From: Nitrososphaerota archaeon
Lineage (GTDB): Archaea; Thermoproteota; Nitrososphaeria; Conexivisphaerales; Conexivisphaeraceae
Direction: 5' to 3'
NCBI GenBank assembly: GCA_009903775.1
Contig: WYEM01000081.1
Span: 1 to 64,000 of the forward strand
Length of the DNA stretch: 64,000 bases
Part shown: piece by piece, positions 1 through 64,000 of the stretch
Position numbering within the stretch: the first letter of the stretch is position 1
Layout of the letters: each line of letters starts with the position of its first letter
Made by a program: the position numbers and the translations under genes
The notes under the pieces: generated by a model
Database searches by the model: none
The model's input: the letters and a program-made list of their open reading frames with translations, nothing else
Told to the model about the DNA's origin: nothing

Positions 1-2
1 TG

Positions 3-314
3 GAGCTCCACAGGAGGTACGGTGGGAATCCCGACGTCGACGTGGCGTTCCAGTGGCTCTACATGTTCTTCGAGCCCGACGACGCCAAGATAAGGAGGAT
101 AAGGGAGGATTACATCAGTGGTGCGCTGCTCTCGGGGGAGCTCAAGGAGATGCTGATCGAGAGGCTCCTGCCCTTCCTGGAGGCGCATCGCGAGAGGAGG
201 GAGCTGGCGAGGGAGACCTACCACCTGTACACGCGCGACGGCAAGCTGGCGAGGGAGATGCTCGCCAAGAGGCACGGCATCCGAGAGCCAAGCCATATTC
301 ATTTCCATAATTAG
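3..314 (+). CDS. trpS: Tryptophan--tRNA ligase, C-terminal part (5' truncated by window)
   Basis: Open frame from window start; ...ELHRRYGGNPDVDVAFQWLYMFFEPDDAKIRRIREDYISGALLSGELKEMLIERL resembles the archaeal TrpRS C-terminus. Confidence 0.8.
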   Translation, partial: ELHRRYGGNPDVDVAFQWLYMFFEPDDAKIRRIREDYISGALLSGELKEMLIERLLPFLEAHRERRELARETYHLYTRDGKLAREMLAKRHGIREPSHIHFHN

Positions 315-389
315 CTTCAGAGCGGTCGGCTGAGGGCGCGAGGCACCGCGCATAGGCTTTATGCACCGCTTCCGCGCCGCACCCAAAAG

Positions 390-3470
<3,081 letters not shown>

Positions 3471-3558
3471 TGCAGCACGGAAGCGGTCTGCACGCCTATG
3501 CGCGGTGCCCATCGCGTGATGGGGAGCGACCGCCGCACCCCATCCCGCTGCACCCTTC

Positions 3559-3580
3559 GTCCGCCAGTTTCCTGGCGGAC
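3559..3580. other. 16S-23S spacer hairpin (9-bp perfect stem, TTTC loop)
   Basis: gtccgccag-tttc-ctggcggac in the internal transcribed spacer. Confidence 0.6.
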
Positions 3581-3623
3581 TGCATCTGCTCAGCCGTGCG
3601 GGCTGCGCGGGACCCCATTTCCG

Positions 3624-5168
<1,545 letters not shown>

Positions 5169-5335
5169 TGGCGGAGGGATCCCGCGCAGCCCACCTCGGA
5201 TCCAACCGCTCGGGTTGAATCCCCATCTTGTGCGCGCAACTGGAGGTCGACGCCCCATCGACTGGGAGCCACCCCACTCTCAGGCGTCGACGCCGCCGCC
5301 GTTTAGTGCGCGCGAGCAAACATGACTGGGGTAGG

Positions 5336-5352
5336 ATAGTGTATATAAACAT
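5336..5352 (-). promoter_or_regulatory. Probable TATA/BRE promoter of the rRNA operon
   Basis: Minus strand reads TGTTTATATACACTATCC about 200 nt upstream of the 16S 5' end. Confidence 0.6.
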
Positions 5353-5654
5353 TGCGCACCATTAGGGGTCTCCGTCACCTTGAGCTGACCCATCGATGAG
5401 CCTAAATCCGAGGGGCGGGCTGGCTCGGGGGCGCTCGGGCGCGCCCAACTGGCTGCCGTCGTCCATGTCCACGCGCGACTTCGCTTTCGAGGGCGAGGGC
5501 CTCCCCAGGCCCCCGCTCGAGTGGAGGGAGGGGATGCCCCGTGGCTGGACGGGCCGCGCCCGATCCCCCGCTCGGGTGGGAGGTGGACTCTAGGTGACGG
5601 AGCCCCCGGAGGCGGGATTAGCGTTTTTAGGGGGGTTCGGCGCAACGGGGAGGT

Positions 5655-5770
5655 GCGGGGGTTCCCGAGCCCGGCCAAGGCCCGGGCGGGCGACCAGAGG
5701 GGGCAGGCGCCGGCCCAGACTCAAGATCTGCTGCCGCAGGGCTTCGTGGGTTCAAATCCCACCCCCCGCA
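5655..5770 (+). tRNA. tRNA-Leu (anticodon CAA), apparently intron-containing
   Basis: Acceptor GCGGGGG...CCCCCGC-A, T-arm GTGGGTTCAAATCCCAC, anticodon loop CTCAAGA closed by CAGA/TCTG; 116 nt total versus about 85-88 nt for a normal tRNA-Leu. Confidence 0.85.
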
Positions 5771-5873
5771 GGTGGCTGCCATCCGGTCGGCATCCGCGGG
5801 GCCCGCCCGAGGGCGCGTCGCGGGATCCGCGCATCGTCGGACAAGCTTATGAGCATCCGCGCGCACGGATCGC

Positions 5874-6668
5874 GTGTCGGTGTCGGAGAACGAGCGGTGG
5901 CCGATAGAGCCCGGGGACTACATGTTGGGGAGCCCGGAGTCTCCCCTGGCGATATCGACGCTGTCCGATGAGGAGCTGTTCGGGCTGCTGGCTAAGCGCA
6001 TGGATCGCGGGAAGTACGCCATACTCGGGATGACAAGGACCCAGAACATAGGTGTGGAGAAGCTCGTGCGCAACGTGGCGGCGAATCCCAGGATAACCCT
6101 GCTGGCCCTCGTGGGCCGCGACTCGGAGGAGGCCCCGGTGGCCCCCGTCATACTGGAGCTGAGCCGCCGCGGGTTGGACGACGACCTCGGCCTCCTCGTT
6201 GGAGGCCGCCGCGTGAGGCTGAGCAACCTGAGCCCCGAGGAGGTGGACGAGTTCAGGCGCAGGGTCCAAGTGGTGGATCTATCTGGCTCCAGGGACCCCG
6301 AGGTCATCCTCAGGATCGCCGACGGGCTCTCCGCGCCCCGGGGACCGACGGCCGCGCCGACCAGGTCGAGCCCAGCCAGGTACGTCAAGCTGGAGGCGCT
6401 GGACGACCCGGACGTCGTGCTCGACAGCAGAGGGTTCTTCATAATATATGTGGACAGGGCCAGGTCGCGCATAATATGCGAGCACTACGATCCGCTGGGC
6501 AGGAAGACCGCCGAGATCTCCGGGACCTCCGCCAAGGCGATCTACAAGACGGCCATCAGGATGGGGCTGCTGTCCAGGCTGGATCACGCGGCGTACCTCG
6601 GCCGGGAGCTCGCCCGTGCCGAGTGCTCCCTCTCCACGGGGGAGGAGTACGTCCAGGACAGGGCCTGA
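5874..6668 (+). CDS. MtrA-like / DUF4346-type protein
   Basis: 264-aa ORF; MtrA-like N-part (YMLGSPESPLAISTL...GMTRTQNIGVEKLVRNVAANP) and C-terminal DUF4346-like part. Confidence 0.6.
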   Translation: MSVSENERWPIEPGDYMLGSPESPLAISTLSDEELFGLLAKRMDRGKYAILGMTRTQNIGVEKLVRNVAANPRITLLALVGRDSEEAPVAPVILELSRRGLDDDLGLLVGGRRVRLSNLSPEEVDEFRRRVQVVDLSGSRDPEVILRIADGLSAPRGPTAAPTRSSPARYVKLEALDDPDVVLDSRGFFIIYVDRARSRIICEHYDPLGRKTAEISGTSAKAIYKTAIRMGLLSRLDHAAYLGRELARAECSLSTGEEYVQDRA

Positions 6669-6702
6669 TGGACGATGCGCAGCCCCTCACGAGGGGTCCT
6701 CC

Positions 6703-6725
6703 CGCAGATCCGATCCGGATCTGCG
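6703..6725. repeat. Perfect inverted repeat (10-bp arms, 3-nt loop) upstream of rpl12
   Basis: cgcagatccg-atc-cggatctgcg. Confidence 0.8.
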
Positions 6726-6825
6726 ATCGCGCAGGATCGAGCGGGTGACGGAGCCCTCAGGAGCGCCCTCCGGAAAAGCTATTAAGGCGATCCTGCAGGC
6801 GATCAGCAGGTGACTCGGGTTGGGA

Positions 6826-7149
6826 ATGGAGTACGTGTACGCAGCGCTCCTCCTCCATAAGGCAGGTAAGGAGGTGAATGAGGAGGGGGTGAAGAGGGTC
6901 GTGGAAGCCGCCGGAATTCAGGCTGACGAGGTCAGGATAAAGGCGCTCATCGCAGCCCTCTCAGGCGTCAACATAGACGAGGTGTTGAAGAGCGCGACGG
7001 CGGTGCCGGCGGCAGCCCCGGCGACCCCCGCACCGAGCGCCGCGCCCGCCGCCGAGGCGAAGGCCGAGGCGAAGAAAGAGGAGAAGAAGGAGGAGAAGGC
7101 GAAGGAGGAGGAGAGCGCCCTGGAGGGCCTCGCGGCGCTCTTCGGCTGA
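6826..7149 (+). CDS. rpl12: Ribosomal protein L12 (P1/P2 family)
   Basis: [31 protein letters not shown]...[35 protein letters not shown]. Confidence 0.95.
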
Positions 7150-7401
7150 GGCCCGCGCAGCCCCCCGCGGCGCAATTACGGCCATCCCGCAGCCATAATT
7201 TTTCATTTGATCTTTCTGTAAGACGAGTGACCTCCGGCGGCGCGCCATCCTCCGCGCGGATGCCTCATTCCGCCCGGATGCGCCGGGAGCGCGGGTCGTC
7301 CCCAGCTCCCAATCGGGTCGAGGCGGGGCCTGATGCGCCCGGGGGCCCGTTGGATTGCCCGCCCATCTGGGCCCATCCGATCAGCTCGAGGGGCGCGGGC
7401 A

Positions 7402-7416
7402 GAATATTTAATATGC
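7402..7416 (+). promoter_or_regulatory. TATA-like promoter upstream of psmB
   Basis: agaatatttaatatg about 25-35 nt upstream of the ATG at 7437. Confidence 0.5.
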
Positions 7417-7436
7417 GGAATGCGGGCGGCTGGCGT

Positions 7437-8058
7437 ATGGGGCTCGAGTCCCTGATACCCGGGGCCACCGCGGTGGGAATAGCGTTCAAGGACGGCGTAG
7501 TGCTGGCGGCGGAGAAGCGCTTCGCCTACGGCAACTTCATAGTGAGCAGGAGCGGGAGGAAGGTCTTCCGCATAGCGGATGGGGTGGGGGCCGCGTTCGC
7601 CGGCATGATAGGCGACATGCAGGTACTGGTGAAGTACGTCCAGTCGCTCGTGAAGCTGAAGGAGGTCGAGGAGCTCAGGCCGGTCTCCCCCAGGTCCGTC
7701 GCGAAGCTCATGGGGATCATAATGTACGAGCAGAGGCTGACGCCGATGCTGACCCAGGTGGTGCTCGGGGGGGTCGGCGGAGGGGAGCCGCCCGAGATCT
7801 ACGTCCTGGACCCGCTGGGCTCGGTGATACCGGACCGGTACGCCTCAGTGGGCACCGGCGCGGAGACCGCCATCAGCGTGATAGAGTCGGGGTACAGGGA
7901 GGACCTGGACCCCGGGGGGGCCGTCGACCTGGCCACGCGCGCGATAAGGGCCGCCATCCTGCGCGACGCCGCCAGCGGCGACGGCGTGGACATAATGGTG
8001 ATAAGCGGCGCCGGGATCGAGGAGCGCAGCCTAGCTTTCCGAGGGAACGGCTGGGTGA
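7437..8058 (+). CDS. psmB: Proteasome beta subunit (3' end approximate; reading frame stays open to 8753)
   Basis: MGLESLIPGA|TAVGIAFKDGVVLAAEKRFAYG..., catalytic Thr after a short propeptide; about 205 aa expected. Confidence 0.85.
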
Positions 8059-8064
8059 GCCGGG

Positions 8065-8695
8065 ATGCCCCAGGAGGTCCTGCGCCCCGAGATAGTGGAG
8101 CGCCTGGAGGAGAGTCTGGAGCGGCTGGAGGAGGCCAGGGAGTCCCTGCTCAGGGACGGGAGGGACGCCATGCTGGCGATAAGGAGGGCGATCGCGCGCG
8201 TGCACTCGGGCGACGAGGAGGGGGCGCGCGCCATGCTGGAGGAGGCGGGGCGCATACTGCGGGGCATGAAGGAGAGGGCGGACGCGGACCTCGAGAGGTA
8301 CGTGCTGCCGGTGGAGGCCGAGTACGTAGAGGCGAGCGCCTTCCGCGACCTGGCATTCGGCGCCGCCCTGAGGGGGGCCGACGAGCTGGGCGTGGACCCC
8401 AGGGCATACGTGCTGGGGCTGCTGGACGCCGTCGGGGAGTGCAGGAGGCTCGTGTACGACAGCGTGCGCGAGGGGGACCTCGAGAGGGCGGGGCGCCTTT
8501 TCGAGGCGATGGACGACATATACTCCAAGCTGATGCACATGGTGGTTTACGACAGGACCGCGGGAGGCCTGAAGAGGAAGCTGGACGCCGCCAAGATTTC
8601 GCTGGACGACGCCGCCAGGATACTCACGGAGGCGCGCCTGAGCCGCCGCGGCGACCAGCGAGCGGCCCGAGGACCGTCGACTGCCGCCTCGGAGC
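8065..8695 (+). CDS. Translin-family protein (3' end approximate; frame open to 9177)
   Basis: MPQEVLRPEIVERLEESLERLEEARESLLRDGRDAMLAIRRAIARVHSGD...MVVYDRTAGGLKRKLDAAKISLDDAARILTEA. Confidence 0.7.
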
Positions 8696-9321
8696 CCCAG
8701 CTTGGACCTTATATCGCTGGTCTTTATGTCGGGGTATGGGCTGTCCAGCCTGAGGACCTCGAACTTGAGGCCCCTCGAGGACCCCGCCCTCATCAGGGAC
8801 TCCTCCTCATGTATCTGATCGTAGCCCAGGGCGATGACGTCGGGCCGCACGCGCTCCACCGTGTCCATGATATCGACCGTGCTGCCGAGCAGCGCCACGT
8901 CGACCATCCTGAGGGACGATACCAGCTTCAGCCTGAGGTCCTCGGTGTGCAGCGGGGGACGGCCCTTGTTCCTCCTGACGGTGAGGTCGCGGGCGACCAC
9001 CACCACCAGCAGGTCGCCCAGGGCCCTGGCCCTCTCGAGCGTGTATATGTGGCCCGGGTGTATGATGTCGAAGACCCCGCCGGTGAGGACCACCCTCATC
9101 GCCGACCTGCCAGCGTCCGTGAGCACGTAGCCCGAGGCCTCGGGGCGCACAAGCCCGCGGTCGCTCATGGACGCTAGCCACCCCTCCACCAGCTGCCCCG
9201 GGAGGCCCATCGCCTCGGAGAGCTCGCCCGCCCCGATGGGCCCGCGCTCGAGCCCCGCCTTGAATATGTGCCTCAGTATCGCCAGCTCGTGCGCGGGCAC
9301 GCCCCGGCGCATCTCGGTCAA
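8670..9321 (-). CDS. wHTH + cytidylyltransferase (FAD synthase type); TTG start; 3' end approximate, frame open to 7873
   Basis: ...MRVVLTGGVFDIIHPGHIYTLERARALGDLLVVVVARDLTVRRNKGRPPL...ALGYDQ; N-terminal wHTH as in thaumarchaeal homologues. Confidence 0.8.
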
Positions 9322-9784
9322 TCCTGGAGCCCAGGGCCCTCCTGAGCTTGCGATCGCCCCTCACGGCCGGGTGGTTGGGATCCGCCATCACGACCTCGTA
9401 CCAGCGGTACCTGCCGTCCTCGGCCAAGTAGTAGGACCCCAGGACCTCCATGTTCGGGAAGGACTCCTTCGCCCGCCTCTCGGCCACCTCGCGCGAGCTG
9501 TAGTTGCCCTTGATCTTCACGGTGCCCAGGGCCTTCTGGCGCCTGCCGGAGTTGGGCCTCTGGCGGCGCATGCCGCCCTTCGGGACCCTGACCCTGACGA
9601 CTATTATCCCCTGCTTGGCCCTGTAGCCGACCCTCCTCGCCTTGTCGAGGCGCGTGGGGACCTCCACGCGCAGGACCCTGGGCTCCCTCCTCCACTCGAT
9701 GAGCTTCTCCTTGAGCTCCTGAGGCCTCTCCGAGTAGAGCCTGTGCCAGCTCTCGTCCAGGTACTGATACAGCCCCATGGCCAA
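9319..9784 (-). CDS. rpl15e: Ribosomal protein L15e (C-terminus short or frameshifted; frame open to 8807)
   Basis: MGLYQYLDESWHRLYSERPQELKEKLIEWRREPRVLRVEVPTRLDKARRVGYRAKQGIIVVRVRVPKGGMRRQRPNSGRR...NMEVLGSYYLAEDGRYRWYEVVMADPNHP. Confidence 0.85.
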
Positions 9785-10714
9785 TCAGCTTAGCCCCTTC
9801 GACCTCAGTGCGTTTATTATCTTTTCGACGAGCATTGTTATAGACTTCCTCTGGGCCTCGTAGGTCTGGGCGCCTATGTGCGGCGTGTGGACCACGTTGG
9901 GAAGGGCGAGGAGCTCCGATGACGGGTCCGGCGGCTCCTTGTCGTAGACGTCGAGCGCCGCCCCCGCTATCCACCCCGACTTCAGGGCCTTGATCAGCGC
10001 CGCCGTGTCGAAGACCTCCCCCCTGGACGTGTTGACTATTATCGCGCTCCTCTTGGCCCTCCTGAGCAGCTGCTCGCCTATCATGCCCCTCGTCTGGGGC
10101 GTGAGCGTCACGTGGATGGATATGAAGTCCGAGGACTCGAACAGCTCCTCCAGGCTGACGAGCCTGGCGCCGACCCTGCCCAGGTCCTCGTCGGCCGGCC
10201 TGACTATGTCGTAGGCGAGTATGTTCATGCCCATGCACCTGGCGATCTCGGCCAGCCTCCTGCCGATCCTGCCGAACCCGACTATGCCGAGGGTCTTGCC
10301 GTACAGCTCGTAGCCCATCGACTCCTCCTTCGCCCACCTGCCGGAGCTCAGCTGCTGGTGGGCGTAGGCTATCCTCCTGGCCGCCGCCAGCATCAGGCCC
10401 AGCGCGAGCTCCGCCGTGGAGTTCGTCAGGGCCTCCGGCGAGTTCAAGACCTCTATCCCGCGGGCGCGCGCCGCCTCGAGGTCTATATTGTCCAGGCCGA
10501 CGCCGGAGCGCCCTATGATGGCCAGCCTCTCGCCGCGCTCTATCACGTCCCTGGTCACCTTGGTCCTGCTCCTCACTATCAGGACGTGGTACTGGCCTAT
10601 CACCCGGAGCAGCTCATCCCTCCCGATCTGCGGGCGGTAGTCCACCTCGAAGCCGGCGGCGCGCAGCATCTCTACGCCCGACTCGTCCACCTCATCCGTT
10701 ATGAGGACCTTCAC
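9785..10714 (-). CDS. serA: D-3-phosphoglycerate dehydrogenase
   Basis: GTG start: VKVLITDEVDESGVEMLRAAGFEVDY...IVGFGRIGRRLAEIARCMGM...NTSRGEVFDTAALIKALKSGWIAGAALDVYDKEPP. Confidence 0.9.
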   Translation of the reverse strand: MKVLITDEVDESGVEMLRAAGFEVDYRPQIGRDELLRVIGQYHVLIVRSRTKVTRDVIERGERLAIIGRSGVGLDNIDLEAARARGIEVLNSPEALTNSTAELALGLMLAAARRIAYAHQQLSSGRWAKEESMGYELYGKTLGIVGFGRIGRRLAEIARCMGMNILAYDIVRPADEDLGRVGARLVSLEELFESSDFISIHVTLTPQTRGMIGEQLLRRAKRSAIIVNTSRGEVFDTAALIKALKSGWIAGAALDVYDKEPPDPSSELLALPNVVHTPHIGAQTYEAQRKSITMLVEKIINALRSKGLS

Positions 10715-10843
10715 CGCCAAGTCGCCCTGGCATCCGGGGCCACATATTTTTAGGTAGCGGCGGCACGGATGGGGAGTCCATGAGCCGCGCGGCGCGGCAT
10801 GGCAGCGGCCGGCCCCGGGCCCCGGAAAGGAGGCGAAGCTCCG

Positions 10844-12127
10844 ATGGAACAGGTCTCGATAGGGCTCATAGGGAAGCCCAACAGCGGCAAGTCCACGTTC
10901 TTCTCCGCGGCGACCATGGTGGACGTGGCCATAGCGAACTACCCCTTCACCACGATAGAGCCGAACGTCGGCGTGGCGTACGTCTCGTCGCCGTGCGTCT
11001 GCAGGGAGCTCGGCGTGCGCGACGACCCCGTGAACTCCATGTGCCTGGGGGGCATAAGGTACGTGCCGGTCAAGCTCATCGACGTGGCGGGCCTGATACC
11101 CGGCGCCTCGAGGGGGCTCGGCCTGGGCAACAAGTTCCTGGACGACCTCAGGAGGGCGGACGTGATAATTCACGTTGTGGACGCCTCGGGCTCGACGGAC
11201 GAGGAGGGCAGGGCCGTGGAGCCGGGATCCCACGATCCTGTCAGGGACGTGGAGTTCGTGGTGCGCGAGTACGAGCTTTGGATGCGCGGGATCATCGAGA
11301 GGGACTGGGCGCGCATCACGAGGATGACGAGCTCCAGGGAGGCCCTCGAGGAGCTGGAGGGGAGGCTCAGCGGCCTGGGCATCACGTCGAGGGACGTGAG
11401 GGAGGCCCTCGACAGGCTGGGGCTCCTGGGGAAGTCGCCCTACGGCTGGTCGGATCACCTGGAGGAGTTCGTGCGCGAGCTGCGCGCCATAGCGAAGCCC
11501 ATGCTGATAGCGGCCAACAAGGTGGACGTGCCGACGGCGAGGGGGAACTTGGAGAGGCTGCGCGCCGCCGGCTTCGAGGTGGTCCCCACGTCGGCGCTCT
11601 CGGAGCTGATCCTGAGGAAGGCGGCGAGGCAGGGGCTGATACACTACAGGCCCGGCGACGGCGACTTCGAGGTCGTCGAGGGCGCGGACATCGGCCCGGA
11701 CCAGGAGAGGGCCCTGAATTACATCAGGGAGCGCGTCCTCGGGGTATACGGGAACACCGGCGTCCAGCAGGCGCTGGACAGGGCCGTGTTCGGGCTGCTG
11801 GACATGATGCTCGTCTACCCGGTCGAGGACGAGGAGAGGCTGACCGATAAGGACGGACACGTGCTGCCGGACGCGTATCTCGTGCGCAGGGGGGCGACGG
11901 CGAGGGACCTGGCCTACAGGGTCCACACGGAGCTGGGGGAGACGTTCCTATACGCGATAGACGTGAAGCGCAAGGCGCGGGTGGGGGCGGACCATCAGCT
12001 GCACGAGAACGACGTCATCAAGATAGTGGCGGCCGCGCGGAGGAAGCGATGCTCGGCCGCGGCATGGCCGGAGATCCGCCGACCCATCGCCGGAGCGCCG
12101 AGAGGGTCCTCCTCGCCACGGCGATGA
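10844..12127 (+). CDS. YchF-type redox-regulated GTPase/ATPase
   Basis: MEQVSIGLIGKPNSGKSTFFSAATMVDVAIANYPFTTIEPNVGVAYV...HENDVIKIVAAAR; TGS domain at C-terminus. Confidence 0.9.
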   Translation: MEQVSIGLIGKPNSGKSTFFSAATMVDVAIANYPFTTIEPNVGVAYVSSPCVCRELGVRDDPVNSMCLGGIRYVPVKLIDVAGLIPGASRGLGLGNKFLDDLRRADVIIHVVDASGSTDEEGRAVEPGSHDPVRDVEFVVREYELWMRGIIERDWARITRMTSSREALEELEGRLSGLGITSRDVREALDRLGLLGKSPYGWSDHLEEFVRELRAIAKPMLIAANKVDVPTARGNLERLRAAGFEVVPTSALSELILRKAARQGLIHYRPGDGDFEVVEGADIGPDQERALNYIRERVLGVYGNTGVQQALDRAVFGLLDMMLVYPVEDEERLTDKDGHVLPDAYLVRRGATARDLAYRVHTELGETFLYAIDVKRKARVGADHQLHENDVIKIVAAARRKRCSAAAWPEIRRPIAGAPRGSSSPRR

Positions 12128-13571
12128 TCAGGCGCCTCATCCTGGGCGACGCGGCGGCCGCGGCCGCGTACACGGCGGCGGATGCGGCGAAGACGGCCGC
12201 CAGCTCCAGCACCCCCCGGATGGCCGACGCCGTGGGCGCCATCGCCTCCAGGAGGGGGGCCCTCAGCGCGTACAGGGCGGCGGCCGCCACGGCCGTGGGC
12301 AGGGCGTAGTCCACGGGGAGCTCGCGGATCCCGAGGATCCTGGAGGCCCCCCTGAGGCCCCTGATCCTGTAGGCCGTGGAGGCGGCGCTGGCGAACATCC
12401 CCGCCAGCACCGCGCCGTATATAGCGTACGGCTGGGCGGAGAGGCGCTCGGCCGCCATCATGAGGGGATACAGGAGCGCCAGGTAAAGGATCGTCATCAG
12501 GAGCTCGGCGCTGTGCGCGCGGAGGACCATGGACCCCAGGTAGGTCCGGGCGCCTATCTCCCCCCTCATGTCGACCCTGTCGAGGCCCTGCATGACTGCC
12601 GACACGTACTGCGAGAACGCGCCCAGCAGGTTGCCGGCGGCCCACAGCGCGATCGGGACCGCGAGCTCCGGCACCAGGTAGGGATCCCTGGGCCTGAGGA
12701 ACTCGACGATGTACGGCTCGAAGAAGATGGCCGGGAGCGAGATCGAGGTGGCAGCGAAGAGCACCATCAGCAGGTCGTAGTAGGCGCGAGAGTCCCCCTC
12801 CCCCGAGAGCAGCTCGCCGTAGCTCACGCTTATCAGGTTGCCGATGAACCCGTAGAGCTTGCCGATCATGTACATGACCTGCCACATCGCGTTGTCCACC
12901 AGGCCCCCGACCGCCGCTATGAACATCGTGTCCAGCGACCTCAGGTTGTTCGACGCGTACCCGAGGAGCGGGACCCAGGAGCCGGATACGAACTCCCTGA
13001 ACGGCCTGCGGAATCCCATCGACCTCGACAGATAGGGCGAGACGGCCGCCGCCGAGTAAGCGAGCCCCGCGGCCGATACCGCGAATGAAGCTACGAGGAC
13101 CGACGTGAGGCTCCACGCCGACTCGAATATGTAGTAGATGGACGCCAGCTTCACGACCGACGTTATGAGCACCGTGTAGAGCATCTTGGGCCTGTCCAGC
13201 GCCACCAGGGACCCCGTGGTCGCAGCGGAGAGCGAGGATGCTAGGGCGCTGAGGGTCGCCAGCGCCAGCATGGCTGTGAAGTAGGGGCCGGCCAGCTTGG
13301 AGCTCAGCCCCAGGAGGTAGGCGGCGCTGATCGCGGCGCCGGCCGCGCTGAGCAGCAGCCCGGTCAACAGGACGCCGAGCTCCGCCGAGCCGTACTTCGC
13401 TGTTAGCCTGGGGGATGCGAACGAGGTTATCGATGAGGGTATGGCGCCGAGCGACACGGCCGCCGTGAAGACGTTGAGCAGCCCGACGTCGACTAGCGAT
13501 AGCTTCCTGGTCACGGCCACGGAGAACGCCACGCTCGCGGCTAGCGATGTCAGGGAGACCGCCAGGGCCAT
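12018..13571 (-). CDS. Oligosaccharide/polysaccharide flippase-like membrane protein
   Basis: Multi-TM ORF MALAVSLTSLAASVAFSVAVTRKLSLVDVGLLNVFTAAVSLGAIPSSITSFASPRL..., Wzx/MATE-like organisation. Confidence 0.6.
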   Translation of the reverse strand: MALAVSLTSLAASVAFSVAVTRKLSLVDVGLLNVFTAAVSLGAIPSSITSFASPRLTAKYGSAELGVLLTGLLLSAAGAAISAAYLLGLSSKLAGPYFTAMLALATLSALASSLSAATTGSLVALDRPKMLYTVLITSVVKLASIYYIFESAWSLTSVLVASFAVSAAGLAYSAAAVSPYLSRSMGFRRPFREFVSGSWVPLLGYASNNLRSLDTMFIAAVGGLVDNAMWQVMYMIGKLYGFIGNLISVSYGELLSGEGDSRAYYDLLMVLFAATSISLPAIFFEPYIVEFLRPRDPYLVPELAVPIALWAAGNLLGAFSQYVSAVMQGLDRVDMRGEIGARTYLGSMVLRAHSAELLMTILYLALLYPLMMAAERLSAQPYAIYGAVLAGMFASAASTAYRIRGLRGASRILGIRELPVDYALPTAVAAAALYALRAPLLEAMAPTASAIRGVLELAAVFAASAAVYAAAAAASPRMRRLIIAVARRTLSALRRWVGGSPAMPRPSIASSARPPLS

Positions 13572-13718
13572 CGCCCTGACCCTCAGGCCCCCGCCCGGCA
13601 CGCCGCAGCCAGGGGCCCCGCCCTTATAACTGAAAATCCCGCCCTTCGGGGCGGGGTAGCTCGCAACCGGCGCCCCGAGGGGCATCCCTGTTTAAATCGG
13701 GGAGCCTGCCGCGCCCGA

Positions 13719-14822
13719 TTGATGGGGGGGCTCGGGGCGGACGCGGGCATCCGCTGCCTCGGCATAGAGAGCACGGCGCACACCTTCGGGGTCTCGGTGG
13801 TCAGCGGCGACGGGAGGATATTGTCGGACGTCAGGTCCACTTACAGGCCGCCCCCGGGCTCCGGCATACACCCACGCGAGGCCTCGAGGCATCACGCCTC
13901 GAGGGCCCCGGAGCTCCTGCGCGGGGCGCTCGAGGCCGCGTCCGCGCGCATGAGCGACATAGACTGCGTAGCGTACTCCGCCGGGCCCGGCCTGGGCCCC
14001 GCCCTGCGCGTGGGGGCGGTCGTAGCCAGGACCCTGGCGGCCTACTACTCAAAGCCGCTGGTACCGGTGAACCACGCGGTGGGCCACCTGGAGCTGGGGA
14101 GGTTGCTGACGGGCGCGCGGCGCCCGGTGGCGCTCCTCGTCTCGGGCGGCCACACGGCGGTTCTCCTGCCGAGGCGCTCGCGCTGGCGCGTGTTCGGGGA
14201 GACGCTCGACATAACGGTGGGGCAGCTCCTGGACCAGCTGGGCAGGCACATGGGCCTCCCCAGCCCGGCAGGCCCCGAGCTCGAATCGATGGCCAGGGGT
14301 GGCTCGGAGCTCCTCGATCTCCCCTACGTGATCAGGGGGAACGACATGTCCTTCTCGGGGATGCTCACCGCCGCCAAGCGCCAGCTGGACGCGGGGGCCC
14401 GCCGCGAGGACGTCGCCCTCAGCGTCCAGGAGACCGCGTTCGCGATGCTCTGTGAGGTCTCCGAGAGGGCCCTGGCGTTCTCGGGGAGCGGCGAGCTGAT
14501 GGTGGTCGGCGGCGTCGCCGCGAACTCGAGGCTCAGGGAGATGCTCGGCTCCGTGGCGAGCAGGCAGGGCGCCCGCCTGGAGCTCGTGCCGCAGCGCTAC
14601 TCGGGCGACTGCGGCGCGCAGATAGCCTGGACCGGCCTCCTGCACTACGTGCACGGGCTCTCGGTGGCGCCGCACGAGGCAAAGGTGGTGCAGAGGTGGA
14701 GGCTCGACGAGGTGGTGCTCCCATGGATAGACCGACGGACCTCGTGGAGCTCAGGGTCATCGCGAGGGGCGCCGAGGCCGACATCGTGGAGGCGGAGTGG
14801 TTGGGCATGCGCGTCGTGCTGA
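13719..14822 (+). CDS. kae1: KEOPS tRNA t6A synthesis protein Kae1
   Basis: LGIESTAHTFGVSVVSGDGRI...HPREASRHHA...NHAVGHLELG...SGGHTAVLL...VGGVAANSRLREML; functional 3' end probably near 14730. Confidence 0.93.
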   Translation: MMGGLGADAGIRCLGIESTAHTFGVSVVSGDGRILSDVRSTYRPPPGSGIHPREASRHHASRAPELLRGALEAASARMSDIDCVAYSAGPGLGPALRVGAVVARTLAAYYSKPLVPVNHAVGHLELGRLLTGARRPVALLVSGGHTAVLLPRRSRWRVFGETLDITVGQLLDQLGRHMGLPSPAGPELESMARGGSELLDLPYVIRGNDMSFSGMLTAAKRQLDAGARREDVALSVQETAFAMLCEVSERALAFSGSGELMVVGGVAANSRLREMLGSVASRQGARLELVPQRYSGDCGAQIAWTGLLHYVHGLSVAPHEAKVVQRWRLDEVVLPWIDRRTSWSSGSSRGAPRPTSWRRSGWACASC

Positions 14823-16084
14823 AGAGGCGCACGGTGAGGCCCTACCTGAATCCGCAGCTCGACGCGCGCGTCCGCTATCGCCGCACGCTGAGGGAGGCCG
14901 CGGCCCTCCACGACGCGAAGCTCGCGGGGGTACCGGCGCCCACGGTGTACTTCGTGGACCCCATGGGGGCCGAGATAATTATGGAGATGATCGAGGGGCG
15001 CAGGCTGAAGGAGCTGCTCGAGGAGGAGCGCCGCGTCGACCTGATGCGCGTCGTGGGTGACTACCTCGGCAGGCTGCACGGCAGCGGCATTGTGCACGGG
15101 GATCCGACCACCTCCAACTTCGTGCTCTCGGGCGAAGTCCTCTACGCCCTGGACTTCGGCCTCTCCTTCAGGTCCAGGTCCCCCAGGGACCAGGCCACGG
15201 ACCTCCACGTGCTCAAGGAGGCCCTCGAGAGCTACCACAGCGACTTGTTCGAGGAATCCATGAAACTGCTGATCGAGGGCTACGCCGGGAGCTTCGGCGG
15301 CAGCCGGGAAGCGCTCGCCTGGCTGAGGAGGCTGGAGTCCAGCGGCAGGTACAGGGGTGACCGAGCCTTGGAGAGGTCGCTCTGCCTGATCAGCGGGAAC
15401 AGGCACAAGCTCCAGGAGATGTCCGTCGTCGCGGAGGCCATGGGGTGGCGCCTGCGCCCGTGCGAGGGCCGCAAGCTGGAGGTGCAGTCCGACGACCTCG
15501 CCGAGATAGCCCTCGCGGCGGCGCGCGCGGCGGCGATCCCCGGCTCCATAGTCGAGGACAGCGGGCTGTTCGTCAGGTCGCTCGGCGGCTTCCCGGGGCC
15601 ATACTCGTCATACGCGATGTCCACGATCGGCTACCGCGGCCTCCTCAAGCTCATGGAGGGCGTCGAGGACCGCGCGGCGCGCTTCGAGTCGGCGATCGCT
15701 TACACGGATCAGGCGGGGCGCATCAGGGTCTTCACGGCGCGCGTCTGCGGCGCCATAGCCGAGGAGCCAGCGGGGACCGGCGGCTTCGGCTTCGACCCGG
15801 TGTTCATCCCCGCCGGCTACTCCAGGACTTTCGCGGAGATGGATCTGCGCGAGAAATCATGGATATCGCACCGCGGCATCGCCATGTCCAGGCTGCTCAG
15901 GTGGCTCGAGGCGTACGGCGGAGCGCGCGGGGCCCCCCGCGGGCGACGCCCCCATCGGGACGCCGAGGCCCGCGGCGCCAGCGCACAAACCTTATATTCG
16001 GCGCGTCCGATCGCCGCCGGAGGTTGGCCAGGACCCACTCGCACAAGAGGGGCAAGTCGCACTCCACGAGGCCGCCGGCCCTGA
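14726..16084 (+). CDS. Bud32 kinase and RdgB/HAM1-type XTP/dITP pyrophosphatase in one continuous frame
   Basis: Bud32 part (RGAEADIVEAEWLGMRVVLKRR...GIVHGDPTTSNFVLSGEVLYALDFGLS), then ISGNRHKLQEMSVVAEAMG...VEDSGLFVRSLGGFPGPYSSYAMSTIG. Confidence 0.85.
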   Translation, partial: DRPTDLVELRVIARGAEADIVEAEWLGMRVVLKRRTVRPYLNPQLDARVRYRRTLREAAALHDAKLAGVPAPTVYFVDPMGAEIIMEMIEGRRLKELLEEERRVDLMRVVGDYLGRLHGSGIVHGDPTTSNFVLSGEVLYALDFGLSFRSRSPRDQATDLHVLKEALESYHSDLFEESMKLLIEGYAGSFGGSREALAWLRRLESSGRYRGDRALERSLCLISGNRHKLQEMSVVAEAMGWRLRPCEGRKLEVQSDDLAEIALAAARAAAIPGSIVEDSGLFVRSLGGFPGPYSSYAMSTIGYRGLLKLMEGVEDRAARFESAIAYTDQAGRIRVFTARVCGAIAEEPAGTGGFGFDPVFIPAGYSRTFAEMDLREKSWISHRGIAMSRLLRWLEAYGGARGAPRGRRPHRDAEARGASAQTLYSARPIAAGGWPGPTRTRGASRTPRGRRP

Positions 16085-16473
16085 AGTCGACGTCATGGAT
16101 AACGATGAGCCAGAAGGACATAGAGGGCCTGATAGTCAAGATGGCGCACGAGGGCCTGACGCCCAGCCTGATAGGCGAGAGGCTCAGGGACGAGTACGGG
16201 ATACCGAGCGTCAAGAAGCTCATAGGGAAGTCGGTTGTCGATGTGATGAGGGAGGCCAACGTGTCCCCTCCGATCCCCGAGGACCTGAACAACCTCCTCA
16301 AGAAGGCGCGCAGGATCATGGATCACCTGGCCACCTACCGCTCCGACAGGAAGAGCAGGCACGCGCTCGAGCTCGTGGAGGCCAAGATCCACAGGCTGTC
16401 CAAATACTACAAGCGGAAGGGGATCCTGCCGAGCGACTGGCAATATAAGGCGGTCGTTGCCCAGCTGGCGTAG
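16024..16473 (+). CDS. rps15: Ribosomal protein S15
   Basis: TTG start: LARTHSHKRGKSHSTRPP...YGIPSVKKLIGKSVVDVMREANVSPPIPEDLNNLLKKARRIMDHL; TATA-like cttatatt upstream. Confidence 0.93.
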   Translation: MARTHSHKRGKSHSTRPPALKSTSWITMSQKDIEGLIVKMAHEGLTPSLIGERLRDEYGIPSVKKLIGKSVVDVMREANVSPPIPEDLNNLLKKARRIMDHLATYRSDRKSRHALELVEAKIHRLSKYYKRKGILPSDWQYKAVVAQLA

Positions 16474-16479
16474 TGATCT

Positions 16480-17745
16480 TTGGCCGTGGAGCGCGAGGAT
16501 GTACTCGGGCTCATACGCAGGGTGGCAGAGCGCGGCGGGACCCTCAGGATAGCTTACAACGCGGACCTCGACAGCGCGTCGGCAGCGGCGATCGCGTTCT
16601 CGGCGGCCAGGAGGATGGGGGCGCGGGCCGTGGCGAGGCCGTACGAGGTCGTCCTCGACCTCTCGCGCGCAAGTCGTGAGGTCATGGAGGACGACGCGCT
16701 GCTCGCCATAGGGCTCCTGGTGAAGGGCGAGCCGTCGGCGCACGGCGTGAGGGACGCGATTCTGATAGAGCCGAGCGATTACCCGGCCATGAGGGAGCGC
16801 TTGGCCTCGCCCGCCCTCGGGTCCTCGGCGCTCTCCGCGCTCGAGGTCATGGGCGACGGCTCCCAGGTCCAGGCGGTCAGGGCCCTCGTGGGATACTACG
16901 CCACCAGGTGCTACCTCTCGGATCGCGCCTGCGGTGAGGCGGCCGCGCGCGCGTCGAGGCTCGGGGACCGCTTCCAGCAGCTGCCCGATTCGCCCATGAT
17001 AGCCCTGAGGAGGCTGGCGCCCCTGGACGCGGCCATCAGCCTGACCCCCTACCCCAGCATGGCGTACATGCTGGGGGACAGGCCGACGGTGGCCGAGGGT
17101 CTGAGGGAGGCCGGCGTGTGCGCCGACTCGTGTCCCACGCTGGAGGAGCTCGAGGGCAAGCGCGAGTCGGCCGAGGCCCTCAGATCCTACCTCTCCAGGG
17201 CGCTCCCTAAGGAGCTCTATCCCAGGCTGATCCAGAGGAGGATCCTATTGCGCGACGATGCGGGCCTCCTGTCCGACATGAGCGACCTGTCCCTGCTCGA
17301 GGAGTCGCTCATGTTCAGGGAGGGGCCCCAGTCTTCCCTGGTGGACTCGCTGGAGTTCTACCCCAGGGCGCTCAAGCGCGGCCTCGAGTCCCTCCTCGAG
17401 ATCTCCAGGTCCATCCCCAGGATCATGTCCCAGATCTCGCGCTCGGCGCAGGGCGGCGGCAGGGCGATTTTAGCGGAGGAGCTCAACCTTCCCAGCGCGG
17501 CCTCCCCCGAGGTTTTCGTGAAGTCCGCGGCATTCCCGATGCTGGAGGGCGACCGCATCCTGGTGTTCAGGCACCGGTCCGGCCTGGGCGGCGTGTACAC
17601 CGTGAGCGCCAGGAGCAGCTCCCCCGTGGATGCCCTGCTGTCGGAGGCCGAGGGCATGGGAGCGCACCACGTGACCTGCGGCCCCCTGGCTAGGATATGG
17701 GTCCCCGCCGAGGAGGACAGGAGGTTCCGCTCGCTCCTGACGTGA
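16480..17745 (+). CDS. recJ: RecJ-like DHH-family nuclease
   Basis: 421-aa ORF between rps15 and pcc1, the conserved archaeal context; LRIAYNADLDSASAAAIAFSAARR. Confidence 0.7.
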   Translation: MAVEREDVLGLIRRVAERGGTLRIAYNADLDSASAAAIAFSAARRMGARAVARPYEVVLDLSRASREVMEDDALLAIGLLVKGEPSAHGVRDAILIEPSDYPAMRERLASPALGSSALSALEVMGDGSQVQAVRALVGYYATRCYLSDRACGEAAARASRLGDRFQQLPDSPMIALRRLAPLDAAISLTPYPSMAYMLGDRPTVAEGLREAGVCADSCPTLEELEGKRESAEALRSYLSRALPKELYPRLIQRRILLRDDAGLLSDMSDLSLLEESLMFREGPQSSLVDSLEFYPRALKRGLESLLEISRSIPRIMSQISRSAQGGGRAILAEELNLPSAASPEVFVKSAAFPMLEGDRILVFRHRSGLGGVYTVSARSSSPVDALLSEAEGMGAHHVTCGPLARIWVPAEEDRRFRSLLT

Positions 17746-17749
17746 GGCG

Positions 17750-18043
17750 ATGGCCATGTCCGGGCCCGGGAGCCCTGCCAGCGCGCCGCGCCGGGTGCGC
17801 GTCAGGCTGCACGTTGATCTGGGATCGCCGAGGAGGGCGGGCTCCGCGCTGAGCGCGCTGCTGCCGGACAACGTGCAGTTGCCCGAGGGGATGGAGATCG
17901 AGATGCGCGCCGAGCGCGGCGGCCTGGTGATCGAGGCCTCGCACAGCGTGGAGGGCGCGGACACCCTGGCGGCCACCCTGGTCGAGGTCCTGGAGCACGC
18001 GCGCCTGGCGGGACTCGTGGCGCCCCTGGGCGACGGCGATTAA
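17750..18043 (+). CDS. pcc1: KEOPS subunit Pcc1-like
   Basis: 97-aa ORF; RRVRVRLHVDLGSPRRAGSALSALLPDN... between recJ-like and rps3ae. Confidence 0.7.
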   Translation: MAMSGPGSPASAPRRVRVRLHVDLGSPRRAGSALSALLPDNVQLPEGMEIEMRAERGGLVIEASHSVEGADTLAATLVEVLEHARLAGLVAPLGDGD

Positions 18044-18084
18044 ACGTTTATTAACGCTGTCGGGGACCGTCGCACTCGCCGCAG

Positions 18085-18777
18085 TTGTCGGCTAGGCAGA
18101 AGCGCGAGAAGGTCTGGCTGACCGTCTACGCCCCTCCCTACTTTGGAGGGAGCCCCATAGCCACCATACCGACCAGCCGCCCCGAGTCCGCGGTGGGCAG
18201 GGTCGTAGAGGTGACCCTCTACGACCTCCTGAAGCTCGACCCCTCGCAGTACGTGATAAAGCTGTACTTCCAGATCGAGAGGGTGGAGGGGGCGGAGGCC
18301 TACACTAGGTACAAGGGACATGAGTACACGGTCGAGTACCTGAACAGCCTGGTGAGGCGCGGGACCTCGATGGTCAACTGGATACACGACTACAGAACGA
18401 AGGACGGGCTGGACCTGCGCGTCTATGTGGTGGTCTTCACTCAGTACCGCATAAACACCTCGCGCAAGCACGCGATAAGGATGGTGGCCCACAACATCCT
18501 CCAGGCGCGCGTGCCGGAGATGACGCTCGGACAGTACGCGCAGGAGGCGGTGCTCGGCAGGCTCGCCTCGGAGATCCACAATGAGGCTAAGAAGGTGGCC
18601 GTGCTGAGGCACGTGGGCATCAGGAAGACCAAGCTGCTGACGAAGCTCGAGGAGAGGCCCCCGCTCGAGCTGCCGTACCAAATTGGGGGGATCTCCGGAG
18701 CCCAGGGCGCCGGGCAGCAGCGACGATCGTCGGCTGGCCCGGAACCGGTAATTCGCGGTGAAGTGATCGCGCTCTAG
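18085..18777 (+). CDS. rps3ae: Ribosomal protein S3Ae
   Basis: KREKVWLTVYAPPYFGGSPIATIPTSRPESAVGRVVEVTLYDLLKLDPSQYVIKLYFQIE. Confidence 0.93.
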   Translation: MSARQKREKVWLTVYAPPYFGGSPIATIPTSRPESAVGRVVEVTLYDLLKLDPSQYVIKLYFQIERVEGAEAYTRYKGHEYTVEYLNSLVRRGTSMVNWIHDYRTKDGLDLRVYVVVFTQYRINTSRKHAIRMVAHNILQARVPEMTLGQYAQEAVLGRLASEIHNEAKKVAVLRHVGIRKTKLLTKLEERPPLELPYQIGGISGAQGAGQQRRSSAGPEPVIRGEVIAL

Positions 18778-18888
18778 GGCTGGAGCGCGAGAATACCGAG
18801 GGGGGCTGACGCCCCCTCAGCGAGAGAACCGTGCCCCGGGAGGCCTCCGCGGCGCCTGTAGCACCCCGGTGGTCGGCTCGCCCCCAGG

Positions 18889-21072
18889 CTACCCGACGTA
18901 CTGGTAGATCAGGACCTGCGCCCAGAGCCCTCTGTGCGTCTCATAGATCGGGGTGCTGTAAGCCAGCCGTATCGGGTACGACGTCGAGTTGTAGACGAGG
19001 CCATAGGTGTAGAACGGGAGCTGATAGTATGGATAATAGTAGTATGGATAGTTGGGCTGCTGGACGTAGTGAGGGGATATCCCGACCAGCTGGCCCGTCA
19101 CGGGGTCTATCTGCGCCCACCCGACCCACCTTAGGGGCAGCATCTGGCCGATCAGCGTGTCATTGTAGAAGTAGTCCGTGAACATGCCGGTCGTCGAGTT
19201 TATGTATAGGCTCCTGTCGTACCCGGCCCAGACTATCATGGCGTCCACCTTGCCCTCGTCCCCGCCGAGCCCGTAGATCCTCCCCGACACCTGATATCCG
19301 CTCAGGTATGGATCGTTGTAGAGCCTGGACGGATCCACGCCGGTCGCGAAGACAGCTATGTATATCGGCCTGGAGGGATCGAACGACTTGAAGTAGTTCA
19401 GTATCTTGATCGCCTGCGTCTCGTTGTCCAGGAACATCTGCGCCACCAGCGATATCTGCGTGCCGTTGATGGTGGCGTTGTCAACCACCGCGGTCCTGTT
19501 GCCGACCACCTCTATCCAGTACCCGTAGTCCCACCAGGCTATCACCACCGAGTTGGCGGGCGTGCTGCTGTTGATCCAGGAGAGCGCATCGAGCCACGCG
19601 GGGTTGTAGCCCATAGTGGTGGCCGACGTGAGTATCGTCACCGGGGCGTTATTGGAGGGCACCCAGTGGGCGTAGGCGGGGTATGCCGTCATCGCCACCA
19701 CAGCCAGCACGAGCGCCGCCCTGCCGTACTTGTAGTAGTCCAGCCTGGCCTTCCCGCGCCTCGCCCTGCCCAGGACCGCCGGGCCGGGCGATATGCCCGA
19801 GACCGCGTAGTGGAGGCCTATCGGCGCGCCCACCGCGAGGGCGATTGAGAGGAACGGGAGCAGCTGCGCGAAGGAGGTGGCCACGTACATTGACCATAGT
19901 ATGAATATGGGCACCAGGACGGAGGAGAAGCGCCTCCGGCCCCTGCCGCCCCCGAGCATGTAGTAGCCGGCGGCTATCGCCAGGAGCACGAGGACGCCGT
20001 ACGTGGCGAGGACGCTGATGCCGCTCACGCTCTGCTGCTCAGCGACGGTGTTCAGGGGGGAGGGGCCTATCCTCATGAGCGGGTTGAGCACGGAGAGGTA
20101 CCTCCCCGAGAGGGCGTGGGGCGTCCTGTAGAGGAACGCCGCGACAGCGGCGACTATCAGCGCCGCCATCCCCAGCTTCGCGCGCCCGGGGACGAACCCT
20201 CCCCTGGCGACCAGCGCCGAGATGGCGCCGATGACCACCGCCCCGTAGAGCAGGAGCTCCGTGGGGTACTTCGCCCAGGAGAGCCCGGGCGATGGGAAGG
20301 CGGCCGGTATCAGGGTGGGGACTACGAACAGCACCTCCTTGAGGGGGAGGTTCTTGTCCACCCTCATCGCGAAGGGCGCCAGGAGGAGGGCGGCGCCGGC
20401 CACCCCGGCGAAGTTGACGGCCCCGCCCCACATCACCTGCACGTAGCCCAGCAGGACGCCGGCGGCCAGCGAGTACGTGTAGGATCTCCAGCCGGAATCC
20501 TCTACCCCGATGATCAGGAGGGCTAGGCTGAACGTGCCCAGCACGTAGGCGAAGGGGGTCCCCTTGTACCACCCGAAGTCGGTCCTGAGCATGAGCCCCG
20601 GGAGGACCGCTATGAGGAAGGACCCCAGGAGCGCCGCGTAGGGGTTCCCGGTTGCCCTCCTCACTATCATGAAGACCGGGAAGACCGCGAGGCCCCCCAT
20701 GGCGACCGGCGCCAGGGCGGCGTACTGGTAGAGGGTGATGTGGAGCCCGACGGCGCGGAGCGCCAGGTATAGGGCCGCGTTGAACAGATACAGCCCGTTG
20801 ACGCGGAGCGCGCCCAGGTCATAGCCCCAGGGATACCACGCCATGCGGTCCACGGTGTGGAGGAACTCTTGGATGCCCGCCGGGCCGTGCGCCTCCAGGT
20901 CCTCGACCATGACCGAGGTCGCGTAGTAGTGGAAATAGGGGTCGAACTCGTTCAGGTAGAACCCGTACCTCATGGGCATGAGCCTCACCGCGATTGAGAG
21001 GATCGCTGCGACGGCGAGCCCCAGGGGGACGCCGTACTCGCCTAGTACTTGCATCAGGCGCCCCGTCGACAT
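18889..21072 (-). CDS. aglB: Oligosaccharyltransferase AglB (STT3 family)
   Basis: 727 aa; N-terminal TM region with NEFDPYFHYYATS, WWDYGYW catalytic motif. Confidence 0.92.
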   Translation of the reverse strand: MSTGRLMQVLGEYGVPLGLAVAAILSIAVRLMPMRYGFYLNEFDPYFHYYATSVMVEDLEAHGPAGIQEFLHTVDRMAWYPWGYDLGALRVNGLYLFNAALYLALRAVGLHITLYQYAALAPVAMGGLAVFPVFMIVRRATGNPYAALLGSFLIAVLPGLMLRTDFGWYKGTPFAYVLGTFSLALLIIGVEDSGWRSYTYSLAAGVLLGYVQVMWGGAVNFAGVAGAALLLAPFAMRVDKNLPLKEVLFVVPTLIPAAFPSPGLSWAKYPTELLLYGAVVIGAISALVARGGFVPGRAKLGMAALIVAAVAAFLYRTPHALSGRYLSVLNPLMRIGPSPLNTVAEQQSVSGISVLATYGVLVLLAIAAGYYMLGGGRGRRRFSSVLVPIFILWSMYVATSFAQLLPFLSIALAVGAPIGLHYAVSGISPGPAVLGRARRGKARLDYYKYGRAALVLAVVAMTAYPAYAHWVPSNNAPVTILTSATTMGYNPAWLDALSWINSSTPANSVVIAWWDYGYWIEVVGNRTAVVDNATINGTQISLVAQMFLDNETQAIKILNYFKSFDPSRPIYIAVFATGVDPSRLYNDPYLSGYQVSGRIYGLGGDEGKVDAMIVWAGYDRSLYINSTTGMFTDYFYNDTLIGQMLPLRWVGWAQIDPVTGQLVGISPHYVQQPNYPYYYYPYYQLPFYTYGLVYNSTSYPIRLAYSTPIYETHRGLWAQVLIYQYVG

Positions 21073-21135
21073 TGCCGGCGCAGACCGCCGGCGCTCTATT
21101 TTAACTTATGGAGCCGAGGGGCATCGGACGCTACG

Positions 21136-21537
21136 CTATCGCGATGGGCGCCATCGTATCATGCCGCCGATGGCCAGCACCACGAGGTACCAGACCACCA
21201 GGAGCGCGGCGGACGCCAGGGCCAGCGCGAGCGCCACGCCCTCGTGATCCGACCTGCCGGATCTGCCGGACAGCGCGACGAAGTACAGCCCGAGCCCCAC
21301 GAGGATCGCCAGCGTCACGGTCTCGCCTATGGACTGCTGGAGGTACGCGGGGGGGACGAACGCCAGGGGAGGGACCCTAGAGCCCGTCAGCATGTAGTTG
21401 ATCAGGCCGGCCGCCAGGACTATCATGGCGGCGGCGTACCAGTTCCTGACGTCCATCACCAGGTCGAGGATCCTCCTGTAGCGCCCGGAGATGAGCCTCC
21501 TCGTGCCCCTCTTGGAGCCCCTCTCCTGGCCCGGCAC
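21136..21537 (-). CDS. Hypothetical multi-TM membrane protein
   Basis: 133-aa ORF with four hydrophobic segments, adjacent to aglB. Confidence 0.5.
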   Translation of the reverse strand: MPGQERGSKRGTRRLISGRYRRILDLVMDVRNWYAAAMIVLAAGLINYMLTGSRVPPLAFVPPAYLQQSIGETVTLAILVGLGLYFVALSGRSGRSDHEGVALALALASAALLVVWYLVVLAIGGMIRWRPSR

Positions 21538-21580
21538 GGGTCGCGGTCGGCCCGCTGATATATAAATGCGAGCCCGGCGC

Positions 21581-22609
21581 TCAAGTCACCACCTCGCTGA
21601 GCCTGCCCGACTCGGCGGCCTCCCTGATCTCCATGGCTATCCTCCTGCCCATGTCCACCGGCTCCCTGAAGTACATGAGGGAGTAGGGGCTCCCGTGGAC
21701 CATGTACACGCTGGTCCCCGCCACTATCCTGCCGGAGAACTCGAAGTACACGACCTCCAGCGTGTCCCGGACTATGGACTCGAGGGAGAAGGGGCCCACC
21801 GGCGGCCTCCCAGTGCGCTCCTGCACCGCGGAGGCGAACGACTCGCCGTCGCGGAGTACGGAGGGGAGCAGGGACTCCCTCAGCACGAGCGGCAGGTTGC
21901 CCACGACCACGAACGTGGGGTCCGCGAGCCCGAACGTCCTGCCGTCGACGTTCGACTCGTACCTCACGTCGAACCCGAAGAGCTCCAGCCTGCCCCTCAG
22001 GGGGCTGTAGAAGAAGTGGTGGTAGGCCGGCACCCCCACGACGTACTCCTGTATTATGTAGGGGCCCTCAACCCCGCGCAGCCTATCCCTGAGCTCCTCG
22101 GGGTCCCTGGCGAAGAAGTAGCCCCTGCCGCCCTTGGCGCCGTAGAGCTTCACGATGACCGGGCCGTCGACCTCCTCCGGGGAGCTGTAGGTCCTGGGCA
22201 CCCTGAGGCCCGCCTCCTCCATCAGCGACATCTTCCTCCGCTGGTCGGCCTCCCAGGCCAAGAGGTACCTGTTGCCGAACGTGGGCACGCGGATCTCCAT
22301 GGCCGCGCGCCACCCGACGTACTCGACGTAGCTGCCGTGCGGCACGATGACCGCCCTCCTGGACCTCAGCTCCTCGGCCGCGGCGGGCAGCTCCCGCAGG
22401 TCCATCTCCAGCACGTCGTCGACGAACCACATGCGGGAGTAGAACCAGCCGCGGCCCGGGGGCGCTATCGCTATCGTGCGCAGGCCCTCGCGCTTGGCCC
22501 CGAGCAGTATCTGGATCGCGGTGTGGCTGGCGACCGTTGCGACCGCGAGGTCCCCGGCGCCATAACCCTCCAAGAGCCCGCCGACGTCCGGCGCGCCCCC
22601 GGCGCTCAA
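21581..22609 (-). CDS. purP: PurP-family ATP-grasp ligase (5-formaminoimidazole-4-carboxamide ribonucleotide synthetase type), copy 1
   Basis: ATP-grasp ORF with PRTYSSPEEVDGPVIVKLYGAKGGRGYFFA; TTG start overlapping the upstream paralogue's stop (TTGA). Confidence 0.85.
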   Translation of the reverse strand: MSAGGAPDVGGLLEGYGAGDLAVATVASHTAIQILLGAKREGLRTIAIAPPGRGWFYSRMWFVDDVLEMDLRELPAAAEELRSRRAVIVPHGSYVEYVGWRAAMEIRVPTFGNRYLLAWEADQRRKMSLMEEAGLRVPRTYSSPEEVDGPVIVKLYGAKGGRGYFFARDPEELRDRLRGVEGPYIIQEYVVGVPAYHHFFYSPLRGRLELFGFDVRYESNVDGRTFGLADPTFVVVGNLPLVLRESLLPSVLRDGESFASAVQERTGRPPVGPFSLESIVRDTLEVVYFEFSGRIVAGTSVYMVHGSPYSLMYFREPVDMGRRIAMEIREAAESGRLSEVVT

Positions 22610-23715
22610 GTCACCACCTCGCTGAGCCTGCCCGACTCGGCGGCCTCCCTGATCTCCATGGCTATCCTCCTGCCCATCGACACCGGATGACGGAAGTAGA
22701 GCGCGCTGTACTGGCCGCCCACCCCCATGTACGCGTTCGTCCCTCCCCCTATCCTGGGGGCCACGTCGAAGACGACCAGGTCGAGCTCTGGCGTGACCAT
22801 CACCTGCAGCGTGAACGGGCCGATGACCCCGGGCGGCACGAGCCTCCTGGCGGCCTCCAGGAACCTGTGGCCGATGTCGAAGGCCTTCTCCAGCAGGCTC
22901 TCCCTCATCGTGGCGGGCTCGTGCCCGACCTCGACGTACCTAACGTCGGGGTCAAGATCCAGCTGATCCCTCGCCGGGAGCCTGTAGACGCCGTCCAGGT
23001 TGCTCTGTATCCTCCTATCTATGCTGTGGAGCTCCAGCCTGCCCCTCAGGGGGCTGTAGAAGAAGTTCAGGTTGAAGTGGGCGCCGACCACCAGCTCCTC
23101 TATGGATGCCGATGCCAGGTCCTCCATCCTTATCAGGCCGTGCTCGGCGAGCCTCCTGGCCTTCTCCATCAAGTCTCCGCCGTCCCTCGCGATGAAGAAG
23201 CCGCGCTCCACGCGCCTCGCGGCCTCCGGGAGCTTCACGATGACCGGGCCGTCGACCTCCTCCGGGGAGCTGTAGGTCCTGGGCCTCCTGATGCCGCCCT
23301 CGTCCAAGAGCCTGTAGTAGTTCGCGGGGCCGACCCTCTCCTCCCACCTCAGGAGGTACCTGTTGCCGAACACGCTGACCGGGAACCTGCGCTCGATGTT
23401 CTCGTAGCCGACGTAGACGGCGAAGGACCTGTTGGGCACGAAGACTGAGCCCTCCGAGCGCAGGTCGGAGGTCACGCGCTCGTCCACAATATCGGCGTAG
23501 TCGTCCAGGACCACGAGGCGGTCGACCACCGGGAACTCCCTGTAAGCCCTCTCCCTGCCCCTCCTGGCCACGGCGATCGTCCTGAGGCCCTCACCCTTGG
23601 CGCCGTCGAGCACGTCGAGGGCCGAGTGGCTTGCCAGGACCGCGACCGATACCTTCACGCTCCCGCCGACCAACCCGGATGGATTTAGCCTTGCCCCCGC
23701 GCGAGCGACCTGCAC
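22606..23715 (-). CDS. purP: PurP-family ATP-grasp ligase, copy 2
   Basis: Tandem paralogue: VAVLASHSALDVLDGAKGEGLRTIAVARRGRE...PRTYSSPEEVDGPVIVKLPEAARRVERGFFIA... Confidence 0.85.
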   Translation of the reverse strand: MQVARAGARLNPSGLVGGSVKVSVAVLASHSALDVLDGAKGEGLRTIAVARRGRERAYREFPVVDRLVVLDDYADIVDERVTSDLRSEGSVFVPNRSFAVYVGYENIERRFPVSVFGNRYLLRWEERVGPANYYRLLDEGGIRRPRTYSSPEEVDGPVIVKLPEAARRVERGFFIARDGGDLMEKARRLAEHGLIRMEDLASASIEELVVGAHFNLNFFYSPLRGRLELHSIDRRIQSNLDGVYRLPARDQLDLDPDVRYVEVGHEPATMRESLLEKAFDIGHRFLEAARRLVPPGVIGPFTLQVMVTPELDLVVFDVAPRIGGGTNAYMGVGGQYSALYFRHPVSMGRRIAMEIREAAESGRLSEVVT

Positions 23716-24350
23716 TCCGATATCAGCTCCTGCAGCGAGTCGAAGGCCCGGCCCCCCTCCTCGGAGCGCACTATGATTATCGTGTCCACGTGGCAGCTGA
23801 CGACCTCCTCCACGTTCACCCCCCTGGACGCCAGGCGCTGCAGCAGGGCGGAGACGACCCCCGGGGTTTCCGAGATCTCGGGAGGGCTGACCACCGTGAG
23901 GGCCGCGAGCCCGGAGGACTCGGCCAGGACGCTGCCGGAGGGCACGGAGCGCAGTATCTCGTCGCGGAGCCTGGACTCGTGCACCACCGTGTAGGACGAG
24001 ATGCCCTGGAGCACCTGGAGGAACATCCTCCTGTGCCTGGCCGCCAGCTCGCCCAAGGCGTCCGCCACTTGGGGGGTGCGCCTGAGCACCATCTTCCCCA
24101 GCCCGGTCTTGAGGTCCAGCCTGCTGGCCGAGAGGACCCTCGCGACCGGGAGCTCCGGGCCGCCGGAGAGCTCGGGCCGCCTCATCCTCTTCAGGGCGGC
24201 GAGCACGGAGCCCTCCGTGACGCTCGCCCCTATCAGCGCCTCCACCTGGGGGCGGAGGATCCTGGCGACCGCCGACGCGTTCGCGAAGCCCCTCCTGAGG
24301 GCGGAATCGAGGCAGGGGTCGAGCTGAATGAGCCTCCTCACGTACTGCGA
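23685..24350 (-). CDS. ACT-domain-like predicted regulator
   Basis: VSQYVRRLIQLDPCLDSALRRGFANASAVARILRPQVEALIG... with C-terminal SGLAALTVVSPPEISETPGVVSALLQRLASRGVNVEEVVSCHVDTIIIVRSE (ACT-like). Confidence 0.65.
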   Translation of the reverse strand, partial: SQYVRRLIQLDPCLDSALRRGFANASAVARILRPQVEALIGASVTEGSVLAALKRMRRPELSGGPELPVARVLSASRLDLKTGLGKMVLRRTPQVADALGELAARHRRMFLQVLQGISSYTVVHESRLRDEILRSVPSGSVLAESSGLAALTVVSPPEISETPGVVSALLQRLASRGVNVEEVVSCHVDTIIIVRSEEGGRAFDSLQELISECRSLARGQG

Positions 24351-24357
24351 GACCGTA

Positions 24358-24413
24358 CGTTTTTGGTACAAATGTGACCCATTTTGGCCGTTTTTGGCCA
24401 AAATGTATATAAG
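24358..24413 (+). promoter_or_regulatory. carA promoter (TATA 24405-24411) with upstream inverted repeat and direct repeat
   Basis: attttggcc-gttttt-ggccaaaat (24381-24404) abutting tgtatataagc; cgtttttgg at 24358-24366 and 24389-24397. Confidence 0.75.
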
Positions 24414-24437
24414 CGTTTCGAGCGGGGAGGATCCAGT

Positions 24438-25562
24438 TTGGCCCATCAGGTCTGGAAGCTCCTGGCCATGGAGGAGGGACCGGCCGCCGCGCTGGCCCTG
24501 GCGGACGGCTCGGTGATCGTGGGCAGGGGCTTCGGCGCGGCCGCGACCAGGGTGGGGGAGGTGGTCTTCACCACCGCGATGAACGGGTACACGGAATCGC
24601 TCACCGACCCGTCGTACAGGGGTCAGATACTGGTCATCACGCACCCGCTGGTGGGCAACTACGGGGTGCCCCCCGACTTCGAGTCCAAGAGGATACAGGT
24701 CGAGGGGCTGGTGATCGCGGCTCTCACGGAGCCCAGCCATCCGAGGTCCGAGCGCTCCCTCCACGAGTGGCTGAGGGACGAGGGGGTGCCGGGGATCGAG
24801 GGGGTGGACACGAGGGCGATCGTCAAGAGGATAAGGGGGTACGGCGTGATGCCCGGGGCCCTGGCGGTGAGGGAAGACCCCGAGGAGCTGGACCCCGAGG
24901 AGCTCCTCCGGATGGCCAGGGGCTTCGACTACGAGACCGCGGACTTCCTGGGGCCGGCGCTGGGGCCGGCGACCTTCGGGGTGGGCGGCCACCACGTGGT
25001 CGTGGTGGACTTCGGGATAAAGGGGGGGATCGTGAGGGAGCTCGTCAGCAGGGGGCTGAGGGTCACCGTCGTCCCCTGGAACTGGGGGCTCGGGGGCATA
25101 ATGTCCCTGAAGCCGGACGGCGTCGTGATAGGGAACGGGCCCGGCAACCCGGCGGCTATGGACGCCGCCATAGACCTGGCGCGCGGCGTGGTATCGACGG
25201 GGCTGCCGACGCTCGGCGTGTGCCTGGGCCACCAGCTGATAGCGCTGGCCCTCGGGGCCAGGGTGAACAAGATGAAGTTCGGGCACAGGGGGATAAACAA
25301 GCCAGTGAAGGATCTGTCGAGCGGGCGCCTCTCCATAACGACACACAATCATGGGTACGCCGTGGACCCCGCTTCCCTGGAGGGGAGCGGCCTGAGGCCC
25401 AGGTTCGTCGACATAGACGACGGCACGCTGGAGGGCATGGCGCACGAGCGCCTGCCGGTCCTCACGACGCAGTTCCACCCGGAGGGATCCCCGGGGCCGA
25501 GGGACGCATCATACGTGTTCGACGAGTTCAGGGCGATGGTCGTTGAGGGAGGCAGTATCTAA
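24438..25562 (+). CDS. carA: Carbamoyl-phosphate synthase small subunit
   Basis: AMNGYTESLTDPSYRGQILVITHPLVGNYGV...GVCLGHQLIALALGA...THNHGYAVD; TTG at 24438 or ATG at 24468. Confidence 0.95.
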   Translation: MAHQVWKLLAMEEGPAAALALADGSVIVGRGFGAAATRVGEVVFTTAMNGYTESLTDPSYRGQILVITHPLVGNYGVPPDFESKRIQVEGLVIAALTEPSHPRSERSLHEWLRDEGVPGIEGVDTRAIVKRIRGYGVMPGALAVREDPEELDPEELLRMARGFDYETADFLGPALGPATFGVGGHHVVVVDFGIKGGIVRELVSRGLRVTVVPWNWGLGGIMSLKPDGVVIGNGPGNPAAMDAAIDLARGVVSTGLPTLGVCLGHQLIALALGARVNKMKFGHRGINKPVKDLSSGRLSITTHNHGYAVDPASLEGSGLRPRFVDIDDGTLEGMAHERLPVLTTQFHPEGSPGPRDASYVFDEFRAMVVEGGSI

Positions 25563-28500
25563 GGCGCTGGTCCTGGGCTCCGGCGGGATAAAGATCGCGG
25601 AGGCCGCGGAGTTCGACTACAGCGGGAGCCAGGCGCTGAAGGCGCTGTCCGAGGAGGGGATAAGGACCGTCCTGATGAACCCCAACGTCGCGACGATCCA
25701 GACGTCCCACAGGATGGCGGACCGCGTCTACCTGCTGCCGCTGACCCAGGAGTTCGCCGAGAGGGTCATAGAGAGGGAGAGGCCCGATGCGATACTCCTG
25801 GGGTTCGGCGGGCAGAGCGCGCTCTCCCTGGGCGTCCAGCTCCACCGCTCGGGGGTGTTGGCAAAGTACGGCGTCAGGATCCTGGGCACGCAGGTCGAGG
25901 GGATAGCCAGCGCGCTGGAGAGGGGCGCGTTCAAGGAGCTCATGTCGAGGAGGGGATATCCGGTGCCGCCGTCCGTCCCGGCCGGGAGTCCCGAGGACGC
26001 CATGCGGGCCGCGGAGGACGTAGGCTACCCCGTCATAGTGAGGGTCAGCTTCAACCTGGGCGGCAGGGGGAGCTTCGTGGCCAGGAGCAGGGAGGAGCTC
26101 TCCGAGGGGCTCAGCAGGGCGTTCTCGCACTCCCCGGTCAGGGAGGTCCTGGTCGAGAGGTACTTGGACAAGTGGAAGGAGATAGAGTTCGAGGTCGTCC
26201 GGGACCGCCTGGGCAACTCCGTCGCGGTGGCGTGCATAGAGAACATAGAGCCCATGGGGGTCCACACCGGCGACTCCACGGTCATAACCCCGTGCCAGAC
26301 GCTGACAGATCGCGAGTACCAGGAGCTCAGGAGGGCCTCCATCGGCGTCGCCTCCTCGATAGAGCTCGTGGGCGAGTGCAACGTGCAGCTGGCCCTCAAG
26401 CCGCAGGGCGACGCCTACTACATAATAGAGACGAACCCCAGGATGTCCAGGAGCTCAGCGCTCGCCAGCAAGGCTACCGGTTACCCGCTGGCGTACGTGG
26501 CCGCGAAGCTGGCGCTGGGCTACACCCTGGACGAGGTAGCCAACAAGGTGACGGGGGACACGACCGCGTTCTTCGAGCCGAGCCTCGACTACCTGGTCGT
26601 GAAGGCCCCCAGGTGGGACCTCGAGAAGTTCTGGCCCGTCGACGACAGGCTCGGATCCGAGATGATGAGCGTGGGGGAGGTCATGGCGATGGGGAGGGGC
26701 CTGGAGGAGGTCCTGCAGAAGGCCTTCCGGATGCTCGATATAGGCGTCGGGGGCCTCGTTGGGCCCTCCACGTACGCGGACGGCGACGCCGAGGAGATCC
26801 TGGAGCGCCTGAAGCGCTTCAGGCCGTACTGGATGCTGGACGCGGCCAGGGCGATAGCCCTCGGGGTCCCGCCGGAGCTCATCTCGGAGATCACGGGCGT
26901 TACGCCGCTCTTCACGAGGGCTCTGGAGCGCCTGGTGAGGACCGGGAGGGAGCTCATGGACCTGAAGAGGATGGACGGGCGGTCCCGGAGGGCGCTGCTG
27001 GCTAGGGCTGTGCGCATGGGCTTCACGCCCGAGCAGATATCGGAGCTCTCGGGCCTCGAGCCCGAGGAGGTCGAGGAGCTCCTGAGGGACCTGGAGGAGC
27101 CGGTGGTCAAGGACGTGGACACGCTGGCGGGCGAGAGGCCGGCCAGGACCGGCTACCTGTACCTGACGCACAACGGGTGGGAGGACGACGTGCCCGCCGT
27201 GGAGGGGCGCGGCATCGTCGCCCTGGGGGCCGGGGGTTTCCGCATAGGGGTGTCCGTGGAGTTCGACTGGTCCCTCGTCGAGATAACGAAGGCGCTCGAG
27301 GAGCTGGGATTCCGCGTGGGGGTCGTGAACTACAATCCGGAGACGGTGTCCACGGACTGGGACGTCATGGAGCGCATCTACAACGCGGAGCTGGATCCGC
27401 GCCACATACTCTGGGTGGCCAGGAAGCACGGGACCAATGAGGTGCTGGTGTTCGCGGGGGGGCAACTGGGGAACAACGCCGCGGAGGCGCTCGAGGGCAT
27501 GGGGCTCCGCATAATCGGCACGGCGGCGTCCTCGGTGGCGGAGGCGGAGGACAGATCCAAGTTCGGGAGGCTCGTCGAGCGGCTGGGGCTCCTGCAGCCG
27601 GACTGGACCTGGGCGAGGTCGGTGGAGGAAGCCGTCGACTTCGCGGAGTCGCACGGCTACCCTGTGATAGTGAGGCCCAGCTACGTCCTGAGCGGGTCCT
27701 CCATGTTCGTCGCCAGGAGGAGGGAGGATCTAGAGAGGCTCATGCGCAGGATACTGGAGGTCTCGAGCAAGCCCGTCGTCATAAGCAGGTTCCTCGAGGA
27801 CGCGCTCGAGGCGGAGGCGGACTGCGTATCGGACGGGCGCAACGTGCTGGTGCTGCCCATGGAGCACGTGGAGGGTGCAGGGGTGCACAGCGGGGATGCC
27901 ACTATCACGATCCCCCCCAGGAGGGTATCGCGGAGCGAGCTGAGGGGGATCGCGGGGGCCGCGGCGGCGCTGGCCAGGGAGCTGCGCATAAGGGGGCCGT
28001 TCAACGTCCAGTTCCTGGTGAGGAAGGGCAGCGTATACGTGCTAGAGCTGAACCTGCGGAGCAGCCGCTCCATGCCGTTCGCGAGCAAGTCCTACGGCGT
28101 CAACCTGATGAGGGCCGCGGCGGCCGTGCTCGCGGGGAGGGAGCTGGAGGCCGGACAGGGGCAGGTGGAGCTGGAGCCCGGCGTCCGCGTGCCGGAGGTG
28201 GGCATCTGGAGCGTCAAGAGCCCGCAATTCTCCTGGGCTCAGATACGCGGCGCGTATCCGTTCCTGGGGCCCGAGATGAGGAGCACGGGCGAGGTGGCCG
28301 CGATGGGGCTCACGTTCAGGGAGGCGCTGCTGAAGAGCTGGCTGGCGGCCACGCCCAACCGCATACCCAGGCCCGACAAGACCGCCCTCATCTACGGCAG
28401 GGGCCTGGAGAGGGCGCAGCGCGCCATGTCCAGGGCGGGCTACGGCTGCGCGTCGATCAGGGGGATGCCGCTCAGGGGGTGCGCCGAGCTGGAGGCCGAG

Positions 28501-28782
28501 GACGCGGCTCGGATGATAAAGGAGGGGGAGGTCGGGATCCTGATGACGGACGGGTACGCGCCGGAGCTGGATTACCACGTCAGGAGGGCGGCGGTCGACC
28601 ACAACGTCCCGGTCGTGCTCAATCGCGACCTGGCGGCCGAGCTGGCGCTGGCGATCGAGGACTACATGAACGGGAGGCTGGAGTTCACCTACATGGAGAT
28701 GGGCGAGTACTTGGAGGGCGGGCGGCTCGGTAGGGCTCGATGGTGGCGGGCGGCTTCGACGTCGCAGCGTAGGCGACCATGA
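25543..28782 (+). CDS. carB: Carbamoyl-phosphate synthase large subunit
   Basis: KALVLGSGGIKIAEAAEFDYSGSQALKALSEEGIRTVLMNPNVATIQTS; two ATP-grasp halves, 1079 aa. Confidence 0.96.
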   Translation: MREAVSKALVLGSGGIKIAEAAEFDYSGSQALKALSEEGIRTVLMNPNVATIQTSHRMADRVYLLPLTQEFAERVIERERPDAILLGFGGQSALSLGVQLHRSGVLAKYGVRILGTQVEGIASALERGAFKELMSRRGYPVPPSVPAGSPEDAMRAAEDVGYPVIVRVSFNLGGRGSFVARSREELSEGLSRAFSHSPVREVLVERYLDKWKEIEFEVVRDRLGNSVAVACIENIEPMGVHTGDSTVITPCQTLTDREYQELRRASIGVASSIELVGECNVQLALKPQGDAYYIIETNPRMSRSSALASKATGYPLAYVAAKLALGYTLDEVANKVTGDTTAFFEPSLDYLVVKAPRWDLEKFWPVDDRLGSEMMSVGEVMAMGRGLEEVLQKAFRMLDIGVGGLVGPSTYADGDAEEILERLKRFRPYWMLDAARAIALGVPPELISEITGVTPLFTRALERLVRTGRELMDLKRMDGRSRRALLARAVRMGFTPEQISELSGLEPEEVEELLRDLEEPVVKDVDTLAGERPARTGYLYLTHNGWEDDVPAVEGRGIVALGAGGFRIGVSVEFDWSLVEITKALEELGFRVGVVNYNPETVSTDWDVMERIYNAELDPRHILWVARKHGTNEVLVFAGGQLGNNAAEALEGMGLRIIGTAASSVAEAEDRSKFGRLVERLGLLQPDWTWARSVEEAVDFAESHGYPVIVRPSYVLSGSSMFVARRREDLERLMRRILEVSSKPVVISRFLEDALEAEADCVSDGRNVLVLPMEHVEGAGVHSGDATITIPPRRVSRSELRGIAGAAAALARELRIRGPFNVQFLVRKGSVYVLELNLRSSRSMPFASKSYGVNLMRAAAAVLAGRELEAGQGQVELEPGVRVPEVGIWSVKSPQFSWAQIRGAYPFLGPEMRSTGEVAAMGLTFREALLKSWLAATPNRIPRPDKTALIYGRGLERAQRAMSRAGYGCASIRGMPLRGCAELEAEDAARMIKEGEVGILMTDGYAPELDYHVRRAAVDHNVPVVLNRDLAAELALAIEDYMNGRLEFTYMEMGEYLEGGRLGRARWWRAASTSQRRRP

Positions 28783-30259
28783 CTATTCCCGGCACCTCCT
28801 CCGTTATCCTCTTCGATATCCTGGCCATGAGGTCGTGGGGGATCCTGTACCAATCGGCGGTCATGCCGTCCTCACTGGTCACCGCGCGCACGATAACGAC
28901 GCGCCCCAGCTCCCTCCTGTCCCCCTTCACCCCCACCCACCTCCCCTCCGTCAGGACCGCGAACGCCTGCCAGACGGCGCCGTAGAGGCCGGCGCGCACG
29001 AACTCCTCCTCCACTATCGCATTGGCCCTCCTGGCAATCCGGAGCTTCTCCTCGGTGACCTCGCCCTCTATCCGCACCGCCAGGCCAGGGCCGGGGAATG
29101 GATGCCTGTCGACTATGTAGTCGGGGAGCCCCAGCTCCCTGGCGATCCGCCTCACCTCGTCCTTGTAGAGGTCCCTGAGCGGCTCTATCAGCCTGAGCCC
29201 GAACCTCTCGGGGAGCCCGGCCACGTTGTGGTGGCTCTTTATCCTGTCAGCCCCCCTCCCCGAGGCCCCACTCTCTATCCTGTCCGGATAGATCGTCCCC
29301 TGGGCCAGGAACTTTGCGCCCCGCACGCGGGAGGCTACCTCCTCGAATACCTCCGCGAACGTGCGGCCTATAGCGAGGCGCTTCTCCTCGGGGTCCGTTA
29401 GCCCCCTGAGCGCCGAGAGGAAGCGGTCCGAGGCGTCCACGAAGTGCACGTTCCTTATCCCCAGCTCGCCCAGCGCGCGCAGCACGCCCTCGGCCTCGCC
29501 CTCCCTGAGCAGCCCGTGGTCCACGAAGACCACGTGGAGCCTGTCGCCGATCGCCCTGTGGACTATCGCCGCCGTCGTCATCGAGTCGACGCCCCCGCTG
29601 ACCGCGCAGATCACGGAGTCCTCGGGGCCCACCATCCCGCGCACCTCCTCTATCATTGACGGTATCCTGGAGACCGGGTTCCAGTCCCTCTCGAGGCCGG
29701 CGATCGAGAGGAGGAAGTTGCGGATCACGTCCATCCCGTGCTCCGTGTGCGCTACCTCCGGGTGGAACTGGACGGAGTACACCCCGGCGCCCCTGTCGGG
29801 GTCCTCCATGGCGGCTATGAGCCCCGACTCCGAGATCGCCGTCGCCGAGAAGCCGGGCGGCGGCTCGGCGACGACGTCCCCGTGGCTCATCCAGGCGGTG
29901 AACTCGTCCGGCAGGCCCTCCAGCAGCCTGGACTCCCCCCTCCTGATTATCCTAGTCCCGCCGTACTCGGCCCTCGGCGACCTCCTGACGACCCCGCCCA
30001 GGGCGTGGGCCAGGAGCTGGTGCCCGTAGCATATGCCCAGGATGGGGAGGCCGGAGTCCAGGAGGCGGGGATCGGGGCGCGGGGAGCCCTCCTCCAGGAC
30101 GCTCATCGGGCCGCCGGACAGCACCAGCGCGCCCGGCCTCCTGGAGAGTACCTCCTCGGCCGGCGAGTCCCCGGGCAGGATCTCGGAGTAGACCCCCAGC
30201 TCCCTTATCCTGCGGGCTATCAGGTGCGCGTACTGGCCGCCGAAGTCCAGCACCACCAC
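28685..30259 (-). CDS. guaA: GMP synthase (single-chain, GATase + ATP-PPase)
   Basis: MVVLDFGGQYAHLIARRIRELGVYSEILPGD...VSGGVDSMTTAAIVHRAIGDRLHVVFVDHGLLR. Confidence 0.95.
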   Translation of the reverse strand: MVVLDFGGQYAHLIARRIRELGVYSEILPGDSPAEEVLSRRPGALVLSGGPMSVLEEGSPRPDPRLLDSGLPILGICYGHQLLAHALGGVVRRSPRAEYGGTRIIRRGESRLLEGLPDEFTAWMSHGDVVAEPPPGFSATAISESGLIAAMEDPDRGAGVYSVQFHPEVAHTEHGMDVIRNFLLSIAGLERDWNPVSRIPSMIEEVRGMVGPEDSVICAVSGGVDSMTTAAIVHRAIGDRLHVVFVDHGLLREGEAEGVLRALGELGIRNVHFVDASDRFLSALRGLTDPEEKRLAIGRTFAEVFEEVASRVRGAKFLAQGTIYPDRIESGASGRGADRIKSHHNVAGLPERFGLRLIEPLRDLYKDEVRRIARELGLPDYIVDRHPFPGPGLAVRIEGEVTEEKLRIARRANAIVEEEFVRAGLYGAVWQAFAVLTEGRWVGVKGDRRELGRVVIVRAVTSEDGMTADWYRIPHDLMARISKRITEEVPGIVMVAYAATSKPPATIEPYRAARPPSTRPSPCR

Positions 30260-30271
30260 GCCCAGGATGGA

Positions 30272-31030
30272 TCACCTGTCGAGCGTGATGAATGAGGCGA
30301 CCGGCACCCTCAGGTCCTCCCTCAGCCTGTCCAGGGCCTGCCGGAACCCGACCACGGAGAAGACGCCTGCGACGCTGGATCTGACCGCGCCGCAGAGCAT
30401 GGCCATAGCCTTCACCGTGGCGCCGGTCCTTATTACGTCGTCGACGAGCAACGCGTAGTCGCCCCTCCTGGCCGCCTTCCTGGGCAGGTATATATAGCGA
30501 TAGGCCCCGGACTCGAAGACCTGGCGGGCCTCCACGAAGTCCCTGATGCCCAGCTTCTTGCTCTTCCGGACCACGGCCATGCGCGTGCCCAGGGCCTCGG
30601 CGAACTGGTAGGCCACGGGGATCCCATCCGACTCCATGGTCATTACGTAGTCCACCTTGAGGCCGGAGAACCACTCGCGCTGCGACTCCACCACGTGGCG
30701 CAGCAGCGACGGGTCATGAGTTATGTCCGTCACGTCCACGCCCCCCACATCGTCCCTCCTTATCCTGGACTCCACCTCCCTGGAGAGCTCCGAGCGGAAG
30801 AGCGCCATTATGCGCCTGGCGACCTCCAGGCTCGGCACGACGAGCCCGTTCACGTAGCGGCTGAGGACTGTGGGCGGCAGCCCGAGCTGGGGCGACAGCT
30901 CGCTGTAGCGCATCCTCCCCTTGAGTATCCTCAGGGCCTCCGCGGACTCCATCCTGAACCTGAGCTCCTCGGCCCTCCTGAGCACCATGTGGGATGCTAT
31001 TTTGCAAGCCTCAATTAAATTTTGATGCAA
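30272..31030 (-). CDS. HTH + phosphoribosyltransferase-domain regulator (GfcR-like)
   Basis: LSPQLGLPPTVLSRYVNGLVVPSLEVARRI (HTH) and LLVDDVIRTGATVKAMAML (PRPP loop). Confidence 0.8.
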   Translation of the reverse strand: MHQNLIEACKIASHMVLRRAEELRFRMESAEALRILKGRMRYSELSPQLGLPPTVLSRYVNGLVVPSLEVARRIMALFRSELSREVESRIRRDDVGGVDVTDITHDPSLLRHVVESQREWFSGLKVDYVMTMESDGIPVAYQFAEALGTRMAVVRKSKKLGIRDFVEARQVFESGAYRYIYLPRKAARRGDYALLVDDVIRTGATVKAMAMLCGAVRSSVAGVFSVVGFRQALDRLREDLRVPVASFITLDR

Positions 31031-31031
31031 C

Positions 31032-31358
31032 TTATAGGTAAATTTTACTCAAAAATGGTAAGGAGGGCCGTCGGATCCCGAGGCCGAACCCCCGCAGGAA
31101 GCGGTCCATCCTCCTGAGCTCCTCCAGGAACTTCCTGCCCTCCGCGGTGATCTCCAGGTACCTGGCGTCGCCGTCCCTCGAGTCCAGCAGGAGCCCCCTG
31201 CTCTCGAGCTCCCCCAGGAACCTGAGGAACCTGTCGTATGGGACGCCGGACGCGCTCAGGACCTTTGTTATCCTCGCCCTCCCCCCCTCGCGCTCCACGG
31301 CGTCCAGGACGTCCAGGTATATCCTCAGCCTGCTCCTCTCGGGCCTCCTCCTAGACAA
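31032..31358 (-). CDS. Winged-helix DNA-binding protein
   Basis: LRIYLDVLDAVEREGGRARITKVLSASGVPYDRFLRFLGELESRGLLLDSRDGDARYLEITAEGRKFLEEL. Confidence 0.7.
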   Translation of the reverse strand: MSRRRPERSRLRIYLDVLDAVEREGGRARITKVLSASGVPYDRFLRFLGELESRGLLLDSRDGDARYLEITAEGRKFLEELRRMDRFLRGFGLGIRRPSLPFLSKIYL

Positions 31359-32009
31359 TGTGCCTCCCCCTGAGCAGGAACGCCAGGAGAAGCGCGAACC
31401 CGGCGAACCTAACGGCGTTCCCCGCCAGGTAGTAGGTGAAGAACCCCATGGGATAGGCGAGCATCACCGCGTGGCCCGCGAGCATCAGGACGAACGCTGA
31501 GAGGACCATCCCGGAGAATGATCCGCTGGACCTCAGCTGCAGCGCGTCCATGACGACGAGCGCGAGGAAGACTATCGACGCCAGCTGGATCGCGTCGAAG
31601 AACGCAGTGTTCACCACGAGGGCCCTCCTGAGCTCCCAGGGCGCCAGGTAGGCTGCGTACGCCTCGGCCGGCCCCAGCTGGGGGACGGGCGGCGAGCCGG
31701 CGGAGTACACCACTTCCGTGTACCCGACGGCCAGAATCAGATAGGCGATCAGCTGCAGGGTCAGGTAGAGGTATGAGGATACCCTGAAGAGCTCCGCATA
31801 GGCCACCAGGGGATGCGCGTACAGCGCGAGCGCGAGCGAGCCCTCGAGGAGGAGGCCGAGCCCCAGGAGCGAGAAGCTGACACCGAGGAACCAGGGCACG
31901 GACCCGCCCGCGAACCTCCTGTACCTGTAGGCGGCGTACGCCACCGCGACGGCGACGGCGCCGCTGGCCATGTCGAGCGCCGAGATCGTCGGCAGGTAGC
32001 AGGGCATAT
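31351..32009 (-). CDS. Multi-TM membrane protein, overlaps and precedes the wHTH gene
   Basis: MPCYLPTISALDMASGAVAVAVAYAAYRYRRFAGG...LILAVGYTEVVYSAG... Confidence 0.65.
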
Positions 32010-32051
32010 CCAAGCGCTGGCGGGGGGGATCCGTAAAAGGGAAGCGGTCGC

Positions 32052-33038
32052 CTAGACCAGGTGGCAGGCCACCCAGTGGCCCGGGCTCACCTCCCTGAGC
32101 CTCGGGACCTCGGTCCTGCATCTGTCGAACGCGTAGGGGCACCTGGGGTGGAAGGGGCAGCCGGGCGGCGGGCTCAGGGGGCTCGGCAGCTCCCCCTTGG
32201 CCTTCACCTCCACCTTGGGGGCGGTCGGATCCGGTATGGGGACAGCCGCCAGGAGGGCCTGCGTGTACGGGTGGAGGGGGTTCCTGACGAGCTCCTCGGA
32301 GTCCGCGACCTCCACGAGCCTCCCCAGGTACATGACGGCTATCCTGTCCGACATGTGCTTCGCTATCGCCAGGTCGTGCGTGATGAACAGGAAGGATATC
32401 CCGTACTTCTCGCGCAGGTCCAGCATGACGTTGAGCACCTCCCCTCTTATGGAGACGTCCAGCATCGAGACGGGCTCGTCCGCCACTATGAACTCCGGCC
32501 TCATTGCGAGGGCCCTGGCTATTGCGACCCTCTGCCTCTGGCCGCCGCTCAGCTCGTGCGGGTAGCGGCTGGCGAACTCCTCCGGCGGCAGCAGCCTCAC
32601 GTCCTCGAGCGAGCGCATCACCCTGTCCTCCAGCTCCTTCCCGCTAGCGATCCTGTTTATCAGGAGGCCCTCGGACACGATGTCGAAGACGCTCATCCGG
32701 GGGTTTATCGAGTCGTAAGGATCCTGGAAGATCATCTGGAGCCTGCCCCTGTACTTCCTCAGCGCGGGGCCGTCGAGGGACGCGATGTCGACGCCATCGT
32801 ATATTATCTGCCCGCCCGTCGGGTTCACCAGGCGCACGATCGCCTTCCCGAGCGTCGTCTTACCGCTGCCGGTCTCGCCGACGAGCCCGACCACCTCGCC
32901 GCGGCCGATGTCCATGCTCACGTCGTCGACCGCCCTCACGTATAGCTTGGTGCCGGTTATCTTGCTCAGCAGCCCCCTGTAGAACGGGTAGTACACCTTC
33001 AGGCCCCTCACGGAGATCAGCTCGCCCATCGGCATCAC
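32052..33038 (-). CDS. oppF: Oligopeptide ABC transporter ATP-binding protein (OppF-like)
   Basis: GLVGETGSGKTTLGKAIVRL...LSGGQRQRVAIARALAMRPEFIVADEPVSMLD; C-terminal CPFHPRCPYAFDRC motif. Confidence 0.88.
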   Translation of the reverse strand: MMPMGELISVRGLKVYYPFYRGLLSKITGTKLYVRAVDDVSMDIGRGEVVGLVGETGSGKTTLGKAIVRLVNPTGGQIIYDGVDIASLDGPALRKYRGRLQMIFQDPYDSINPRMSVFDIVSEGLLINRIASGKELEDRVMRSLEDVRLLPPEEFASRYPHELSGGQRQRVAIARALAMRPEFIVADEPVSMLDVSIRGEVLNVMLDLREKYGISFLFITHDLAIAKHMSDRIAVMYLGRLVEVADSEELVRNPLHPYTQALLAAVPIPDPTAPKVEVKAKGELPSPLSPPPGCPFHPRCPYAFDRCRTEVPRLREVSPGHWVACHLV

Positions 33039-33040
33039 CT

Positions 33041-33984
33041 CGCACCAGGTGGCAGGCCACCCAGTGGCCCGGGCTCACCTCCCTGAGCCTCGGGACCTCG
33101 GTCCTGCATCTGTCGAACGCGTAGGGGCACCTGGGGTGGAAGGGGCAGCCGGGCGGCGGGTCGGCCAGGTTCGGGGGGGACCCGGGCAGGAAGGAGAAGC
33201 GCTGCCTCCTCGCCCTCACGTCGGGGAACGCCTTCAGGAGGGCCTGCGTGTACGGGTGGAGGGGGTTCCTGTAGAGCTCGACCGCCGGCGCCCTCTCCAC
33301 GACCCTCCCGCCGTAGTATATTATCACGGTGTCCGCGAGCTCGGCGATCACCGAGAGGTCATGCGTGATCAGGATCATGCCCATGTTGTGCCTGGCGCGG
33401 AGGTCCTCGAGCAGCCTCAGTATCTGAGCCTGGACTATAACGTCGAGCGCCGTGGTAGGCTCGTCGAGTATCACGAGCTCCGGGCTGTTTATCAGGGCCA
33501 TCGCTATTGCAACTCTCTGCCTCTGGCCGCCGCTCAGCTCGTGCGGGTAGCTGCCGAGCCTGTCGCGGCCCACGCCGACCTCGTCCAGGAGCTCCGCGGC
33601 CGCGCGGAGGGCCTCCTCCCTCCCGACGTCCCTGTGCGCGAGCACGGCCTCGGCGAGTTGGTCCCCCACGGTGAAGACCGGGTCCAGCGCGTTCATGGAT
33701 GCCTGGGGGACGTATGACATCTTAGCCCCCCTGATCCGCCTGAGGTCGTCCTCGCCCATCGCCAGGAGGTCCTCGCCGTCCAGGAGCACGCGGCCGCGCT
33801 CCACCACCGCGTACCTGGGGAGCAGCCTGAGCAGGGTCAGCGCCAGGGAGGACTTCCCGCTGCCGGACTCGCCGGCGATCCCGACTATCTCCCCCCTACC
33901 CACGTCGAACGTCACGTCCTGCACCGCCCTCACGCGCCCCTCCCTCGTCGCGTAGTGCATAGTCAGGTCCTCCACCCTGAGCAC
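33041..33984 (-). CDS. oppD: Oligopeptide ABC transporter ATP-binding protein (OppD-like); frame remains open to 32860
   Basis: GIAGESGSGKSSLALTLLRLL...LSGGQRQRVAIAMALINSPELVILDEPTTALD. Confidence 0.88.
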
Positions 33985-33989
33985 GGGCT

Positions 33990-34645
33990 CGACCAGCTCG
34001 GCTCACCCCCGACGAGACCAGCTGGTACTCGAAGCGGTACGAGTACACGGGGGTCAGCAGGAGCCCGGTGGCGTCCCGCAGGGCGCTGGTGGTCGCGTTG
34101 TAGTCGTAGTACCAGTACTGGATGGAGACCAGGTCGGAGCCGTTGTAGATGGCTATCGTCGCCGAGACGAGCACGGAGCCGTTGGCCCTCGTCGCCAGGT
34201 AATTGTATTCGGCCCTGTAACCCCCCACGGTCGCGTTGCCGCCGCCGCTCCCCGCGCCGACGCTGGGGGAGATGAACAGGGGCATCCCGAACCCCGCGTA
34301 GTAGGTCGTCAGGTTGGACGGGATCAGCGCGTACGAGTAGTTGAGCGTCCTCCGGGGGTTGGCGACGCTGGAGTTGTATGAGATCAGGGGCTCGTAGTAG
34401 AACCTGATCAGGTCACCGTCCACGGAGACCACCTGGATCCTGAACTCGTTGAGGGCCGTCCCCAGGCGGACGTCGCCCAAGTACGCTGAGATTGTGTAAT
34501 TGTAGACCGCGGTGTAACTGGGGCCGAGGCCCGCGGGTTCGGGCCCCGCGGGCTGGCGCTGGTGGAGCGCGAACGCCGCGGCCGCGTCGGCCGCGGCGGC
34601 GATGGCGACCGAGAGCAGCAGCAGGGCGCGACTCATCCCCCTCAT
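33990..34645 (-). CDS. Predicted secreted/glycosylated protein inside the opp operon
   Basis: MRGMSRALLLLSVAIAAAADAAAAFALHQRQ signal-like N-terminus, many N-x-S/T sites; frame open to 33896. Confidence 0.55.
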
Positions 34646-36123
34646 CTCTGCCTCAACCTCGGGTTGAAGATCTCGTCGAGCGCGTAGCCCAGCAGGACGA
34701 ATGACAGCGACAGCAGCACTATTGCTATGCCGGGGAAGATGAACCACCACCAGCCGAAGCCGTAGTACGCGGCGGACGCCGCGTGATCGAAGGCCTTCGA
34801 GAGCATCCTGCCCCACGTGGGCACCGTGGACGCGCCGGGGAACAGGAAGTCCAGCGCGGCCTCGGTCAGTATGAAGCCGGGGACGTTGAGCGCGAGGTTC
34901 GCGTAGACGAGGCCCATCACGTTGGGCAGTATGTGCCTGCGTATTATGTGCAGCCTGCCGGCCCCGAGCCCCCTCGCCGCCTCTACGTAGCCGCGCTCCT
35001 TCAGCGAGAGGGTCTGGGATCTTATGACCCTGGCGACGGCCGGCCATGAGAGCACGACGAACAGCAGGATGAGCCACAGATAGAGCTCCGAGGAGAGGAA
35101 GGCGGAATGCGTCAGCATGTACACCACGACTATCGCCAGCGGCAGGAACGGTATGACGAGGAACACGTCGGCGACCCTCATCAGGAACTCGTCGACGGCG
35201 CCGCCGAACACGCCCGCGATCACCCCCAGGTACATGCCCACCACCACCGTGAATATGGAGGCCAGCAGCCCCACCTCTATCGATATCCTGGAGCCCCAGA
35301 CGAACTGCGACCAGAGGTCGCGCCCCATGTTGTCGGATCCCAGGAGGCCGTACTGCCTGCCGTAGACGAAGAGGAATGGATAGGCGAGCTCGACCTTCAG
35401 GCTGCCGGGCGAGGACCCGCCCAGCGCCACCACCTGGACCACCAGCGTGTAGTTGCCGCGCTCGCTCAGGATGTCGAGGCCGGTGTTCGTCATGCCGAGC
35501 CCCGAGGGCCCGAAGGCGGCCAGGTTCACGTCCGGCAGCGTGGTCGACAGGTACGCTATGTTCCAGTTGCCGAGCCGGAAGCCGTTGTCGTAGCTTATGT
35601 CCTCCTGGAAGGAGCTCGACATCACCTCGTAGGAGGTCAGGCGCACGACCGTGCCGTCCGGCCTCACCAGGAGGAAGCGCAGGTAGAAGTCCGACAAGTT
35701 CTCCACCGAGATCGGCTTCACCAGCGCGCCGAAGGCGAATTCGTAGGGCGGCTCGTATTCGTAGTTGAAGGTGTAGTTGGCGGTGTACACCACATCGCGG
35801 GAGCCGGGGGGAACGAGCGCGGATATCAGCGCGGCATCGGCGCTCGGCACGCCCTGCCTGGTCCTAGACACGAGATCGCCGGGGGGCTGGGCCTGGACCA
35901 GCTCCACGCTGGCGCCCGGGCCGGCGGCGGACCTCCAGGCGGACATCGAGGGGGGCACCGCGCTGAGGTTCGGGGGGAGTCCCCTGTACTGCGGGAACAC
36001 GGTCGCCCAGGCCGGGACCGCCCACGGGCCGGCCACGTAGGGCTGCGTCGGGCTGGGCCCGGCTATGTGAGGGGCGAGGAGCGCCATGAGGCCGAAGAAC
36101 GCTATTATCACGACGCCGGCCAT
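34642..36123 (-). CDS. Peptide ABC transporter permease (DppC/OppC-like) with large extracytoplasmic insert
   Basis: N-terminal TM, about 230-aa extracytoplasmic segment, C-terminal permease RVIRSQTLSLKERGYVEAARGLGAGRLHIIRRHILPNV. Confidence 0.88.
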   Translation of the reverse strand: MAGVVIIAFFGLMALLAPHIAGPSPTQPYVAGPWAVPAWATVFPQYRGLPPNLSAVPPSMSAWRSAAGPGASVELVQAQPPGDLVSRTRQGVPSADAALISALVPPGSRDVVYTANYTFNYEYEPPYEFAFGALVKPISVENLSDFYLRFLLVRPDGTVVRLTSYEVMSSSFQEDISYDNGFRLGNWNIAYLSTTLPDVNLAAFGPSGLGMTNTGLDILSERGNYTLVVQVVALGGSSPGSLKVELAYPFLFVYGRQYGLLGSDNMGRDLWSQFVWGSRISIEVGLLASIFTVVVGMYLGVIAGVFGGAVDEFLMRVADVFLVIPFLPLAIVVVYMLTHSAFLSSELYLWLILLFVVLSWPAVARVIRSQTLSLKERGYVEAARGLGAGRLHIIRRHILPNVMGLVYANLALNVPGFILTEAALDFLFPGASTVPTWGRMLSKAFDHAASAAYYGFGWWWFIFPGIAIVLLSLSFVLLGYALDEIFNPRLRQR

Positions 36124-36177
36124 GCCGGTTTTGTTGCGGAGGAGCAGCCTGAGCGAGCTCTCCTTCGGCGAGCCGCG

Positions 36178-37182
36178 TCACCTCCTTATCCTGGGGTCCA
36201 GGAGCCCGTAGAGCAGGTCCGCTATCAGGTTGGCCAGCACCACCATGAGCGATATCACGAAGAATATCGCCTGCTCCAGCGGGAAGTCCTGAGTGATTAT
36301 CGCCATGTAGGTCCAGTAGCCGAGCCCCGGCCACCCGAATATCGTCTCGGTTATGACCGCGCCGGAGAGGACGAAGCCCAGGGATATCGCGAAGACCGTC
36401 ATGACGGGCAAAACCGCGTTCCTGAGGACGTGCCTGTACAGCACGTCCCTCTCCCTGAGCCCCTTGGCCCTCGCCATCAGGATGTAGTCCTCGCCCATCA
36501 CCTCCAGCGCGGAGCTCCTCATTATCAGGTAGAACCCGCCTATGCTTATGAGCGTGAGGGACAGGAAGGGAAGGGCCATGGCCCTCAGGACCGCCGCGTA
36601 GTAGGAGGCGCCGGTGAACTGCGACATGTAGGCGGCGGCGCTCGACGGCGCCAGCTTGAGATAATAGGCGAAGGCGAGGAGGAGCAGCATCCCTATCCAG
36701 AAGGACGGCATCGAGTAGAGGAAGAGCAGCGTGACGAATGAGACCTTGTCGGCCGGCCTCCCCCTCCTGCTGGCCGAGAATACTCCTAGGTACTCGCCGA
36801 TTATGAAGGAGGCCACCGTGGAGCCGCCCAGCAGCAGGATCGTGTAGGGGGCGAACCTGGCTATGGTTGCCGACACGGGCCCGCTGAGCACCCCTCCCAC
36901 GTTGTAGCCGAAGTGGAACGTGAAGAGGGACTCCATGTACCTCAGGAACCTGTACTGGATCGGCAGGTTGAACCCGAGCTCGGAAATCACGCGCTCCCTT
37001 ATCTCGGTTATGTACTGGAGGTTGTGCGACGTGCTTATCGCCGGGACGTACCACACCTCGGGGTTTATGCCGAGCAGCGTGAAGGGCATCACCTGGAAGA
37101 GCAGGAAGTTTATCGCCGCGACGACCACCATTATGACCGCTGTGAGCGCGAGCCTCCTGAGTATGTAACCCACTAGGCTCAA
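36178..37182 (-). CDS. Peptide ABC transporter permease (DppB/OppB-like)
   Basis: MSLVGYILRRLALTAVIMVVVAAINFLLFQ...MRSSALEVMGEDYILMARAKGLRERDVLYRHVLRNAVLPV. Confidence 0.9.
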   Translation of the reverse strand: MSLVGYILRRLALTAVIMVVVAAINFLLFQVMPFTLLGINPEVWYVPAISTSHNLQYITEIRERVISELGFNLPIQYRFLRYMESLFTFHFGYNVGGVLSGPVSATIARFAPYTILLLGGSTVASFIIGEYLGVFSASRRGRPADKVSFVTLLFLYSMPSFWIGMLLLLAFAYYLKLAPSSAAAYMSQFTGASYYAAVLRAMALPFLSLTLISIGGFYLIMRSSALEVMGEDYILMARAKGLRERDVLYRHVLRNAVLPVMTVFAISLGFVLSGAVITETIFGWPGLGYWTYMAIITQDFPLEQAIFFVISLMVVLANLIADLLYGLLDPRIRR

Positions 37183-37216
37183 ACTGGATGGGGAAAAATG
37201 GTTTGAGGTTAATTAA

Positions 37217-39931
37217 TCATTCGGCGCGGCGCCGGCCGCGGACGAGCGCCACCGCGACCCCGATTATGACTATTACCACAGCAATCGCTATTATGGCGTA
37301 GGATAGCGTGTAGTTCGGCGGGGGCGCGCTCACAGGGAGCGGCGCCAGCGAGACCGCGGCGGATGCTGCGGGCGCTGAGACCGTCACCGACACGTTGGCG
37401 GGCTTGTAGCCCGGCGCGCTGACCGTGGCCGTGTAGGTCCCCAGCGGCACGCTCGGGAACGACGCCATGCCGGAGGAGTTGGTCGTGGCGGTCTGGCCAT
37501 CGACGACCACCGTGGCGCCCGCTATGGGCAGGCCGCTCGGGTTGGTCACCCTGATCACCAGCGGCGCCGAGGTCACCGGGGCGGTCACCGTGAGCCCGCT
37601 GTAGCTGTACCAGACCCTGCCGAGCCCGAACGACCTGTACGTCAGGTTCGCCACCAGCTCATAAGTGCCGGGCTGGAGCCCGGCCGTGGGTATGGAGGCC
37701 GTGTAGGACCCGTTGCCGAGGCTGGTGAGCGGGTACGATGCGACGATCGCGCCTCCGGGCTTCTCCACCTGCACGACCCCGGTGGCGTTCGTTATGGGGA
37801 TGTACCCGGTGGAGCCCGGCGCGACCCCCATGAACGACGTGGACGTCGGGTTGTAGATCTCCTCCTGCACGTTGACCTTGTAGCTGTACGCGGCGCCCTG
37901 GGTCACCGTGGACATCCAGGCCCACCATGCGGACCTGTAGTAGTTCACGTTCCTCGTGAGCACCTGCGTGTTGGTCACCTTGTCCCAGCTCTGGAAGACG
38001 AACGGCCCGCTGCCCACCTCCAAGTTGGGCAGCCAGTACATCCACTCGGGCAGCGACTCCTTCGGGGAGTTCAGGTAACTGCTGAGCCCGGATATCTTGG
38101 AGACGGGGATCGTCGTGTCCATGGCGCCCGTCGCGCTGGCCACGGCGCTCGGGTTGAAGTACTGGAATATGTGCTCGGGCAGCACCGGCACGTCGAGCGT
38201 GTATATGTTCCATATGTTCGTCGAGTTCACGTACAGCTTTATCTCGTATGGGTCGTTCGGGGGTATGTACGTGGCCAGGAGCCCGTAGGGCGGCGTGGAG
38301 GCGCCGGTGAGCGGGGTGGCGGCGCCGGTCAGCCCCTGCAGGTTCCAGTAGTACAGCGAGAAGTTGTAGTCGTAGGCGGTTATCGGCACCCCATCCTGCC
38401 AGGTGGCATTCCTGAAGAAGTCGAGCGTTATTATCTGGCCGTTGACTATCCCGGAGGCGTTGAATGGGTTCCACCAGCCGGGCCCGCTCCCTATGGGCGC
38501 CGTCACGTCGTTCTGCACCGTGTAGGTGGCCATCCAAGGCATCAGGGCACCGCTCGTCACGCCCGTGGGCGGGGTGCCTATCGGGCTGTCGTAGACCTCC
38601 TGCCACACGTCGACCTGCCACACCCAGTTGGTCTCGTAGAGCGGGTCCAGGCTCTTGGGCGCGGAGTGCAGCGCCTCCGTGAACGTGCCCCCGACCGCGC
38701 CGGCCGGATGGACGTTCAGCAGCGTGTAGTAGAGGCCGGTCGCCTCGGCCGGCCCGGTGGTCGGTATGTCCGCGTACCCCTGCCACCCGTTGGACTGGAC
38801 GGCGTACATGTCGGTCCCGTAGTACCATATTATGTAGGGCAGCTGCTGGTAGAATATCTGCTGGACCTTCGATGCGGCCTCCTGGGCGATCGTCGTGTTG
38901 GCGGCGGCCCAGTACAGTATGTCGGTCCAGTAGTCCATGCTCTCGTTATAGAAGTTGCCGAAGTTCACAACGCCCGCCAGCTGGCTGTTGAAGAAGAACC
39001 ACGGCCAGTTGGGCTCCCAGCTCACTATCCAGCCGAACGTGTACATGCCCCAGGTGTCCGTCTGGTTCGCCAGCGTCATGTTGTAGACCGGCGGGGTCGT
39101 GGAGAAGTTGCTCAGCATGGTGCCCGGCGCTATCACCACGGAGGACGCCGGGCCGTAGATGACTGAGGACGCCGTCACGCCGGTGACGGGCTCCAGCGTT
39201 ATCGTCAGGTTTATGGCGGCGGCCGCCTGGGCGAGGGCCTGGGCCGCCTCGGTCCTCAGCGGGTCATCGGACCTGTAGTAGAGGACCGGCGAGAAGGGCT
39301 TGCCGTAGAGTGTCCACTGGCCCGTCTGCGCGTTGTAGGACATGCCGGGGACCTCGAGCAGCTCCTTCATGGCCATCTTTGGATCGTAAGAGTAGGGGTA
39401 CCTTATGCTGGCGTTGTACCAGTTGACGGACGAGAAGGGTTGGGAGTAGAGGGTCGGCTGGTAGAGGTAAGGACCGGCCACGACCGCGACCCCCAAGAGC
39501 TTCTGCATCTCCGCGTAGTTAGTCAGGTAGGCGATCGCCCTCCTGAAGTGGACGTTGCTGTAGGGGTACGTTAGGCAGTTGAACGCTATCCCCTCGAAGC
39601 CGTACGTCAGGGTGGTGTTGGTGTAGAGGTTGGGGTTTGTCTTCGCCGTCACGTAGTCGGAGGGCGACAGGGTCCACTCCATGGCCTGTATGCTCCCGCG
39701 CGAGAGAGCGAGGAACGCCGCGTGATCCGAGGGGTAGACGTAGAATACGACTTTGTCCACCAGCGGCCCATGGGTCCTGACCTGGCTGGGCTGCAGGATC
39801 GTCTGCTGCGGTATTGCGTACTGGGGCGATGACTGCGCGGCGGCGGGCATCGCCCCCGGAAGGAAGGATACCACGAGGATTAGGGCCACCATCAGTGGCA
39901 GCGCTCTTCTCATCTCGACGGCACTTAACAT
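37217..39931 (-). CDS. Family 5 extracellular solute-binding protein with C-terminal carboxypeptidase-regulatory-like domain and TM anchor
   Basis: Signal peptide MRRALPLMVALILVVSFLPGAMPAAAQ; SBP fold; PSGLPIAGATVVVDGQTATTNSSGMASFPSVPLGTYTATVSAPGY; terminal TM + RGRRRAE. Confidence 0.88.
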   Translation of the reverse strand: MLSAVEMRRALPLMVALILVVSFLPGAMPAAAQSSPQYAIPQQTILQPSQVRTHGPLVDKVVFYVYPSDHAAFLALSRGSIQAMEWTLSPSDYVTAKTNPNLYTNTTLTYGFEGIAFNCLTYPYSNVHFRRAIAYLTNYAEMQKLLGVAVVAGPYLYQPTLYSQPFSSVNWYNASIRYPYSYDPKMAMKELLEVPGMSYNAQTGQWTLYGKPFSPVLYYRSDDPLRTEAAQALAQAAAAINLTITLEPVTGVTASSVIYGPASSVVIAPGTMLSNFSTTPPVYNMTLANQTDTWGMYTFGWIVSWEPNWPWFFFNSQLAGVVNFGNFYNESMDYWTDILYWAAANTTIAQEAASKVQQIFYQQLPYIIWYYGTDMYAVQSNGWQGYADIPTTGPAEATGLYYTLLNVHPAGAVGGTFTEALHSAPKSLDPLYETNWVWQVDVWQEVYDSPIGTPPTGVTSGALMPWMATYTVQNDVTAPIGSGPGWWNPFNASGIVNGQIITLDFFRNATWQDGVPITAYDYNFSLYYWNLQGLTGAATPLTGASTPPYGLLATYIPPNDPYEIKLYVNSTNIWNIYTLDVPVLPEHIFQYFNPSAVASATGAMDTTIPVSKISGLSSYLNSPKESLPEWMYWLPNLEVGSGPFVFQSWDKVTNTQVLTRNVNYYRSAWWAWMSTVTQGAAYSYKVNVQEEIYNPTSTSFMGVAPGSTGYIPITNATGVVQVEKPGGAIVASYPLTSLGNGSYTASIPTAGLQPGTYELVANLTYRSFGLGRVWYSYSGLTVTAPVTSAPLVIRVTNPSGLPIAGATVVVDGQTATTNSSGMASFPSVPLGTYTATVSAPGYKPANVSVTVSAPAASAAVSLAPLPVSAPPPNYTLSYAIIAIAVVIVIIGVAVALVRGRRRAE

Positions 39932-39984
39932 ACTTCTGCCTAATAAATCTATGCATAAGTTGTATTTAGATAGAAATAATATCC

Positions 39985-41175
39985 TTAAGGCACGCGTGAG
40001 CGCAAACTGGAGTTCCACCTGTAGAGCGATGGTATGAACATTAGCGATATAGCGCCGAAAGCCGCGTAAATCCACATCAGGTATGAGACCCCGGTCAGCG
40101 CCATGAGCGGGCCACCGATCAGCGCGCCTATCGAGCCGCCGACCATGTTGCCGACTCCCCACACCAGCGCGTTCGCGCGGGACAGGTTCTCCTCGCCCAC
40201 CATCTGGCCGACGTAGCCCAGGAGCACGGGGAACCCGCTCATCGCGAAGAACGAGTAAACGGCGAAGAGCGCCAGCGATGCTGGCTCGTTGCCCACGTAG
40301 AGGAATGCCGGGAAGATCGCCGTCGGCACCACCGTCGTGATCAATACTATTGGGAAGCCGCCGTACTTCGACGTGAGGCGCCCGAAGAGCGGTTGGCCCG
40401 CGATTGCGGTCGCATAGCTCACCGTGAGGATCGCGCCCATGAGGACGTCCGAGCGATAGACGTGCACCAGGTAAGTGGGCACGTATGTGAGCACGCCTGT
40501 GAAGAATATCGATCTGACGAACACCATGGCCACGAGCGGAAGCACCGCCGCCAGGGGGATGGGCGACCGCGCGGGATGCGCTTCACCGGTCGCCGCGCGG
40601 GGCGCGAACTTCGTCCCCCTGAGCATGGCCGCTATCGCGGCGACTATCACGGCGTTGTAGGCCGCCACCGATAGGAGGCCCAGGGATGGGCCCAGGGATA
40701 CTATGAGGAACACGAGCACCGATGGGAAGATCGCCCTGCCCAGGGATCCCAGTGATCCGTTGAGCCCGAGAACCTTGGGCGCGTCATCCCGGTACTCCAG
40801 CTGCAGCATGGCGCCGCCGAGTTGGTGGTAAAACGCGAGCCCGGAGCCCAGGAGGGCCGAGGATGCCACTATCAGCGGCAGCGCAAACCTGGGGAACGCG
40901 AAGCTGGCCGAGTAGAGGGCCGAGGACAGCACCAGCAATGAGAGCCCCGCGATCATCAGGCGGCCGTGGTCCCCCCTCCTGTCGGCCGCTGATCCTATCG
41001 GCGTGCTCAGGAGCCCCGAGAGGAGCGAGATGGCGGCCGCCAGCACCCCCAACACCACCGGGTTGATCCCCATCCTCGTGTAGTACACTATGAGCACGGA
41101 GAACATCACCAGGAAGCCATCGTTCACGAAGTGCCCCGCGGACGACGCCACCAATATCTTGATCCTTTCATTCAT
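39985..41175 (-). CDS. MFS transporter (fosmidomycin-resistance-like)
   Basis: MNERIKILVASSAGHFVNDGFLVMFSVLIVYY..., 12-TM pattern. Confidence 0.8.
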   Translation of the reverse strand: MNERIKILVASSAGHFVNDGFLVMFSVLIVYYTRMGINPVVLGVLAAAISLLSGLLSTPIGSAADRRGDHGRLMIAGLSLLVLSSALYSASFAFPRFALPLIVASSALLGSGLAFYHQLGGAMLQLEYRDDAPKVLGLNGSLGSLGRAIFPSVLVFLIVSLGPSLGLLSVAAYNAVIVAAIAAMLRGTKFAPRAATGEAHPARSPIPLAAVLPLVAMVFVRSIFFTGVLTYVPTYLVHVYRSDVLMGAILTVSYATAIAGQPLFGRLTSKYGGFPIVLITTVVPTAIFPAFLYVGNEPASLALFAVYSFFAMSGFPVLLGYVGQMVGEENLSRANALVWGVGNMVGGSIGALIGGPLMALTGVSYLMWIYAAFGAISLMFIPSLYRWNSSLRSRVP

Positions 41176-41425
41176 GAGCGCGCCATCTGAGCTACATTAT
41201 TTAAGTATATTGCGCGAATTTTGCGCCATTTTATGGCCGAAATACCGTGAAAAATTCCAATCGCTGTATGGGTAAATAAGTTATTCTTGGGCCCCGGGAG
41301 ACGGGCTTCCGGCGAGTAGTAATGCTTGCCCGGCGCTTCAGCGCCGGCCCGTTCGAACGCGCGGGAATTACGCGCCGTCGGCGCCTGACCCCCTCCCCGA
41401 AGGGCTAGGGTCGCCGTTCACTTTA

Positions 41426-42865
41426 TCATGCGCGCCCATCGGCGCGCGACTGGAAGTAATGTCTCCCCCTGACGAGGGACATAGCGGCCGACGCGATCAG
41501 CAGCGCCACCGATATCCTGAACGCGAACTCCTGGCCCCTCAGGTAGGCGAGCGCCATCGCCGATGGGAGCCTGCCGCTGAGCGTCCCTATGAACAGCTCG
41601 TACACGATGTACGCCGGCAGGACCGATGTCGCGGCTGTGAGCGCCATTATGAAGCTCAGGACCATGCCCGTGTTCCTCATCATGTTCATGACCCCGGAGG
41701 CGACGCCGTAGCGCCGCGGGGGGGAGGAGGACATTATCGCGCTCGTGTTCGCGGGCCAGAACATCCCGCCGCCCGCGCCGTAGATCGCCTCGAGCGCCGC
41801 CACGTGCAGGAGGGGCGTCGAGGGGGTTATCCCGCTCAGCATGTAGAGGGCCGCGGCCTGTACGAGCAGGCCGGCGGTGGCCACCACCCTGGCGCCCACG
41901 CGGTCGCTCAGCCGCCCGGCGTAGGGTCCTATGGACATCGACATTATCGACATCGGCAGCAGCAGATACGCCGCCGTCAGTATTGGGACCCCAGCTATCC
42001 CCTCGAAGTAGAACATCAGGAGGAAGTTCACCGCGAACAGCGCGAGCGACTGCAACATAGCAACGGCGACGGAGAACGAGAATATGCGGTTCCCGAATAG
42101 CGAGAAGTCGACTATCGGGTCGGCGCTGAACATGGCCTCCCAGACCGCGAACGACGCGAAGAGCGCGAGCGACGCCGCCACGAAGGCGTATACGTACGGA
42201 TCGGACCACGAGTAGAGGAGCCCCCATGTGAACGCCAGCAGCAGGGACAGCAGGCCCGCTGTGAACGTCCCGGCGCCCACGAGGTCGAAGCTCTCGCCCC
42301 CGCCCGCCCTCGAATCGGGCATTATCGCCCTGTACGCCCACAGCGTGCCGAAGATCCCTATGGGCACGTTTATCAGGAATATCGCCCTCCATGTGGTGTA
42401 CGTTATTATCAGGCCCCCGAGGACTATCCCCAGGACGGAGCCGGCCCCCCATACTATTGAGTTCATGCCGAACGCCTTGCCCCTCTCCTGGGGCGGGAAT
42501 GCCTGCGAGATCAGCGCGAACGAGTTGGCCGTGAGCAGCGCCGCGCCCATTCCCTGTATGGCCCTGAACGCGACGAGCGAGGGCCCGTTGGGCGCGAGCC
42601 CCGAGAGCGCCGACCCTATTATGAAAACTATGAAGCCCGCGTTGTACATGCGCTTCCTCCCGTACATGTCACCCATCCGTCCCAGGCTGAGCACGAGCGC
42701 GGTGTTCACGAGGAGGTACGCGACGACCACCCAGACCATCGTTATGTAGTCCGTGTGAAGGTCCTCGGCGATCGGAAGTATGGCGAGCACGACTATTGAG
42801 CCATCGATGGCCGACATCAGGCTGCCGACCATGGTGACGGACCATACCCTCCACTTGTACTCCAT
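41426..42865 (-). CDS. MFS transporter, DHA2-like
   Basis: MEYKWRVWSVTMVGSLMSAIDGSIVVLAILPIAEDL...RAIQGMGAALLTANSFALISQAFPPQERGKAFG. Confidence 0.88.
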   Translation of the reverse strand: MEYKWRVWSVTMVGSLMSAIDGSIVVLAILPIAEDLHTDYITMVWVVVAYLLVNTALVLSLGRMGDMYGRKRMYNAGFIVFIIGSALSGLAPNGPSLVAFRAIQGMGAALLTANSFALISQAFPPQERGKAFGMNSIVWGAGSVLGIVLGGLIITYTTWRAIFLINVPIGIFGTLWAYRAIMPDSRAGGGESFDLVGAGTFTAGLLSLLLAFTWGLLYSWSDPYVYAFVAASLALFASFAVWEAMFSADPIVDFSLFGNRIFSFSVAVAMLQSLALFAVNFLLMFYFEGIAGVPILTAAYLLLPMSIMSMSIGPYAGRLSDRVGARVVATAGLLVQAAALYMLSGITPSTPLLHVAALEAIYGAGGGMFWPANTSAIMSSSPPRRYGVASGVMNMMRNTGMVLSFIMALTAATSVLPAYIVYELFIGTLSGRLPSAMALAYLRGQEFAFRISVALLIASAAMSLVRGRHYFQSRADGRA

Positions 42866-42879
42866 GGACGGTGCCCGAT

Positions 42880-43508
42880 GAGTAGGAAATTTACGCCTTC
42901 CGCGGGGCCCGCGGGGGGCGGGGCGTTGCCAGCGATGTCGCCCTCTAGCCACGCGCGCCGCGAGCTCCGCCACGAGGTCCGGTACCTGCTCCGGCGCTAT
43001 CACGTCCTCGTGGCCGGGCCTCTCGACGCTGGACAGATAGATGCCGTACTCCTCGAAGTCGTCGCCTACCCTGTCGCCGAACGGCGATATTATCATGTAC
43101 TCGTCGAGCGATCTGAAGATCCTCAAGAGGAACCCGTCGACGAGGCCGACCTCGTCGCACGCCGGGGGGGGCCGCGCTGTATGCGATGGAGTTGACCGAC
43201 GCGATGGGCAGCGACCTCCCGAGCGCCCCCACGATGCCGCGTTCCACTTCGGCGAGCTCCGCCGCGAGGCCCCTTGGGGAGCCCCCTGGCGGGTTGATCG
43301 CGACGATCTCGACGCCCAACCTCCCCAGGGAGCGCCCCAGCCCGCCGAACGTCCTCCTCCAGGCCTCCTCCGGCGTCCTGGGCGGCGGAAAGTGCATCAC
43401 GCCCCTGGGCGAGTAGCTGAAGAGCTCCATGAGGAACCTCGGCGAGCATCTCGCCATGGACGTGTATCCCAGGCCCGGGACGGATATCACAGCGCCCCTC
43501 CTCATTCG
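42880..43508 (-). pseudogene. Conserved-looking hypothetical protein interrupted by a frameshift at a C8 tract
   Basis: MRRGAVISVPGLGYTSMARCSPRFLMELFSYSPRG...NSIAYSAAPP|...CDEVGLVDGFLLRIFRSLDEYMIISPFGDRVGDDFEEYGIYLSSVERPGHED; removing one C from the tract joins the frames. Confidence 0.65.
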
Positions 43509-43837
43509 CCGGTCACCAGCTCGTCCAGCATCGACTTCAGGGTCCTCCAGTCCGGGACGCCGGGCACCCTGTAGACCAGCTTCCCCTTCCTCCACGCGAG
43601 GAGCGTCGGGAGCCCGTAGATCTCCAGCCTCTCCTGGAACTCCGGGTACGCCTGCACGTTGAGCCTGGCGAACGCCACCTCGGGATACTTGGGCGCCAGA
43701 TCCCTGAGCATCGCCCCCAGTATATGGCACGGCGCACACCACGGGGCCCAGCAGTCGAGCACCACGTAGCTCCGGTTCCTGACGAGGTCGCTGAGGCCGT
43801 CCGGATCAACGCATGCGACCGCGCCCTGCGCCGACAT
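43502..43837 (-). CDS. Thioredoxin-like protein
   Basis: YVVLDCWAPWCAPCHILGAMLRDLAPKYPEVAFARLNVQAYPEFQERLEIYGLPTLLAWRKGK (WCAPC). Confidence 0.9.
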   Translation of the reverse strand: MSAQGAVACVDPDGLSDLVRNRSYVVLDCWAPWCAPCHILGAMLRDLAPKYPEVAFARLNVQAYPEFQERLEIYGLPTLLAWRKGKLVYRVPGVPDWRTLKSMLDELVTGE

Positions 43838-44038
43838 TGAAGCCCGGCCCGCGCGCCCGCCCGGTATAAAGCTTACCAAAAGTTCCATGCCCGGCTATGC
43901 GAATGATGATCGGGGCCGGGCGCCACCGCGGGATCTCACCGCTTCCGGCCCCCCACAATCCCTGTAAACATCTCATATCTATTCCGCGGAAAATGTATAA
44001 AATTATGATTAAAAATTCGAGAATTCTCATCGCAAAAT

Positions 44039-45391
44039 TCACTGGATGTCGTGCCCCGAGAGGCTCCTTCCGCCGGTCTCGAATCCCTCGAACCACCAGA
44101 CGCCGGCGAGCATCGTTGACAGCGCGAATATCGCGGCAACGGAGGCCGCCGCCACGTTGAATGGCGGCACGACGAGCGTGAGCACCCCCGTTATGGCGCC
44201 GGCGGTTATCCAGACGACCGCCCTGACAATCGATATCAGCCTGCCCCTCGTGTGGGTGGGGAACAGCTCGGGCTCCAGGACTGCCCTGGATGCCCACGTG
44301 AGCTCGACCGGCAGGAATTGCATCGCCATCATGGCCAGCAGGATCAGCCCGGCGGTGCTCCCCGTGACGGCGCGGTATGCCCACAGAACCATCCAGAGCG
44401 CCAGCTGCATCCCGAAGGAGAGGACGGCGAGCGTCTTCCTCCTCATCCTCTCCACGAAGAGAATCCCGAACACTATCCCCACTATGACCATCGCCAGCCC
44501 GCCGATTATCGGGACCACCTCGGCGACGCCCTGCGAGAAATAGGAGTACGCGACGCCGTAGGTTATGTAGACGAAACCCACGTCCTGGGATATCCCGAGC
44601 ACCACCAGCAACAGCAGCCTGAGCCAGAGGCCGCCCCTAGGCTCGACGGGCTCCGCCCCTCCATCTATCTCCCGCCAGGCCGACTCCACGTCCATCCCGG
44701 CCCTCCCGGAGATCGCGCTCCAGGGGAGCGACTCCCGGACCGCGAGCAGCGCCACTATGAGCGCGGCCAAGGGGGCCATGAAGAGCATCGTTACAGCCAC
44801 CGTGTTCATGAGGCCGGCGAGCCCCAGGAAGAACGGTATGAACGTTATCGCCACGCCGAGGTTCCCGAAGTTCTGCACTATCACCAGGAGGTTCCCGCGC
44901 CACCTGGCCGGCACCGCCTCCGCCAGCATCGCCAGGATGGGGCTCTCGAGCCCTATGGCCGCCATGCCCACGAGGACGAACGATGCAATCAGGAGCCCCA
45001 GCATCTGTGCCCAGAGGGAGTAGACCAGATAGAGCGCCACCCCCACGACTATGAGGGCGGCGGTCGCTATGAACGAGTTCCTCCTCCCCATGGAGTCGGC
45101 CATCCAGCCGGCGAGGAGCGCGCCGAATCCGCCCGCCACATAAGGCAGGCTGTACGCCAGGAACGCGAGGCTGGAGGGTAGAACCCCGCTGATGGCGCTG
45201 ACGGGGCCGTAGCTCTCGGCCACCCCGTAGACCAGCATCCCCAGGGAAAGCGCGGTTATTATAGCCCACGGTATGCGAGATGAGGATGCGTTGGACGAGC
45301 CAGCGGGCGGCGCTGCAGATCCGCCCATCGCTGAATCGCCCGATTCTAATTTACCGGTTTTCTGATGCGCATCTGCGCTATCGCTATGCAA
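44039..45391 (-). CDS. MFS transporter
   Basis: 450-aa ORF, 12-TM pattern; SLPYVAGGFGALLAGWMADSMGRRNSFIATA. Confidence 0.85.
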   Translation of the reverse strand: MHSDSADAHQKTGKLESGDSAMGGSAAPPAGSSNASSSRIPWAIITALSLGMLVYGVAESYGPVSAISGVLPSSLAFLAYSLPYVAGGFGALLAGWMADSMGRRNSFIATAALIVVGVALYLVYSLWAQMLGLLIASFVLVGMAAIGLESPILAMLAEAVPARWRGNLLVIVQNFGNLGVAITFIPFFLGLAGLMNTVAVTMLFMAPLAALIVALLAVRESLPWSAISGRAGMDVESAWREIDGGAEPVEPRGGLWLRLLLLVVLGISQDVGFVYITYGVAYSYFSQGVAEVVPIIGGLAMVIVGIVFGILFVERMRRKTLAVLSFGMQLALWMVLWAYRAVTGSTAGLILLAMMAMQFLPVELTWASRAVLEPELFPTHTRGRLISIVRAVVWITAGAITGVLTLVVPPFNVAAASVAAIFALSTMLAGVWWFEGFETGGRSLSGHDIQ

Positions 45392-45913
45392 CTCTTGTCC
45401 AAACCCCGCTGACTGTCCATATAAATATTGCCGGTATTATTGCGTAATAATTTATACATATCATATATCCGATGCCTGAACCCCTCCCAGCCCTGAAGGA
45501 TGGGGGTCGCCGTTCACTTTATCACGGGACTTTCTGCGACAGGGGCAGGGCCCATATGCCCTCACCACCCTGAAGAGGAGGCTAGGATAACATCCCCGCA
45601 TTGTATGGCCGAATCCGTTCCTCCACATATTACGATGGCTGAGGTTCCAGGAAGGGTGGGGGCGCGTGCCGCCGGAGACGATGGCTGTCCCGGGATGATC
45701 GCCCTATTTGACCCGCGCACGAAGCCCCCCTCATTTAATAAGGCATAGATCCCGGAGAGATATGGGGATGAGGAGAGGTGGTTTGCCGAGGCGACGATGA
45801 GGTCTCTTTCCGACTCCGACCCTTATTGCTATCGCTGGGCGGCACCGGGGCTATGTTTACCGCCAATCCCTCCCGCCCGAAGGGAAAGGGGATTGCCGCC
45901 GCGCCTCCGCCAT

Positions 45914-46140
45914 GAGGCCCCCCGTTCGAGTTCCTCCCCATACCCGAGGAACCTGTCGTAGGGTATGCCAGATTAGTTGAAGGCATTCGTGAAATCGTGT
46001 CTAAGGCTAGCACGATGCCCGTCGCGCCGGCATGCCGGGCTCGAGCGGCGCCGTGAGGTATAGCGCGAACGGCTCGGCCGAATACGTTACTCCGGTATAC
46101 CCAACTGCAAGCGTCAAGCACGCGGCAACCCGCAGCGGGA
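45914..46140 (-). pseudogene. Decayed, internally deleted copy of the membrane-protein/wHTH cassette at 31-32 kb
   Basis: Minus-strand fragments LRVAACLTLAVGYTGVTYSA (cf. LILAVGYTEVVYSA) and F-N-stop-SGIPYDRFLGYGEELERG (cf. SGVPYDRFLRFLGELESRG), same order. Confidence 0.6.
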
Positions 46141-46289
46141 GGCAGGGATGCGTCGCAGTCGCGGTCAGCGGCCCAGCCGCACCCGTGACGGATGAAGGCG
46201 TGGTCGGAGAGCCTCATCCCCCCCTCGCGGGAGAGGTCTTCCGCCCCCAACCCCCTTCATCTGTTAAATATTGGTATGCACTATGCGCG

Positions 46290-47486
46290 GCGTTGGGCAG
46301 ATCGAGGATCCTCGTGGCCGCGGCATCGATAGCTTTCATGGCGTATGGGGTCAGATACGCGTATGGGATCCTGATGCCGGAGATGATGGCCGCCCTCGGG
46401 ATCAATGACGAGCAGGCCGGACTCGTGTACTCGAGCTTCCTCGGCGCCTACATAGCTGCGTCCATAGCGGTCGGGTTCCTCATAGACGTCCGCGATCTGA
46501 GGCGCGTGGTCCTGTACTTCCTGCCGCTCTTCGCGCTTGGGACGGGCGCCATGGGGTTCGCCTCGTCGCTCTGGGAGGCGGCGCTGGCGTTCGGCGTCGC
46601 AGGCGTCGGCGCGTCCATCGGGTGGACGCCCCTCGTCATATGGGTCCAGAGGGCGTACTCTGAGAGGAGGGGGACGTTCCTGGGGATCCTCCAGATAGGC
46701 TGTAACCTCGGGTTCGGGACGCTGGGGCTCATCCTGCCCCGGGCGCTGCCGCTGATAGGCTGGAGGGGCGTCTGGGAGGCCCTGGGGCTGCTGTCCGCCA
46801 TCTGGCTGATACCGGCGACCGCGATGGCCCGGGGCTCGAGCGCCCCTGAGAGGTCGGACTTGTCTCTGTCCCGCTACCTGAGGGAGTTCGGATCCGGGCT
46901 CGGCGATCGCGCTTTCTGGATAGGTGGACTGTCATATCTCCTAGCATCATATGCGATCATGACGCCCCTCTCATTCTCCGCCGACTATGCGAAATTCCTG
47001 GGATCCGGGCCGGCGGGCGGGGGCGCGCTGTTCAGCATTATAGGGCTGGTGGGGATAGCCGGCGCGCTGGGCATACCCGCGCTCTCGGACAGGCTGGGGA
47101 GGGCGACGGGGATCGTGATCAACAACTCCCTGATGGTGGTCGGGCTGGTGGGATCAGCGCTGGCGAGGTCATACATGTCGCTCGCGGCGTGGACGGCCGT
47201 TGTGGGGGTGAGCTACGGCGGGGTCTGGGTGCTCTACGCGGCGCTCGTTAGGGACATCTACCGGGGGGATAGGGCAGGGGGAATAATGGGCGCGTGGACC
47301 ATGCTGGGGGGGATAGGGCTCCTCGTTGCCCCGCCGCTGGGAGGGTGGTTGGCGGATGCTCTCGGGAACTATTCCGCGACTTATCTGGTGGCCGCGGCGG
47401 CGGGGGCGCTCTCCATCCTGATGATGCTCGGGATAGGCGCCGGGCCAAGTATCACTTGTAGGCGCCGGACGGCGGCTGCCTCCTGA
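46290..47486 (+). CDS. MFS transporter (start approximate)
   Basis: ILMPEMMAALGINDEQAGLVYSSFLGAYIAASIAVGFLIDVRDLRRV...; AT-rich promoter-like ttaaatattgg at 46265. Confidence 0.85.
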   Translation, partial: ALGRSRILVAAASIAFMAYGVRYAYGILMPEMMAALGINDEQAGLVYSSFLGAYIAASIAVGFLIDVRDLRRVVLYFLPLFALGTGAMGFASSLWEAALAFGVAGVGASIGWTPLVIWVQRAYSERRGTFLGILQIGCNLGFGTLGLILPRALPLIGWRGVWEALGLLSAIWLIPATAMARGSSAPERSDLSLSRYLREFGSGLGDRAFWIGGLSYLLASYAIMTPLSFSADYAKFLGSGPAGGGALFSIIGLVGIAGALGIPALSDRLGRATGIVINNSLMVVGLVGSALARSYMSLAAWTAVVGVSYGGVWVLYAALVRDIYRGDRAGGIMGAWTMLGGIGLLVAPPLGGWLADALGNYSATYLVAAAAGALSILMMLGIGAGPSITCRRRTAAAS

Positions 47487-47694
47487 TCATCTCCTGTGGT
47501 ATCTTGCTCAGGCTGACTATCGCCCCGAGGGACACCATGAAGATGGGGAGGCCGGAGTTGGGGTCATTCCCCGCGTACATGACGGCGGAGGGCTCCACCT
47601 TCACCCTGATCACAGCGCCGTTCGCCAGCTTGAGCTCCATCCAGCCGCACTCCCTGAGTATCTCGAAGTCCAGCAGCTCGCCGGGGGAGGCCAT
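47452..47694 (-). CDS. Small conserved-looking hypothetical protein
   Basis: MASPGELLDFEILRECGWMELKLANGAVIRVKVEPSAVMYAGNDPNSGLPIFMVSLGAIVSLSKIPQEMIRRQPPSGAYK. Confidence 0.55.
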   Translation of the reverse strand: MASPGELLDFEILRECGWMELKLANGAVIRVKVEPSAVMYAGNDPNSGLPIFMVSLGAIVSLSKIPQEMIRRQPPSGAYK

Positions 47695-47744
47695 CGCGGC
47701 TCGTGCGGGCCTCGCATTAATAAGCGTGATCTTAATAAAAACGA

Positions 47745-48245
47745 CAAACCTCGCCCCTTCTAGGGGCGGGATGAAAGCTTTTAAACTCAAACCTCCATTT
47801 TTCACTCCGGATGCTCTCCTCCGGTCAACTTCTCGGGGATGAGGGGCGGGAGCCGATCCCTCCCGCGATACCGGGGAAGGGCATCCGCGAGGTCAAGTAC
47901 ACGGATAGGAGGGCGAACGTGGTCCGCCTCCTGCTGAGCGGCGCGCAGGGGAGGAAGCTCAGGAGGCTGGCGAGCACCTCAGCTAAGCTCTTCAACATGG
48001 GACGAAGGTGGCGAGGGGCCCGAGGGGAGTGATCACCTGCCCGCTCGGGCACAAGTTGCACAGCGATCTTAATGGGGCCCTGAACATACTGAGGCTCGGC
48101 GTTGGCGCGATCCCGGCAACGCTCAGGAGGCCGCTCTCCTTCCTCGTGGATCACGGCGGAGTAGCGCCCGCCAAGGGGGCGTAACCGACGAGACCCCGCC
48201 CCGGGATCCCCGAGGAACCTCGCCCTTCAGGGCGGGGAGGGGGTC
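47745..48245 (+). mobile_element. IS200/IS605-family remnant with internally deleted tnpB and hairpin ends
   Basis: Left hairpin cgccccttctaggggcg (about 47752), TnpB N-terminus, TnpB C-terminus, right-end aacctcgcccttcagggcggggaggggg. Confidence 0.75.
47811..48184 (+). pseudogene. tnpB: TnpB: N-terminal about 60 aa joined out of frame to C-terminal zinc-finger/RuvC III end
   Basis: ...KYTDRRANVVRLLLSGAQGRKLRRLASTSAKLFNM then ARGPRGVITCPLGHKLHSDLNGALNILRLGVGAIPATLRRPLSFLVDHGGVAPAKGA*. Confidence 0.8.
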
Positions 48246-48551
48246 AGCGGGAGCCGCCGAGGTCCGTCAAAGGAGCCCAATGGGCGGACCATCCCCTCGG
48301 CCCTCATTCACATGCGATACCCTCCCACTTCAACCCGATGAGGGAGCAGAGGGGACGATCCGAGTCCTCGGCAAATTCGAGTTGAATAAGACGCCTACCG
48401 AGAGTCAAGGTTCGCATGGTCGGATTTGGGCTCCACGAGGGGGTAGGGCGCTGCCGCCGAAGGCTATCGCTGCCATGGTGCGATCCCCTTATCTGAGCGA
48501 CGCCCGACGAGCGGGAGCTATCGATTTAAGCCGGGGCGTCCCCAGAGGCTT

Positions 48552-49535
48552 GTGAGGCTGATCTTCGCCGGCGACATAACGTACAGCGAGGACCCGGCGG
48601 GGAGGGTGGATCCCCACGTCGTCGAGGTCCTCAGGGAGGGGTACGCGATAGCCAACCTCGAGGGGCCGATAACGAACTATGGGCCCAGCGCGAGGAAGTC
48701 CGTCGTGATCTCGCAGCCGCCCGAGTTCGCGCGCTCGCTGGCGGGCATCGGCATAAGGGCGGTGTCCCTGGCGAACAACCACGTGATGGATCACCTGGAG
48801 AGGGGGCTCGAGGACACGATCAAGGCGCTGGACTCCGTGGGAATCGCGCACTTCGGGGCGGGCGCGGATCTGGCCGAGGCCGCCGCCCCCCTGAGGCTCG
48901 AGGGGGTCTCGATCTTCGGGCTGGCGACCACGCTCCCTCCCGGGTCGGAGGCCGGCCCGGGGCATCCCGGGGTCTCGCCGGTCCGCGTCAGGTGCAGCTA
49001 CGTCCTGGACCCGGATGAGGCGAGGGAGCAGCCTGGCATCCACCCGAGGGCCGAGTGCAGCCCGGACCGGCGCGACGTGGAGAGGGTGGTGCGCGCCGTG
49101 AGGAGGGAGAGGAGCAGGGGGAGAAGGGTTATCCTCATGATCCACTGGGGGCTGGCCTCCCAGAGGTCGCCGCTGCCCTATCAGAGGGAGCTCGCCAGGA
49201 GGCTGGCCGCGGCCGGCGCCGACCTCATAGTGGGGACGCACCCCCATGGAGTTGTGGGATGGGAGATGGTGGAGGGCGCGAGGGTCTTCTACGGGATAGG
49301 CGCCCTGATCCTTAAGCCATCCTTCGAGTACCCGCTCCCGAGGACCATGCAGTCGCTGATGCTGCGCGTGGACGTGAGCGAGGGGGGGCTCAGCGCCGAG
49401 CCCGTGCCCCTGGTACTCGAGGAGGGTTACCCGAGGGTGCGGATAGATGGGGAAGAAGCCCCCGGCGATAGCCCCGGGACTAGCGCCGGGGCGCCAGGTC
49501 ACACCCGCAGTTGGGGTGGTGCTTCCCCCTCCTGA
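48552..49535 (+). CDS. CapA-family metallophosphatase-like protein
   Basis: LIFAGDITYSEDP...NLEGPITN...SLANNHVMDHLERGLEDTIKALDSVGIAHFGAG...MIHWG...VGTHPHGVVGWEM. Confidence 0.8.
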   Translation: MRLIFAGDITYSEDPAGRVDPHVVEVLREGYAIANLEGPITNYGPSARKSVVISQPPEFARSLAGIGIRAVSLANNHVMDHLERGLEDTIKALDSVGIAHFGAGADLAEAAAPLRLEGVSIFGLATTLPPGSEAGPGHPGVSPVRVRCSYVLDPDEAREQPGIHPRAECSPDRRDVERVVRAVRRERSRGRRVILMIHWGLASQRSPLPYQRELARRLAAAGADLIVGTHPHGVVGWEMVEGARVFYGIGALILKPSFEYPLPRTMQSLMLRVDVSEGGLSAEPVPLVLEEGYPRVRIDGEEAPGDSPGTSAGAPGHTRSWGGASPS

Positions 49536-51120
49536 GCTCGCCCCTGTAGAGCCCGTCCTCAAGCCTCCTCCCGCTCCTCCTCTCCCACTCATCTATTGAC
49601 ATTCCGTACTTGCGCATTATCAGGTCCCTGTAGTAGTAGGACTGCACGTTGTAGGAGCAGAACGGTATTATCCTTCCGTCCGGGTTCAGGTAGTGTATGT
49701 CGCACCTCTGGACGCGCTCCACGTCGTGGTTGTACAGGTCCTGGAAGTGCATTATGCCGAGGAACAGCGTCCTCATGTGGAACTCCCCTATGCTCGAGTA
49801 GTCGTGCCTGAGCAGGGCCTTGGCCAGCATCCTCGCCACGTCGACGCCCGGCGGCTCCTTCTCCTTGATCACGTAGGACCTCAGCCGCCGCAGTATGCGG
49901 AGGGCGGCCAGGTACTTGTTCCCGCCCGACTGCAGCTCCTCCGCCAGATCCTGGAGGTCGTTGAGGAGGTCCCTGATCCTGATGAAGGATGTTATGGGAA
50001 CGAGCCTATTGTTCGCCTTGTCCACGAAGACGTAGGTGCCCGCGCCGCAGTGCGGGTGTATCGAGAGCTCGTACTTGGGCGCGTTCGTGAGGGCCTCCAC
50101 CACGTGGGTCACGGGGACGCTCGAGGGCACCGGGAACCACGCGTCGGAGGGCACCTCGCCGCCCGTCTGCTCCTCCACGGCGTGGATCACGTCGGGGATC
50201 GTGATGCGATACTTCTCGCGCTGCTCCCTGGGCATGAGCCCCGTGAGGGACACCGGCTGGAAGTTGACTGCCCTGACGATGTCGCTGTTCCTCTGCGCGT
50301 ACCTGACGATCGCGCCCAGCTCGTGGTCGTTCACGCCCCTTATCACTGTGGGGACCAGGACGACCCCCATGCCAGCGGCCCTGCACGCATCCAGCACGTA
50401 GGGGGCCTCCCAGTGGTTCTTCGGGTTGGTCCTGGGCGTGACGCCGTCGAAGCTCAGGTATAGGTTGGATACCCCGGCATCCCTGTAGACCTTGCATAGC
50501 TCCGGGTGCGTCGCGATCCTTATCCCGTTGGTGTTCAGCTGCAGGTGGTCTATCCCCTCGGCCTTTATCGCCCTTATGATCTCGGGCAGGTCGTCCCTGA
50601 GGGTCGGCTCCCCCCCGGTTATCTGTACGCTGTTGCCGGGGACCGGCCTCTCCGCCTTGAGGGCCCTGACCATGAATTTTATCTGCTCCAGGGTCGGCTC
50701 GTACACGAACCCGCCCTTGTCCCTCCTGGCGTAGAAGAAGCAGTACCAGCAGGTCAGGTCGCACCTGTTGGTCACCACTATGTTCGCCAGCGCCGTGTGG
50801 TTTATGTGGTACGGGCAGAGGCCGCAGTTCTGAGTGCACACGTTATCCCCCTGGAGCTGGAACGTGGGGGCTCCCGTGCCCTTGCCGTCGTGCCAGTACC
50901 TGAGGAAGCGCTTGTACATCTCGTAGTCGCTCCAGTAGATCTCCTCGGTCTCCCCGTGCTCGGGGCACCTCTTCCTTATGTATACCTTGTTGTCCCTCGC
51001 GACTATCACGGCCGGAAGGAGCCTGCTGCACTGGGGGCACACGCTCATCGTGGAGCGCACGTACTCCTCGCCGGGCTTCACGAGATCCTCGACCGACCTC
51101 TTAAGTACCGGGAGCGTCAA
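49480..51120 (-). CDS. tes: Radical SAM protein, tetraether lipid synthase (Tes)-like
   Basis: N-terminal CPQCSRLLPAVIV..., radical SAM VVTNRCDLTCWYCFFYARR, C-terminal Cys-rich region; resembles the MJ0619/Tes family. Confidence 0.75.
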   Translation of the reverse strand: MTLPVLKRSVEDLVKPGEEYVRSTMSVCPQCSRLLPAVIVARDNKVYIRKRCPEHGETEEIYWSDYEMYKRFLRYWHDGKGTGAPTFQLQGDNVCTQNCGLCPYHINHTALANIVVTNRCDLTCWYCFFYARRDKGGFVYEPTLEQIKFMVRALKAERPVPGNSVQITGGEPTLRDDLPEIIRAIKAEGIDHLQLNTNGIRIATHPELCKVYRDAGVSNLYLSFDGVTPRTNPKNHWEAPYVLDACRAAGMGVVLVPTVIRGVNDHELGAIVRYAQRNSDIVRAVNFQPVSLTGLMPREQREKYRITIPDVIHAVEEQTGGEVPSDAWFPVPSSVPVTHVVEALTNAPKYELSIHPHCGAGTYVFVDKANNRLVPITSFIRIRDLLNDLQDLAEELQSGGNKYLAALRILRRLRSYVIKEKEPPGVDVARMLAKALLRHDYSSIGEFHMRTLFLGIMHFQDLYNHDVERVQRCDIHYLNPDGRIIPFCSYNVQSYYYRDLIMRKYGMSIDEWERRSGRRLEDGLYRGELRRGKHHPNCGCDLAPRR

Positions 51121-51241
51121 ATGCCCTGGGAAACCCCGGGGACGGATGTATTTATTCGTTGCAGACCATGCTCATGGTCACAAGTGGCATGCGACATCAT
51201 CCCGCCCGAGGGCGGGGTTCCCGGATCGGGGTTGCGCGGCC

Positions 51242-52207
51242 TCAGGGGACCGCCGCGCGCCGCCGCGGGGAACCTCGGGGCCACTGGAGCCCCAGGACCC
51301 TGATGAGGAGCGCCATCCTCACATACATCCCGTTCTGGGCCTGCTGGAAGTACCTAGACTGGGGGTGCGAGTCCAGGCTCACGGGTATCTCCGAGACGCG
51401 GGGCAGCGGGTGCATCACTATGGGCTTGCCCGGCAGCCTCGCCAGGAGCTCGGGCGTCAGGACGTAGTAGGACTTCAGCTCCTCGTACTCGGACTGATCC
51501 CGGAAGCGCTCCTTCTGGACCCTGGTCATGTAGATCGCGTGGAGGGGCTCCCTCACGTCCTCCAGCCTCTCAACCTCCTCGTACCTGAGCTTCCCCGAGA
51601 CCCTGTCGAGGACCTCCGGCCTCATGCGGAGCTGCGGGGGGCTCACGTAGTACACCTTGTTGTTCGGGAACTTGGAGAGCGCGTAGGACAGGCTGCTCGT
51701 CGTCCTGCCGTACTTGAGGTCGCCCACCATCGCCACGGTGAGCCCGTCGAGCCTCCGGTACTCCCTCCAGAGCGTGTAGAGGTCTGTGAGGGCCTGCGTC
51801 GGGTGCTCGTTCGGCCCGTCGCCCGCGTTTATCACGGGGGCCGAGGCTATCTCGGCGGCGATCGTGGCGCTCCCCGGCTGCCCGTGCCTGACCACTATGA
51901 CGTCCGGGCCGTAGCCGTCTATCATGCGCACGGTGTCCTCGAAGCTCTCGCCCTTGGCCCTGCTCGTGACCTCCTCCGGCCCCAGGTCCACCACGTCGCC
52001 CCCCAGCCTCTTCATGGCGAACGTGAAGCTGAGCCTCGTCCTGGTGCTGGGCTCGAAGAACGCTGTGCACATCAGGCGTCCGGCCGCCAGGCTGCGCGGT
52101 GGCTGCGAGGCCCTGATCTCCTCCGCCAGCTGCACGAGATCCATTATGTCCTCGGGCTCCAGCTGAAGCGCTGACAATATGTCGCGGCCCGAAATCATAT
52201 CGCCCAT
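51242..52207 (-). CDS. pyrB: Aspartate carbamoyltransferase catalytic subunit
   Basis: FFEPSTRTRLSFTFAMKRLGGDVVDL...NAGDGPNEHPTQALTDLYTL...VMHPLPRVSEIP. Confidence 0.95.
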   Translation of the reverse strand: MGDMISGRDILSALQLEPEDIMDLVQLAEEIRASQPPRSLAAGRLMCTAFFEPSTRTRLSFTFAMKRLGGDVVDLGPEEVTSRAKGESFEDTVRMIDGYGPDVIVVRHGQPGSATIAAEIASAPVINAGDGPNEHPTQALTDLYTLWREYRRLDGLTVAMVGDLKYGRTTSSLSYALSKFPNNKVYYVSPPQLRMRPEVLDRVSGKLRYEEVERLEDVREPLHAIYMTRVQKERFRDQSEYEELKSYYVLTPELLARLPGKPIVMHPLPRVSEIPVSLDSHPQSRYFQQAQNGMYVRMALLIRVLGLQWPRGSPRRRAAVP

Positions 52208-52261
52208 ACTGCGCGGGATCCCCCGATAAACCTTAATGCGCGGGGCTTCGCCGGTAGGAAC

Positions 52262-52790
52262 GTGATACTGGCTCCTAGGGTCCTGGAGCGGTACTCCGGC
52301 GTCGAGCCGTCCACCAAGCTCTCCGAGGTCGCCCTGAAGCCGGCGCGGGAGGGGGCGCTGATCCTTTCCTTCAGCCTGCTCGGCGGGCTCAGGGAGGCGT
52401 TCGGGCCTGAGGCCTGGGAGCTCGCTTACTCCATGAACGATATGATGCTCACCCTGCGCTACTCGATCGAGGTCCGCAGGAGGGGGCTCGCGGGCGGGAG
52501 GAGGGTGCTGGGCCCTCTGAGTCTGAGGAGGGAGGCGCGCCTCTACTGGAGCAGGGATCCGACCAGGAAGGAGCGCGTGTGGGCGCTGATCGTGGACGAG
52601 GAGGAGCGCACCTACCTGCCGTCGAGCCCCGAGGAGGCCAGGCAGCTCATGTTCGACTTCGAGCACGAGCTGCGGCCGCGGCTGCCCAAGGGCAGGAGCG
52701 AGGTCTGGGCAGAGGTGGAGATCTCCTGGGGGAGGCACGTCTACGCGGAGAGGGGGACCCGGAGGGGGAGGAGTCCACCTGTACCGGTCG
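52262..52790 (+). CDS. Hypothetical protein (3' end approximate; frame open to 53200)
   Basis: MILAPRVLERYSGVEPSTKLSEVALKPAREGALILSFSLLGGLREAFG...; first gene of a + strand cluster. Confidence 0.5.
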
Positions 52791-53555
52791 AGGTTCCCCG
52801 AGCGCCTGAGGAAGGACCTATACAGGCTCGGGCTCTCCGAGTACGAGGCCAGGGCATACCTGTCCCTCCTGACCGAGGGGCCGCTCACAGCCACGGAGCT
52901 TTGTTCCAGGGCGGGCATACCGCGCTCCAAGGTCTACGAGGTGCTGAGGAGGCTCGCGGAGAAGGGCTGGGTGAACCCGGGGGACGGGAGGCCCGCTCGG
53001 TACTCCGCCAGGCACCCGAGGGAGGCCATCTACATCTGGAGGTCCATCAGGGAAAGGGAGATCAGGAAGTACGAGGAGGAAGCCCTGGAGGAGCTGGAGA
53101 GGCTCTCGGCGGCGGTCCAGGAGAGGGAGGACATCCTGATGATAATGGGGCTGGAGGCGGCCGTCTCGACGATCGCCAGGATGCTGGAGCAGTGCGATGA
53201 GGAGGTGTTCCTGGCGCTGCCTCCGGAGCTCACGGAGGGCCTGGACGATCTCCTGAGGCCCATGAGGGGGCGCGGGAGCAAGGCGTCCGTCCTGGCGCCG
53301 AGCGATGAGGTGGCCCTGAGGGTCTTGGAGGAGCTGCCCGGAGCCCTTGTCAGGGTCAAGGACGACATGTTCGGGGGCGGCGCCATATGCGGCACATCCG
53401 AGGTGGCGCTGCTGCTCGGCCGCGGCCGCGCCGGGGGGCAGTACCTGACGATAAAGGCCGACCACCCCGGGCTGGCGGCACTCGCCAAGAACTACTTCGA
53501 GCACCTGTGGTCGCTCTCGAGGGGGGTGGCCGCGGGAGGCCCTCGCAATGGTTAA
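52776..53555 (+). CDS. TrmB-family transcriptional regulator (start approximate)
   Basis: LRKDLYRLGLSEYEARAYLSLLTEGPLTATELCSRAGIPRSKVYEVLRRLAEKGWV... Confidence 0.8.
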   Translation, partial: HLYRSRFPERLRKDLYRLGLSEYEARAYLSLLTEGPLTATELCSRAGIPRSKVYEVLRRLAEKGWVNPGDGRPARYSARHPREAIYIWRSIREREIRKYEEEALEELERLSAAVQEREDILMIMGLEAAVSTIARMLEQCDEEVFLALPPELTEGLDDLLRPMRGRGSKASVLAPSDEVALRVLEELPGALVRVKDDMFGGGAICGTSEVALLLGRGRAGGQYLTIKADHPGLAALAKNYFEHLWSLSRGVAAGGPRNG

Positions 53556-53973
53556 TTTCCGCCCCGTCCCTTCGGGGGGCGTGCCAAGCGCGTGCGAGCA
53601 TGCGCCGATCTACGCCGGGGTCATCAATCTCAGGCTGGATGGCGAGCCGGTCGGATTCGTGGACGTCTGGAGGTGCACGAAGTGCGGGATGCTGTTCGCA
53701 GAGGAGAGGAGGTACCCGCCGAGGGATGACTACGAGCTGGGGTTCAGGGAGCCCAGGGGGACCCTGGCGATCGCTGTCTGCTCCTCCGGAGAGGGCTACG
53801 AGTGGATGCTGGTGGACGCCGCGCCCGGGGCCGTCGCCAGGTGTGGGGAGTGCGACGTGGAGATCTCGGAGGGTCCCACGGCCTCGGCGCGCGGCTGCGA
53901 GGTGGCGCTCGTGCCCCTGGAGGAGGTCCTCAACAGGAACCTGGAGCTGAGGGAGGTGCTCCGGGACTCTTGA
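53548..53973 (+). CDS. Zinc-ribbon hypothetical protein
   Basis: Two CxxC motifs: WRCTKCGMLF and ARCGECDVEI. Confidence 0.6.
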   Translation: MVNFRPVPSGGVPSACEHAPIYAGVINLRLDGEPVGFVDVWRCTKCGMLFAEERRYPPRDDYELGFREPRGTLAIAVCSSGEGYEWMLVDAAPGAVARCGECDVEISEGPTASARGCEVALVPLEEVLNRNLELREVLRDS

Positions 53974-54323
53974 ACCTCCACGCGGCCGGTGGCTACCTGA
54001 GCGCGGCCACGGGCTTCGCAGCGCTGGCGGCCGCGACCATGGGAGGGATCGAGCCGGCGATCGTCCGCTACTTCGTGGCGGGCGCCGGGATCGCGATGCT
54101 GGCCCTGGCGCTATTCGTGTGGCTGGAGTCCAGGGGCGCGACGATATCCGCCGCGCTCCTGGCCGCCGCGCTCGCGTGCGCCTCCGGGAGCTCGCTGCGC
54201 GAGCCGCCCGATGCCGCGCTGTTCGCGCTGTCGCTGGCGGAGGCAGCGCTGGGGGCGACGCTGGCCGCCCGCCGGAGGAGGAAACCCGGGATCCACCCCC
54301 TGGACCTCCCAGTCTACGGCTAG
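53972..54323 (+). CDS. Small multi-TM membrane protein
   Basis: LNLHAAGGYLSAATGFAALAAATMGGIEPAIVRYFVAGAGIAMLALALFVWLESRGATISAALLAAALACASG... Confidence 0.5.
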
Positions 54324-54352
54324 GTGGGGGGAGATCCGCCTGAGCGCTCCCG

Positions 54353-55520
54353 GGAACGGGGAGGGGAGCGCCGCCTCGCCCGCATCGGCCGTGGAGGGCG
54401 CCCTGAGGAGGGGGTTGAGGGAGCTCTGGAGGCGGGAGAGCGCGGAGCACGAGAGGCGCCCGGGCACCTTCTACCCGAGCTACATCGGCTACTGCCTGCG
54501 CAGGCAGTACTACATATATAGGATTGGCGAGGAGCCGACCAGCGAGAGGCTCGCGGTCTTCGCCACGGGCAAGGGCGTCCACGAGGCGGTGGCGGAGGCG
54601 CTCGGCGCATCCGGCGAGGTGCGCGTCGAGGGCGTCGAGGGCGACGTGAAGCTCAGCGCCGGCGGCATAACGCTGTCGGGGAGGGTGGACATAATCCTGG
54701 CCGAGGTGGGCGGGAGGAGGGTCGTAGTCGAGGTCAAGTCGACGTCGAGGCTGCCGGAGGCCCCGCAGGATCACCACCTGCTGCAGCTCCAGATATATCT
54801 GAACGCGCTGGGCGTGGACGACGGCGTGCTCCTCTACTGGGACAAGAGGAGGGGGAGCCTGAGGGCATTCGACGTGAGGCGCGATCCATCGCAGCTCAAC
54901 AGGGCCGTCGAGAGGGCCCTGGTGCTCAACGAGCACCTGAGGAAGGACACGCCGCCGCCGCGCGAGGCAGTCATGGAGGGCAGGCTGTGGGAGTGCGACC
55001 TCTGCGAGTACAGGGGCATCTGCAAGCCGTTCCTCCTGGAGGGTATCCCCGAGGGGGAGCGCTTGATGGTCGCGGAGGTGGATGGCGTCCTCGTGGACGA
55101 CTCGCGGCGCCTCAGGGAGGCGCTCGTGCGCGTGGGGGTTCCCCCGGACACCCCACCCTGGAAGCTGAGGGGCGAGCTCAGGTCCAGGTTCCTCGCGGCG
55201 TACTACGAGGAGGGCGGGCTGAGGCTCGACGGACGCGGGCCCTTCGCCGATTATGCTTGGAGGAGGAGGGCTGAGGGCCTCAGGCTCGTCGTGATCTCCG
55301 GCCGCCCCGCGCGCCTGAGGAGGGCGACGGAGGAAGAGCTGAGGTCGCTCGGGCTCGTGTGGGATCACCTCCTGCTCAGCCCCGAGGGGGGCGACCCCGA
55401 GTGGAAGGCCAGGGCGCTGGCCAGGCTCGCCGATAACTACTCTGTGGAGGAGGTCCTGGATGGGGACAGGAGGGTGTTGCGCGTCGCCAGGAAGGTGGGG
55501 GCGAGGACCCCACTCGACCT
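54353..55520 (+). CDS. Cas4-like PD-(D/E)XK nuclease with C-terminal HAD-like domain (ends approximate; frame open to 56640)
   Basis: PSYIGYCLRRQYY...GKGVHEAVAEAL...GRVDIIL...RRVVVEVKSTSRLPEAPQDHHLLQLQIYL...WECDLCEYRGICKPF, then VAEVDGVLVDDSRRL...LRLVVISGRPARL...WKARALARLADNYSVEEVLDGDRRVLRVARKVGA. Confidence 0.75.
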
Positions 55521-56607
55521 ACGAGGCCGAGCGGCGCCAGGGGAAGATCAGGGGGTTGGCGGGGGGACGACCGGACCTGAGGACCTCGGAGGCGCGCCCG
55601 GCCACGGCGCGCGCGACTTCCATCGTGGACGAGGACCCTCCCATGTCGGGCGTCAGCGTCCTCCCCTCCTCGACGACCCGCTCAACCCCCTCCACTATCG
55701 CCAGCGCCAGCTCCTCCTCCCCCACGTAGTTCAGGGCGGACGCCGAGGCCAGGATCATCGCTATCGGGTTCGCGACGCCCCTGCCCTTGAGCCCGGGGGC
55801 GCTGCCGTGGGCCGGCTCGAACATCGCGTAGGAGTCGCCCATGTTGGCGGAGTAGACCGCGCTGATCCCCCCTATGAAGAGCGCGGCGGACTCCTCCGAG
55901 AGTATGTCCATGTAGAGGTTCGGGCCAGCTATCACGGAATCGTCGAATTGGCCGGGATTCAGCACGAGCTGCTGCGCCAAGTTGTCGACGAGGATCTCCC
56001 GCAGCTCGATGTCCGGGTGGTCCGCTGCGGCGTCCCGAGCCGCCCTCAGGAAGAGCCCGTCGGTCTCCCTAATCACGGTCGCCTTGTGCACCACGTAGGC
56101 GCGGCGCCAGCGGAGGTCCTCCGCGATCTCCAGGGCGCGGCGCATGAGGCGGCTCGATGCCCTGTAGGTGGTCTTCCTGATCGACAGCGCGACCTCCGGG
56201 GATATGCTGTACTCTATGCCGGCGTACAGGTCCTCGGTGTTCTCGCGGACGAATATGTGGCGGACCGGGCCCAGGGGCCCGGTCCTGCCCCTGAAGGACT
56301 TTATGGGCCGGACGTTCGCGTAGAGGTCGAACCTCTGGCGTATCGCCACGACGGCGCTCCTCGGGGCCCCGGGCGCGTAGAGCGTCGTGAAGGGCGCCTT
56401 TATGCACGCGTCGGATTCCTCGAGCAGCCCCCAGGTCTCCTCGGGCACGTAGCTGTCGCCGCCGTGGGAGCTCCACCACTCGCTGCCGGCCTCCGCCTCC
56501 AGCAGCTCCACGCGCTCGAGCGCTCCCACCTCATCCAGGACGTGCACCGCGGCCTCGCTTATCTCGGGCCCTATGCCATCGCCCCTCAGGAGGACTATGC
56601 GGCGCAT
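55519..56607 (-). CDS. Isocitrate/isopropylmalate dehydrogenase family protein
   Basis: MRRIVLLRGDGIGPEISEAAVHVLDEVG...FVRENTEDLYAGIEY...GDSYAMFEPAHGSAP. Confidence 0.88.
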   Translation of the reverse strand: MRRIVLLRGDGIGPEISEAAVHVLDEVGALERVELLEAEAGSEWWSSHGGDSYVPEETWGLLEESDACIKAPFTTLYAPGAPRSAVVAIRQRFDLYANVRPIKSFRGRTGPLGPVRHIFVRENTEDLYAGIEYSISPEVALSIRKTTYRASSRLMRRALEIAEDLRWRRAYVVHKATVIRETDGLFLRAARDAAADHPDIELREILVDNLAQQLVLNPGQFDDSVIAGPNLYMDILSEESAALFIGGISAVYSANMGDSYAMFEPAHGSAPGLKGRGVANPIAMILASASALNYVGEEELALAIVEGVERVVEEGRTLTPDMGGSSSTMEVARAVAGRASEVLRSGRPPANPLIFPWRRSAS

Positions 56608-56636
56608 GCGGCCCGGGGGGACGGGCCGCTTAAATA

Positions 56637-57230
56637 CTAGACGCCGGCGGCGGGCCCTCGCTCGTAGGACATCAGATCGTTCTCCTCGAGCAGCTTGTGC
56701 AGCTTCTCGACGGCCCTGTAGACCTCCTCCTCCTTCTTGGCGCCGGTGCAGACGAGCTTCCCGCTCGCGAACAGGAGGATCACGGTCTTGGGCTCGTCCA
56801 TCCTGAATATGAGGCCCGGGAACTGTTCCGGCTCGTACATGCTGCGCGGGAGGGTCATGGCGGCCTCCTCGAGCTTCACCCTGCCGCCCAGGCTGGCGGA
56901 CGCCACTATGTTCTGTATCTCTATCCTGGCCTCGTTGCGGATGTCGACCCCGGCCGACCTCAGCTTCTCCACCACGGTCTTGACGGCCTTGATGGCCTGG
57001 CTCTCGCTCTTGGCGCCAGTGCAGACCATCTTGCCGGAGCTGAATATCAGCGTGGCGGTCTTCGGGTTCTTCAGCCTGAACACGAGGCCGGGGAAGAGCT
57101 CGGGGTGGTACTCGACGCCGGGGAAGAGCTTGGTTACCTGGCTCAGGTCTATCGGCTGATCCACGCTGGCCGACGCGACGACGTTCTCTATGGACACGAG
57201 GGGCCGCACGCCCTCCTTCTTGGAGACCAT
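56637..57230 (-). CDS. tbp: TATA-box-binding protein
   Basis: Two direct repeats: IENVVASASVDQPIDLSQVTKLFPGVEYHPELFPGLVFRLKNPKTATLIFSSGKMVCTGAKS. Confidence 0.97.
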   Translation of the reverse strand: MVSKKEGVRPLVSIENVVASASVDQPIDLSQVTKLFPGVEYHPELFPGLVFRLKNPKTATLIFSSGKMVCTGAKSESQAIKAVKTVVEKLRSAGVDIRNEARIEIQNIVASASLGGRVKLEEAAMTLPRSMYEPEQFPGLIFRMDEPKTVILLFASGKLVCTGAKKEEEVYRAVEKLHKLLEENDLMSYERGPAAGV

Positions 57231-57257
57231 CCTGCGACTAACCGGAAGCGATGGTAT

Positions 57258-57764
57258 TTAAACCCTATTTAAGGGAGCGCCAAGTCGGGCCTCGAGGCGG
57301 GCGGCGCGCCTGCAAGCGGCGTACGCTGCGTAGAGCGCCACGACGGCCGCGGCCACGGCGTAAGTCCAGGGCGGAAGGGCCGCGTAGCCCAGGTAGTCCA
57401 CGACCGCGATCACCCTCCCCACGATCATCTGCTGGGTCACGCCCCAGGGATCGGGGAGCGGATTGTTGTCCCCCTTGACTATCAGGTATCCGTCGCCCCT
57501 CGCCACCACCCTGTGTATTATCAGAATCCCCGTGGGCGACTTGTAGACCACGATGTCGCCGAGGTGCAGGGAGCCGATGCCAGCGGGCACGGCCAGCGCC
57601 AGGTCGCCCGCGCGCAGGACTGGCAGCATGCTCACGCCCTCGACCGGAAACGCCAGCCCCAGCCTGTTCAGCGCTATCAGCGCGGCCGACAGCGCCGCCA
57701 GGGCCAGGGCCGCGTCGGCAGCGCGGGCCAGTGCCCTGCAGCTGGAGGGCGACAAATCGCTCAC
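57258..57764 (-). CDS. Signal peptidase I
   Basis: VEGVSMLPVLRAGDLALAV...LGDIVVYKSPTGILIIHRVVARGDGYLIVKGDNNPLPDPWGV. Confidence 0.9.
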   Translation of the reverse strand: MSDLSPSSCRALARAADAALALAALSAALIALNRLGLAFPVEGVSMLPVLRAGDLALAVPAGIGSLHLGDIVVYKSPTGILIIHRVVARGDGYLIVKGDNNPLPDPWGVTQQMIVGRVIAVVDYLGYAALPPWTYAVAAAVVALYAAYAACRRAARLEARLGAPLNRV

Positions 57765-57826
57765 ATCCCGCCGCGATCGCTCTCGCCCAGCGGCCCTGGG
57801 CCCGGGCGCGCGGATGCCCCCGCAGC

Positions 57827-57997
57827 TCAGCGGGGGATCATCCAGACCTGCCCCGGCTTGCGGCCCAGCGCGTGCCTCTTCCTGAACTTGCTCCTGTAGC
57901 TTATCCTGGGAGGCGGATACGTCCTGGGCCTGGGGGGTATCTTCGGGGTCTGGCTCCTCACCTTACCGGCCTTCGTTATGCTCCCGTGGGTCGGCAC
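57827..57997 (-). CDS. rps30e: Ribosomal protein S30e
   Basis: GTG start: VPTHGSITKAGKVRSQTPKIPPRPRTYPPPRISYRSKFRKRHALGRKPGQVWMIPR. Confidence 0.9.
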   Translation of the reverse strand: MPTHGSITKAGKVRSQTPKIPPRPRTYPPPRISYRSKFRKRHALGRKPGQVWMIPR

Positions 57998-58085
57998 GCG
58001 AAGGATGATCGGATTCCCGTATTTAACCATAGTGGGGGCGGCCCCGCTACTGTTTAATTACCGGCGAATCCGACGCGCGGGCAGA

Positions 58086-59288
58086 TTGAAGGCCGCGCTT
58101 TACGCCACCGAGGCCGGCGTGATCCTGCTGGACGGCGCCGGAAACGTGGTGCGCGCGGTGAAGTATTCGGGCGACCCGTACCAGAAGTACCGCTCGGCCA
58201 TAGCCGGGATGAGGATCGAGGAGGCGGAGGAGGCCGTGAAGGCGGCCTCGGAGGCGGGATTCAGGGAGCTGGAGTCGAACGCGCCGGGGGTGGCCGCGCT
58301 CGCGGAGTCGCTGGGCATGATATTCACGCAGGTCGATGGGCCGGGCCTCGAGAGGAGGATGGAGCTGATGACGGGCGCGGGCCTCCTGGCATCCGAGGAG
58401 GAGGCCAGGAACCTCATAAGGGAATTCGCCATCAGGGCCAGTGAGGAGAGGATCAAGGAGGAGGCCGCCCGCCTCGACCTGCACGCGATGCAGATGGTCT
58501 CGGCGGTGGACGAGCTGGATAAGGTGATAAATGTGCTGGCGGCCAGGGTCAGGGAGTGGTACGGGCTCCACTTCCCGGAGCTGGACGAGGTGCTCCAGGA
58601 CCCGCGGCTCTACGCCAGGCTGGTCTCCGTGCTGGGCCGCAGGGAGAACTTCAGCGCGCGCAGGCTCGCGGAGCTGGGAGTCCCCGAGTCCAAGGCGTCG
58701 GCGGTGGAGGAGGCGATGCGCAGGACGAAGGGCGCCGAGATAAGGGACGAGGAGCTGGCGCTCCTGCAGTCGCTCGCGTCGAGCGCATACGACCTCTACC
58801 AGCTCAGGAGGCGCATCTCGAGCAAGCTGGAGGAGGTCATGTCGCAGGTGGCGCCTAACATAACGAGCCTGGTGGGCGCCACCATAGGGGCCAGGCTCCT
58901 GGCCAAGGCGGGGGGCCTGGATCGCCTGGCGAGGATGCCGGCGAGCACGATACAGGTGCTGGGCGCCGAGAAGGCGCTCTTCAGGGCCCTCAGGAGGGGC
59001 GGGAGGCCGCCCAAACACGGGGTGATATTCCAGCACCCGGCGGTGCACGGCGCGCCGAAGTGGCAGAGGGGGAAGATAGCGAGGGCGATAGCCGCCAAGC
59101 TCGCGATCGCGGCGCGCATGGATCGCTACTCCGGGACCCTCGACCCGTCACTCAAGGAGAAGCTGGACAGGCGCATCCAGGAGATAAAGGAGAAGTACGC
59201 CAAGCCGCCCGAGAGGGCCAAGGAGCGCGAGCGGGAAGGCAGGGGAGGCGGGAGGCCAGGGCGCAGGCGGGAGGGGAGGCCGCGTTGA
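58086..59288 (+). CDS. nop5: Nop5/Nop56-like C/D RNP protein (TTG start likely)
   Basis: LKAALYATEAGVILLDG...MQMVSAVDELDKVINVLAARVREWYGLHFPEL...VAPNITSLVGATIGARLLAKAGGLDRLARMPASTIQVLGAEKALFRALRR. Confidence 0.93.
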   Translation: MKAALYATEAGVILLDGAGNVVRAVKYSGDPYQKYRSAIAGMRIEEAEEAVKAASEAGFRELESNAPGVAALAESLGMIFTQVDGPGLERRMELMTGAGLLASEEEARNLIREFAIRASEERIKEEAARLDLHAMQMVSAVDELDKVINVLAARVREWYGLHFPELDEVLQDPRLYARLVSVLGRRENFSARRLAELGVPESKASAVEEAMRRTKGAEIRDEELALLQSLASSAYDLYQLRRRISSKLEEVMSQVAPNITSLVGATIGARLLAKAGGLDRLARMPASTIQVLGAEKALFRALRRGGRPPKHGVIFQHPAVHGAPKWQRGKIARAIAAKLAIAARMDRYSGTLDPSLKEKLDRRIQEIKEKYAKPPERAKEREREGRGGGRPGRRREGRPR

Positions 59289-59986
59289 CCAGCGTCAGGG
59301 CGGACGAGGAGAGGCCAGGGCTCTACTGGGCCGACCTGGAGGGCAGGAGGTCGCCGGCGACTAAGAACCTGGCGCCCGGGATATCGGTGTACGGGGAGCA
59401 GCTGTTATCGAGCGGGGGTGTCGAGTACAGGCTGTGGGATCCTTACAGGAGCAAGCTCGCGGGCGCGATGCTCAACGGGCTGAGGGGCTATCCCTTCGGG
59501 CCGGGGCGCCGCGTGCTCTACCTGGGCGCCTCGACGGGCACCACGGTGAGCCACATCTCCGACATCGTGGAGGCCAGCGGAACGGTCTTCGCGGTCGAGA
59601 TATCGCAGAGGGTGGCCAGGGAGCTCCTCGAGAGGGTCGTGAAGCATAGACCGAACGTGATCCCGATCCTGGAGGACGCGAGGAGGCCGGAGCGCTACGG
59701 GTTCGTCTACGGGAAGGTGGACGTCGAGTACTGCGACGTGGCCCAGCAGGACCAGACCGAGATAGCGATCTCGAATGCCAGGAGGTACCTGAGGGAGGGG
59801 GGCGACCTGCTGCTGGTGGTCAAGACCAGGAGCATAGACGTCACGAAGGAGCCGGAGGAGGTGATCAGGGGGGAGGTCGCGAAGCTCAGGTCCTCCGGGT
59901 TCGAGGTGCTGCAGGTGGTGAACCTCGAGCCCTACGACAGGGATCACGCCCTGGTTCACGCCAGGCTGACCACCCCCTCGCGCTGA
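59285..59986 (+). CDS. flpA: Fibrillarin-like rRNA/tRNA 2'-O-methyltransferase
   Basis: YRLWDPYRSKLAGAMLNGLRGYPFGPGRRVLYLGASTGTTVSHISDIV; TTG start overlapping the nop5 stop (TTGA). Confidence 0.95.
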   Translation: MTSVRADEERPGLYWADLEGRRSPATKNLAPGISVYGEQLLSSGGVEYRLWDPYRSKLAGAMLNGLRGYPFGPGRRVLYLGASTGTTVSHISDIVEASGTVFAVEISQRVARELLERVVKHRPNVIPILEDARRPERYGFVYGKVDVEYCDVAQQDQTEIAISNARRYLREGGDLLLVVKTRSIDVTKEPEEVIRGEVAKLRSSGFEVLQVVNLEPYDRDHALVHARLTTPSR

Positions 59987-60037
59987 GGGGCGAGGCTTGC
60001 CGCCTTCATGTCGATGGAGCGAGGCGCGCGGCGGCGA

Positions 60038-61045
60038 CTACTTCCTCTTGTTGGCCTGCTCCTCCGGATCCGAGATGCCGTTCTCGTCTATCGTGAACAC
60101 GGCCTCGGCCTCCGGATGGTACGGGCTGTCCATGATCCTCGCTATCCTGTTCTTCCCGGCCTTGCGCAGGTAGATCCTGTAAGTCACTGTGTGCGCCACA
60201 ACATGCCCGCCCGCGGGCCTCGTGGGGTCCCCGAAGAACATGTCGGGCGTCGTCATGACCTGATTCGTTATGACGACCGCCACGTTGTAGTTCTCCGCGA
60301 TCCTGAGGAGCTGGTGCATGAGCAGGTTGAGGCGCTGCTGCCGCTCCGCCAGCGTGCTCCTGCCGAGGTACTCCGCCCTGTAGTGCGCCACGGCCGAGTC
60401 GAGCACGATGAGCCGGTACTTCCCGTCCTTCAGATAGTCTCCCAGCTCCCTCACTATGAGCTCCTGATGGGCGCTGTTGTAGGCCCTTGCGACCAGTATG
60501 TTCTCCAGGACGCGCGCGGGATCCAGGCCCCTGTGGTCGGCTATCTCAGCTATCCTCTCCGGCCTGAACGTGCCCTCGGTGTCTATGTAGATGGCGCCGG
60601 CGCTCAGCCCGCCGCTCTCCGGCGGCATCTGGACCATGACGGCCAGGGTGCTGCATATCTGGGTCTTCCCGGTCCCATACTCCCCGTAGAACTCGGTGAC
60701 GGCGCCCGTCTCCACGCCGCCCCCCAGGAGCTTGTCCAGGTTCCTCGAGCCCGTCGATATCCTAGCGACCTTCTCCCTCATGCTCAGGAGCTGCTTGGCC
60801 GTGATGAAGTCCTTCGGCAGGATCCCCAGCTCCACGAGCCTCTCCCTGGACTTGTTTATCAGCTCGCTGGCCTTGGCCAGATCCCCTCCCAGGGCGTCGG
60901 AGATCTCCCCGACGCCCCTGCTGGCCAGATCCAGCACCGTCTTTATCCCCGCGTCCATCAGCTTCTGCTTGGTTGCCGGTCCCACGCCTGGCAGGCTGGC
61001 TAGGTCCAGTTCCTTCGAGATGTCCCTGCCCTCGTTCTCCCCCAT
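60038..61045 (-). CDS. radA: DNA repair and recombination protein RadA
   Basis: LPGVGPATKQKLMDAGIKTVLDLAS...FYGEYGTGKTQICSTLAVMVQMP...VITNQVMTTPDMFFGDPTRPAGGHVVAH. Confidence 0.97.
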   Translation of the reverse strand: MGENEGRDISKELDLASLPGVGPATKQKLMDAGIKTVLDLASRGVGEISDALGGDLAKASELINKSRERLVELGILPKDFITAKQLLSMREKVARISTGSRNLDKLLGGGVETGAVTEFYGEYGTGKTQICSTLAVMVQMPPESGGLSAGAIYIDTEGTFRPERIAEIADHRGLDPARVLENILVARAYNSAHQELIVRELGDYLKDGKYRLIVLDSAVAHYRAEYLGRSTLAERQQRLNLLMHQLLRIAENYNVAVVITNQVMTTPDMFFGDPTRPAGGHVVAHTVTYRIYLRKAGKNRIARIMDSPYHPEAEAVFTIDENGISDPEEQANKRK

Positions 61046-61183
61046 CTTCCTACCCTTGGCAGCGATTCCTGATTCGGGCGGATCTTCTTTTAACTTTACC
61101 GGCCCAATCGCCTCCCGGCATTCGCGCGGCCGCCGATCGCTAAGGATAAAATGGCGCCCCGCCAGCAGGGGTGAAGAAGCGAT

Positions 61184-62332
61184 TTGCGCTCCGATGAGGC
61201 TGTGCTCATCGAGGTGGAACGCCCAGCCGCGCTGGGGAGAGCCCTCGAGTGGGCGAGGGGCGCCGGGTGCGGGGGAGGGCGCGCACTGGACGACAGGCAC
61301 GCCATCCTCTACTGCGACAATGCCCTCGGCGCGGCCAACAGGCTGGCGTGGGCCCCGGGCGTCGCGAGGGCCGCCTACGGCGAGTTCGTGGGCCCCGGCG
61401 ACTTGAGGGACATCTCCCGCGCGATGGCCCGCCTGATCTCCAGGTCGCTGACCGGCGGCGAGAGGATATGGATACACGTGGAGGGCGGGGGTGATGAGGC
61501 CGCGTTCGAGGACTACCTGGTTGGGGAGATAGTCTCCTCGACCAGCGCGGCCCTGGACCCCAGGAGGCCGGATAGGCTCTTCGAGGTGATCCTGGCCGGA
61601 GGCGGCGCTTTCCTCGCGCACGGTTACAGGAGGGGCATGGGCGGGCTCCCCGCGGGGTCCGAGGGCACGGCGATAGCCCTCTTCTCGGGCGGGCGCTGCG
61701 GTGCGCAGGCGTTGGTGGAGTCCTTCAGGGCGGGCTTCCAAGCCCGCCCTCTCTTCCTGGAGCTCGGCGGGGCAACGCCGCCCGAGGGCGTCAGGAGGGC
61801 GCTGATGGCGGCAGCGATCCTGGTGTCCAACATCGTGCCCAGCGGGGGGCGGGTGCTCGCCGGGTACGTCCCCAGGAGGGCAGCCGAGGCCCTGCGGGGC
61901 GGCGGATGGCTGCTCCACCGCTTCCTGGCGGAGGTCGCGGCGAGAGCGGCCCGCGCGTCCGGCGACCGCGCGGTCTTCGCCGGGATATCGCCCGAGCCGG
62001 GATACGCGGAGGTCCTGCGCGCGTACTGGGAGGCAGGGTCGGCGCTGGGGGTGGCATTCGTGCTCCCCCAGTGCTGCGACGCGCCCCGGATGCCCGCGGA
62101 TGAGGAGCTAGAGTCGATACTGGAGGGACACGAGGGATGGTCCTCGGGCGACCTGGGGCCGGCGCGCGAGGGGGAATGGTCCTCGGGCGACCTCCCGACG
62201 ATCGCGGCCAGGGTCGCCGACGGCCTGGTGGAGCTGCGCGCGGAGGGGGAGATGGCGCGCCATGAGGTGCTCGATGGGTACCTGAGGGAGAGGGCGCGCC
62301 TAGAGGAGCTCCTCGAGGGCGGCGACAGTTAG
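61184..62332 (+). CDS. ThiI-like protein (THUMP + degenerate PP-loop region)
   Basis: 382-aa ORF; THUMP-like N-part, then EGTAIALFSGGRCGAQALVESFRAGFQARPLFLELG. Confidence 0.55.
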   Translation: MRSDEAVLIEVERPAALGRALEWARGAGCGGGRALDDRHAILYCDNALGAANRLAWAPGVARAAYGEFVGPGDLRDISRAMARLISRSLTGGERIWIHVEGGGDEAAFEDYLVGEIVSSTSAALDPRRPDRLFEVILAGGGAFLAHGYRRGMGGLPAGSEGTAIALFSGGRCGAQALVESFRAGFQARPLFLELGGATPPEGVRRALMAAAILVSNIVPSGGRVLAGYVPRRAAEALRGGGWLLHRFLAEVAARAARASGDRAVFAGISPEPGYAEVLRAYWEAGSALGVAFVLPQCCDAPRMPADEELESILEGHEGWSSGDLGPAREGEWSSGDLPTIAARVADGLVELRAEGEMARHEVLDGYLRERARLEELLEGGDS

Positions 62333-63445
62333 CTCCGCGAAGTCCATCGAGCGCGCCAGCCGCGAGGCGCGCTCCAGCTCGCCGCCGGGCTCGCGTGCCG
62401 CCTCCTCGATCGCGTCCGCCAGCTCGGACGGCCCCACCAGGTCCGGCCTGAGGATGGCGCGCGCAATTCCTATGCGCTCGGCCCTCAGGGCGTTGCTCTC
62501 CTGCTCGCCGTGGAAAGGTATGGGCAGGAGGACGCTCGGCTTCCCGTAGTAGATCGACTTGCCTATGGTCGTGTGGCCCGCCCTCGAGACGACGACGTCC
62601 GCCGCCGAAATGTATTGATCGATGCACCGGCACCAGTCGCACATGTAGAGGCCGTCGCCCAGCCTGACGGGCGCGGCCTCCGATCCCACCCTGGCCGCGG
62701 ACACGAGCGCTGACCAGCCGCGGCGCGCCAGCTCGGCGGCGGCCGCGAGCGACTTCGCCAGCGCCGGGCGCTTTGTCTCCTCGGGCCCGCTTATGGTGAA
62801 GAGCGCGAAGGGCCTCCTGGGCGGCTCCCAGGGCTCCGAGGCGCATCTGTCTATGGGGAATCCCACGAAGCGGAGCTTCCCCCTGATCTGCGGCACCGCC
62901 TCCAGCTGCTCGCCAGCCACCGTGAAGGGCGGCGGGAGGTCCGGCACCAGCACGAGGTCCGCCGCCGACCACAGCAGCCCCAAGAGCTGGGCCGGGGGAA
63001 GCTCCAGCAGCTGCCTGGCCGCGCCGAGCGCCCTGGGCGCCATTATCCTGGCCTGGTTGAGCATGAGGGCCGATGGTATGCCCCTGCGCCTCGCGGCTAG
63101 GAGGGGGGACGCCCTGGAGTCCGATAGGACCAGGCGGGGCGATATTGCCTCGAGCAGGCGGTCCTCGACCTCCAGCTGGCGCAGGAAGGTCGCGAAGGGC
63201 CTCGCGAGGTCCCTCGCCGTGTCCCGGAAGCGCATCTTGCCCTCCTCGCCCCAGAGGACGTCGAGTTCCGGGACCTCCAAGCATGGCACCCCGACGGACG
63301 AGAGGTAGCTCAGCCCCTCGCCCCAGCTGCTCGCGATGGAGCTGCGCCCCCTGGACGAGAGGGCCCTCAGCGCCGCGGCGGTCCTGTAGGCGTGCCCCAG
63401 GCCGGTCCCGTACACGGGAGCGTAGACGTCGGCGAGCCCCCTCAA
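62300..63445 (-). CDS. MurG-like glycosyltransferase (UDP-GlcNAc transferase-type fold)
   Basis: YGTGLGHAYRTAAALRAL...LYMCDWCRCIDQYISAADVVVSRAGHTTIGKSIYYGKPSVLLPIPFHGEQESNA. Confidence 0.75.
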   Translation of the reverse strand: MRGLADVYAPVYGTGLGHAYRTAAALRALSSRGRSSIASSWGEGLSYLSSVGVPCLEVPELDVLWGEEGKMRFRDTARDLARPFATFLRQLEVEDRLLEAISPRLVLSDSRASPLLAARRRGIPSALMLNQARIMAPRALGAARQLLELPPAQLLGLLWSAADLVLVPDLPPPFTVAGEQLEAVPQIRGKLRFVGFPIDRCASEPWEPPRRPFALFTISGPEETKRPALAKSLAAAAELARRGWSALVSAARVGSEAAPVRLGDGLYMCDWCRCIDQYISAADVVVSRAGHTTIGKSIYYGKPSVLLPIPFHGEQESNALRAERIGIARAILRPDLVGPSELADAIEEAAREPGGELERASRLARSMDFAELTVAALEELL

Positions 63446-63992
63446 GGCCCCGCTTCACTACCTCGCCGCGCGGGGAGACCTCCTCGAAGACGACGGCCTG
63501 GAACGCCTGGATCCTGGGGCGCATCGTGAGCCAGCAGTCCGGAGGTGCCCCGGCCTTCACGCACGCGTACGACAGGTACTCCTCGACGTCCCAGCCCTCC
63601 TCCACGGGGACCTGGGGCAGCAGGAGGCCGGAGCCCATGGACCAGATCACTATGAGCCCGTCCCTCCCGACCTTCACCCTCTCCTTCAGCTCGAGGGGAC
63701 TGCGGTAGTGCACGTCCTTGGGCTCCGTGAGCACGCTGACCTCGACGGTCACACGGTCGGCCTCCTCCGCGGACATCGGCTCGAAGCGCGGGTCATTCAC
63801 GGCGGCGTCGATCGCCGAGTCTATGACCGCCCTGACCAGCGGTTGAGCGGGATACGGCCTACCTATGCACCCCCTGAGCTCTCCCCCCGGGTGCGTCCTC
63901 AGGGTGACGAACGCCCCCCTCATGGCCCTGAGCCTCTCCGGGGCATCGGGGGGCTCCGGGATCCTCCTGCCCTCCCTCAGGTAGGTCTCCAT
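63440..63992 (-). CDS. AMMECR1-domain protein (3' end approximate; frame open to 61791; 5' end near window edge)
   Basis: GAFVTLRTHPGGELRGCIGRPYPAQPLVRAVIDSAIDAAVNDPRFEPMSAEEADRVTVEVSVLTEP. Confidence 0.85.
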
Positions 63993-64000
63993 GGACCTGC

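Follow-up and report, generated by a model that had tools for sequence, protein, structure and literature searches.

The bacterial arginine regulator ArgR/AhrC, which also controls carAB of Escherichia coli, recognizes an A+T-rich ARG box. Archaeal Lrp/AsnC proteins, such as LysM, FL11 and Sa-Lrp, are one-component regulators in which an N-terminal DNA-binding part is followed by a C-terminal α/β ligand domain, and FL11 responds to arginine and lysine (PMC2995911). No dedicated arginine/carbamoyl-phosphate regulator turned up in the literature searched for Nitrososphaeria and related Thermoproteota, and neither ACT-domain nor arginine regulators of archaea were found among the literature searched, an absence that is no proof. 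Here we analyse a 64-kb stretch of DNA from a Nitrososphaerota archaeon (hereafter, the window) in which a palindrome in front of carAB is very probably the DNA switch of a neighbouring protein resembling amino-acid sensors.

The carA-ACT divergent promoter

On the forward strand of the window, carA (24438..25562, starting with TTG at 24438) encodes the small subunit of glutamine-hydrolysing carbamoyl-phosphate synthase (TIGR01368, 405 bits). It is followed by carB (25543..28782, forward strand, in its longest open reading frame), identified as the large subunit from its translation and from its homologue in G001, a complete genome of the same genus (hereafter, the sister species). A genome-contig search with carA returned bacterial relatives only. 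On the reverse strand, the gene at 23685..24371 encodes a protein with an N-terminal helical domain and two ACT domains (Pfam ACT_7, 29.6 bits; hereafter, the ACT protein), confirming the first-pass annotation, which placed the operator region between carA and a divergent ACT gene. The TTG start of the ACT gene at 24371 is backed by the N-terminal ends of homologous proteins and by the sister species, in which the frame continues upstream for no more than four additional codons. In the AlphaFold model, residues 1-81 form a small helical domain (helices 7-16, 19-26, 32-47 and 53-63) preceding the two ACT domains, an architecture that, by alignment and model, is that of the family as a whole (N-terminal helical domain of ~80 aa plus two ACT domains). 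Regulatory subunits of aspartokinase match the ACT part in both fold (2zho, E 9e-9) and sequence, and the N-terminal domain, modelled alone, yielded no match in a fold search of the PDB. Across the 28 family members scanned, no Pfam or NCBIfam entry calls the protein a regulator. Directly downstream of the ACT gene and on the same strand are two tandem PurP-type (DUF1246/DUF1297) genes (21581-22609 and 22606-23655).

The inverted repeat ATTTTGGCC-N6-GGCCAAAAT, which had drawn attention to this promoter, was re-found at 24381..24404, and its perfect arms reach 10 bp (24380-24389 and 24396-24405). The TATA element reported to follow it, TGTATATAAG, is likewise present (24404-24413), and the TATA box of carA (24406..24413, forward strand) lies in a stretch, CCAAAATGnATATAAGCnTTTCG, that is conserved in the sister species. 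Judging from its sequence, this box is probably used by the ACT gene on the opposite strand as well, and a single TATA box may suffice for both divergent genes. BRE-like sequence flanks the TATA region on both sides (CCAAAATG and CGAAACGC), and the shared TATA region (24396-24420 in the window; the equivalent in locus L066 of the sister species) forms a near-palindrome, which in the sister species reads CCAAAATGCATATAAGCATTTCGG. The half-site CGTTTTTGG, said to occur twice at a distance of 31 bp, is indeed found at 24358 and 24389, the two copies constituting an 18-nt direct repeat (83%), but the copy at 24358 corresponds to codons 2-5 of the ACT gene and, given the start at 24371, is coding.

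By itself, the repeat is not rare, because 17 places in the 64-kb window hold perfect inverted repeats of this class (arms, ≥10 bp; spacer, ≤20); dinucleotide shuffles of the local 83-bp stretch produced such a repeat in 21 of 20,000 cases. The available genome of the organism (G000, about 80% complete) was scanned with pattern matches rather than a weight matrix. No other exact copy of TTTTGGCC-N6-GGCCAAAA and no second copy of TTTTGGCCAAAA, exact or with one mismatch, were found in it, and the loose pattern TGRCCNNNNNTGGYCA gave mostly single hits with G+C-rich centres, in numbers near the control count. Being unique in the available genome, the literal repeat was ruled out as a genome-wide regulon motif, and the suggestion of a regulon at other pyr and pur promoters was not borne out, the genome search having given no further copy. 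The sister species keeps the gene arrangement (carA 81% and the ACT protein 78% identical) and the position of the carA start. Intergenic conservation between the two is confined to three blocks: one is located at the ACT start (TTGTACCAAAAACG), another surrounds the TATA box (CCAAAATGnATATAAGCnTTTCG) and the third lies at the carA start (ATCCAGTTTG). Conservation does not extend to the literal repeat, whose left arm and centre differ, and this loss looked like a refutation until a 16-bp palindrome was recognized in relatives.

A 16-bp palindrome as the conserved unit

The unit conserved across genomes is the 16-bp palindrome TGRCCR-N4-YGGYCA, of which the literal 9-bp repeat is the local appearance. 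The intergenic regions between divergent ACT and argG genes of relatives have such palindromes in common, in the form TGACCA-N4-TGGTCA, and the window contains two that overlap with a 10-bp step. We learned a symmetric 16-bp motif by expectation-maximization from 14 non-redundant ACT-argG intergenic regions, with the window and the carA locus of the sister species left out of the training set. Many of the relatives' genomes are incomplete; moreover, the motif comes from related loci, so that the training sites are not independent; independent tests are provided by the window, by the carA-linked families and by the lysY/argC sites described below. The main palindrome in the window, TGGCCG-TTTT-TGGCCA (TGGCCGTTTTTGGCCA; 24385..24400), scores 18.5 bits, the best of all positions in the 64 kb, and the overlapping second one, TGACCC-ATTT-TGGCCG (TGACCCATTTTGGCCG; 24375..24390), scores 14.9 bits and ranks second; the third-best score anywhere in the window is 7.5 bits. 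When the base composition of the window itself is taken as background, the two sites still rank first and second, the one at 24375 being only slightly above the third, A+T-rich match (13.2 bits). The same two ranks were obtained with a motif built from families f9-f19 only. In 200,000 shuffles of the region, 18.5 bits were reached 21 times, and no shuffle produced a second site of 14.9 bits. Across the family, a site at p<=0.01 is present in 50 of the 65 ACT upstream regions. Both the frequency of similar repeats in the window and the absence of the literal repeat from the sister species are what one would expect if this were a functionless chance repeat in an A+T-rich promoter, but the fact that an independently trained motif returns the top two positions of 64 kb and the identical architecture of other carA-linked families make such an origin extremely improbable.

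In several loci of families f2, f4 and f5, the palindrome overlaps the start of the ACT coding sequence, and part of the conservation in the training set could therefore be coding. For these three families, the conserved peptide MTxxGQ is a possible cause of the near-ACT palindrome. As a general cause it was rejected, because the palindromes of f1 and f9/f10 lie at other offsets or frames and those in the window and before lysY/argC are non-coding.

A start-codon-proximal site seems to have existed in the window as well: a remnant with the right half TTGGTAC (24354..24369) overlaps ACT codons 1-6 and scores below -3 bits. Families f27 and f47 have a weaker second site, with GGTACA at its end, that overlaps the start of the ACT gene at a distance of about 31 bp from the main one, and the 31-bp spacing pointed out in the first-pass annotation is therefore part of a shared layout. 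The carA locus of the sister species has two weak matches at precisely the two places of this layout, of 3.1 and 4.7 bits, which rank seventh and second of 13,986 positions, the latter occupying the start-codon-proximal position; together they are the best pair at that spacing in the locus.

Linkage of the probable regulator and operator across genomes

Homologues of the ACT protein were identified in 55 of 61 near relatives, in 232 of 250 genomes of the class (with the distant f7 paralogues counted in) and in 66 of 250 genomes of the phylum (E<=1e-20). Most loci have the ACT gene in divergent orientation to argG, which is usually followed by argH, argX/lysX, lysY/argC and lysZ/argB; the same orientation was seen at all 35 further loci from families f9-f19, most of which carry the palindrome. 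Outside the class, in families f22, f27 and f47, every examined locus has the arrangement of the window, with the ACT gene divergent from carA-carB, and most of these loci hold the palindrome. In f47, it adjoins the carA TATA box, again as in the window, and in f22 it lies across the ACT start, with carA about 80 bp away. Family f30 comprises one carA-linked and one argG-linked locus, with the motif in neither. In the tree, the window protein and the carA-linked copy of the sister species group with f47 (98/96) and then with f27 (93/94), all carA-linked, and a single origin of the carA linkage is not rejected (p-AU 0.41); by this phylogeny, the window protein belongs to the carA-linked subfamily. 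More distant ACT paralogues, found in family f7 (L085-L087) and as second copies in G004 and G011, are located beside neither argG nor carA.

The idea that the motif should recur upstream of orthologous carA genes holds for f22, f27 and f47, but the motif is degenerate in the sister species and absent where carA has no linked ACT gene, no site having been found at the carA promoters of families in which the ACT gene is not beside carA. At argG, too, the operator goes with the regulator. The sister species has two ACT copies, one linked to argG and the other to carA; there and in G002, the argG-linked copy and the operator are both present (L070, L071). In the window's own genome, argG (G000:C13, position 9607; L162), located with an approximate query sequence (72% match) in a locus that is intact on its contig, has neither an adjacent ACT gene nor the operator, and the TATA region is kept. 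On this comparison, the window's genome represents a natural case of co-loss of the argG-linked ACT copy and its operator. The palindrome might instead be bound by another regulator, such as a protein of the Lrp/AsnC family, given that some arg clusters have Lrp-type genes in their vicinity (family F35) and that DNA binding by archaeal Lrp proteins takes place at short, (semi-)palindromic sites (PMC2995911). However, the motif tracks the ACT gene, not an Lrp gene, across argG- and carA-linked loci and through loss, which makes a different binder very unlikely.

All 11 argG promoters examined in carA-linked genomes lack the operator, and there is therefore no evidence in these genomes for a regulon in trans. 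In four genomes of family f10 (G108, G120, G131 and G135), zero-mismatch pattern matches were found only at ACT-argG and before lysY/argC. The second exact copy of the palindrome lies between argX/lysX and lysY/argC (L157-L160), in front of the lysY/argC-lysZ/argB-aminotransferase genes of Nitrososphaera-like genomes, and may point to a small regulon of arginine/lysine genes. The TGACCA motif is absent from the f6 loci, in which a distant ACT protein is linked to argG, and this fits a change of specificity. Three f6 intergenic regions (L019, L020 and L022) contain repeated TGTTCC-like words in place of the TGACCA palindromes, perhaps a different operator of the diverged regulator.

The near-constant position of the operator in cis to the ACT gene, its absence from argG in carA-linked genomes and the f22 arrangement, with the palindrome at the ACT start and far from carA, would also suit a site that serves ACT autoregulation only, with carA merely sharing the intergenic region and the ACT protein acting elsewhere or post-translationally. 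We consider this improbable in view of the restriction of the gene partners to argG or carAB, the position of the site next to the carA TATA box in the window and f47, and the second f10 operator before lysY/argC, away from the ACT gene.

Predicted mechanism and relation to known systems

Comparative genomics thus supports the core of the original proposal, that is, a putative operator in the divergent promoter with the neighbouring ACT protein as its predicted autoregulator: a motif trained outside finds the site, relatives share the layout, and the examined argG and carA promoters without an adjacent regulator lack the palindrome. The best reading is that the ACT protein is a local, ligand-responsive autoregulator of carAB, as predicted from sequence. 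We consider it likely that the site is the operator of the divergent ACT protein, bound by one or more dimers that would repress both genes in response to an end product. A dimer, or tandem dimers, would occupy the half-sites TGACCC, TGGCCG and TGGCCA, which follow one another at 10-bp intervals along the same face of the helix, with the N-terminal helical domain making the DNA contact between the ACT start codon and the BRE/TATA of carA. Once bound, the protein would lie over the region in which its own gene starts, resulting in autoregulation, and would touch the entry site of TFB/TBP at carA, repression of both genes being the most likely and simplest outcome. The tandem ACT domains would bind the end product, and carbamoyl-phosphate synthesis would in this way be tied to demand. 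Weighing against this reading are the weakness of the carA site in the sister species, the fold search that gave no structural match marking the N-terminal domain as DNA-binding, and the possible coding share in the conservation of the training set.

Archaeal activators can act from a position just upstream of the BRE, which is where the site lies with respect to carA, and the sign of regulation is not fixed by the sequence. Activation of carA combined with repression of the ACT gene is nevertheless rather doubtful, since the right half-site and the BRE region (24399-24405) overlap, so that a protein bound there would be in competition with TFB, and repression is what is expected of an end-product sensor. 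Arginine is the most likely ligand, given that most of the ACT family adjoins arginine genes, and a pyrimidine nucleotide is less likely. The carA-linked subfamily could sense a pyrimidine, because genomes that have this subfamily only carry no operator at argG.

In many archaea of a single phylum, members of the ACT regulator family are located next to genes for arginine or carbamoyl phosphate; the family is apparently undescribed. On balance, we favour the broader view that it constitutes a family of archaeal transcription factors, with an N-terminal DNA-binding domain of its own and tandem ACT sensors, that would provide the arginine/carbamoyl-phosphate regulator so far missing from much of the Thermoproteota, with argG and carAB subfamilies acting on operators in cis and with control shifted in the window's genus by the joint loss of copy and operator. 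If so, aspartokinase-type ACT sensors are joined here to an N-terminal domain without a structural relative, and the argG/carA pairs are a natural record of regulator-operator co-evolution. For direct tests in cultured species, the family makes available a defined protein together with a 16-bp operator and a small predicted regulon.

Similar to ArgR/AhrC, the ACT system is associated with argG- and carAB-type promoters, short palindromic operators and a small amino-acid-linked regulon. By contrast, its operator, TGACCA-N4-TGGTCA, does not resemble the A+T-rich ARG box, and neither the DNA-binding nor the C-terminal arginine-binding domain of ArgR was hit in Pfam or NCBIfam scans of the 28 members. 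The predicted layout of the ACT protein resembles that of archaeal Lrp/AsnC regulators, but it carries a pair of ACT domains in place of a single RAM domain, its N-terminal domain matches no known HTH fold, and the same scans gave no hit to the AsnC-type HTH or RAM domains. The tandem ACT domains are akin to the regulatory ACT pair of aspartokinase in fold and sequence, whereas the amino-acid kinase catalytic domain is absent, replaced by the N-terminal helical domain; the ACT part alone matches, and the scores are far below the equivalog cut-offs. The N-terminal region of 6 of the 28 members weakly matches DUF7523 (PF24367; best E 2e-6), a family entry without an assigned function; for the window protein, residues 8-40 match over 33 of the 158 positions (E 0.003, 18.2 bits versus a cut-off of 27). 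No match above the cut-off over the whole profile was found, and there was no genome match. Among 14 control genomes, DUF7523 was detected only in Haloferax volcanii, and through this haloarchaeal family, a domain related to the N-terminus of the ACT protein may exist outside the Thermoproteota. Overall, the predicted system is known in kind, as a ligand-responsive one-component regulator with a palindromic operator, and it is the family that is apparently new.
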